Positions 1 to 38,509 of a DNA stretch of 38,509 nt are shown here, piece by piece; position 1 is the first letter of the stretch; each line of letters begins with the position of its first letter. Both the position numbers and the translations under genes were made by a program. The notes below the pieces were generated by a model, which was not told where the DNA came from, searched no databases, and was given only the letters and a program-made list of their open reading frames with translations. Origin of the DNA: an uncultured Phascolarctobacterium sp. (GTDB taxonomy: Bacteria; Bacillota; Negativicutes; Acidaminococcales; Acidaminococcaceae). The DNA is taken from contig CANREP010000018.1 of assembly GCA_947629685.1 (NCBI GenBank), forward strand, positions 1-38,509, in the 5' to 3' direction.

Positions 1-81
1 TACTTTGACGCCAACGTCAGAGGCTACGTGGGAATGCAGGAAGGCATCAGCGGCAGCGTGCAGGCCGTATACAGCTTTTAA
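1..81 (+). CDS. Autotransporter, C-terminal end only (partial)
   Basis: The window opens inside a reading frame that ends at a TAA. The 26 visible residues finish in SGSVQAVYSF, the same ending as the two complete autotransporters downstream. They therefore form the last strand of an outer-membrane beta-barrel, with the terminal aromatic residue typical of substrates of the Bam machinery. The downstream sequence (AATAAGAAAT, then a CCCCGC hairpin) also matches the region after the next copy, so this is a third member of a tandem array. The passenger lies outside the window and cannot be described. Confidence 0.85.
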   Translation, partial: YFDANVRGYVGMQEGISGSVQAVYSF

Positions 82-102
82 ATAAGAAATGTTAATTTTA
101 AA

Positions 103-134
103 CCCCGCAGTGTCAGCAGACACGGCGGGGTTTT
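103..134 (+). terminator. Intrinsic terminator of the first autotransporter
   Basis: CCCCGC (103-108) pairs with GCGGGG (125-130), and GTGTC (110-114) pairs with GACAC (119-123) around an AGCA loop. Four T's follow. The same hairpin, with a few substitutions, follows the next autotransporter gene, so terminator and gene were duplicated together. Confidence 0.85.
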
Positions 135-244
135 GCTGTAAAATGATGTAGTTTGCTTTAATTTCAGAATTATTTTATAGTAATATGAGAAAGATAATTG
201 TTTAAAATACAAAATCATATAATTACATATAAATAAAAAATCAA

Positions 245-300
245 TGAGCTGTGTTAAGCATCTTTACTATACAAACTATACCTGAGGATGTTACAATAAA
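245..300 (+). promoter_or_regulatory. Promoter block upstream of autotransporter copy 1
   Basis: This block is repeated, with scattered substitutions, before copy 2 (about 2495-2550). It contains TG-T-TACAAT (289-297), a good extended -10 element, but no convincing -35 box. Conservation between the two copies, in otherwise AT-rich and diverged spacer DNA, supports a functional promoter. Apart from this block and the terminator I see nothing else assignable between 82 and 383. Confidence 0.5.
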
Positions 301-383
301 TATAGAAAATTTAGTAGCAGTATGTTGAAAGCTGATTGTTTTGCCAAAGTAACGGATTTTTAAATAATATGGGGGTGTGTTTT

Positions 384-2339
384 ATGAAAAGACGTTTGAA
401 GTACGGAGTTATGGCCAGTATCGTTGCTATTGGCATGTTGGGCACGACTGCTGCCTGGGCGGCAAACAGCGGTGGGAAAATTATTGATACTGGGGTTCCA
501 GGACAGAAAGCATATGCCGGTACAAAAAACGGTAGCGTTGTTAAAGTTGATTCTGCATTACCATCTGATGTTAGTAACATAGTGGGTGGTCTAATGCTTT
601 TTAATAAAGCAAGTTCTAATACTGTTACTGTAAGTGGTGGTAATTTTGAAAATTTCAGCATAATTACTGGTGGAATGGCGATAGATGGAGATGCTTCAGG
701 AAATATAGTAAATATTGTTGGAGGAACAATATCTTTTGAGCCATTTGGCTATATTGCTGGAGCTGATAGCGACGTTAATGTTAACAATAATAAGGTCAAT
801 ATCAGTGGTGGTATAATAAATGGTTATGTTTATGGTGGACGTGTTGAGGCTCAAAAAGGTAATGCTACCAATAATAATGTTAATATCAGCGGAGGTACAG
901 TAAAAGGTTCGATTTGTGCTGGATTTGTTGAGGTAGATGGGAAAATAAGTGATAATACAATAACAGTGAGTGGCAAAGCAGTTTTGACAGAAGCTTCCTT
1001 ATCTGGCGGTGATAGTTGGTTAGGTGATGATGTGGTTATGCAAAATAACAAACTGGTCATTGATAACTGGAGCGGCTCGGTACTGAAAGCAGAAAACTTT
1101 GACAGTATAGATTTCAAGAATATGCAGTGGAAAAATGGCGGAACAGTTCTTACTCTTACCGAGGCTGAGGACGGAAGCCTGAAGAATACAAAAATTAATC
1201 TTCTCAGTCTGGCAGGCGGCGCAAAACCGGCTGTAAACCAAAGTATGTATATTATTAAAGGTGAGGAATATGGTTCTCCTGCAGATTTAGGTATACAGAA
1301 AGATAATGTTCATGTCAGCCAAGATTTCAGCGCCGGTGTAGCTTTGGTTGGTTCAGGCACAGTTAGTGTCGAATCTGACGGCAGTGCACTTAAATATACC
1401 ATCCATAGCCTGATGCAGAACTCGCAGACACATCTGGTAGCTCAGAACCATGCGGTAGCGGCAGCATTTGTCAATCAGGGGACTGACCTTATCTCCGACA
1501 GCCTGGATACTTTGAGCCGGGACGACAAATACGGTGTTAAAACTTTTGCTGCCGTACACGGCAATCACAGCAAATACGATGTAAACAGCGATCTTAAAAT
1601 CAACGGCTGGAGCGGCATCGTCGGTGTCGGCAACGAAAAAGACATCGGCAACGGCGATTTCAGCTGGGGAGTATTTTTTGAAAACGGCAGCGGCACCTAC
1701 AGAACGTATAACAGTTTCAACGGCGACTTCTTCCGCGGCGACGGTAATGTAGTCTACAACGGCGGAGGTATCGCAGCCCGTTTTGAGCAGGACAACGGCG
1801 TCTATACAGAAGGAAGCCTGAGAGCGGGTCTGCTGAAAAATGAAATGAAAGATGCGTTGAGAGACGGAGCCGGCAACAGCTATGGCTATAAATCTGAAAG
1901 CACCTATTATGGAGCCCATATCGGCGTAGGCAAAGTGATCAGCCTGGATGCAGATAACGACCTTGATATTTACGGTAAATTCTTCCACACCTATACGGAT
2001 GGAGACACTTTCACTGTAGCCGGCGATAAATTTGATCTTGACAGCATAACCAGCGACAGGCTGAGGATTGGCGCAAGACTGACGGCGAATAAAGAAAACA
2101 AACTCAGCACCTATTACGGTCTGGCATATGAATACGAATTTAACGGTGATGCCGACATGAGGGTTGAGAATATGAGTACGCCGCAGCAGAGCCTGAAAGG
2201 CAGCAGCTACATGGCAGAAATAGGCATGAACTACCAGCCGGGCAGCGACTCTCCCTGGAGCTTTGATGTAAGTATGCGCGGTTACACAGGCCAGCGTGAA
2301 GGCTTCAGCGGTAATGTGCAGGCTGTATACAGCTTCTGA
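384..2339 (+). CDS. Autotransporter, tandem copy 1
   Basis: This is a 651-residue outer-membrane autotransporter (type Va-like). I start at the ATG at 384 because GGGGGTG lies six bases before it and the protein then opens with a clean signal peptide (KRR, a hydrophobic stretch, cleavage near AWA/AN). The more upstream ATG at 336 has no such support. Residues about 27-240 form a Gly/Asn-rich passenger with repeated NxVNISGG-type units, as in beta-helical passengers. A middle segment follows, and from about residue 365 a beta-barrel ending in VQAVYSF. The barrel is almost identical to that of the next gene while the passengers differ. The role is inferred as surface adhesion or variation; no ligand can be read from the sequence. 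Confidence 0.85.
   Translation: MKRRLKYGVMASIVAIGMLGTTAAWAANSGGKIIDTGVPGQKAYAGTKNGSVVKVDSALPSDVSNIVGGLMLFNKASSNTVTVSGGNFENFSIITGGMAIDGDASGNIVNIVGGTISFEPFGYIAGADSDVNVNNNKVNISGGIINGYVYGGRVEAQKGNATNNNVNISGGTVKGSICAGFVEVDGKISDNTITVSGKAVLTEASLSGGDSWLGDDVVMQNNKLVIDNWSGSVLKAENFDSIDFKNMQWKNGGTVLTLTEAEDGSLKNTKINLLSLAGGAKPAVNQSMYIIKGEEYGSPADLGIQKDNVHVSQDFSAGVALVGSGTVSVESDGSALKYTIHSLMQNSQTHLVAQNHAVAAAFVNQGTDLISDSLDTLSRDDKYGVKTFAAVHGNHSKYDVNSDLKINGWSGIVGVGNEKDIGNGDFSWGVFFENGSGTYRTYNSFNGDFFRGDGNVVYNGGGIAARFEQDNGVYTEGSLRAGLLKNEMKDALRDGAGNSYGYKSESTYYGAHIGVGKVISLDADNDLDIYGKFFHTYTDGDTFTVAGDKFDLDSITSDRLRIGARLTANKENKLSTYYGLAYEYEFNGDADMRVENMSTPQQSLKGSSYMAEIGMNYQPGSDSPWSFDVSMRGYTGQREGFSGNVQAVYSF
1315..2339 (+). 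repeat. Long direct repeat, copy A (barrel-coding)
   Basis: This segment aligns without indels to 3470-4494 at a constant offset of 2155 bases. Within it, 1509-2041 is base-for-base identical to 3664-4196 (533 bp, compared line by line), whereas both flanks carry scattered, mostly synonymous differences. Such a perfect core fits recent gene conversion between the two autotransporter genes. Confidence 0.85.
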
Positions 2340-2358
2340 ATAAGAAATATTGCTTTTA

Positions 2359-2393
2359 AACCCTGCTGTGTCGGCAGACGCGGCGGGGTTTTA
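2359..2393 (+). terminator. Intrinsic terminator of autotransporter copy 1
   Basis: CCCTGC (2361-2366) pairs with GCGGGG (2383-2388). The stem continues through GTGTC and GACGC with some G-T pairs to a GGCA loop, and TTTT follows. It is homologous to the terminator at 103-134. Confidence 0.8.
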
Positions 2394-2494
2394 CTGTACA
2401 GTTTGACAGAATACTTTAAGTTTGATTCCTTTTTATATAAAAAGTTTCTGAAAATGACAAAAGCTGCATCATTATATAAATAAAAATTTATTAA

Positions 2495-2550
2495 TGTGCT
2501 GTATTAAGTGTCTTTACTATACAAAATATACTTGCGGATGTTACAATAAA
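2495..2550 (+). promoter_or_regulatory. Promoter block upstream of autotransporter copy 2
   Basis: This is the second copy of the conserved block described at 245-300. The extended -10 element TG-T-TACAAT is at 2539-2547. The preceding CTTTACTATACAAA is also shared. No consensus -35 is visible. Confidence 0.5.
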
Positions 2551-2622
2551 TGTAGAAAAGTTAGTGTATATTGAAATTTAATTATTTTGCAAGGCAACGG
2601 ATTTGTAAATGGAGGTGTTTTT

Positions 2623-4494
2623 ATGCAAAGACGTTTGAAGTACGGAGTTATGGCCAGTATCGTTGCTATTGGCATGTTGGGCACGACTGCTGTCTGGGCG
2701 GCAAACAGTGGTGGAAAAGTAATTCAAAATGGTATGACATGGGCGTATGTCGGGACCAAAACTCAGGGCAGTAATGTTCATGTGGATTCTGCGTTGGACG
2801 CCAAAGTTACTGAAATTATAGGCGGAGTATCAGAAACCGGAAAAGCAAGTTCTAACAGCCTTACCATCAGCGGCGGTGATTTTAAGATGTTTAACATGAT
2901 TGCCGGCGGAATGTCAGGTTTTGGTGAAGCTTCTGGCAATACGGTAACTATTACTGGCGGTAATATTGATATGGATCCTTTGGGCTTTATTGCTGGTGGT
3001 AACGGTGACAATAGTGCTATAAATAATAACGTTAATATTAGTGGCGGCACAATAGACGGTAATATTTATGGAGGCTATACTCAAAGTGGTGGCACTGTAA
3101 GTGGCAATACTATTACAATTAGTGGTGCGGCAAATCTAGAAAAGGCGTATTTAAGTGGCGGCGATAGTAAATATGATAATGCTAAGCTTACTAATAACAA
3201 ACTGGTCATTGATAACTGGAGCGGCTCGGTACTGAAAGCAGAAAACTTTGACAGTATAGATTTCAAGAATATGCAGTGGAAAAATGGCGGAACCGTTCTT
3301 ACGCTTACTGATTATAATAGTAACGATAACCTGGTAAATACAAAAATTAATCTTCTCAGTCTGGCAGGCGGCGCAAAACCGGCTGTAAATCAAAGTATGT
3401 ATATTATTAAAGGTGAAGATGAGTATGGAGATGCCATTAAGTTAGGAATAAATAAAACAAATGTAACGGTCAGCCAAGATTTCAGCGCCGGTGTAGCTTT
3501 AGTTGGTTCAGGCACAGTTAGTGTCGAATCTGACGGCAGTGCACTTAAATATACCATCCACAGCCTGATGCAGAACTCGCAGACACATCTGGTAGCTCAA
3601 AATCATGCGGTAGCGGCAGCATTTGTCAATCAGGGGACTGACCTTATCTCCGACAGTCTCGACACTTTGAGCCGGGACGACAAATACGGTGTTAAAACTT
3701 TTGCTGCCGTACACGGCAATCACAGCAAATACGATGTAAACAGCGATCTTAAAATCAACGGCTGGAGCGGCATCGTCGGTGTCGGCAACGAAAAAGACAT
3801 CGGCAACGGCGATTTCAGCTGGGGAGTATTTTTTGAAAACGGCAGCGGCACCTACAGAACGTATAACAGTTTCAACGGCGACTTCTTCCGCGGCGACGGT
3901 AATGTAGTCTACAACGGCGGAGGTATCGCAGCCCGTTTTGAGCAGGACAACGGCGTCTATACAGAAGGAAGCCTGAGAGCGGGTCTGCTGAAAAATGAAA
4001 TGAAAGATGCGTTGAGAGACGGAGCCGGCAACAGCTATGGCTATAAATCTGAAAGCACCTATTATGGAGCCCATATCGGCGTAGGCAAAGTGATCAGCCT
4101 GGATGCAGATAACGACCTTGATATTTACGGTAAATTCTTCCACACCTATACGGATGGAGACACTTTCACTGTAGCCGGCGATAAATTTGATCTTGATAGC
4201 ATAACCAGCGACAGGTTGAGGATTGGCGCAAGACTGACGGCGAATAAAGAAAACAAACTCAGCACTTATTACGGTCTGGCATATGAATACGAATTTAACG
4301 GTGATGCCGACATGAAGGTTGAAAATATGAATACGCCGCAGCAGAGCCTGAAAGGCAGCAGCTACATGGCAGAAATAGGCATGAACTACCAGCCGAGCAG
4401 CGACTCACCCTGGAGCTTTGACGTAAGTATGCGCGGTTACACAGGCCAGCGTGAAGGCTTCAGCGGCAGCGTGCAGGCTGTATACAGCTTTTAA
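2623..4494 (+). CDS. Autotransporter, tandem copy 2
   Basis: This 623-residue paralog of the preceding gene has the same layout: signal peptide ending AVWA/AN, Gly/Asn-rich passenger (about residues 27-210) with ISGG repeats, and a C-terminal barrel ending in SVQAVYSF. The start at 2623 is chosen for GGAGGTG at 2611-2617 and agreement with copy 1. The signal peptide and barrel match copy 1 closely, but the passenger differs in sequence and is about 28 residues shorter. Two constant blocks (from NNKLVIDNWSG and from NTKINLLSLAGG) separate three variable windows, giving a mosaic. The hairpin after this gene differs from that of the other copies, so it may mark the end of the array. Confidence 0.85.
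   Translation: MQRRLKYGVMASIVAIGMLGTTAVWAANSGGKVIQNGMTWAYVGTKTQGSNVHVDSALDAKVTEIIGGVSETGKASSNSLTISGGDFKMFNMIAGGMSGFGEASGNTVTITGGNIDMDPLGFIAGGNGDNSAINNNVNISGGTIDGNIYGGYTQSGGTVSGNTITISGAANLEKAYLSGGDSKYDNAKLTNNKLVIDNWSGSVLKAENFDSIDFKNMQWKNGGTVLTLTDYNSNDNLVNTKINLLSLAGGAKPAVNQSMYIIKGEDEYGDAIKLGINKTNVTVSQDFSAGVALVGSGTVSVESDGSALKYTIHSLMQNSQTHLVAQNHAVAAAFVNQGTDLISDSLDTLSRDDKYGVKTFAAVHGNHSKYDVNSDLKINGWSGIVGVGNEKDIGNGDFSWGVFFENGSGTYRTYNSFNGDFFRGDGNVVYNGGGIAARFEQDNGVYTEGSLRAGLLKNEMKDALRDGAGNSYGYKSESTYYGAHIGVGKVISLDADNDLDIYGKFFHTYTDGDTFTVAGDKFDLDSITSDRLRIGARLTANKENKLSTYYGLAYEYEFNGDADMKVENMNTPQQSLKGSSYMAEIGMNYQPSSDSPWSFDVSMRGYTGQREGFSGSVQAVYSF
3470..4494 (+). repeat. Long direct repeat, copy B (barrel-coding)
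   Basis: Partner of 1315-2339. The sub-block 3664-4196 is perfectly identical to 1509-2041. Confidence 0.85.
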
Positions 4495-4547
4495 ATAACT
4501 TGCGGTAAGGAAAAACGGTAGTCCGAATTTGTGAGAACTGCCGTAGC

Positions 4548-4587
4548 AGCACTGCGGAGACAAAAAGTTTCCGCAGTGCTTTTGTTT
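4548..4587 (+). terminator. Intrinsic terminator after autotransporter copy 2
   Basis: AGCACTGCGGA (4548-4558) is perfectly complementary to TCCGCAGTGCT (4570-4580), and TTTGTTTT follows. It is unrelated to the terminators of the other array members. Confidence 0.9.
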
Positions 4588-4625
4588 TGCTAAGATAAGC
4601 TGGGAAAATTTTTTAAAAAGTATAG

Positions 4626-4762
4626 ATGAATATTTGCTCATATGTTATAATATAGGCGAAAACAGATAAGCAGATTGCCAAATAAACTATAGATGAATAT
4701 TCACTTGTGTATAATGGCAGCTGCTAAAAATTTTTATACATCATATGAATAACTGTTCATAT
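4626..4762 (+). promoter_or_regulatory. Promoter region of the P-ATPase with ArsR-like palindromes
   Basis: Three ATGAATA-containing elements are visible: ATGAATATTTGCTCAT (4626-4641), a copy with a TGAATATTCA palindrome (4694-4703), and ATATGAA-N6-TTCATAT (4743-4762), the last a perfect 7-6-7 inverted repeat. They resemble operators of the ArsR/SmtB family of metal sensors (CzrA, CadC), which relieve repression when Zn or Cd binds. TG-T-TATAAT (4643-4651) is an extended -10, and a second TATAAT is at 4710-4715. No ArsR gene is in the window, so the regulator would act from elsewhere. The operator assignment is inference from motif shape. Confidence 0.55.
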
Positions 4763-4778
4763 ATAACGGGAGGGAAAA

Positions 4779-7058
4779 ATGATGACAAGCGCAAAGCGTC
4801 TGCACCAGGATTGCAACCAGCATGACCATATGCAGGAAGCAGCACACGGCTGCAGCTGCGAATGCGGCGAGCAGATCCGCAGCAGCTGTTGTTACGCTGC
4901 GCAGGAACAGGCTGTGCAGGCGGAACCTGCTGTTACAGCCGGCGGCAGCGTCAGCCGTACTTATCTGCTGCAGGGATTGGGCTGCGCCCACTGCGGGGCA
5001 AAGATTGAACAAGCAGTAGGACAGCTGCCGGAGGTGGAGACGGCACTGCTGACTTTTGCTACCAAGAAATTGCAGGTAACTGCGCGCGGCGACAGTGATC
5101 TTTTGGCAGCGGTACAGCAGGTGTGCGACAGTATCGAGGCCGGTATCTGCGTCGAGGCTGGCGGCGGTTTGACTGACAGGCGTCAGAATACTGCGCCTGC
5201 AGACACTGCTGGCTGGCTGAGCGGTCGGCGGCAAGCTCTGGCGGAAATCGTCAGCGGCGGCGCGTTGTTCATCGCCGCCGAATGGCTGGGCGTGCTGCCG
5301 GAAGATTATCATCTGCCGGTGCTGCTGGCAGCGTACCTGCTTTTGGGACGCACCGTCGTCATGGCGGCGGCGCGCAGTATGCTGCGGGGACACGCGCTGG
5401 ACGAAAACTTCCTCATGACTATTGCCACTTTGGGCGCTTTTGCCATCAACGCCTGGGAAGAAGCCGTAGGCGTGATGTTTTTTTACCGGGTGGGCGAATA
5501 TTTTGAAGAGCTGGCCGTAGAAAAAAGCCGCAGTCAGATTATGGAGGCCGTAGACCTGCGTCCTGAAACGGTCAACCTGGAGACGGACGGCGGCGTGCAG
5601 GTGATTGACGCCGCTGCCGCTAAGGTGGGCGATGTACTACTGGTACGTGTGGGCGACCGCATCCCGCTGGACGGCGTGGTCGTGGAGGGCGAAAGCCTGC
5701 TGGATACTTCGGCGCTTACAGGCGAGCCGGTGCCGGTAGCAGTGCGCAAGGGGGCGGCGGTACTGTCCGGCTGCGTCAATACTGGCGGTATGCTCAGGCT
5801 GCGGGTCGAAAAAGTGCTGGCGGACTCCATGGTGTCCCGCATTTTGGCTTCAGTGGAACAGGCGGCGGCCAGCAAGCCCCATATCGACCGTTTCATTACC
5901 CGCTTTGCCCGCGTTTATACGCCAGTTGTTGTAGGACTGGCGGTACTGACGGCTGTCGTGCCGTCTCTTGTGACGGGTAACTGGCAGTACTGGATTTACA
6001 CGGCGCTGACCTTTTTGGTCATCAGCTGTCCCTGCGCTTTGGTGCTCAGTGTGCCGCTGGCCTTTTTCAGCGGTATCGGCGCTGCTTCCCGGCGCGGCAT
6101 CCTGTTTAAGGGCGGTATCGTGATCGAGGCGTTAAAGAATGTGGCGGCGGTAGTGCTGGATAAGACGGGAACGGTCACGAAAGGTGAATTTGCCGTACAG
6201 GAGCTGCTGCCTGTTGCGGGCGTAACAGAGACAGAACTGCTGCAGCTGTGCGCCAGCGCCGAGCAGGTTTCCGTGCATCCTATCGCTGCCAGCATTGTGC
6301 AGGCTGCTCACAGCCGCGGCCTTACCTTACGCCGGCCGGACAGTTTCCGGGAAAACGCCGGAGAAGGTCTGACGGCGCGTTTCGGTACGGACGAGCTTGT
6401 ATGCGGCAACAGGAAGCTACTGCAGCGGTACGGGGTAGCTGATATGCCGCAGCCGGAAGAATTTTCCGGCACCGAAGTGCTGGCTGCCTGCAACGGACGT
6501 TATCTGGGACGTATCATTATCAGCGATACTTTAAAGGCGGACGCGCCTGCAGCCGTGAAAAAATTGCAGCAGCAGGGACTGGCAGTAATCATGCTCACCG
6601 GCGACAGCGAGCAGGAAGCCCGGGCGGCAGCTAAGCAGGCAGGTATTAAGGAAGCTTACGGCAGGCTGCTGCCGCAGGATAAATTTACCCATCTGCAGCG
6701 TCTGCGCCAAAAGTATGGCCCGGTGCTGTTTGTAGGCGACGGCATCAACGACGCGCCGGTGCTGGCGGGCGCAGATGTAGGCGCGGCAATGGGCAGCGGT
6801 GCGGATGCGGCTATCGAAGCGGCGGATGTAGTCTTTATGAAATCTGATATGGACGCGGTGCCCCAGGCGCTGGCTCTTGCCCGCAGTACGGCGGCAGTAG
6901 CCTGGCAGAACGTGGTTTTTGCATTGACAGTCAAGGCGGCAATCATGGCGGCGGGCGTGTTCGGCTACGCTTCCATGTGGGCGGCAGTTTTTGCCGATTC
7001 CGGCGTGGCGCTGCTGTGCGTGCTGAATTCTGTAAGGCTTTTATATCTGCATAGATAA
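4779..7058 (+). CDS. cadA: Zn/Cd/Pb-transporting P1B-type ATPase
   Basis: This inner-membrane pump exports soft divalent cations using ATP. The 759-residue protein has a Cys/His-rich N-terminus (residues about 9-45). A heavy-metal-associated domain with GCAHC (C69, C72) follows, then transmembrane helices with the ion-binding CPC motif (C417-C419). Further on come the phosphorylated aspartate in DKTGT (D461), a TGEP actuator loop, a nucleotide-domain HP dipeptide (VHPIA), and GDGIND (D654). The last helices carry NVVFALTVKAA and FADSG, placing Lys and Asp where ZntA-type Zn/Cd/Pb pumps have them, rather than the Cu-type pattern. Two adjacent ATGs exist. GGGAGGG (4768-4774) is better spaced for the second (4782), which would shorten the protein by one residue. 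ArsR-like palindromes precede the gene. Confidence 0.92.
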   Translation: MMTSAKRLHQDCNQHDHMQEAAHGCSCECGEQIRSSCCYAAQEQAVQAEPAVTAGGSVSRTYLLQGLGCAHCGAKIEQAVGQLPEVETALLTFATKKLQVTARGDSDLLAAVQQVCDSIEAGICVEAGGGLTDRRQNTAPADTAGWLSGRRQALAEIVSGGALFIAAEWLGVLPEDYHLPVLLAAYLLLGRTVVMAAARSMLRGHALDENFLMTIATLGAFAINAWEEAVGVMFFYRVGEYFEELAVEKSRSQIMEAVDLRPETVNLETDGGVQVIDAAAAKVGDVLLVRVGDRIPLDGVVVEGESLLDTSALTGEPVPVAVRKGAAVLSGCVNTGGMLRLRVEKVLADSMVSRILASVEQAAASKPHIDRFITRFARVYTPVVVGLAVLTAVVPSLVTGNWQYWIYTALTFLVISCPCALVLSVPLAFFSGIGAASRRGILFKGGIVIEALKNVAAVVLDKTGTVTKGEFAVQELLPVAGVTETELLQLCASAEQVSVHPIAASIVQAAHSRGLTLRRPDSFRENAGEGLTARFGTDELVCGNRKLLQRYGVADMPQPEEFSGTEVLAACNGRYLGRIIISDTLKADAPAAVKKLQQQGLAVIMLTGDSEQEARAAAKQAGIKEAYGRLLPQDKFTHLQRLRQKYGPVLFVGDGINDAPVLAGADVGAAMGSGADAAIEAADVVFMKSDMDAVPQALALARSTAAVAWQNVVFALTVKAAIMAAGVFGYASMWAAVFADSGVALLCVLNSVRLLYLHR

Positions 7059-7065
7059 ATAATCC

Positions 7066-7105
7066 GACGGTATGGCAGTAATGTGCTGTACCGTCTTTAT
7101 TTTTA
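7066..7105 (+). terminator. Terminator after the P-ATPase
   Basis: GACGGTA (7066-7072) pairs with TACCGTC (7089-7095), with an inner GCA/TGC pairing, followed by TTTATTTTTA. Confidence 0.8.
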
Positions 7106-7142
7106 TAAGCGATAACGTACTTAAACAATAAGTAATGATATT

Positions 7143-7233
7143 CTAACTTAAATAAAGAGTTAGCAAAAGCTAAAATTTTCGTTGACAAAATAAAATGCCA
7201 ATGATATATTTTACATGAGTTATCTAATGCTAA
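7143..7233 (+). promoter_or_regulatory. feoA promoter with TTAGC-N4-GCTAA palindromes
   Basis: TTGACA (7182-7187), a 17-base spacer and TATATT (7205-7210) with an upstream TG form a near-consensus sigma-70 promoter. TTAGC-AAAA-GCTAA (7160-7173) lies just upstream of the -35. TTATC-TAAT-GCTAA (7220-7233, one mismatch) lies just after the expected start. A third perfect copy precedes feoB. The half sites recall operators of DtxR/IdeR/MntR-family metal repressors. The location suggests iron-dependent repression, which is inference. Confidence 0.6.
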
Positions 7234-7260
7234 CTATAAGCTGGAATACAGGAGGAACAT

Positions 7261-7473
7261 ATGAATTTAAACGATGCTGTAGAAGGCAGGGAATATATCA
7301 TCCAGGCCGTGGCCTCCGGCGATGAAGAGGTGGACGCTTTCCTGCTGTCGCTGGGCTGTTACAGCGGCGAGCCGGTCACGGTCATCTCCCATCTGCAGGG
7401 CGGCTGCATTATCTCCGTCAAGGATGGCAGATATACTATCGACAGGGAACTGGCGGAAACTATTCTTATCTGA
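7261..7473 (+). CDS. feoA: Ferrous iron transport protein FeoA
   Basis: This 70-residue cytoplasmic SH3-like protein is thought to bind the G-domain region of FeoB and tune Fe2+ uptake. Length, the central LGCYSGEPVTVISH segment and the ending IDRELAETILI fit the FeoA family. GGAGGA lies close before the ATG at 7261. The gene is 99 bases upstream of feoB, separated by a palindrome shared with the feoA promoter, so feoB may have its own regulation or the palindrome may act on both. Confidence 0.9.
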   Translation: MNLNDAVEGREYIIQAVASGDEEVDAFLLSLGCYSGEPVTVISHLQGGCIISVKDGRYTIDRELAETILI

Positions 7474-7512
7474 AATAAAGGGCTGGCGCAGCCTTTTATT
7501 TTTCACCATTGG

Positions 7513-7526
7513 TTAGCTTAGGCTAA
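7513..7526 (+). promoter_or_regulatory. Candidate metal-repressor operator before feoB
   Basis: TTAGC-TTAG-GCTAA is a perfect 5-4-5 inverted repeat, the same motif as at 7160-7173. It lies 47 bases before the feoB start. A clear -10/-35 pair next to it is not visible. Confidence 0.5.
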
Positions 7527-7572
7527 TTTTAATTGTAAAATCTCAAGCAGGCGTATGAAGGAGGAGTTAAGT

Positions 7573-9576
7573 ATGAAAATTGCACTGACAGGTAATCCCA
7601 ACAGCGGCAAGACTACTATGTACAACGCGCTGACGGGCAGACATGAGCGAGTTGGCAACTGGGCGGGCGTTACCGTTGACAAGAGAGAAGCCGTCATAGA
7701 AAAGAAATATGCTGTGGGTACGGAGACGCTGATAGCAGTCGATCTGCCGGGCGCTTATTCCATGTCGCCCTTTACTTCGGAAGAAAGTATTACCAGCGCT
7801 TATGTGAAACATGCGGCGCCGGATGTCATCGTCAACATCGTGGACGCTACCAATCTGAGCCGCAGCCTGTTTTTCACTACCCAGCTGCTGGAGCTGGGCA
7901 TTCCCGTAGTAGTGGCGCTGAACAAGTTCGACATTAACGATAAGAAAGAGACCCGCATCGATGTGGCGGCGCTGTCCGCCAAGCTGGGCTGCCCGGTTAT
8001 CAGGACCGTGTCCACGGAAGGCAGCGGCTTACAGGAAGTGATACAGGCGGCAGCGGCCCAATACGGCAAGACGCAGCGTGCGCCTTATGAGCAGGGTCAG
8101 ATTGATTTGCTGGATAAAGATGCCGTAACGGAAGCGGACAGGAAGCGCTTTGCCTTTGTCAATAAGATTGTGGCTGCGGTAGAAAGCCGCAAGGTATTGA
8201 CCAGGGAAAAGAACAGCCAGGACGCTATCGACGCTGTACTGACCAATAAATTTCTGGGCATTCCTATTTTTGCCCTTATCATGTATTTTGTCTTTGATAT
8301 TTCTCAAGCAAGCTTCGGCCCCATGCTGGCGGATATCCTGGCAGGCTGGATCGAGGGCTTCCAGGAAATGGTGGCTGCGGCGGTAGAAGACAGTTCGCCG
8401 CTGCTGCAGGCGCTTTTGGTAGACGGCATTATCGGCGGTGTTGGCGCTGTTGTAGGCTTTTTGCCCCTGGTAATGGTGATGTACTTTTTGATTGCCCTTT
8501 TGGAAGACTGCGGTTATATGGCCCGCGTCAGCGTAGTGCTGGACCCCATCTTCAAAAAAGTGGGCCTGTCCGGCAAATCCGTTATTCCCTTCGTAATTGC
8601 CACCGGCTGCGGTATTCCGGCCATTATGGCCTGCCGCACTATCCGCAACGAGCGTGAACGCCGGGCGACCGCCATGCTGGCAACCTTTATGCCCTGCGGC
8701 GCCAAGCTGCCCGTTATCGCCCTCTTTACCGGCGTGTTCTTCCAGGACAGCGCCTGGATAGGCACATCCATGTACTTTATGGGCATTTTCCTGATTTTTG
8801 CAGGCGCGCTGCTTATCAACAGGATTGTAGGTTATAAGAGCAGACGGTCCTTCTTCATCATGGAGTTGCCGGAATACAAGCTGCCCAGCGTCAAACGCGC
8901 TTTTCTGGCCATGTGTTCCCGCGGCTGGGCTTATATCGTGAAAGCCAGCACTATCATCCTGCTGTGCAACACTGCCGTGCAGGTGATGCAGACCTTTAAC
9001 TGGAATTTCGAGGTGGTGGAGGAAGGTATGGAAAGCACTTCCATCCTGGCGTCCATAGCGCATCCTTTCGCCTTGCTGCTGATTCCTTTGGGCTTTGGCG
9101 TATGGCAGCTGGCAGCGGCCGCCGTTACCGGCTTTATCGCTAAGGAAAATGTGGTCGGTACTTTAGCGGTAGTTTACGGCGTAACTAATTTCATCGACCC
9201 GGAAGAGCTGGAACTGGTAGGCGGCGCCGGCGATGTTGCCGCTATGTTCGGCCTTTCTTCCGCGGCGGCGCTGGCGTATCTCATGTTCAATCTGTTTACG
9301 CCGCCCTGCTTTGCGGCGCTGGGAGCAATGCGCTCTGAGCTTGCCAGCACTAGGTGGCTGCTGGGCGCTATCGGCCTGCAGCTGGGCGTAGGCTATACCG
9401 TAGCCTTTGCCGTCTACCAGGTTGGTACGTTGATTTATGACGGTACGCTTGGCGATGGCTTCCTGCCCGGACTGGCAGTAGTGGCGGTTATCGTTGCCTA
9501 TATCATGCATCTTATCAACAAGACTGACAGGGAGCTGCAGAAAGAATATGCGCTGGGCGCTTCTACTGCCCGCTAA
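7573..9576 (+). CDS. feoB: Ferrous iron transporter FeoB
   Basis: This inner-membrane Fe2+ transporter has an N-terminal G-protein domain. I start at 7573, preceded by AAGGAGGAG, giving 667 residues. The ATG at 7555 would sit inside the ribosome site. G motifs visible: GNPNSGKTT (G1, residues 7-15), DLPGAY (G3) and NKFD (G4). The membrane part has the two FeoB gate repeats, including the first-gate segment VIPFVIATGCGIPA followed by cytosolic ARTIRNERERR-like sequence (here CRTIRNERERRA) and a later SRGWAYIVKAST segment. At 667 residues it is shorter than the E. coli protein and lacks a long C-terminal extension. A Cys-rich partner gene follows 32 bases later. Confidence 0.95.
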   Translation: MKIALTGNPNSGKTTMYNALTGRHERVGNWAGVTVDKREAVIEKKYAVGTETLIAVDLPGAYSMSPFTSEESITSAYVKHAAPDVIVNIVDATNLSRSLFFTTQLLELGIPVVVALNKFDINDKKETRIDVAALSAKLGCPVIRTVSTEGSGLQEVIQAAAAQYGKTQRAPYEQGQIDLLDKDAVTEADRKRFAFVNKIVAAVESRKVLTREKNSQDAIDAVLTNKFLGIPIFALIMYFVFDISQASFGPMLADILAGWIEGFQEMVAAAVEDSSPLLQALLVDGIIGGVGAVVGFLPLVMVMYFLIALLEDCGYMARVSVVLDPIFKKVGLSGKSVIPFVIATGCGIPAIMACRTIRNERERRATAMLATFMPCGAKLPVIALFTGVFFQDSAWIGTSMYFMGIFLIFAGALLINRIVGYKSRRSFFIMELPEYKLPSVKRAFLAMCSRGWAYIVKASTIILLCNTAVQVMQTFNWNFEVVEEGMESTSILASIAHPFALLLIPLGFGVWQLAAAAVTGFIAKENVVGTLAVVYGVTNFIDPEELELVGGAGDVAAMFGLSSAAALAYLMFNLFTPPCFAALGAMRSELASTRWLLGAIGLQLGVGYTVAFAVYQVGTLIYDGTLGDGFLPGLAVVAVIVAYIMHLINKTDRELQKEYALGASTAR

Positions 9577-9608
9577 GTCAGTACGGTATCAGTAAAGGAG
9601 GATAGCGG

Positions 9609-9761
9609 ATGAACGATATCATTGTAGCAGGCGTTATCATCGCCATCCTGCTGCTGGCGGTACGCTACCTGCATAAGGCGAAGAAAAACGGCGTTAAATG
9701 CGTAGGCTGCCCGGCAGCGAAAAGCTGTGCTGCAGGATGTAAAGGAAATAGTAAAAAATAA
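9609..9761 (+). CDS. FeoB-associated Cys-rich membrane protein
   Basis: This 50-residue protein has one N-terminal transmembrane helix (IIVAGVIIAILLLAV), a basic stretch and a Cys-rich tail with C31-x2-C34, C40 and C44. AAAGGAGGA precedes the ATG. Its size, the helix-plus-cysteines layout and its position right after feoB match the small FeoB-associated Cys-rich membrane protein family seen in many Firmicutes. A role in handling Fe2+ at the FeoB exit or in anchoring a partner has been proposed for such proteins and is inference here. Confidence 0.85.
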   Translation: MNDIIVAGVIIAILLLAVRYLHKAKKNGVKCVGCPAAKSCAAGCKGNSKK

Positions 9762-9826
9762 TATTACACCTTTTTTGGTTATTATTTTCTTATTACAGCG
9801 ATAGCGGACATTGCGTCTTTAAAACT

Positions 9827-9868
9827 CAGTCCTCGGTCAAATACGTGCCGGGGACTGTTTGTATTTTT
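9827..9868 (+). terminator. Terminator of the feo operon
   Basis: CAGTCCTCGG (9827-9836) pairs along its whole length with CCGGGGACTG (9848-9857), with one G-T pair and an 11-base loop, followed by TTTGTATTTTT. Confidence 0.8.
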
Positions 9869-9912
9869 AAAGAGTATCAGGGCCAAGCTTCCTGCCGTCT
9901 ATCGCAAGAAAA

Positions 9913-10143
9913 TACGCAGCTTTAAAACAAAATTGCAAGATAAAGCTTTTTTGCAGGCAAGAATAAACTGCGTACTTGTAGCCGCAGGCGGTGGGTGAGC
10001 CGGCAGAAGTTATGCATAAAATGGTGATAGTGCCCGGTACGGTTGCAACCGGGCACGGAGATGATAGGCTCACAACATCCGCGAAGGTTTGCGAACAAAA
10101 GAAGGCGATTTTGGCTACACCTTTTTCGCCCGAAAAAAGGTGT
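9913..10143 (+). other. Non-coding region with nested helices, possible structured RNA
   Basis: There is no credible gene between 9762 and 10459. This part contains several strong complementary pairs. TACGCAG (9913-9919) pairs with CTGCGTA (9968-9974), with CTTTA/TAAAG inside. GCGG (9988-9991) pairs with CCGC (10079-10082), GTGAGCC (9995-10001) with GGCTCAC (10067-10073), and GTGCCCGGT (10030-10038) with ACCGGGCAC (10048-10056). The last three nest as one branched-free arm with internal loops. ACACCTTTTT (10117-10126) pairs with AAAAAGGTGT (10134-10143) and may end a transcript, although no U-run follows. I compared it by eye with common riboswitches, 6S, SRP and RNase P RNAs and recognised none. 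It could also be decayed leader sequence. Confidence 0.35.
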
Positions 10144-10155
10144 ATATATAAATAC

Positions 10156-10185
10156 TTGACATTCCCCTATGCTGCTTGCTAATAT
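10156..10185 (+). promoter_or_regulatory. valS promoter
   Basis: TTGACA (10156-10161) and TAATAT (10180-10185) are separated by 18 bases. Transcription would begin near 10192, just before the T-box leader. Confidence 0.75.
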
Positions 10186-10204
10186 ATAAGGTATAGTAAA
10201 ATAT

Positions 10205-10437
10205 GGTAAAGGCTATGAAGGGGAGTCTTCCTGGAGGCAGAGCTCAAGAGAAGCGGCGGTTGGTGCAAGCCGTGCAAGGCGTCAGGATCTGTAGCCCCGG
10301 AGCAGTCCGGCTGAAACAGCAGTAGGCCGGAACGAGTCGCGCCCGTTACGCGCTTTGAGTGCTTCGCTTTGTGCGGAGAAAATAGGTGGTACCGCGATAA
10401 TTCGTCCTGTTCATTTTGAACAGGACTTTTTTATTTT
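10205..10437 (+). promoter_or_regulatory. T-box leader of valS
   Basis: This tRNA-sensing leader lets valS be expressed when uncharged tRNA-Val accumulates. The T-box sequence GGTGGTACCGCG is at 10385-10396. The terminator GTCCTGTTC (10404-10412) / GAACAGGAC (10418-10426) is followed by TTTTTTATTTT. The Stem I region shows AGAGAAG and the apical GGTTGGTGCAAGCC typical of the class. GTC at 10281-10283, on the 3' side of the expected specifier loop, is a Val codon and agrees with the downstream gene. The exact specifier assignment is by eye. Confidence 0.9.
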
Positions 10438-10459
10438 CAGTTTTGAGGAGGATTTGTCA

Positions 10460-13114
10460 ATGAGTGAAGAACATAACATTCCCAAGGTTTACGACCCTGC
10501 TTCCGTAGAGAAGAAATGGTATAAATTCTGGGAAGAGCACAGATATTTCCATGCGGAGGTTGAAGAAGGCAAGGATGCGTTCAGCATCGTTATCCCGCCT
10601 CCGAATATTACCGGCCAGCTGCACATGGGCCATGCTCTGGACAATACCCTGCAGGATATTTTAATCCGCTGGCACCGTATGATGGGTCACAATACCCTGT
10701 GGATGCCCGGCTATGACCATGCAGGTCTGGCTACGCAGATTAAGGTAGAAGAAGTAATCAAAAAAGAAGAAGGCAAGACCCGTTATGATCTGGGCCGCGA
10801 AGAGTTCCTGAAACGCGTATGGCAGTGGAAAGAGCAGTACGGCGACCGCATCATCAACCAGCTCAAATGTCTGGGCGTTTCCTGCGACTGGGAACGTAAA
10901 CGCTTTACTATGGACGAGGGCTGCTCTAAGGCTGTACGTGAAGTATTCTGCTCTTTGTACGAAAAAGGCCTCATCTATAAAGGCACCCGCATCACCAACT
11001 GGTGCGTAAACTGCAACACTGCGCTGAGTGATATCGAAGTTGAACATAAAGACGATGCCGGCAGCCTGTGGTATGTACGTTATCCGGTAGTGGAAGAAGA
11101 AGGTACTTATCTGACCATTGCTACCACCCGTCCGGAAACCATGCTGGGCGATACTGCTGTTGCCGTTAACCCGGAAGATCCCCGTTACGGACATCTGGTA
11201 GGCAAAACTCTGCGCCTGCCTTTAACCGACCGCGTTATTCCCATTATTGCCGACAGCTATGTTGACCTTGAATTCGGTACCGGCGCCGTTAAGATTACTC
11301 CGGCACACGACCCCAACGACTATGAAATGGGTATGCGTCATAAACTGCCCAGCATCGTCGTTATCGGCATGAACGGTCTGATGACTGAAGAAGCTGGCAA
11401 ATACGCCGGTCAGGAACGTTATGAATGCCGTAAGAATATTGTTAATGATTTAAAAGAACAGGGCTACCTGGTAAAAATCGAAGAACATTCCCATGCAGTT
11501 GGTCACTGCCAGCGCTGCGGCAGCGTCGTAGAACCGCTTGTTTCTACCCAATGGTTTGTTAAGATGGAGCCTTTGGTAAAAGCTGCGGTAGACTGCGTAG
11601 AAGACGGCCGTACCCAGTTTGTACCGGAACGCTTTACCAAGACTTATACCGGCTGGATGGAAAACATCCGCGACTGGTGTATTTCCCGTCAGATCTGGTG
11701 GGGTCACCGTATTCCTGTCTGGTACTGCGATGACTGCGGCGAAATGTCTGCTTCCCGTACTGATCTGACTGTCTGCCCGAAATGCGGCAGCGCTCATATC
11801 CATCAGGACGAGGACGCACTGGACACCTGGTTCAGCAGCGCTCTGTGGCCGTTCTCTACTATGGGCTGGCCGGATAAGACGCCGCTTTTGAAACAGTTCT
11901 ATCCTACCAGCGTACTGGTAACCGGTTACGATATTATCTTCTTCTGGGTTGCCCGTATGCTGATTATGGGTATGGAATTCATGAAAGAAATTCCTTTCGA
12001 GAAAGTATTCATCCACGGTCTGTTACGCGACAGCCAGGGCCGCAAGATGTCCAAGTCTTTAGGCAACGGTATCGACCCGCTGGAAGTTATCGACCAGTAC
12101 GGTGCTGATACTCTGCGCTTCATGCTCATTACCGGCAACACTCCGGGCAACGATATGCGTTTCTACTGGGAACGTGTGGAAGCTACCCGTAACTTTGCCA
12201 ACAAGATCTGGAATGCTTCCCGCTTTGCCCTCATGAATATGGAAGGCTACGACCCCAAAGCAGAGCTGGCTCCGTATACTCTGGCAGATAAATGGATACT
12301 GTCCCGTCTGCAGCATACTGCACAGTCCGTTACCGATTTGCTGGGCAAATTCGAGCTGGGCGAAGCAGGCCGTCTGATTTACGACTTCATCTGGGGCGAG
12401 GTGTGCGACTGGTATATCGAGCTGGCTAAACCCAGACTGTATAATAAAGAAAATGCCGCAGAACGCGCTACTGCACAGCACGTTCTGGCGCAGGTACTTA
12501 CCTCTGCCATGCAGCTGCTGCATCCTTACATGCCCTTCATCACCGAAGAAATCTATCAATGCCTGCCCCACGAAGCAGAAAGCATCATGATTTCCAAGTG
12601 GCCTGAAGCTGACGCTGCCTTAATGGATGACGAAGCAGAACGCCTGATGGGCGCTATCATGGAAAGCATTAAGGCTGTCCGCAACATGCGTGCGGAAGTA
12701 AATGTACCGCCCGGAAAGAAAGTTCCGGCTATCATGCTGGCTGCTGCCGACCTGAAAGACGGCATTATCGCCAACGAAAACTACGTACACCTGATGGGTG
12801 CTATCAGCGAACTGACCGTGCTGGATGAAAATGCGGCCAAACCGGAAAACGCCATGGCTGCCGTAGTAAGCGGTATTGAAGTATATCTGCCGCTGGCAGG
12901 CCTTATCGACGTGGAAAAAGAAAACCAGCGTCTGACCAAAGAGCTGGCAGCTATCGACAAAGAGCTGGCACGCGTTAACGGCAAGCTGGGCAACGCAGGT
13001 TTCCTGGCTAAAGCTCCTGCTGACGTTATCGAAAAAGAAAAAGCAAAAGCAGAAGAACTGAACGCGAAAAAGGCTTCCATCAACGAACGCCTGGAATATT
13101 TAAAGACCTTATAA
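10460..13114 (+). CDS. valS: Valyl-tRNA synthetase
   Basis: This cytoplasmic class I synthetase charges tRNA-Val. The 884 residues start at 10460 behind GAGGAGG. The in-frame upstream start at 10355 would run through the T-box terminator and is rejected. Visible motifs are PPPNITGQLHMGH (signature HMGH, residues 55-58) and KMSKS (529-533). The CP1 editing region carries TTRPETMLGDTAVAVNP, and a Zn-ribbon-like CDDCGE...CPKCG pair is present. A C-terminal coiled coil rich in Lys, Glu and Ala (about 820-884) is typical of ValRS. Length is normal for bacterial ValRS. Control is by the T-box. Confidence 0.97.
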   Translation: MSEEHNIPKVYDPASVEKKWYKFWEEHRYFHAEVEEGKDAFSIVIPPPNITGQLHMGHALDNTLQDILIRWHRMMGHNTLWMPGYDHAGLATQIKVEEVIKKEEGKTRYDLGREEFLKRVWQWKEQYGDRIINQLKCLGVSCDWERKRFTMDEGCSKAVREVFCSLYEKGLIYKGTRITNWCVNCNTALSDIEVEHKDDAGSLWYVRYPVVEEEGTYLTIATTRPETMLGDTAVAVNPEDPRYGHLVGKTLRLPLTDRVIPIIADSYVDLEFGTGAVKITPAHDPNDYEMGMRHKLPSIVVIGMNGLMTEEAGKYAGQERYECRKNIVNDLKEQGYLVKIEEHSHAVGHCQRCGSVVEPLVSTQWFVKMEPLVKAAVDCVEDGRTQFVPERFTKTYTGWMENIRDWCISRQIWWGHRIPVWYCDDCGEMSASRTDLTVCPKCGSAHIHQDEDALDTWFSSALWPFSTMGWPDKTPLLKQFYPTSVLVTGYDIIFFWVARMLIMGMEFMKEIPFEKVFIHGLLRDSQGRKMSKSLGNGIDPLEVIDQYGADTLRFMLITGNTPGNDMRFYWERVEATRNFANKIWNASRFALMNMEGYDPKAELAPYTLADKWILSRLQHTAQSVTDLLGKFELGEAGRLIYDFIWGEVCDWYIELAKPRLYNKENAAERATAQHVLAQVLTSAMQLLHPYMPFITEEIYQCLPHEAESIMISKWPEADAALMDDEAERLMGAIMESIKAVRNMRAEVNVPPGKKVPAIMLAAADLKDGIIANENYVHLMGAISELTVLDENAAKPENAMAAVVSGIEVYLPLAGLIDVEKENQRLTKELAAIDKELARVNGKLGNAGFLAKAPADVIEKEKAKAEELNAKKASINERLEYLKTL

Positions 13115-13125
13115 ACAGCACAAGG

Positions 13126-13154
13126 AGCGGTGCGGCGCAGCCGTGCCGCTTTGC
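13126..13154 (+). terminator. Weak hairpin between valS and folC
   Basis: AGCGGTGCGGC (13126-13136) pairs with GCCGTGCCGCT (13140-13150), with G-T pairs, around a three-base loop. Only TTTGCTGT follows, so it may attenuate rather than fully stop transcription into folC. Confidence 0.5.
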
Positions 13155-13175
13155 TGTATGATTACGGAGGAAACT

Positions 13176-14480
13176 ATGAACTATACGGAAGGCCTGGCCT
13201 ATCTGGAAGGCTTGGGCAAATTCGGCATCCAGCTGGGTATGGAGCGTATTGAAGGCCTCCTGCGCGAGCTGGGCAACCCGGAACAGAAAATCAAAACCGT
13301 GCATGTTACCGGCACCAACGGTAAAGGCTCCGTCAGCAGCATGATTACCAATATCCTGCTGGCAGCAGGCCTCAAGGCAGGCAAGTTTACTTCGCCCCAC
13401 CTGGTAAAATATAATGAACGCATCAGCGTCAACGGTCAGAACATCAGCGACGAGGATTTTGCTACGGCGATTACCGCCGTTAAGGTTGCGGCAGACAGCA
13501 TCGTTAAAAAAGGCGTATGCGACCAGCCTACCCAGTTTGAAATCCTTACGGCGGCAGCTTTTCTGCATTTTTATCTGCAGAAAGTAGATTACGCTGTCAT
13601 CGAAGTAGGTTTAGGTGGTCTGTGGGATTCTACCAACGTCATTACGCCGGTGGTTTCCGTCATCACTAACGTGGCGCTGGACCATACCGACCGCTGCGGC
13701 GACACCGTGGCCCGTATCGCCATGCAGAAAGCGGGCATTATCAAGGAAAAAGTGCCCCTCGTTACGGCTGCGGAAGGCGAAGAAGCGCTGGGCCCCATCG
13801 TTACCATGGCCATGTTTAAGGACGCGCCTGTGTATCTGTACGGCAAGGCCTTTTACGGCACCGAGGTAACCAGCTCCATGGAAGGGCAGAAGTTTACCCT
13901 CCACGCCGGCGACTACTATCATTCCGATTATGAAATCAAGCTGCCCGGCGAGCATCAGATTAAAAATACCAGCGTCGCTATCGTAGCTGCCAAGCTGGTT
14001 TCCAAGCAGGACGAGCGCATTACCGAGCTGGCGCTGCACATCGGCGTAGCTAATACCCTGTGGCCGGGACGCCTGGAGCGCATCCATAAAAATCCTGATA
14101 TTATTTTGGACGGAGCCCATAACCCCGACGGCGCCAGAGCGCTGCGCAAGGCGCTTGATAAATACTATCCCCAGCAGCCGGTGCAGTTTGTTTTCGGCAT
14201 GATGGGCGATAAGGATATGAGCGGCGTTATCAAAGAGCTGATTACAGAAAAAGACACGGTGCATACGGTGCAGGTCAGCAACGGCAGCCGTGCGGCAACG
14301 GCGGAAACCCTTGCAGGTCTCGCCGGCGCTAACGCAACGGCAGAAAACGATTTGCTGACGGCGTATAACAAGGCGGTGGCAGCTGCAGGCGATGGCGGCA
14401 TCGTCTGCGTGTGCGGCAGCTTGTACCTGGTGGGCGAATTTAAAGCCCTGATGCTGCAGGAGAAGGAGCAATGTCATTAA
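13176..14480 (+). CDS. folC: Bifunctional folylpolyglutamate/dihydrofolate synthase
   Basis: This cytoplasmic Mur-ligase-fold enzyme adds glutamate to folates and possibly to dihydropteroate. The 434-residue protein starts at 13176 behind CGGAGGAAA. The P-loop TGTNGKGS is at residues 45-52. Other family marks are FTSPHLVKYNERI, the DHTDRCGDTVARIAMQKAGIIK region (catalytic Asp/His and the Lys position) and ILDGAHNPDGARAL in the C-terminal domain. The last ten bases overlap the start of the next gene, which implies coupled translation. Whether it has both activities cannot be told from sequence alone. Confidence 0.93.
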   Translation: MNYTEGLAYLEGLGKFGIQLGMERIEGLLRELGNPEQKIKTVHVTGTNGKGSVSSMITNILLAAGLKAGKFTSPHLVKYNERISVNGQNISDEDFATAITAVKVAADSIVKKGVCDQPTQFEILTAAAFLHFYLQKVDYAVIEVGLGGLWDSTNVITPVVSVITNVALDHTDRCGDTVARIAMQKAGIIKEKVPLVTAAEGEEALGPIVTMAMFKDAPVYLYGKAFYGTEVTSSMEGQKFTLHAGDYYHSDYEIKLPGEHQIKNTSVAIVAAKLVSKQDERITELALHIGVANTLWPGRLERIHKNPDIILDGAHNPDGARALRKALDKYYPQQPVQFVFGMMGDKDMSGVIKELITEKDTVHTVQVSNGSRAATAETLAGLAGANATAENDLLTAYNKAVAAAGDGGIVCVCGSLYLVGEFKALMLQEKEQCH

Positions 14481-15760
14481 AAGCGTGGGCGGACAAGCTC
14501 GATCAATATGTTTATTATCTGCTGCTCTTTACGGTGGCAGTCATCCCGCTGGAGCAGGAATTTACCGCCGGCTGCGTAGCCGTTACCTTTTTCTGCGCGC
14601 TGCTGGCTTCCTTTGGCACAAGACGCAGAGAAAACGTGCTGCATCCCTGGCAGCAGGCGCTCTTGTATCTGCTCTTTGCTATCGGCTGGATTTCGCTGCA
14701 TTTTTCGGCAGATAAATTTCTTTCTTCCTTTAATTTTGTCTATGTGGGCGGCCAGTATGCGGCGTTGATCTTCGTACTTTTGCGTTACGGCTGGCAAAAG
14801 CCCCAGCCCTTTGTGCAGGCTGCGCCGCCGCAGAATCTGTGGCAGCGTTTCAGCAGCCTGCCGCGGCCCATGCAGCTTATCGGCGCTTTTCTGACCGTTT
14901 CGGTACTGGTAAGCGGTATCGGCCTGGCGCAGAAGCTGTTGGGCGTTACGGCGGAGGGCATCTGGGTAGACCCGCAGGAGTTTCCTGAGCTGAAAATCAG
15001 GGTCTATTCCACTCTGGTCAATCCAAATATCCTGGCGGGGTATCTGGTGCTCGTTGTTGCCTACGGTGCGGCGCTGTTCAGCGTGTTTAAGGCTAAACGT
15101 GTGCGGCTGGCACTGACAGTAACGTCCTTGCTGGCGGCGGCCTGCCTGCTCTATACCTATTCGCGCGGCAACTGGCTGGCGTGCGCGGCAGTGCTGTTTG
15201 CTTTCTGCCTGTTTTTTTATCACAAGGCTTTCCTGCCCGTACTGGGCGTAGGCGCGCTGGGCTTGGCAGTAGGCGGACAGGCCGTGTGGCACCGGCTGGG
15301 CTCCATCTTAAACGGACAGGATACGTCCATGGCTCTGCGCATGGCTTACTTGCGCAGCACGAAATGGATTATCGAGGAATATCCTTTAGGTGTGGGCTGG
15401 TACGGTTATCGCTTTGTCTATCCTACCTATAATTATTATCTGGCTGATACCAGCGTCATCATGTATCACTGCCATAACCTGTTTTTGAACGTGCTGGCGG
15501 AACTGGGCTGGCACGGGCTGATCGTCTTTCTGGTGGTGTGGGGTATGTTCCTCTATCACGGCTGGAAGCTGGCGTTTAATAAAAAAGGCGCGTGGACAAC
15601 GGCGCTGGGACGCGGTTATGTACTGGCCAGCGTGGGCATCGCCATCGGCGGACTGACCGACCATGTCTATTTTAATACCCAGATGGGCCTGCTCTTCTGG
15701 CTTTTAGGTATTTTAACCATGCTCAGTTATAAACTGGATAAGTATGAAGTAAAAAGATAG
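14471..15760 (+). CDS. O-antigen ligase/polymerase family membrane protein
   Basis: This 429-residue polytopic inner-membrane protein has about ten hydrophobic segments. A large periplasmic loop in the second half contains YRFVYPTYNYY and MYHCHNLFLNVLAELGWHG, the CHN-L-x2-LAELG-x2-G pattern of the Wzy_C/WaaL family. An earlier helix carries YTYSRGNWLACAAVL, where the SRG(A/N) is also characteristic. Members join or polymerise surface glycans on undecaprenyl carriers, or ligate them to lipid A core. The exact substrate is unknown. The start ATG overlaps the end of folC by ten bases, and the gene ends in a strong terminator, closing the valS-folC unit. Confidence 0.85.
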   Translation: MSLKAWADKLDQYVYYLLLFTVAVIPLEQEFTAGCVAVTFFCALLASFGTRRRENVLHPWQQALLYLLFAIGWISLHFSADKFLSSFNFVYVGGQYAALIFVLLRYGWQKPQPFVQAAPPQNLWQRFSSLPRPMQLIGAFLTVSVLVSGIGLAQKLLGVTAEGIWVDPQEFPELKIRVYSTLVNPNILAGYLVLVVAYGAALFSVFKAKRVRLALTVTSLLAAACLLYTYSRGNWLACAAVLFAFCLFFYHKAFLPVLGVGALGLAVGGQAVWHRLGSILNGQDTSMALRMAYLRSTKWIIEEYPLGVGWYGYRFVYPTYNYYLADTSVIMYHCHNLFLNVLAELGWHGLIVFLVVWGMFLYHGWKLAFNKKGAWTTALGRGYVLASVGIAIGGLTDHVYFNTQMGLLFWLLGILTMLSYKLDKYEVKR

Positions 15761-15770
15761 AAGACAGTAA

Positions 15771-15803
15771 AAAACGACGTATAGCAATATACGTCGTTTT
15801 TTG
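15771..15803 (+). terminator. Strong intrinsic terminator after the O-antigen ligase gene
   Basis: AAAACGACGTATA (15771-15783) is perfectly complementary to TATACGTCGTTTT (15788-15800) around a GCAA tetraloop. The T-run continues. The symmetric A/T flanks would let it work in both directions. Confidence 0.92.
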
Positions 15804-15935
15804 TATTTACAGCAAAAAAATATTTCAATTCCATTTTATTTGTCATAAAAGTATTTACGCAGATAAATATAAAACAAAAGCTAAAAATACGCTGTATAGT
15901 GGCGCAGGACCAGTTTTTGCCTCTTGCTGCCGCTG

Positions 15936-15964
15936 TTGACAGAGTGAAATTTGTGTGATAAAAT
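15936..15964 (+). promoter_or_regulatory. Promoter for the B12-riboswitch transcript
   Basis: TTGACA (15936-15941), 17 bases and TAAAAT (15959-15964) with an extended-10 TG one base upstream. This is one of the best promoters in the window. It would give a leader of about 360 bases before the autotransporter start at 16333. The stretch 15804-15935 is AT-rich, and I see nothing assignable in it. Confidence 0.8.
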
Positions 15965-16039
15965 CCCGAAAAACAAGAAAAATTATCATTAAGAATAAAA
16001 ATTAAATAAGTATAAAATTTTGTTTAATAAAATACTGTA

Positions 16040-16182
16040 ATCGGGTGCAGCCATGCTTAATAGAGAAATCGGTACAAGCCGATGCTGTCCCGCAGCTGTA
16101 GTGCCGAGCAAGTCCAACAATGCCACTGGGAAACCGGGAAGGCTGGAGGCGCGATGAAGCAGAGCCAGAAGAACTGCCCGAT
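16040..16182 (+). promoter_or_regulatory. Cobalamin (B12) riboswitch
   Basis: The class hallmarks appear in order. A closing stem is formed by ATCGG (16040-16044) and CCGAT (16178-16182). AATAGAGAA and the ATCGG-N6-CCGAT hairpin follow, then TGCCACTGG (16121-16129), CCGGGAAGG, and the B12 box AGCCAGAAGAACTGCC (16163-16178), close to the consensus AGYCAGGAGACCTGCC. Such elements bind adenosyl- or other cobalamins and usually switch off B12 uptake or biosynthesis genes. The next gene is an autotransporter, an unusual target. An open frame from 16120 runs through the riboswitch and is not the real start. Confidence 0.93.
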
Positions 16183-16213
16183 TATTTTTATACAATGCCT
16201 GCGAAAGACAGTC

Positions 16214-16262
16214 AGCGTATTCAGGACGCTTTTTTGTCATGGGCAGAAAAGCGTCTTTTGCT
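16214..16262 (+). terminator. Riboswitch expression platform (terminator with competing antiterminator)
   Basis: GACGCTTTT (16225-16233) pairs with AAAAGCGTC (16247-16255), followed by TTTTGCTTT, forming an intrinsic terminator between the riboswitch and the gene. AGCGT (16214-16218) can instead pair with ACGCT (16226-16230), which destroys the terminator. The two folds exclude each other, as expected for transcriptional control by the aptamer. Which fold the ligand favours is inferred from the class (ligand gives termination). Confidence 0.75.
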
Positions 16263-16332
16263 TTATTTCGCCGGAAATAAAGAGGCCGCGGCTGCTTATT
16301 TTATATACTACAACTTAAACGAGGTGAAGCTT

Positions 16333-19300
16333 ATGAACAAAAAATTACAGATGAAGATTGTCCTGAGCATCCTTTTAGCCGGGGCCTTTACAGGCAGCGC
16401 CTGGGTGCAGCCGGGACAGGCGTATGCGGAAAAACGTATTACCGGCGGTATTTATGAAGAGGATGTCTTTGCTCAGCAGCAGAGTGTGAACAGTAAGGAG
16501 AAAGTAACGCTGACGGATGCCAGGCTCATCATCGAGGGCGGCGAAATAAAGAGCAAGTTTGATTCCCGCTACCGGGAGTATGTCAACGGCAATGCTTACG
16601 CCGCGCACCTGCAGAATGTGGGTACAGGCGGTATAGAGATGCGCAACGATACGCTGTGGATGAGCGGCGGCAAAGTGGAAGGCGAGGCAGTAGCAGCCTG
16701 GGGCAGCGGCAAGGGCGACCTGCTGCTGGCAGGCAACGAGGCGCGGCTGACAGGAGGCAGTGCGGCTGCGGTTTATGCGGCGCAGGCTTTCAACCCTGAC
16801 GAGCGGGAGGTAGTGCTGCGTGATAACCGGCTGAAGCTGCAGGGCACGCCGGAGGCCAGGGCGGAAATCGGCACAGGCGCGGCGGCGCTGGTCAATTATG
16901 CCAACGGCGGCACGCTGACCTTGACCGGTAATCAGACCTCAGTAAGCAATGCGCTGGTTGGTAGTCACCTGTACGGCGGCAATATTGCGGCCTTTGACAG
17001 AAAAGCTGCTCAGGTGACGGCCAGCGGCAATGGGGTTGAGCTTACGGATACGCAGACGGCAGGCTCGGGCAATATCTACGGCGTCAATGTGCAGCAGGAC
17101 AAGAAAAGGTTTGAACATATCGCGGCCGACGGCAACAGCGCTTCCCTCAGCGGCAGGATGCAGGGCAGCGCCAATATCATCTACGGCGCTAAGGTAGCGG
17201 AAGCGGTTACAGGCAGCGCCAATAACAATAAAGTTGCTATCAGCGTCAGCAGTAAATATGTTGTGGACGCGGCTATCGGGGCGCGCATCGACGGCGGCAG
17301 CAAGGACGGGCACAGCGAGCTGGAAGCCAGCGGCAACCAGGTTTACGTCAGCGGCGGCGCCGACAAGGAACATGAGCTGCTCGTCAGGGGCAGTACTGGC
17401 GGCGGCAGTCAGGGCGGCATTACCGGCGGCAGGGTCTATACTGCTGCAGATACGGATGCGGCCAGAGCTAACAGAAACGTCGTCACTATCGGCTCCTTTG
17501 TGGGCAACAAGAATGGCACTATCAACTATGGCGGCCGTGTGGACGGTTACGGTACGGCGAAAGTCGCAGAGGCTAACGGCAACAAAGTCAGCGTAGGTGC
17601 GGACAACAGGCTGGCCGTATTGTACGGCGGTTCTGCCAGCGGCGCTTCGGCGGCAGCGGACGGCAATGTGCTGACGATTGCTTCTTCCGGCGTGGGCGGT
17701 ATTTACGGCGGCTCGGCCAGCGGTACGGATAAGGTTTCTGCCAGCGGCAACCAGATAACCATGAGCAATGACAGGGAAAACCTCAGAAGCAGCAGTATCA
17801 CCGGCGGCAAGGCCAAGGCGACGGGTACGGGCGAGGCTGTTGCCGATAACAACATCCTCCGGCTGGACGGTACGGAATTTACGCTTTTAACAGCAGCAGG
17901 TATCGCCGACAGCGCGGCGGGCAGCGCCCAAAGTAACGGTAACCGGCTCCTGGTCAGCGGCAAGGCCGATTTCGACGTAGAGGTTTACGGCGGTAAGGCC
18001 AGCAGCAGTTCGGGTACGGCGACGGCAGATAAAAACGGCATCGTGATAGAGAGCGGCGACTTTAATCTGCGTAATTTTTCTTTCATTCCCGGCGGGCTGA
18101 GTGCGGGCGCAGCCAGAAATGGCACGGGGCAGGCTTTAACCAGGGATAATTTCATCGTTATCCAGGGCGGCGACATCACTGCAGGGGGCGAATGGAAAGG
18201 TACCGCCTATCCCAGCTTCATCAACGGGGGCAGGGCTGTTGCCGGCAGCGGCGATGCTGAGGCCAGCAATAACAGCGTTGCCGTCAGCGGCGGTACAATC
18301 AAGCTTACCAACAGGTATGACGCCGACCATAAGGCTCAATTTACCAGCGACTTATCCGGCGGGCACGTAGAAAGCGGCGGTAAGGCTGTAGCTGTAAATA
18401 ACAAGGTAGCTATCAGCGGCGGTACGCTTATCGGCGATATATACGGGGCTTACGCTAAGGGCAGCAGCGCGGAAATCACACATAATAGCGTAAGCGTGCA
18501 GGGCAAGGCAGATCTGAGCCTGGCGTCATTGTACGGTTATAAGGCGGAGGTGCAGGATAAATCGCTGCAGGCTGCCGATAACACGCTGCACGTGGACGGC
18601 TGGCAGGGCGCGGTGCAGCGGGTGGCTAATTTTGATAAGATAACGCTGGATAATACGGTTATCGGCAAAGACGGCAAAGTGCTTTGCATCGCTGCGGCGC
18701 AGGCTGACGATCTGAAAAATGCGCAGGTAAATTTCAACAGCCTGGCAGGCGGGCAGGATTTGAGCAAGGTTAAGACTATCAGACTGCTGGACAGCGGGCA
18801 GCAGCTTGGTATAGCTAAGACGGAATTTAAAGAATATGTGCCTGCCGGCGTAGGCCTGATGGTGCGCGGCGAAGCGGATACATCGGCTGGCGGCTTGAGC
18901 TTTAAGGTGAAAGAAGTTAAAACCAGTAAGCAGGCTGATAATGTTGCTGCCGGCAGAGCGGTGAGCGCGGCATTTCTGAATCAGGGAGGCGACCTGATTG
19001 CCGATAGCCTGGACAGGCTGTCTTTAGCAGAGGAGGAAGGCGTACAGACCTTTGCCGCCGTACAGGGCAACCGCAGCAAATACGATGTTAACAGCGATTT
19101 GAAAATCAACGGCTGGAACAGCATCGTCGGTGTCGGCAGCAAGGGAGAAGCTGCTGACAGCGTTTACAGCTGGGGCATCTTTTACGAAAACGGCAGCGGC
19201 AACTACCGCACTCATAATGAATTCAACAACGGATTCTTCCGCAGCGACGGCAGCCTTGTCTACAACGGCGGCGGTATCGCAGCCCGTTGGCAGCGGGATA

Positions 19301-19845
19301 ATGGGGTCTATGCCGAAGGCAGCCTGCGTGCCGGCACGCTGAAAAATGAAGCGGGAAGCTCTTTGCAGGACAGCGCAGGCCAGGCCTACGGCTATAAAAC
19401 TTCTGGCAGTTACTACGGAGCGCATGTGGGCGTAGGCAAGGTTATCAGCTTAAATGAAGCTACCGACCTTGACGTTTACGGTAAATTCTTCCACACCTAT
19501 ACGGACGGCGACAGCTTAACTGTAGCAGGTGACAAATTTGAATTTGACAGCATCACCAGCGACAGGCTGAGGATAGGCGCAAGGGTTACGACAAATAAGG
19601 AAAATAAATTCAGCACCTACTACGGACTGGCCTGTGAATACGAGTTCAATGGCGATGCCGATTTGCGGGTACAGAATGTAGCTGCTCCCAGACAGAGCCT
19701 GCAGGGAAGCAGTTATATGGCGGAAATAGGTATGAACTACCAGCCGGGCAGCGATTCTCCGTGGAGCTTTGATTTGAATATGCGCGGCTATGCCGGCGAG
19801 CGCGACGGTTTCAGCGGCAGCGTGCAGGCAACCTACAGCTTCTAA
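16333..19845 (+). CDS. Large autotransporter under B12-riboswitch control
   Basis: This is a 1170-residue secreted and outer-membrane protein. The start at 16333 follows GAGGTGA and gives a signal peptide (MNKKLQMKIVL, hydrophobic core, cleavage near AYA/EK). Residues about 35-850 form a passenger built from many irregular units of the type N-x-V/L-x-(V/I)-S/x-GG and I/IYGG, the pattern of a beta-helix. From about residue 900 a barrel begins (FAAVQGNRSKYDVNSDLK) that is clearly related to the barrels of the 0.4-4.5 kb array and ends SVQATYSF. The passenger has no recognised catalytic or corrinoid-binding motif. Regulation by cobalamin suggests a role when B12 is scarce, such as scavenging B12 or a B12-carrying partner, or switching surface contacts. 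That is inference. Confidence 0.85.
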   Translation: MNKKLQMKIVLSILLAGAFTGSAWVQPGQAYAEKRITGGIYEEDVFAQQQSVNSKEKVTLTDARLIIEGGEIKSKFDSRYREYVNGNAYAAHLQNVGTGGIEMRNDTLWMSGGKVEGEAVAAWGSGKGDLLLAGNEARLTGGSAAAVYAAQAFNPDEREVVLRDNRLKLQGTPEARAEIGTGAAALVNYANGGTLTLTGNQTSVSNALVGSHLYGGNIAAFDRKAAQVTASGNGVELTDTQTAGSGNIYGVNVQQDKKRFEHIAADGNSASLSGRMQGSANIIYGAKVAEAVTGSANNNKVAISVSSKYVVDAAIGARIDGGSKDGHSELEASGNQVYVSGGADKEHELLVRGSTGGGSQGGITGGRVYTAADTDAARANRNVVTIGSFVGNKNGTINYGGRVDGYGTAKVAEANGNKVSVGADNRLAVLYGGSASGASAAADGNVLTIASSGVGGIYGGSASGTDKVSASGNQITMSNDRENLRSSSITGGKAKATGTGEAVADNNILRLDGTEFTLLTAAGIADSAAGSAQSNGNRLLVSGKADFDVEVYGGKASSSSGTATADKNGIVIESGDFNLRNFSFIPGGLSAGAARNGTGQALTRDNFIVIQGGDITAGGEWKGTAYPSFINGGRAVAGSGDAEASNNSVAVSGGTIKLTNRYDADHKAQFTSDLSGGHVESGGKAVAVNNKVAISGGTLIGDIYGAYAKGSSAEITHNSVSVQGKADLSLASLYGYKAEVQDKSLQAADNTLHVDGWQGAVQRVANFDKITLDNTVIGKDGKVLCIAAAQADDLKNAQVNFNSLAGGQDLSKVKTIRLLDSGQQLGIAKTEFKEYVPAGVGLMVRGEADTSAGGLSFKVKEVKTSKQADNVAAGRAVSAAFLNQGGDLIADSLDRLSLAEEEGVQTFAAVQGNRSKYDVNSDLKINGWNSIVGVGSKGEAADSVYSWGIFYENGSGNYRTHNEFNNGFFRSDGSLVYNGGGIAARWQRDNGVYAEGSLRAGTLKNEAGSSLQDSAGQAYGYKTSGSYYGAHVGVGKVISLNEATDLDVYGKFFHTYTDGDSLTVAGDKFEFDSITSDRLRIGARVTTNKENKFSTYYGLACEYEFNGDADLRVQNVAAPRQSLQGSSYMAEIGMNYQPGSDSPWSFDLNMRGYAGERDGFSGSVQATYSF

Positions 19846-19885
19846 AAATTACATAGCAGGAAAATCTCATACTCTCAAAATAGCG

Positions 19886-19915
19886 ACAGCCGGACTTAGG
19901 TCCGGCTGTTTTTGT
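19886..19915 (+). terminator. Terminator of the B12-controlled autotransporter
   Basis: ACAGCCGGAC (19886-19895) is perfectly complementary to GTCCGGCTGT (19900-19909), loop TTAG, followed by TTTTGT. Confidence 0.92.
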
Positions 19916-19948
19916 ATAGATAAGCTGCTGTTAAAAATAAACGGTTAA

Positions 19949-20389
19949 TTAAGACTGTTTATCGCTGGGCAGCGACTTGGTGAGTTTAAAATGGGTGGGC
20001 GCAAGACCGTTGCGCGCGTAAAAACGATGGGCCGCAGTGCGTTGACGGCTGCTGGCTACTTCCAAACTGCAGCAGTTTAGCTTTTGCGCTGTCTGGGCAG
20101 CCTGCTCCAAGAGTTTACGTCCCAGACCCTGGCTGCGGCAGCCGGGGGCGACGATAAATTCCATAATCTCTGCCACAGGGGCGGCGTGGTGCAGCTGCCT
20201 TTCGATGCGCAGGTTTAAAAAACCGAGGATGTGACAGTTTTCTTCATATATATAGCTGAAATAACGCCGGTCTTGCAGCTGCTCTGAATAAACGCTGTTA
20301 AACGCTTCGTAGGGTAACACGGTATTCTCCAGCTGACAGACCAGCTCATAAATCTGCCGGCAGTCTGCGGCAGTACTTAAACGAAACAT
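19949..20389 (-). CDS. GNAT-family N-acetyltransferase
   Basis: This 146-residue protein has the GNAT fold. EIMEFIVAPGCRSQGLGRKLLEQA contains the acetyl-CoA pyrophosphate loop (R-S-Q-G-L-G), and AHRFYARNGL is the typical C-terminal motif. The start is supported on the minus strand by AGGAGGTAG just before the ATG. The substrate is unknown; similar small GNATs acetylate amines, protein N-termini or antibiotics. The gene is convergent with the autotransporter and divergent from the hydrogenase-like operon. A TATAAT-like -10 lies on its strand at about 20411-20416. Confidence 0.88.
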   Translation of the reverse strand: MFRLSTAADCRQIYELVCQLENTVLPYEAFNSVYSEQLQDRRYFSYIYEENCHILGFLNLRIERQLHHAAPVAEIMEFIVAPGCRSQGLGRKLLEQAAQTAQKLNCCSLEVASSRQRTAAHRFYARNGLAPTHFKLTKSLPSDKQS

Positions 20390-20512
20390 AATCTACCTCC
20401 TGCTGCTTCATTATAGCATGGAGCCGCTGCGGGAAAGGTAAAATACGGGTAAAATCTGACAGCGGCCTGTCCGACCTGTTTTAATAGTTACACTCTGCAT
20501 GGGCGCGGCCGT

Positions 20513-20540
20513 ATCTGCCGGCGGCAGATTTTCTTTTTAT
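20513..20540 (+). terminator. Orphan plus-strand terminator-like hairpin
   Basis: ATCTGCC (20513-20519) pairs with GGCAGAT (20523-20529) around GGC, followed by TTTTCTTTTTAT. It points along the plus strand, but no plus-strand gene ends here. It may end a short RNA or block transcription reaching the next promoter. Confidence 0.55.
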
Positions 20541-20545
20541 TTACT

Positions 20546-20573
20546 TTGACAGCCATAAAAGGTAGAATAAAAT
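20546..20573 (+). promoter_or_regulatory. Promoter of the hydrogenase-like sensory operon
   Basis: TTGACA (20546-20551), 16 bases and TAAAAT (20568-20573), ending about 75 bases before the first start codon. Confidence 0.7.
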
Positions 20574-20648
20574 TGTAAGATTATTTAGTTTTTTAGGTCA
20601 AGGAAACAGAAATGATATTTTGATTTTATTTTATGGGTGGGAGAAAAT

Positions 20649-21014
20649 ATGCAATTAAAAGATGTAAAGGAACTGCTGCGGGCCAAGGTGCTGACCGGCG
20701 AAGGATTGCTGGACCGGGAGGTGGAGACCTGCTGCGGCAGCGATCTGATGAGCGACGTGCTGGCTTTTACCAAAAGGCGCACACTGCTGTGCACCGGCCT
20801 GACCAATCTGCAGGTGATACGCACGGCTGACATGACGGATTTGTGCGCGCTGGTCATCGTGCGCGGCAAGATTCCCGGCGGGGAAATTTTAGAAGCAGCG
20901 GCGGAAAACGGGCTGCCGGTACTGGCGACCCAGCATACGCTGTTTGAAGCCTGCGGCATACTGTATCAGGCAGGTATCAAAGGATGTTCAAAGAAGGAAG
21001 ACGACCATGAGTGA
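20649..21014 (+). CDS. DRTGG-domain protein (first copy)
   Basis: This is a 121-residue protein with one DRTGG-like domain: an N-terminal segment MQLKDVKELLRAKVLTGE, a central region LLDREVETCCGSDLMSDVLAFTK and a C-terminal part with LPVLATQHTLFEACGILYQ. Such domains occur alone, in phosphotransacetylase-like proteins and next to [FeFe]-hydrogenase genes. Their ligand is not established. I start at 20649, behind GGTGGGAGA; a GTG at 20637 is possible but would overlap that site. The gene overlaps the next by eight bases. A second, longer-conserved DRTGG gene lies two genes downstream. This copy has a CC pair (residues 31-32) that the other lacks. Confidence 0.75.
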   Translation: MQLKDVKELLRAKVLTGEGLLDREVETCCGSDLMSDVLAFTKRRTLLCTGLTNLQVIRTADMTDLCALVIVRGKIPGGEILEAAAENGLPVLATQHTLFEACGILYQAGIKGCSKKEDDHE

Positions 21015-21450
21015 GAATAAATCTGTAAAAATGGAATTTGAGGTAGCAGGCGGCGATTTTGAACGCGCCGGCGAAGCTTCGGCCAAAATCAAGCGGATGC
21101 TGCAGCGTCTCGGTATTGCCGCCGATATTGTGCGGCGTATCGCCATCGGCACTTATGAGGCGGAAATGAACGTCATTATCCACGCCGGCGGCGGCAAGGT
21201 AGCGGCAGAGGTGTTTACCGACGCGACGGAGATTACCGTTACCGACGCCGGACCCGGCATCCCCGATATTGACAAGGCTTTGCAGGAGGGCTGGTCCACA
21301 GCGCCGGAATATGCGCGGCAGATGGGTTTTGGCGCCGGCATGGGGCTGCCCAATATGGTAAAATGTTCGGATAAGTTCGATATCCAGTCCGAGGTGGGCG
21401 TGGGTACCACTATCCGTATGAGGTTTGAACATATCAGTGAAGATTTATAG
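21007..21450 (+). CDS. RsbW-like ATP-binding protein (HATPase_c)
   Basis: This 147-residue protein consists of a single GHKL/HATPase_c domain. An N box-like IGTYEAEMNVIIHAGGG, a G1 box DAGPGIPD and a G2 box GFGAGMGLPNM are visible. The layout (no dimerisation or histidine domain) is that of anti-sigma-factor kinases such as RsbW and SpoIIAB. The start at 21007 overlaps the end of the DRTGG gene, so translation is coupled. In hydrogenase contexts such proteins are thought to pass a signal to a partner by phosphorylation. No sigma or anti-anti-sigma partner is visible here, so the target is unknown. Confidence 0.85.
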   Translation: MSENKSVKMEFEVAGGDFERAGEASAKIKRMLQRLGIAADIVRRIAIGTYEAEMNVIIHAGGGKVAAEVFTDATEITVTDAGPGIPDIDKALQEGWSTAPEYARQMGFGAGMGLPNMVKCSDKFDIQSEVGVGTTIRMRFEHISEDL

Positions 21451-21476
21451 AATAAACTACGGAAAGAGGTGATACG

Positions 21477-22844
21477 ATGGCTCCGACAGAATATTTTCAT
21501 TCGGTAAAATTACAGCGGGACAAATGTCAGGGCTGCGTATCCTGCGTCAAGGTCTGTCCTACGGAGGCTATCCGCGTGCGGGCAGGAAAGGCGGAAATAC
21601 TGAGCGACCGCTGCGTGGACTGCGGCAGCTGCGCCAGGAAATGTCCTTACCATGCTTACAGCGTGGCTATGGATACGCTGGCAGAGCTGGAAGGCTATGC
21701 GTACAATATCGTACTGCCCGCGCCGTCGCTGTACGCCCAGTTCCCGGCATCCGTGCCGCTGGAGGACATCTGGCAGGGACTGCACACGCTGGGCTTTGAC
21801 GAGATTTTTGACGTGTCGCTGGCTTCCGAGTACGTGGCGCGCGAGATAGAAAGCTATGTGAAAGGCGATACGGGCGGACGCAGACCGCTGATTTCCAGTA
21901 CCTGTCCTGCCGTGCTGCGTCTGATCCAGGTCAAGTTCCCCGAGCTGATCAAACAGCTGGTGCCGGTGCTGGCTCCGGCAGAAGCGGCGGCCATCTATGT
22001 GCGGCAGGAGGCGGCAGCTAAGCATAACCTGGCGCCTGAGCAGATCGGCGTCTGGTTTATCTCGCCCTGTCCGTCCAAGGAAAGCAATATCCGTCAGTCG
22101 GTAGATGTGAAGCAGTCGCAGCTGACGGGCAGCTTCAGCCTGGCGGATATTTACGGTAGGTTGCTGAAATGCCTGGGCGGCGATGGCAGGCTCAATGTGC
22201 GCACTGGTTCTTCCTACGGGATGGGCTGGGGCGCGTGCGGCGGCGAAGCGGCGTCTGCGGGACTGGAAAACGTATTGGTCGTGGACGGTATCGACAATGT
22301 CTACGAAGTTTTGGAGCAGGTGTCCATGAATAAGATGCCCCAGCTGGATTATATTGAATGCAGCTCCTGCCAGGGCGGCTGCATCGGCGGTATGCTGGCG
22401 GCGGAAAACAGATTTGTGGCGCTGAGCAACCTGCAGCAGCGTATCCGCAGGATACGGGAAAATGAGCCTGCCGACAGGCTCGAAGCTATGGCTGCCCATA
22501 TGGTGCTGGCAGATTTCCCGAAATCGGCGGAGTACCGCAAAAAGGTCGTACCCCGTCCCATGATGCAGCTGGACGACGACATCATGGAAGCTATGAAGAA
22601 ATTTGAGCGCATGGAAGAAGTGCTGCAGGATCTGCCCGGCCTGGACTGCGGCGCGTGCGGCGCTCCCAGCTGTCAGTGTCTGGCCGAAGACATCGTGCAG
22701 GGCAAGGCCCATATTACGGACTGTATTTTCAAGCTGCGCAGCAGCGTACATAAACTGGCCCAGGGGATGCTGGAGCTGGCGCGTCAGGTGCCTATTTCCC
22801 ATGAGCCCGAACCGGTGCAGAATTTTGAGGAGGACGAAGAATGA
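21477..22844 (+). CDS. [FeFe]-hydrogenase-like protein, putative sensory type
   Basis: This 455-residue iron-sulfur protein has an N-terminal two-cluster ferredoxin domain (CQGCVSCVKVCP and CVDCGSCARKCP). An H-cluster domain follows, then a Fes-type domain (C391-x2-C394-x4-C399, CGACGAPSC), and an acidic tail ends the protein. The H-cluster cysteines are retained: L1 STCPAV (C143), L2 SPCPSK (C198), L3 CQGGC (C298, C302). The catalytic-type TSCCPxW is reduced to STCP, so if the C-P cysteine is the cluster ligand, the proton-relay Cys is a Thr. The usual L3 GGGQP is GGML. These traits and the neighbours (DRTGG, ATPase, PHP) fit the putative sensory (group D) [FeFe]-hydrogenases, not an H2-producing enzyme. 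Group assignment is from memory of the family and needs a tree. Confidence 0.85.
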   Translation: MAPTEYFHSVKLQRDKCQGCVSCVKVCPTEAIRVRAGKAEILSDRCVDCGSCARKCPYHAYSVAMDTLAELEGYAYNIVLPAPSLYAQFPASVPLEDIWQGLHTLGFDEIFDVSLASEYVAREIESYVKGDTGGRRPLISSTCPAVLRLIQVKFPELIKQLVPVLAPAEAAAIYVRQEAAAKHNLAPEQIGVWFISPCPSKESNIRQSVDVKQSQLTGSFSLADIYGRLLKCLGGDGRLNVRTGSSYGMGWGACGGEAASAGLENVLVVDGIDNVYEVLEQVSMNKMPQLDYIECSSCQGGCIGGMLAAENRFVALSNLQQRIRRIRENEPADRLEAMAAHMVLADFPKSAEYRKKVVPRPMMQLDDDIMEAMKKFERMEEVLQDLPGLDCGACGAPSCQCLAEDIVQGKAHITDCIFKLRSSVHKLAQGMLELARQVPISHEPEPVQNFEEDEE

Positions 22845-23182
22845 AAGTCAAAGATATCATGGCGGCGCTGCCTGTAAAGCTGCTGACGCCGGAGGCTGCC
22901 TTGGACGGCGAAATCGCGGGCGGCTATGCTTCCGATTTGCTGAGCAATGTCATGGGCCAGGCGCAGCCGGGCATGGTGTGGGTCACCATGCAGGGACATC
23001 AGAACGTAGCGGCAGTGGCGTCGCTGATCGGCGTAGCGGCAGTCATCGTGGCTGGAGATTCGCCGGTAGCGGAAGATACGCTGAGCAAAGCCGCTCTTAA
23101 CGAAGTAGTTATCTTTTCTACGGAGCTGTCCGCTTTTGAAATTATCGGACGGCTGTACGAGCTGGGAGTGGGCAAAGAGTAA
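22841..23182 (+). CDS. DRTGG-domain protein (second copy)
   Basis: This 113-residue protein closely matches the stand-alone DRTGG pattern: GEIAGGYASDLLSNVMGQA, a VTMQGHQNVAAVASL strand-helix, and a C-terminal STELSAFEIIGRLYEL. It starts four bases inside the hydrogenase-like gene (ATGA overlap), so the two are made together. The domain is probably a small-ligand or protein-binding module in the signalling chain; no ligand can be read from the sequence. Confidence 0.85.
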   Translation: MKVKDIMAALPVKLLTPEAALDGEIAGGYASDLLSNVMGQAQPGMVWVTMQGHQNVAAVASLIGVAAVIVAGDSPVAEDTLSKAALNEVVIFSTELSAFEIIGRLYELGVGKE

Positions 23183-23952
23183 TGCGCAGCATTCTGGCAG
23201 ATTTTCATATTCACACGCTGCTTTCCCCCTGTGCGGAAATCGAGATGACGCCTCACCATATCGTGATGCGGGCGGCGGAGTTCGGTATCGGCGCGGTGGC
23301 CATAACCGACCATAACGCCTCGGCAAACGCACTGGCAGCGGTAAAAGCCGGCGAGCGCTACGGGGTAAAGGTGTTTCCGGGTATGGAAGTGGAATGTCTG
23401 GAGGAAGCCCATATCGTAGTGCTGTTTGATACGCTCAAGCAGCTTAACGCCTGGCAGCAGCTGGTGGACGGCAAAATGAACGGGCTGCCCAATAATGCGG
23501 AAAAATTCGGCGGTCAGTTCGTGGTAGACGACGACGATAATTTCATCCGCGAGGAACAGCGGATGCTTTTGGCGCCTGTCGGGCTGACGGCGGCAGAGGT
23601 GGTGCGCGAGGCAGAACGTCTGGGAGGCATGAGTATTGCCGCCCATATCGACCGCCCTTCCTACAGTATCGTAGGGCAGCTGGGTTTCATCGAGCCTGGA
23701 TTCGGCTTTGCGGCGGCAGAGATTTCAGCGGCAGGCTGGAAAAACGGGATGCAGAGCAGGCTGCAGCGTCTGGCAGGCTACCTGCCCTTTGTTACCAGTT
23801 CCGACGCTCACAATATCATGGATTTTGTGCAGGGGCCGAAAAATATCGTTACCGTGGAAGAGCTGACCATAGCGGAGCTGAAGCTGGCGCTGAACCATAG
23901 CAGCGGCCGCAGCTGGCGTGCCGGTTGTTTTGCTGATTTTCAGGAGAAATAA
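23182..23952 (+). CDS. PHP-domain metal-dependent phosphoesterase
   Basis: This 256-residue protein carries the PHP metal-binding motifs in order: DFHIHTLLSPC (residues 7-17), AITDHN, PGMEVEC, AHIDRPS and SSDAH. The fold is a TIM-like barrel with a trinuclear metal site that removes phosphate from nucleotides, phospho-sugars or proteins. Its start shares one base with the preceding stop (TAATG), making it the fifth gene of the operon. Beside an RsbW-like kinase, it could be the opposing phosphatase or process a nucleotide signal; this is inference. Confidence 0.88.
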   Translation: MRSILADFHIHTLLSPCAEIEMTPHHIVMRAAEFGIGAVAITDHNASANALAAVKAGERYGVKVFPGMEVECLEEAHIVVLFDTLKQLNAWQQLVDGKMNGLPNNAEKFGGQFVVDDDDNFIREEQRMLLAPVGLTAAEVVREAERLGGMSIAAHIDRPSYSIVGQLGFIEPGFGFAAAEISAAGWKNGMQSRLQRLAGYLPFVTSSDAHNIMDFVQGPKNIVTVEELTIAELKLALNHSSGRSWRAGCFADFQEK

Positions 23953-23986
23953 GCTATACTAATTTGTATAAAAAGAATAAATAATG

Positions 23987-24015
23987 TTGAATATATAAAA
24001 TAAAAATGCTATACT
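23987..24015 (+). promoter_or_regulatory. Promoter of the hydrogenase operon
   Basis: TTGAAT (23987-23992), 17 bases and TATACT (24010-24015) preceded by an extended-10 TG. There is no terminator between the PHP gene and this promoter, so read-through from the sensory operon is also possible. Confidence 0.65.
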
Positions 24016-24057
24016 GATTTTAAATCTGTTACAATATTCAGGTAAAGGAGAATCACC

Positions 24058-24555
24058 ATGAGCCTAATCAATCAAAAATGCAGCTGCTGCGGCGGCGAAA
24101 ATCCTGAAAAAGTTCAGGTGGATGCAATCTTAGCTAAATATGAGGGCAAAAAAGGTTCCCTTATTCCGATTCTGCAGGAAGTGCAGAGCCTGTATAATTA
24201 TCTGCCCAAGGATGTGCTGGAATATGTGGCTTCTAAAACCGGCGTGCCCATTTCCGAAATCTACGGCGTAGTAACTTTCTATTCTCTGTTTCATCTCAAT
24301 CCCCGCGGACGCAACATCATCCGCGTCTGCCAGGGTACTGCCTGCCATGTACGCGGCGGCAAGCTGATTTTGCAGGCGCTGGAAAAAGAGCTGGGCATCA
24401 AGGCCGGCCATACTACGGAAGATCTGCGCTACACGCTGGAAACTGTTGCCTGCATCGGCGCGTGCGGATTGGCCCCCGTCATGCAGATCAACGACGATAC
24501 TCATGGCCGTCTGACGCCTGATAAACTGCCGGCCATTTTAAAAAGGTACCAGTAA
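24058..24555 (+). CDS. hndA: NAD(P)-linked [FeFe]-hydrogenase, NuoE-like subunit
   Basis: This 165-residue thioredoxin-like [2Fe-2S] subunit is related to NuoE, HydC and HndA. The cluster ligands are CQGTAC and CIGAC, with the family segment VTFYSLFHLNPRG before them. AAAGGAGA precedes the ATG. It has an N-terminal CSCCGG motif (about residues 8-13) ahead of the usual domain, perhaps an extra metal site. It would pass electrons between the flavin subunit and the hydrogenase subunit encoded downstream. Confidence 0.9.
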   Translation: MSLINQKCSCCGGENPEKVQVDAILAKYEGKKGSLIPILQEVQSLYNYLPKDVLEYVASKTGVPISEIYGVVTFYSLFHLNPRGRNIIRVCQGTACHVRGGKLILQALEKELGIKAGHTTEDLRYTLETVACIGACGLAPVMQINDDTHGRLTPDKLPAILKRYQ

Positions 24556-24558
24556 ATC

Positions 24559-25113
24559 ATGCGGGAGTTGTCACTGCATATATTGGATCTGGCGCAGAAT
24601 TCCATCGAGGCCGGAGCTAAAAACCTTGTTATCGCCATTGACGAAGATGAAGACGGCTTTTTCGTCTTCCGCATCGAGGACGACGGCAGGGGGATGAGCC
24701 AGGAGCTTCTGCAGCAGGTGCGCGACCCGTTCACGACTACCCGGCTGAGCCGTAAGGTGGGGATGGGCATCCCCTTTATCGACATGGTTACCCAGCAGTG
24801 CGGCGGGCATCTGGAGCTGACGTCGGAAAAAGGCAGCGGTACGAAGCTGGCCGCTTATTTTGCCGCCGGCAATATCGATATGCCGCCTTTAGGCGACATT
24901 GCCGCCAGTATCAGGGTACTGCTGGCCGGAGCGCCGTGGCTGGAACTTGATTTCAGTTATACCTGCGGCGGACGCAGGCTTGATTTTTCTACCCGCCAGG
25001 TGCGGGAGATACTTGGCGACGCCGCCGATTTTGCCAACCCGGAGATTTCTCTCTGGCTGGAGGAATACTTAAAACAGGAAATTGCCAAAGTAAAAGGTAT
25101 GGAGGTTCAATAA
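24559..25113 (+). CDS. Histidine-kinase-like ATP-binding protein within the hydrogenase operon
   Basis: This 184-residue GHKL ATPase domain shows N box DLAQNSIEAGA, G1 box DDGRGM, F box DPFTTTR and G2 box GMGIPF. There is no HisKA helix pair with a phosphorylatable His and no sensor domain. The C-terminal 80 residues (from about LAGAPWLELDF) are not recognised. It begins three bases after hndA and is followed immediately by hndB, so it is part of the operon. Homologous ATPases occur in similar hydrogenase loci. A role in regulating the hydrogenase or relaying redox state is inferred. Confidence 0.82.
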   Translation: MRELSLHILDLAQNSIEAGAKNLVIAIDEDEDGFFVFRIEDDGRGMSQELLQQVRDPFTTTRLSRKVGMGIPFIDMVTQQCGGHLELTSEKGSGTKLAAYFAAGNIDMPPLGDIAASIRVLLAGAPWLELDFSYTCGGRRLDFSTRQVREILGDAADFANPEISLWLEEYLKQEIAKVKGMEVQ

Positions 25114-25482
25114 ATGAAAAGCTTGGAAGATTTGCATAAACTGCGTGAAAAACTGAAAGCGGACATCAAACTGCGCAAAGACGAAGGCACCAAGATCATC
25201 GTTGGTATGGGTACCTGCGGTATCGCCGCCGGCGCGCGCGAAGTGATGAGCGCTATCTTGGACGAACTGGCAGTACGCAAGCTGCTCAACGTGCAGGTGC
25301 AGCAGACCGGCTGCATCGGTATGTGTGAGAAAGAAGTGCTGGTCGACGTCATCCGTCCCGGCGAGCCCCGCATCACCTACGGCAAGGTAAAACCCGAAGA
25401 TGTGAAGAAAATCATTGCCGAGCATGTGGTCAACGGCCGCATCGTGGAAGAACTCGTTGTCGGTAAGCTGGAACAGGAATAA
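25114..25482 (+). CDS. hndB: NAD(P)-linked [FeFe]-hydrogenase, HndB-like subunit
   Basis: This 122-residue thioredoxin-like ferredoxin subunit matches the small HndB family: VGMGTCGIAAGA and QQTGCIGMCEKEVLVDVI. Only three cysteines are present (C35, C67, C71), where a standard [2Fe-2S] domain of this fold has four, so the cluster may use another ligand or be absent. Its start directly abuts the stop of the ATPase gene. The length is typical for the family. Confidence 0.85.
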   Translation: MKSLEDLHKLREKLKADIKLRKDEGTKIIVGMGTCGIAAGAREVMSAILDELAVRKLLNVQVQQTGCIGMCEKEVLVDVIRPGEPRITYGKVKPEDVKKIIAEHVVNGRIVEELVVGKLEQE

Positions 25483-25502
25483 TTTTTTTGGAGGAGAGAA
25501 TT

Positions 25503-27293
25503 ATGCAGCATATCAGAGCTCATGTTTTAGTTTGCGGCGGCACGGGCTGTAAATCCGCAGGTTCTAAGGAGATCCAGCTCGGCTTCGCCAAATATCTGGA
25601 AGAATACGGCCTGCAGAACGAGGTCATGCTGGTAGAAACCGGCTGCCACGGCTTCTGCGAGCACGGTCCGCTGGTCATCGTCTATCCTGAAGGCACTTTC
25701 TACTGCCATGTAAAACCGGAAGACGTGAAAGAAATCGTTGAAAGCCACCTGTATAAAGGGCGCATCGTGGAACGCCTGCTGTACCGTGAGCCTTTGAGCC
25801 ATGAGCAGGTGCCAAATTATTCGGAAATCGGCTTCTATAAAAAGCAGCAGCGCCTGGTACTTGCCAACTGCGGCGCTATCAACCCGGAAATGATCGAGGA
25901 ATATATCGCCGTGGGCGGGTATGAAGCGCTGGCTAAAGCCGTTACTACCATGACCCCGGAAGAGGTAGTCGACGAAGTGAAAAAATCCGGCCTGCGCGGA
26001 CGCGGCGGCGGCGGCTTCCCGACCGGCATGAAATGGCAGTTTGCCAAGAATTCTGTCAGCGATAAGAAATACGTTATCTGCAACGCCGACGAAGGCGACC
26101 CGGGTGCGTTCATGGACCGCAGCGTACTGGAAGGCGACCCGCACCGCGTGCTGGAAGGCATGGCCATCTGCGGTTACGCTATCGGCGCTGACGAGGGTTA
26201 TATCTATGTGCGTGCCGAATACCCGCTGGCTATCAAACGCCTGCGCACGGCTATCGAGCAGGCTGAAAAGATGGGCCTTTTAGGTGAGAACATCTTCGGC
26301 AGCGGCTTTAATTTCACCCTGCATATCAAAGAAGGCGCAGGCGCATTCGTCTGCGGCGAAGAAACCGCCCTCATGGCTTCTATCGAAGGCAAACGCGGTA
26401 TGCCCCGTCCCCGTCCGCCGTTCCCGGCTGTTTCCGGCCTGTGGGGCAAACCGACCAATATCAATAATGTAGAGACCTTTGCCAATGTGGCCCAGATCAT
26501 CGTCAACGGCGCTGACTGGTACTGTCAGTACGGCACGGAACGCTCTAAAGGCACCAAGGTTTTCGCCCTTACCGGCAAGATTAACAACACCGGCCTGGCA
26601 GAAGTGCCCATGGGCATTACCATGCGTGAGATTATCTACGATATCGGCGGCGGCATCACCAACGGCAAGAAATTCAAGGCCGTACAGATCGGCGGCCCGT
26701 CCGGCGGCTGTCTGCCGGAATCCATGCTGGATCTGCCGGTTGATTATGATTCGCTGATTGCTGCCGGCGCTATGATGGGCAGCGGCGGCCTGGTTGTCAT
26801 GGATGAGGACACCTGCATGGTGGACGTAGCTAAATTCTTCCTGAACTTTACCCAGTCCGAATCCTGTGGTAAATGTACGCCCTGCCGCGAAGGCACCAAG
26901 CGTATGCTGGAGATTTTGACCCGTATTACCGAAGGCCAGGGCAGGGAAGGCGACATCGAGCTTTTGGAAAACCTGGCGAAGAATATTAAGGAAACCGCTC
27001 TGTGCGGGTTGGGACAGACTGCTCCTAACCCCGTACTGAGTACTTTGAAATATTTCCGCGACGAATACGAAGCGCATATCAAAGAAAAACGCTGTCCGGC
27101 CGGCGTATGCGAAAAGCTGGCCAGCTACACCATTACCGACGCCTGCCGCGGCTGCGGACTGTGCGCCCGCAACTGCCCGGTACAGGCTATCAGCGGTAAG
27201 ATTAAGGAAAAACACGTTATCAATCAGGATATCTGTATCAAATGTGGTGCCTGCATGGCTGCATGTCCGTTCAAGGCTATCACCAAGGGTTAA
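25503..27293 (+). CDS. hndC: NAD(P)-linked [FeFe]-hydrogenase, flavin subunit (NuoF-like)
   Basis: This 596-residue soluble subunit exchanges electrons with NAD(P)(H). In order it has a thioredoxin-like [2Fe-2S] domain (CGGTGC, TGCHGFC), the FMN/NADH domain with GRGGGGFPTGMKW and NADEGDPGAFMDRS, and a SLBB region. A [4Fe-4S] site (SCGKCTPCREGTKRM) and a C-terminal two-cluster ferredoxin (CRGCGLCARNCP, CIKCGACMAACP) follow. The start at 25503 follows GGAGGAGA. The composition is that of HydB/HndC subunits of trimeric or tetrameric, often electron-bifurcating, hydrogenases. Confidence 0.93.
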   Translation: MQHIRAHVLVCGGTGCKSAGSKEIQLGFAKYLEEYGLQNEVMLVETGCHGFCEHGPLVIVYPEGTFYCHVKPEDVKEIVESHLYKGRIVERLLYREPLSHEQVPNYSEIGFYKKQQRLVLANCGAINPEMIEEYIAVGGYEALAKAVTTMTPEEVVDEVKKSGLRGRGGGGFPTGMKWQFAKNSVSDKKYVICNADEGDPGAFMDRSVLEGDPHRVLEGMAICGYAIGADEGYIYVRAEYPLAIKRLRTAIEQAEKMGLLGENIFGSGFNFTLHIKEGAGAFVCGEETALMASIEGKRGMPRPRPPFPAVSGLWGKPTNINNVETFANVAQIIVNGADWYCQYGTERSKGTKVFALTGKINNTGLAEVPMGITMREIIYDIGGGITNGKKFKAVQIGGPSGGCLPESMLDLPVDYDSLIAAGAMMGSGGLVVMDEDTCMVDVAKFFLNFTQSESCGKCTPCREGTKRMLEILTRITEGQGREGDIELLENLAKNIKETALCGLGQTAPNPVLSTLKYFRDEYEAHIKEKRCPAGVCEKLASYTITDACRGCGLCARNCPVQAISGKIKEKHVINQDICIKCGACMAACPFKAITKG

Positions 27294-27308
27294 GGAGGAG
27301 CACGGACG

Positions 27309-29033
27309 ATGACTATGGTAAATTTGACTATCAATGGTAAACAAATCCAGGCCGAACAGGGAACTACTATCCTGGAAGCTGCCCGTGCGGCCGGAATCTA
27401 TATCCCGACCCTGTGCTATCATCCTGAGCTGCGCCCCGAAGGGGCCTGCCGTCTGTGTATGGTAGAAGCGTCCGGCGCGCGCACGCTGGTTGCTTCCTGC
27501 GTCTATCCCGTCAGCGAGGGCCTGGTGGTAAAGACCAATACGGATAAGGTGCGCGAAGCGCGCAAGACGGTGGTGGAACTGCTTTTGGCCAACCATCCCA
27601 AAGACTGTCTGTGCTGCCAGAAGAGCGGCGACTGCGAACTGCAGAAGATTGCCGCCGACCTGGGACTGCGTAAGATCCGTTTCGAGGGCGGCGAGACTAA
27701 GGCTCACACTATCGACTGCAGCAATCCGTCGCTGGTACGCGACCAGGAAAAATGCATCCTCTGCGGCCGCTGCATCCGTATCTGCCGCGACGTACAGGGC
27801 ATGAGCGTCTACAGCTTTGCCGGACGCGGCTTCAACACCATCGTTTCCACCGCTTTCGAGCATGACCTGAAAGACGCTGTCTGCACCTACTGCGGCCAGT
27901 GCGCGAGCGTCTGCCCGACCGGCGCTATCGTAGAAAAAGATGATACCGAACAGGTATGGAAAGCTATTAACGACCCCGACAAGGTGGTCATCGTACAGAC
28001 AGCTCCTTCCGTGCGCGTAGCGCTGGGCGAGGAGCTGGGCATCCCGGCAGGCAGTATCGTTACCGGCAAGATGGTAGCGGCGCTGCGCAGCCTGGGCTTC
28101 GACAAGGTATTCGACACTAATTTCTCTGCTGACCTGACCATTATGGAAGAAGGGCACGAGTTCATCGACCGCCTGCAAAACGGCGGCGTGCTGCCTATGA
28201 TTACTTCCTGCAGTCCCGGCTGGGTAAACATGATCGAGCTGAAATATCCCGACCTGCTGCCCCATCTGTCGACGGCTAAATCGCCGCAGCAGATGTTTGG
28301 GGCCGTAGCCAAGACCTATTACGCAGAAAAAGCCGGCATCGACCCGGCTAAGATCGTCAGCGTCTCCGTTATGCCCTGCACGGCTAAGAAAGCTGAAGCG
28401 CAGCGCGAGGAAATGTGCGACAGCGGCTACCGCGACGTAGACGTAGTCATCACTACCCGCGAACTGGGCCGTATGATCCGCGAGGCCGGCATCGACTTTG
28501 CCGCCCTGCCGGAAGAGCATTTTGATTCTCCGCTGGGCACCGGAACCGGCGCCGCTGTAATCTTCGGCAACACGGGCGGCGTTATGGAAGCGGCCCTGCG
28601 TACCGTGGCTGACGTAGTCAGCGGCGAAGACCTGCCCAAGATCGAGTACGAAGAAGTACGCGGTATGGAAGAGACCCGCGAAGCTACCCTGAATATTGCC
28701 GGCAAGGAAATCAAGATTGCCGTAGTCAATACCCTTGCTTCTGCTCATAAGATGCTGGACCGTATCAAGGCCGGTACCGCCGACTATCAGTTCATCGAAG
28801 TCATGGCCTGCCCGGGCGGCTGCATCGGCGGCGGCGGACAGCCCGTTCCCGTAAACCGCGAAATCAGGCAGAAACGCCGCGAGGCCCTGTTTGACTGTGA
28901 CAGGATGAGCGAATTACGAAAATCACACGAAAATCCTGAAATTAAGGCGCTTTATGATAATTGGCTTGGAAAACCTCTCGGAGAAAAAGCACATCATCTA
29001 CTGCATACGCACTATTCGGCAAAAGTACGGTAA
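27309..29033 (+). CDS. hndD: [FeFe]-hydrogenase catalytic subunit
   Basis: This is the 574-residue enzyme that interconverts H2 with protons and electrons at an H-cluster. It has an N-terminal [2Fe-2S] plant-ferredoxin domain (CYHPELRPEGACRLC...C), a His-Cys3 cluster region (HPKDCLCCQKSGDC) and two [4Fe-4S] motifs (CILCGRCIRIC, CTYCGQCASVCP). The H-cluster motifs are L1 TSCSPGW (C301), L2 MPCTAKKAE (C357) and L3 MACPGGCIGGGGQP (C501, C505). A C-terminal small-subunit-like domain follows. L1 has Ser at one of the tandem Cys positions of TSCCPxW, a variant I believe is common in NAD-linked enzymes. AGGAGG at 27293-27298 supports the start. A strong terminator ends the operon. Confidence 0.95.
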   Translation: MTMVNLTINGKQIQAEQGTTILEAARAAGIYIPTLCYHPELRPEGACRLCMVEASGARTLVASCVYPVSEGLVVKTNTDKVREARKTVVELLLANHPKDCLCCQKSGDCELQKIAADLGLRKIRFEGGETKAHTIDCSNPSLVRDQEKCILCGRCIRICRDVQGMSVYSFAGRGFNTIVSTAFEHDLKDAVCTYCGQCASVCPTGAIVEKDDTEQVWKAINDPDKVVIVQTAPSVRVALGEELGIPAGSIVTGKMVAALRSLGFDKVFDTNFSADLTIMEEGHEFIDRLQNGGVLPMITSCSPGWVNMIELKYPDLLPHLSTAKSPQQMFGAVAKTYYAEKAGIDPAKIVSVSVMPCTAKKAEAQREEMCDSGYRDVDVVITTRELGRMIREAGIDFAALPEEHFDSPLGTGTGAAVIFGNTGGVMEAALRTVADVVSGEDLPKIEYEEVRGMEETREATLNIAGKEIKIAVVNTLASAHKMLDRIKAGTADYQFIEVMACPGGCIGGGGQPVPVNREIRQKRREALFDCDRMSELRKSHENPEIKALYDNWLGKPLGEKAHHLLHTHYSAKVR

Positions 29034-29053
29034 AAATACTTCAATAACTGCAC

Positions 29054-29092
29054 AAAAACCCCTTTCAAAATTATTTTGAAAGGGGTTTTTAA
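29054..29092 (+). terminator. Terminator of the hydrogenase operon
   Basis: AAAAACCCCTTTCAAAA (29054-29070) is perfectly complementary to TTTTGAAAGGGGTTTTT (29074-29090), loop TTA. It could act in both directions. Confidence 0.93.
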
Positions 29093-29197
29093 TTGAAGGT
29101 GTAAAGAAAATGCTTGATATGTTACAGTTTTATTGCTATTATAATAGACGTCAGATAGTTTGAATTTGAAAAAAAATCAAAAATTTTGAAAAAAGTG

Positions 29198-29237
29198 TGA
29201 AATAATTTTTGACGATATGTTATAATTGTGTCAAAAA
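29198..29237 (+). promoter_or_regulatory. Promoter of the propionate cluster with flanking inverted repeat
   Basis: TG-T-TATAAT (29218-29226) is an extended -10, with a weak -35 (TGAAAT, 29198-29203). TTTTTGAC (29206-29213) and GTCAAAAA (29230-29237) form a perfect 8-16-8 inverted repeat around the -10, a plausible operator. Transcription from here would give a leader of about 240 bases before 29473, unusually long. I see no known riboswitch in 29238-29456. Elsewhere in the gap 29095-29197 I see only AT-rich DNA. Confidence 0.5.
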
Positions 29238-29472
29238 TTAAAAAATATTTTCGTAAAATAACGCTACGGCAGCAGGAGATTTTTTCGCGGTGTCGAATAA
29301 TAGCTGTAGAAAGGGTATGAGTGTGCGACTGCACCTGGTATTCTTTAAATTCCGGTAAAATCTTATTTGTAACTTAATCAGCACTATACGCGGGTTGGCG
29401 GCAAATAAGTTTTATTTATAAGGGAATCCCTTACTAACAACAATGTCCTAAATTATAAGGAGGCAGGTAAAC

Positions 29473-31005
29473 ATGATCGATATTAAAGATCGCATTTGTG
29501 ACGCAGTAGCTGGCAAAGTTATGAGCGCTGAAGCTGCTGCAGAATTCGTAAAAGATGGTGACAACGTAGGTGTCAGCGGTTTTACTCCGTCTGGTTATCC
29601 GAAAGCTGTTCCTCTGGCTCTTGCTGAAAGAGGCAAGAAATCTCCTTTTAAAGTTAACGTATGGACCGGCGCTTCCGTTGGCCCCGAAATCGACCAAGCA
29701 ATGGTTGAAGCAGGCGTAATCGACCGCCGTCTCCCTTATCAGACCAATGGCACCATGCGTAAAGCAATCAACGCTGGTCAAGTAAAATATGCTGACATCC
29801 ATCTGAGCCATATGGCACAAATGGTTCGTTATGGCTTCATGGCTAACCGCCGCGACGTTGATATCGCTATCGTAGAAGTTTGCAAAATCAACGACCTGGG
29901 CGACGGCAAAGTAGGCCTGATCCCGACCACTTCCATGGGCAACAGCTCCTCTTATGTACAGAGCGCTAAAAAAGTTATCGTAGAAGTTAACACCACCCAA
30001 CCGGCTGAGCTGGAAGGTATGCATGACTCCTATGTTCCCCTGGATCCTCCGTACCGCAAACCCATCCCTGTTGAAAAACCGGAAGACCGCATCGGTACCA
30101 CCTACATTCCTTGCGAATTAGACAAAATCGTTGCAGTAGTTCCCTGCGACATCACCGATAAAGTTCGTCCGCTGGGCGAAATCGATGAAGACGCTAAACA
30201 TATGGGCGCAAACCTGGTTAACTTCCTCAAAGGCGAAGTTGCTGCAGGCCGTATGCCGAAAAACCTGCTGCCGCTGCAATCCGGCGTAGGCTCCGTTGCT
30301 AACGCAGTTATCAATGGCCTGGTAAACTCCGACTTCGAAGACCTGACCGTTTACACCGAAGTTATCCAAGACGGTATGTTCGACCTGATCGACGCCGGCA
30401 AACTCCGCGTTGCTTCCGGCACCGCTCTGACTCCGTCTCCGGAATGCCAGAAGAAATTCTATGAAAACGTTGAAAAATACAAAAAATATCTCATCCTGCG
30501 TCCGCAAGAAATCTCCAACAGCCCTGAAGTTGCTCGTCGTATCGGCGTAATCGCAATGAACACCGCTATTGAAGTAGATATTTATGGCAACGTAAACTCC
30601 ACCCATGTTTGCGGCACCAAACTGATGAACGGCGTTGGCGGCAGCGGCGACTTTGCTCGTAACGGCTATCTGACCGTATTCTTCACCAACTCCCTGGCAA
30701 AAGGCGGCAAGATCAGCTCCGTTGTTCCGTTCTGCAGCCATATTGACCATGCTACCCTCGACGTTGACGTTATCGTTTCCGAACGCGGCGTAGCTGACCT
30801 CCGTGGCCTGTCCCCGAAAGAAAAAGCTCCTATCATCATCGACCAGATCGCTAACCCGAAATATCAGCCCTGGCTGTATGATTACTTCAAGAGAGCTTGC
30901 GAAGCTTGCGGCAACAGCCAAACTCCGCATATCCTTGCTGAAGCATTCGACTGCTACAAATGCTTCGCTGAAACCGGCAGCATGGAAGGCATGGTTGAAA
31001 AATAA
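29473..31005 (+). CDS. scpC: Propionyl-CoA:succinate CoA-transferase
   Basis: This 510-residue class I CoA-transferase of the acetyl-CoA hydrolase/transferase family takes CoA from propionyl-CoA and gives it to succinate, releasing propionate. The catalytic glutamate is very likely E296 in VYTEVIQDG. Other family marks are SGFTPSGYPKAVP near the N-terminus and the C-terminal VNSTHVCGTKLMNGVGGSGDFARNG. AAGGAGG precedes the ATG. A 4-hydroxybutyrate or acetate specificity is possible by sequence, but the neighbours (mutase, epimerase, decarboxylase) make succinate/propionyl-CoA by far the best fit. Codon use is that of a highly expressed gene. Confidence 0.92.
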   Translation: MIDIKDRICDAVAGKVMSAEAAAEFVKDGDNVGVSGFTPSGYPKAVPLALAERGKKSPFKVNVWTGASVGPEIDQAMVEAGVIDRRLPYQTNGTMRKAINAGQVKYADIHLSHMAQMVRYGFMANRRDVDIAIVEVCKINDLGDGKVGLIPTTSMGNSSSYVQSAKKVIVEVNTTQPAELEGMHDSYVPLDPPYRKPIPVEKPEDRIGTTYIPCELDKIVAVVPCDITDKVRPLGEIDEDAKHMGANLVNFLKGEVAAGRMPKNLLPLQSGVGSVANAVINGLVNSDFEDLTVYTEVIQDGMFDLIDAGKLRVASGTALTPSPECQKKFYENVEKYKKYLILRPQEISNSPEVARRIGVIAMNTAIEVDIYGNVNSTHVCGTKLMNGVGGSGDFARNGYLTVFFTNSLAKGGKISSVVPFCSHIDHATLDVDVIVSERGVADLRGLSPKEKAPIIIDQIANPKYQPWLYDYFKRACEACGNSQTPHILAEAFDCYKCFAETGSMEGMVEK

Positions 31006-31053
31006 TTCAAAAACACTTGAGAAGTTTTTGAAAATAGGTTAAACTATGTAAGG

Positions 31054-31088
31054 TATTTGCCTGCGGATGCAAGTTCCGCAGGCAAATA
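31054..31088 (+). repeat. Stable intergenic stem-loop after the CoA-transferase gene
   Basis: TATTTGCCTGCGGA (31054-31067) is perfectly complementary to TCCGCAGGCAAATA (31075-31088), with a seven-base loop. Only TAAATAAAA follows, so it is a poor terminator and more likely protects or partially ends the upstream mRNA. TTGACG (31101-31106) further on could be a -35 for the mutase, with ATATAC as a weak -10. Confidence 0.7.
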
Positions 31089-31156
31089 TAAATAAAACTG
31101 TTGACGAAGCCTCAGGCTTTGCCATATACCGTCTACGACGGACACTCTCACCATTG

Positions 31157-31179
31157 TTTCGGACCCGTCCAGTCCGAAA
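31157..31179 (+). repeat. Hairpin in the mutase leader
   Basis: TTTCGGAC (31157-31164) pairs with GTCCGAAA (31172-31179), seven-base loop, about 20 bases before the ribosome site of the mutase. It may guard the 5' end of a processed mRNA. Confidence 0.5.
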
Positions 31180-31212
31180 TGTGCACAACAAATATTTAAG
31201 GAGGATTTGAGA

Positions 31213-32862
31213 ATGGCATTTGAACAAATTAAAGCTGGTTTTGACAAGTATATGGCTGACGTAGAAGCTAAACTTGAAAAAGCCCCTGAACGTGCAAACC
31301 TTGCACCTAACAGACTGTACACCCCGATGGATCTTGGTGAAAACTTCGACTACATGGAAAAACTGGGCTTCCCTGGTGAATATCCTTACACCCGTGGCGT
31401 ACAACCCACCATGTATCGTGGCCGTTTCTGGACCATGCGTATGTATGCTGGTTTCTCCACTGCTGAAGAATCCAACAAACGTTATCGTTACCTGTTAGCT
31501 AACGGCGGCAGCGGTCTGTCCTGCGCATTCGACCTTCCGACCCAAATCGGTTATGACTCCACTGACCCGATGTCCGAAGGCGAAGTTGGTAAAGTAGGCG
31601 TTGCTATCGACTCCCTGGCTGATATGGAAATCCTGTTCGACGGCATCCAACTCGACAAAGTTTCCACCTCCATGACCATCAACGCTCCTGCTTCCGTACT
31701 GCTCGCTATGTACATCGCAGTTGCTGAAAAACAAGGCGTTTCCGCTGACAAACTCCGCGGCACCATCCAAAACGATATCCTGAAAGAATACGCAGCTCGC
31801 GGCACCTACATTTTCCCGCCGAAACCGTCCATGCGTCTTATCACCAACATTTTTGAATATTGCTCCAAAAATGTTCCGCTGTGGAACACCATCTCCATTT
31901 CCGGTTACCACATCCGTGAAGCTGGTTCCACCGCTTCTCAAGAAATCGCATTCACTATTGCTGACGGTATCGCTTATGTAGAAGCTGCTATCAAAGCTGG
32001 TCTGGACGTTGACGCTTTCGCTGGCCGTCTGTCCTTCTTCTGGAATGCTCATAACAACGTACTCGAAGAAGTTGCTAAATTCCGCGCTTCCCGTCGTGTA
32101 TGGGCTAAAGTTATGAAAGAACGTTTTGGCGCTAAAAAAGCTAAATCCATGATGCTGCGTGTACATACCCAAACTGCAGGTTCCATGCTGACTGCTCAAC
32201 AACCGAACAACAACATCGTTCGTGTTGCTCTGCAAACTGCTGCTGCTGTAATGGGCGGTACTCAATCCCTCCACACCAACTCCAAAGACGAAGCATTGGC
32301 TCTGCCGACCACTGAATCCGTAACCATCGCTCTGCGTACTCAGCAAATCGTTGCTTACGAATCCGGCCTGGCTGACACCATTGACCCGTTGGGTGGTTCC
32401 TACTATGTAGAAGCTTTGACCGACAAGATCGAAGCTGAAGCTTGGGAATACATTAAGAAAATTGACGAAATCGGTGGCGCTCCTGAAGCAATCGCTAAAG
32501 GCTACATCCAAAAAGAAATCCAAGATTCCGCTTACAAATGGCAAATGGAAATCGAAAAAGGCGACCGTATCATCGTTGGTGTTAACAAATTCCAACAAGA
32601 AGAAGAAGCTCCGAAAAACCTGCTCCGCGTAGACGGTTCCGTAGGTAAACTCCAAGCTGACAAAATCGCTGCTCTGAAAGCTCGTCGTGACAACGCTAAA
32701 GTTGAAGAAACTCTGGCTGCTCTGAAAGCTGCATGCGCTGACGAATCTGTAAACCTGATGCCTTACATCCTGGACGCAGTTCGTGCATATGCAACCGAAG
32801 GCGAAATCTGCGGCGTTATGAGAGAAGTATTCGGTGAATACCAACCTCATACCACTCTTTAA
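31213..32862 (+). CDS. Methylmalonyl-CoA mutase, catalytic (large) subunit
   Basis: This 549-residue TIM-barrel subunit converts succinyl-CoA to (R)-methylmalonyl-CoA by radical chemistry with adenosylcobalamin. [24 protein letters not shown] is the signature substrate-binding stretch. The segments [34 protein letters not shown] and [19 protein letters not shown] also fit. The protein ends without a B12-binding domain, which is encoded separately by the next gene, so the enzyme is of the two-polypeptide type found in Negativicutes and archaea. The start at 31213 follows AAGGAGGA; a TTG two codons upstream is not needed. Confidence 0.95.
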
Positions 32863-32900
32863 TTTGTAAACATCTGACAATTATACGGAGGTAACTTATA

Positions 32901-33290
32901 ATGGCTAACGTTAAAGTTTTAGTTGCTAAACCGGGTCTTGATGGTCATGACCGCGGTGCAAAAGTTGTAGCTCGTGCATTGCGCGACGCTGGTTTTGAAG
33001 TAATCTACACCGGTATCCGTCTGACCCCGGAACAAATCGCTGAAGCAGCTCTGCAAGACGACGTAAACGTTGTTGCACTGTCCCTGCTCTCCGGCGCTCA
33101 CAACACCCTTTTCCCGAAAGTAGTTGAACTGCTGAAAGAAAAAGGCCTGACCGACGTTCTGGTAATCGGCGGCGGCGTTATTCCTGACGCTGACATCCCC
33201 GGCCTGAAAGCTGCTGGCATTGCTGAAGTATTCACTCCTGGCACCCCGACCAGCAACATTGTTGACTTCATCAACGCTAACGTTAAATAA
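32901..33290 (+). CDS. Methylmalonyl-CoA mutase, B12-binding (small) subunit
   Basis: This 129-residue Rossmann-like cobalamin-binding subunit carries the base-off/His-on motif D14-G-H16-D-R-G19, where His16 would be the lower cobalt ligand. It also carries the SLLSGAH and IGGGVIP segments that complete the pocket. It completes the catalytic subunit encoded 38 bases upstream. CGGAGG precedes the ATG. A GC-rich hairpin (GCCGGG 33312-33317 with CCCGGC 33323-33328) follows without a T-run. Confidence 0.95.
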
Positions 33291-33371
33291 TTTGATCGTT
33301 TTTTCCTGCAGGCCGGGCTTGTCCCGGCTTGCACTATAAAAATTATCCGATCAGACAAGGCGGTGTGAATT

Positions 33372-34310
33372 TTGAAGATTGTAGAAGATTTATTGAATCA
33401 TTCTCGTCTTGCATTATCTAAAGCAATTACTGCTGTTGAAAATGAATATGACGATGCTGTCAAAATCATGACAGAAATCTACCCGCATACGGGCAATGCG
33501 TATGTAATTGGTATCACTGGCCCTCCGGGTGCTGGTAAAAGTACTCTGACTGATAAACTTGCAAAAGAATACCGTAAACGCAGTAAAACTGTCGGAATTG
33601 TAGCAATCGACCCTACAAGTCCGTATTCCGGCGGCGCTATCCTCGGCGACCGTATCAGAATGATGGATCTTACTGCCGATGAAGGAATCTTTGTTCGTTC
33701 CATGGCAACGCGTGGCAGCCTTGGCGGCCTGTCCCAAAAAGCAGGCGATGCTGTAAAACTTATGGATGCTTTCGGCATGGATGTTATCATCGTCGAAACC
33801 GTTGGCGTAGGTCAGTCTGAGGTTGATATTGTTAAGACCGCTGACACCACCATGGTTGTTGTAATCCCCGGTATGGGCGACGATATCCAGGCAATCAAAG
33901 CAGGTATACTTGAAATCGGTGACCTCTTTACGATTAACAAAGCAGATCGTGAAGGAACTGACAAGCTCAACATTGAGATTGAAATGATGTTAGAATTGAA
34001 TCCCGAGCATGTTGGCTGGCGTCCTCCGATCAACAGGACTATTGCCAGCAAGGGTGAAGGTATAGAAGCCGTTGTTGACTCCATCGAAGCTCATAAGGCT
34101 TATCTGGAAGAAACCGGCAAACTCAGCGAGATCCGCAAGGCTCGTATTAAAAACGAAGTTACTGCGATGCTCAATGATCGCGTAAATCGTTACATCGACA
34201 AGAATGTGATTTCAACCGACGATTTTGACCAGCTGGTAATCAGGATGCAGAATCGTGACATTGAACCTTATTCTGTCGTTGATGATATTGTTGGTAAAGT
34301 TTTAAAATAA
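33372..34310 (+). CDS. meaB: MeaB-type GTPase, mutase chaperone
   Basis: This 312-residue G3E GTPase loads adenosylcobalamin onto methylmalonyl-CoA mutase and protects it from inactivation. The Walker A motif GPPGAGKST is at residues 50-58. IVETVGVGQSE forms the switch/G3 region and NKAD the base-recognition motif. The C-terminal helices resemble those that dimerise MeaB. The frame begins with a TTG codon at 33372 behind AGGCGGTGTGA; no ATG gives the conserved N-terminus. The weak start fits the small amounts of chaperone needed beside an abundant enzyme. Confidence 0.93.
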   Translation: MKIVEDLLNHSRLALSKAITAVENEYDDAVKIMTEIYPHTGNAYVIGITGPPGAGKSTLTDKLAKEYRKRSKTVGIVAIDPTSPYSGGAILGDRIRMMDLTADEGIFVRSMATRGSLGGLSQKAGDAVKLMDAFGMDVIIVETVGVGQSEVDIVKTADTTMVVVIPGMGDDIQAIKAGILEIGDLFTINKADREGTDKLNIEIEMMLELNPEHVGWRPPINRTIASKGEGIEAVVDSIEAHKAYLEETGKLSEIRKARIKNEVTAMLNDRVNRYIDKNVISTDDFDQLVIRMQNRDIEPYSVVDDIVGKVLK

Positions 34311-34345
34311 ACCACCAAAATTTTGATTCTTAGGAGGAATTTATT

Positions 34346-34774
34346 ATGGCATTCAAAACTATTTGTGTTGACCATGTTGGTATTGCATGCGCTGACTTAG
34401 ATGCAGCAACCAAAATTTACACCGAGGTTCTTGGCCTTCAAGTAACCAACCGTGAAGAAGTTAAAGAACAAGGCGTTGCAACCGTATTCATTCCCTGCGG
34501 CGAAACCCTGCTCGAACTCCTCGTTGATATCACTGAAAACAATGACGGCCCTATCGGCAAATACATCGCTAAAAACGGCCCTGGCATCCAACATATCGCT
34601 CTGCGCGTAGATGACATCAAAGCTGCTATCGCTGATATGGAAGCTGCTGGTGTTAAAATGATCGACAAAGCTCCTCGCAATGGTGCTGGCAACATGAAAA
34701 TTGCTTTCATTCACCCGAAATCTGCTGGCCTGCTGCTCGAACTTTGCCAACCGGCTGAAACCTACGTTGACTAA
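34346..34774 (+). CDS. mce: Methylmalonyl-CoA epimerase
   Basis: This 142-residue vicinal-oxygen-chelate protein interconverts (R)- and (S)-methylmalonyl-CoA. The metal ligands expected for the family are present: H10 (VDHVGIAC), H83 (GIQHIALRV) and E132 (LLLELCQP). TAGGAGGAA precedes the ATG. It lies between the mutase/MeaB genes and the decarboxylase, which uses the (S) isomer, exactly where the pathway needs it. Confidence 0.95.
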   Translation: MAFKTICVDHVGIACADLDAATKIYTEVLGLQVTNREEVKEQGVATVFIPCGETLLELLVDITENNDGPIGKYIAKNGPGIQHIALRVDDIKAAIADMEAAGVKMIDKAPRNGAGNMKIAFIHPKSAGLLLELCQPAETYVD

Positions 34775-34821
34775 TTTTTAGTCAGCCTTTGAGAGCTGCG
34801 GTAATACTATTATTACTCTGA

Positions 34822-34867
34822 TACATGATATTGAAGCCGTACATGAGATACGGCTTCAATATATGTA
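34822..34867 (+). repeat. Long stem-loop between mce and mmdA
   Basis: ATATTGAAGCCGTA (34828-34841) is perfectly complementary to TACGGCTTCAATAT (34849-34862). The stem extends through TACAT/ATGTA past a one-base bulge. Weak T content follows (TATAAATTTTG), so it may be a partial terminator or an mRNA-stability element. Confidence 0.75.
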
Positions 34868-34908
34868 TATAAATTTTGTTCTCCCAATAATGATGGAGGT
34901 GTAAGATT

Positions 34909-36435
34909 TTGTCTACTCAAGAAAAAATTGAGAAAATGCTCAAAAAGTCCGAAGTAATTCTGGCTGCTGGCGGTGAAAAACGCGTAGCAAAACAACATGA
35001 AGCTGGTAAAATGACCGCTCGTGAAAGAATTGCTGCACTTCTCGACGAAGGTTCCTTCGTAGAACTGGATCGTTTCGTTCGTCATCGTTGCACCAACTTT
35101 GGTCAAGAAAAGAAAGAACTTCCGGGTGAAGGCGTAACCACCGGTTATGGCACCATCGACGGCCGTCTTGTTTATGTATTTGCACAAGACTTCACCGTTG
35201 AAGGCGGTTCTCTTGGCGAAATGCATGCTGCAAAAATCGTTAAAGTTCAACGTCTGGCACTGAAAATGGGTGCTCCGCTCGTTGGCCTGAACGATTCCGG
35301 CGGTGCTCGTATCCAAGAAGCTATCGACGCTCTGGCTGGTTATGGTAAGATCTTCTTCGAAAACACCATCGCTTCCGGTGTTGTTCCTCAGATCTCCGCT
35401 ATCATGGGTCCTTCCGCTGGCGGCGCTGTATACAGCCCGGCACTGACCGACTTCATCTACATGGTAAAGAACACTTCCAAAATGTTCATTACCGGCCCTG
35501 CAGTAGTTAAATCCGTTACCGGTGAAGATGTAACCCAAGAACAACTGGGTGGCGCTATGACCCACAACAGCACTTCCGGTGTTGCTCACTTCGCTGCTGA
35601 AAACGATGAAGACTGCCTGCAGCAAATCCGTTACCTGCTTTCCTTCCTGCCTTCCAACAACATGGAAACCGCTCCGATTGTTGAAACTGGTGACGACCCG
35701 ATGCGTGTTGAAGAAAGCCTGAACACTCTGCTTCCGGACAACTCCAACCAAGCATACGACATGTATGACGTTATCAAAGCTATTGTAGATAACGGCGAAT
35801 ACTATGAATCCCAAAAATATTGGGCACAAAACATCATCACCTGCTTCGCTCGTATGGACGGCCAAACCGTTGGTATCATCGCTAACCAGCCGAAAGTTAT
35901 GGCTGGCTGCCTGGACATCAACGCTTCCGATAAAGGCGCTCGTTTCATCCGCTTCTGCGACGCATTCAACATTCCTCTGCTGAACCTGGTTGACGTTCCT
36001 GGCTTCCTGCCTGGCTGCAACCAAGAATACGGCGGCATCATCCGTCATGGTGCTAAATTACTGTATGCTTACTCTGAAGCTACCGTACCTAAAATCACCA
36101 TGGTTACCCGTAAAGCTTACGGCGGTTCCTACCTGGCAATGTGCTCTCAAGACCTTGGCGCTGACCAAGTTATCGCTTGGCCGACTGCAGAAATCGCAGT
36201 TATGGGTCCTGCAGGCGCGGCTAACATCATCTTCAGAAACGATCCTGATGTTAAAGCTAAAACTGCTGAGTACATCGACAACTTTGCTACTCCGTATCAA
36301 GCAGCTATGCGCGGTATGGTTGACATGGTTATCGAACCGAAAAACTCTCGTCCCACCATCATCAACGCTCTGCAAATGCTCGAAAGCAAACGCGAAACCC
36401 GTCCGGCAAAACGCCACGGCAACATTCCTTTGTAA
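34909..36435 (+). CDS. mmdA: Methylmalonyl-CoA decarboxylase, carboxyltransferase (alpha) subunit
   Basis: This 508-residue crotonase-fold subunit moves the carboxyl group from (S)-methylmalonyl-CoA to the biotin of MmdC, producing propionyl-CoA. Conserved segments are [56 protein letters not shown] and [15 protein letters not shown], matching the MmdA/PccB family. Translation begins at a TTG (34909) seven bases after GGAGGTG. The strong ribosome site and codon bias indicate high expression despite that codon. The other pump subunits follow. Confidence 0.95.
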
Positions 36436-36490
36436 TTCATTATCGGCAGTTGCTTAGTGCCTAATAATTTTAAAAGATGAGGTGAAATAA

Positions 36491-36841
36491 ATGGGCCCTG
36501 TTACCACTAATCCGTGGTTGATCGCAGTAATTAACATGACTATCGTATTCGGTGTTCTTGCAGCACTGGGCGTACTCATGCACTTAATTCAAATGGTTGA
36601 CCCGACCCAAAAAAAAACAGCTAAACCGGCAGTAGCTCCTACTCCGGCAGCAGCTCCTGCAGCAGCACCCGCAGCTGCTCCTGTACAAGATGACAGCGAA
36701 ATCATCGCAGTTATCGCAGCAGCAATCGCAGCAACCGGCTGCAGCGCAGACCAAATCGCTTGCGTTCGTCGTCTTCCTAATGCTAGCTGGACTGTAAACG
36801 CTCGCGTTGAAGCTATCAGCGTTCGTAAAGAATGCTTCTAA
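36491..36841 (+). CDS. mmdD: Methylmalonyl-CoA decarboxylase, delta subunit (OadG-like)
   Basis: This 116-residue assembly subunit has one N-terminal transmembrane helix (about residues 9-36), an Ala/Pro-rich flexible linker (about 46-66) and a small C-terminal domain with IIAVIAAAIAA and ASWTVNARVE. It anchors the soluble carboxyltransferase to the membrane pump. The layout is that of MmdD in Veillonella and OadG in oxaloacetate decarboxylase. The start at 36491 follows GAGGTGAA. Confidence 0.92.
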   Translation: MGPVTTNPWLIAVINMTIVFGVLAALGVLMHLIQMVDPTQKKTAKPAVAPTPAAAPAAAPAAAPVQDDSEIIAVIAAAIAATGCSADQIACVRRLPNASWTVNARVEAISVRKECF

Positions 36842-36898
36842 TCAATTATTGGTTCTAACTATTTATTAAAAACGAGATTTTAAGGAGGATTCATATCC

Positions 36899-37294
36899 AT
36901 GAAAAAGTATACTATCACCGTTAATGGTACTGCATACGAAGTAGAAGTTGAAGAAATGGGCGGCGCTGCTGCTGCTGCTCCGAAAGCTGCTCCGAAAGCT
37001 GCTCCGGCTCCGGCTGCTGCACCTGCTCCGAAAGCTGCTCCGGCTCCCGCTCCGGCTCCGGCTGCTAAACCGGTTGCTGCTGGTTCCGCAACTGTTTCCG
37101 CTCCGATGCCTGGTAAAGTTCTCGAAGTTAAATGCAAAGCAGGCGACGCTGTTAAAGCTGGCGACGTTCTCCTGATCCTCGAAGCTATGAAAATGCAGAA
37201 CGAAATCATGGCTCCGGCTGACGGCACCGTTTCCGACGTTCGCGTTTCTGCTGGTCAAACCGTTTCCACTGGCGACGTAATGATCGTTATGTAA
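36899..37294 (+). CDS. mmdC: Methylmalonyl-CoA decarboxylase, biotin carrier (gamma) subunit
   Basis: This 131-residue protein has a short N-terminal beta domain, a long Ala/Pro/Lys linker (about residues 22-62) and a biotinyl domain with E-A-M-K98-M, where Lys98 carries biotin. SAPMPGKVLEVKCKAGD and APADGTVSDVRVSAGQ frame it as in all biotin carriers. The linker lets biotin swing between MmdA and the Na+ pump MmdB. The linker DNA is a run of GCTCCG-like repeats. AAGGAGGAT precedes the ATG. Confidence 0.95.
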   Translation: MKKYTITVNGTAYEVEVEEMGGAAAAAPKAAPKAAPAPAAAPAPKAAPAPAPAPAAKPVAAGSATVSAPMPGKVLEVKCKAGDAVKAGDVLLILEAMKMQNEIMAPADGTVSDVRVSAGQTVSTGDVMIVM

Positions 37295-37340
37295 TTTTAA
37301 CCAGTTAATAGGTCGCAATATTAACTGATTAGATGTTCTT

Positions 37341-37370
37341 TGGAGGGCCCCATTCGCAAGGGGCCTTCCA
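37341..37370 (+). repeat. GC-rich stem-loop between mmdC and mmdB
   Basis: TGGAGGGCCCC (37341-37351) pairs with GGGGCCTTCCA (37360-37370), one G-T pair, eight-base loop. CAAATTGAAAATTGG follows, so it is not a terminator. It is placed to stabilise the 3' end of the soluble-subunit mRNA or the 5' end of mmdB mRNA. Confidence 0.7.
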
Positions 37371-37396
37371 CAAATTGAAAATTGGGAGGATATTAA

Positions 37397-38509
37397 ATGG
37401 AAGCATTTGTAGTTGCTTTACAATCCGTGTGGAATGACAGTGGTTTCGCTGCATTTACCATGGGCAATGCAATCATGATGTTAGTTGGTTGCATTCTTCT
37501 CTATCTTGCTATTGGTAAAGGCTTCGAACCTTTGCTGCTTTCTCCGATCGCATTCGGCTGCTTGCTGGCAAACGTTCCGAAAACCGGTTTTGAAGACACT
37601 CCGGGCGTTATGTCCGTAATCCTTTATGGTATTCAACACGAAGTATTCCCTCCGCTCATTTTCTTGGGCGTAGGCGCAATGACCGACTTCGGTCCGTTGA
37701 TTGCTAACCCGAAAACCCTGCTCCTCGGTGCAGCTGCACAAGCAGGCGTATTCATCTCCCTGTTGGGCGCTATGATGCTGGGCTTCACCGTACAGGAAGC
37801 ATCTGCAATCGGTATTATCGGCGGTGCTGACGGCCCGACCGCAATTTACTTGGCAGCAAAAATGGCTCCTAACCTGTTAGGTGCTATCGCAGTAGCAGCA
37901 TATTCCTACATGTCCTTAGTACCGTTGATTCAGCCTCCTATCATGAAACTGTTCACCACTGAAGCTGACCGTAAGATCGTTATGGAACAGCTGCGTCCGG
38001 TTTCTCACTTTGAAAAGGTTGTATTCCCGGTAGTAACTACTATCGTAATTTCCTTACTGTTACCGCCTGTAACCGCATTGATCGGTATGCTGATGCTGGG
38101 TAACCTGTTCAAAGAAGCAGGCTGCCTGGATCGTCTGTCCGATACTGCACAAAACGCACTGATGAACACCGTAACCATCATGCTGGCAACCGGTACCGGT
38201 CTGACCATGAAAGCTGATTCTTTCCTGAACTATCAGACCATCCTGATTATCTGCCTCGGTCTGGTTGCATTCGCAGCTGGTACTTGCGCTGGTGTTATCT
38301 TTGGTAAACTGATGTGCATGGTAGACGGCGGCAAAACCAATCCGCTTATCGGTTCCGCAGGTGTATCCGCAGTTCCGATGGCTGCTCGTGTATCTCAAAA
38401 AGTTGGTCAACAGGCTAACCCGGCAAACTTCCTGCTCATGCACGCTATGGGCCCGAACGTTGCAGGCGTTATCGGTACTGCAGTAGCTGCAGGCACCATG
38501 CTGGCTATG
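37397..38509 (+). CDS. mmdB: Methylmalonyl-CoA decarboxylase, Na+-pumping beta subunit (partial)
   Basis: The frame opens at 37397 behind GGGAGGAT and stays open for 371 codons to the window edge. Only the last few residues should be missing, since the Veillonella protein is about 373 long. This very hydrophobic subunit decarboxylates carboxybiotin and exports Na+. Visible marks are [17 protein letters not shown], the pump motif [13 protein letters not shown] (the Asp is essential in relatives) and a second conserved region [20 protein letters not shown]. It completes the MmdADCB set. Confidence 0.94.

Follow-up and report, generated by a model that had tools for sequence, protein, structure and literature searches.

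A possible phosphosignalling module around a putative group D sensory [FeFe] hydrogenase in an uncultured Phascolarctobacterium

How the group D sensory hydrogenases relay a signal without a PAS domain is a question posed by their own investigators (PMC8163306). It is raised again by a locus of an uncultured Phascolarctobacterium sp., a gut bacterium, where a putative hydrogenase of this group is encoded among DRTGG-fold, kinase-like and phosphoesterase proteins. All positions refer to the window, the whole stretch of 38,509 nt that was analysed (GCA_947629685.1, CANREP010000018.1, forward strand).

Gene order and protein assignment

The original prediction of five closely spaced or overlapping genes proved correct: five ORFs on the + strand, D1, K1, HydS, D2 and PHP, occupy 20649-23952 in this order. 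D1 and K1 overlap by 8 bp, K1 and HydS are 26 bp apart, and the HydS/D2 and D2/PHP overlaps are 4 and 1 bp. D1 starts with ATG, and an alternative GTG lies 12 bp upstream. No + strand terminator-like site was found in the 105-bp gap between PHP and the hydrogenase genes (to 24058), and therefore ten genes may form one operon. The features are as follows.

20546..20573, +, sigma-70-like promoter upstream of D1 (TTGACA-16-TAAAAT, 11/12, consensus match only)
20649..21014, +, D1, DRTGG-fold protein of 121 aa (Pfam DRTGG, predicted fold, conserved residues)
21007..21450, +, K1, SpoIIAB/RsbW-like GHKL kinase domain of 147 aa (HATPase_c_2, structure match 1til)
21477..22844, +, HydS, putative sensory [FeFe] hydrogenase of group D (M2e), 455 aa (Pfam, motifs, tree)
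22841..23182, +, D2, second DRTGG-fold protein, 113 aa (Pfam DRTGG 22.2 bits, invariant residues in common with D1)
23182..23952, +, PHP phosphoesterase of 256 aa (Pfam PHP, complete set of metal-ligand motifs)
24058..24555, +, HydC (NuoE-like), bifurcating hydrogenase subunit, probable target (Pfam 2Fe-2S_thioredx, NCBIfam nuoE)
24559..25113, +, K2, second GHKL ATPase, 184 aa, module member (HATPase_c 51.9 bits, PHP fusions)
25114..25482, +, Fdx, thioredoxin-like [2Fe-2S] ferredoxin, probable module member (NCBIfam ferredoxin similarity, K2 fusion)
25488..27293, +, HydB (NuoF-like), probable target (Pfam and NCBIfam profile matches)
27309..29033, +, HydA, group A6 NADH-dependent [FeFe] hydrogenase, probable target (NF040763, group A clade)

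The preset tree check did not place the hydrogenase-like protein among the catalytic group A enzymes: in a hydrogenase tree without TamHydS by name, HydS falls in a fully supported clade of its own (SH-aLRT 100), distinct from group A, group B and the PAS-type group C. An assignment to group A, as a catalytic hydrogenase, is rejected by this tree and by the model scores (87 bits against TIGR02512, cut-off 406). A PAS-type group C assignment is rejected by the position outside clade C and by the lack of a PAS match in Pfam. On sequence grounds, HydS is a putative sensory hydrogenase of group D (M2e) and has no PAS domain. It matches Pfam Fe_hyd_lg_C (97.2 bits, cut-off 22.1), FeS (47.9 bits) and Fer4, with two N-terminal [4Fe-4S] motifs, an H-domain and a C-terminal Cx2Cx4Cx16C motif (C391-x2-C394-x4-C399-x16-C416). 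All 16/16 Fe-S cysteines, including the four H-cluster cysteines, are 100% conserved in the alignment. The proton-transfer (relay) Cys299 position holds Cys in 0/102 readable HydS sequences (Thr142 in the window protein), and the Met353 position holds Ser or Thr in 96/102 (Ser196 in the window protein). The HydF maturase is also encoded in the genome.

D1 matches Pfam DRTGG with 32.4 bits (cut-off 25.2), and its AF2 model (pLDDT 90.7) is closest to the structure 2ioj (Pfam DRTGG, TM 0.79). Judged by its residues, D2 is clearly a paralogue of D1 despite a DRTGG score just under the same cut-off. D2-type proteins have 22-32% identity to D1, the positions most strongly conserved in D1 recur in them, and D32, S35 and T49 are invariant in the two. 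In the alignment of D1 from 101 loci, S35 and T49 are 100% conserved; they could be ligand-binding rather than phosphorylated residues.

K1 matches Pfam HATPase_c_2 (42.8 bits, cut-off 27.4), and its closest solved structure is the anti-sigma F factor 1til (E 2e-8). The GHKL N-box and G boxes of the SpoIIAB/RsbW motif set are present, and both N-box residues (Glu and Asn) and the greater part of the GAGMGLPN box are ~100% or 100% conserved (109 loci). K1 falls short of the SpoIIAB equivalog model with 54.5 bits vs a cut-off of 135. K2, in which no histidine phosphotransfer domain was found, might be an ATP-driven switch. The view that K2 is simply a component of the hydrogenase is rejected by fusions to PHP (loci L030, L087, L115-L117) and by loci without hydrogenase genes where K2 adjoins PHP. 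Fdx, which is fused to K2 in L043 and in L042, L102 and L092 has K2 (or K1) on one side and rnfC on the other, is probably a member of the signalling module.

PHP matches its Pfam family with 37.8 bits (cut-off 26.4), and the His/Asp/Glu residues of the motifs are 100% conserved (98 loci). A structure search with its AF2 model gave matches to EndoQ, TM0559, RNase AM and a Mn/AMP amidohydrolase. PHP folds also include nucleases and nucleotide phosphatases, so that a protein-phosphatase role of PHP is a guess. The downstream HydA scores 918.9 bits against NF040763 (cut-off 765) and is placed in the group A clade of the tree.

Conservation, fusions and neighbouring enzymes

The cluster is conserved far beyond chance. 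Of 116 loci sampled across Bacillota, most have the order D1-K1-HydS-D2-PHP, and the preset check for random neighbours in relatives found a conserved gene order. Among 398 Bacillota genomes, 159/160 with a strong HydS match carry K1, and 153/157 with PHP carry HydS.

Several of the proteins are fused in related bacteria. D1 is fused to K1 in 13 loci of 3 families, HydS to D2 in 2 loci (L039, L104), K1 to HydS in 1 locus, PHP to K2 in 5 loci and K2 to Fdx in 1 locus. In several loci D1 seemed to be absent and replaced by Rex, which was rejected because D1 there is fused to K1. The fusions point to specific contacts, namely D1-K1, HydS-D2 and PHP-K2, and suggest a route for the HydS signal; taken together, they show that the predicted module reaches into the hydrogenase operon.

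The adjoining enzyme differs between loci: HydABC in 81, Rnf in 6, formate dehydrogenase with HydBC in 6 and NfnAB in 4, all of them ferredoxin/NAD(P)H enzymes. A Rex gene is often present upstream of the module, directly before D1 in 18 loci. The module is kept without HydS in L089, L090, L091, L093, L096 and L100. In 3 Phascolarctobacterium loci D1-K1-HydS-D2 is kept while PHP and hydCBA are missing, and K2 is absent from these genomes, as if PHP-K2 travelled with the target enzyme. Since HydS, PHP or K2 is missing in some loci, no single arm is indispensable. The view that the five genes make up one machine gains from the D1-K1, K1-HydS, HydS-D2 and PHP-K2 fusions, but the machine exceeds five genes. 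Some bacteria have the module without the hydrogenase-like protein, beside other enzymes.

Proposed mechanism and its rivals

With moderate confidence, we propose that the locus encodes a phosphosignalling module that tunes ferredoxin/NAD(P)H/H2 electron-exchange enzymes. In it, HydS would supply an H2/redox input that can be removed, and the DRTGG proteins would be adaptors. The sequence comparisons above support the parts and their linkage, the intact state of the catalytic motifs, the fusions and the exchange of neighbouring enzymes. The target here would be HydABC, the bifurcating hydrogenase whose genes follow immediately. HydS, as a slow group D hydrogenase, would be the H2/redox probe, whose H-cluster/Fe-S state would be set by H2 or the ferredoxin pool. 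Its change would pass to D2 and then to D1 with the attached kinase K1, the two DRTGG adaptors being a probable heterodimer that possibly binds adenine nucleotides. K1 would act as a SpoIIAB-type Ser/Thr kinase that uses ATP to phosphorylate a module or target protein. Candidate substrates are S35/T49, which are invariant in the DRTGG proteins, or else HydB/HydC. PHP and K2 would form a counter-arm working at the enzyme. We infer H2/redox sensing, signalling through phosphorylation, the D1-D2 contact, the substrates of K1 and PHP, the direction of control and its post-translational level.

It is unlikely that the module instead reports H2 or redox state to Rex, AraC or a sigma factor, by anti-sigma partner switching, and so controls hyd expression. 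K1 resembles the anti-sigma F factor SpoIIAB, Rex lies directly upstream of D1 in 18 loci and the TamHydS gene is reported to lie beside an AraC-type regulator (PMC8163306). Yet 98/116 loci have no Rex directly upstream within the stretch examined, the module contains no DNA-binding domain, K1 scores far below the SpoIIAB cut-off, and it is the enzyme's own genes to which PHP and K2 are linked. Classical partner switching via K1 is itself unlikely, as a search of the whole genome found no STAS-domain protein and hence no usual RsbV/SpoIIAA partner.

Another reading, which we consider quite unlikely, is that K1/K2 and PHP load, repair or proof-read cofactors (Fe-S, flavin or nucleotide) in HydABC, Rnf, Nfn and Fdh, with HydS as a redox helper and not a sensor. 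The module genes do lie beside four different Fe-S/flavin enzymes, GHKL ATPases include chaperones and PHP proteins include nucleotide phosphatases. However, most genomes of the Bacillota sample lack the module, and of 9 Negativicutes tested that have neither HydS nor K2, 8/9 encode [FeFe] hydrogenases; the Glu/Asn N-box and the lid known from SpoIIAB are retained in K1, and the active-site changes of HydS fit the sensor class. It is very unlikely that HydS is chiefly a low-rate metabolic hydrogenase and that the small genes modulate HydS alone. TamHydS is catalytically active though slow (PMC8163306), and the HydS~D2 and K1~HydS fusions would fit, but the module survives in the HydS-free loci and the proton-relay Cys is missing in 102/102 sequences.

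The phosphosignalling reading can be extended, more tentatively and with some doubt, to an exchangeable kit of D1, K1, D2, PHP, K2 and Fdx that may control HydABC, Rnf, NfnAB and bifurcating formate dehydrogenase in anaerobic Bacillota, H2 being read by a removable group D hydrogenase via paired DRTGG adaptors and not PAS. If HydABC, Rnf, Nfn and formate dehydrogenase were all controlled in this way, many gut and industrial anaerobes would have a common switch for the fate of ferredoxin electrons, which would set the amounts of H2, acetate, ethanol or propionate made.

Comparison with known systems

That the mechanism is undescribed stands only in part. Published work already reads group D hydrogenases as sensory and locates them next to a kinase and upstream of bifurcating hydrogenases (PMC8163306, PMC3561251, PMC3608648), whereas no account that treats the HydS partners as one system was found in open papers. 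A literature search for DRTGG with hydrogenase or PHP gave nothing relevant; Calusinska 2010, the cited source for group D, lay outside that search and may mention DRTGG/PHP genes. No published biochemistry of K1, D1, D2, PHP or K2 was found, which counts against our best explanation, as does the report that TamHydS without its C-terminal cluster has barely altered catalysis, a challenge to earlier signalling ideas (PMC13104023).

The closest likeness is to TamHydS of Thermoanaerobacter mathranii and Cthe_0335 of Clostridium thermocellum, which have the domain layout of HydS, the lost proton-relay Cys, the change of Met353 to Ser, no PAS domain, and a place upstream of a bifurcating hydrogenase with a kinase-like gene nearby (PMC8163306, PMC3561251). 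In the literature found on these two proteins, the DRTGG/PHP partners, the fusions and the Rnf/Nfn/Fdh swap are not described. The fold of D1 is that of the regulatory DRTGG domain in CBS-pyrophosphatase and of the domain at the N terminus of HPr kinase/phosphatase; unlike the DRTGG domains there, D1 and D2 are solo or fused to K1 and HydS and have conserved residues of their own. K1 has the fold and kinase motifs of the SpoIIAB/RsbW anti-sigma kinases, but it occurs in a genome without their STAS partner and is tied to DRTGG and HydS proteins. The group C (M2f) HydS of Thermotoga maritima and Ruminococcus albus is slow and bears an H-cluster, as is predicted for the HydS described here. Its C-terminal Fe-S motif is also the same, and H2 signalling to a kinase was proposed for it. 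Unlike group C, the Phascolarctobacterium HydS belongs to a separate clade and is without PAS, with DRTGG adaptors and a SpoIIAB-like kinase predicted in its place.

Layout of the locus

The window belongs to contig C18 of a 1.78 Mb Phascolarctobacterium-like genome. The original prediction, a five-gene hydrogenase-like sensory operon that plausibly responds to H2 or redox state and signals by phosphorylation or a nucleotide, was confirmed in its observation and broadly supported in its interpretation. The five ORFs are real and lie on a common strand, with gaps of -8, +26, -4 and -1 bp:

20649-21014, + strand, D1, DRTGG-fold protein
21007-21450, + strand, K1, SpoIIAB/RsbW-like GHKL kinase domain
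21477-22844, + strand, HydS, [FeFe]-hydrogenase-like protein
22841-23182, + strand, D2, second DRTGG-fold protein
23182-23952, + strand, PHP, phosphoesterase

The domains proposed for D1, K1, HydS and PHP were recovered; D2 falls slightly below the Pfam cut-off, yet is a plain paralogue of D1. A promoter-like site with a good match precedes D1. Because the 105 bp between the end of PHP and the next gene contain no + strand terminator-like site, the cluster may form a single operon with HydC, K2 (a second GHKL ATPase, 24559-25113), Fdx (a [2Fe-2S] ferredoxin, 25114-25482), HydB and HydA (together 24058-29033). A family model assigns HydA to the NADH-dependent hydrogenases of group A6.

Elsewhere in the window, a T-box leader (103.7 bits, 10206-10412) lies upstream of ORF 10355-13114, and a cobalamin riboswitch (98 bits, 16026-16195) overlaps the called start of ORF 16120-19845, which encodes a 1241-aa autotransporter-like surface protein and probably begins at an internal MNKKLQ near 16333. 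Control of a surface protein by B12 is unusual.

Spread and gene fusions

In a sample of 398 genomes of the phylum, the HydS profile matched 172 genomes, covering 106 of 266 genera, and the K1 and PHP profiles matched 172 and 157 genomes. K1 is present in 159 of the 160 genomes with strong HydS matches. The single exception is G155, where HydS is near a contig end, so that the fetched stretch (L083) is short and no gene precedes HydS in it. HydS occurs in 153 of the 157 genomes with PHP, and Fisher p-values for co-occurrence are 1e-82 and below, ignoring shared ancestry. Within Negativicutes, module carriers were seen only in the Acidaminococcaceae/Phascolarctobacterium lineage and one further MAG (L020); HydS, PHP and K1 are absent from the 15 other Negativicutes sampled, and K2 from all nine of these tested.

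Order and fusions were compared across 116 loci, where the usual order is D1 K1 HydS D2 PHP HydC K2 Fdx HydB HydA. Natural fusions join D1 to K1 (13 loci, three families), HydS to D2 (2 loci, one family) and PHP to K2 (5 loci, one family); K1-HydS and K2-Fdx fusions occur at one locus each, and each is seen in one assembly only. The fusions thus make K2, which lies among the hydrogenase genes in the window, a partner of PHP. Six loci (L089, L090, L091, L093, L096, L100) have the module without HydS, and in L092, L097 and L098 it is reduced to D1-K1.

Neighbouring enzymes

The module adjoins HydBC/HydA in 81 of the 116 loci, HydBC with a formate dehydrogenase gene in 6, Rnf in 6 and NfnAB in 4, with no such neighbour seen or a contig edge reached in 19; since the loci were picked from HydS and K1 matches, with some exceptions added on purpose, the numbers do not represent population frequencies. 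Every one of these enzymes couples ferredoxin to NAD(P)H by electron exchange. In 18 loci the gene just before D1 encodes Rex, an NADH-responsive repressor, and NCBIfam confirmed the Rnf, Rex and NfnAB-like genes near the module. At L129, D2, K2 and Fdx are found together with HydC, HydB, a formate-dehydrogenase-like ORF and a 360-aa HydA-like protein matching only in its N-terminal part; the genome has no HydF match above cut-off. Three Phascolarctobacterium loci (L007, L008, L019) keep D1-K1-HydS-D2 and have lost PHP and hydCBA there, with no K2 in their genomes; L013 is similar, but its sequence stops soon after D2. The 98% complete genome G034 (L097, L133, L135) has seven Fe_hyd matches and no HydF match above cut-off; it also has D1-K1, next to genes for Rex and NfnAB-like proteins.

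Putative signalling parts and hydrogenase class

K1 carries SpoIIAB-type kinase motifs, with invariant N-box Glu and Asn. The window's genome encodes no STAS protein, so the classical SpoIIAB-type substrate is missing and K1 would need another. D1 and D2 have S35 and T49 in common, both invariant, as well as D32, which is nearly so; the D1 model has a confident DRTGG fold, near AF1212, the CBS-pyrophosphatase DRTGG domain and the HPr kinase N-terminal domain. PHP has complete metal-ligand motifs, but nucleases and nucleotide phosphatases are among the proteins closest to it in fold. In the most economical model, HydS-D2 would contact D1-K1, and PHP-K2 would form an arm on the enzyme side.

Further hydrogenase-like proteins occur near the module. 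At L053 (3980-5890, - strand), a single protein next to a group D HydS joins a chemotaxis (MCP) signalling domain to an [FeFe]-hydrogenase domain. HydS-like proteins of about 740-780 aa are found at L039 (10418-12721), L088 (9560-11785) and L104 (10743-13079), the latter two beside group C in the tree. The HydS match of L065 (G255) runs through two in-frame TGA codons, which may reflect a start/end effect, sequence error or recoding.

In HydS, eight N-terminal Fe-S cysteines, four H-cluster cysteines and a C-terminal Cx2Cx4Cx16C are 100% conserved (102-104 relatives aligned). The proton-relay cysteine is replaced by Thr in the window and is Cys in none of the aligned relatives; at the Met353 position the window has Ser, with Ser or Thr found there in 96 of 102 sequences. 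These are the published traits of group D (M2e) (PMC8163306). Among 68 H-domains, HydS falls in a single fully supported clade separate from A, B and PAS-bearing C, and its residues and placement together identify it as a member of this known class. In the open literature that was searched, no description turned up of the partners of HydS, the fusion map or the swap of neighbouring enzyme. The location of group D genes upstream of bifurcating hydrogenases and near a kinase, with a putative sensory role, is already published, so this much of the result is not new.
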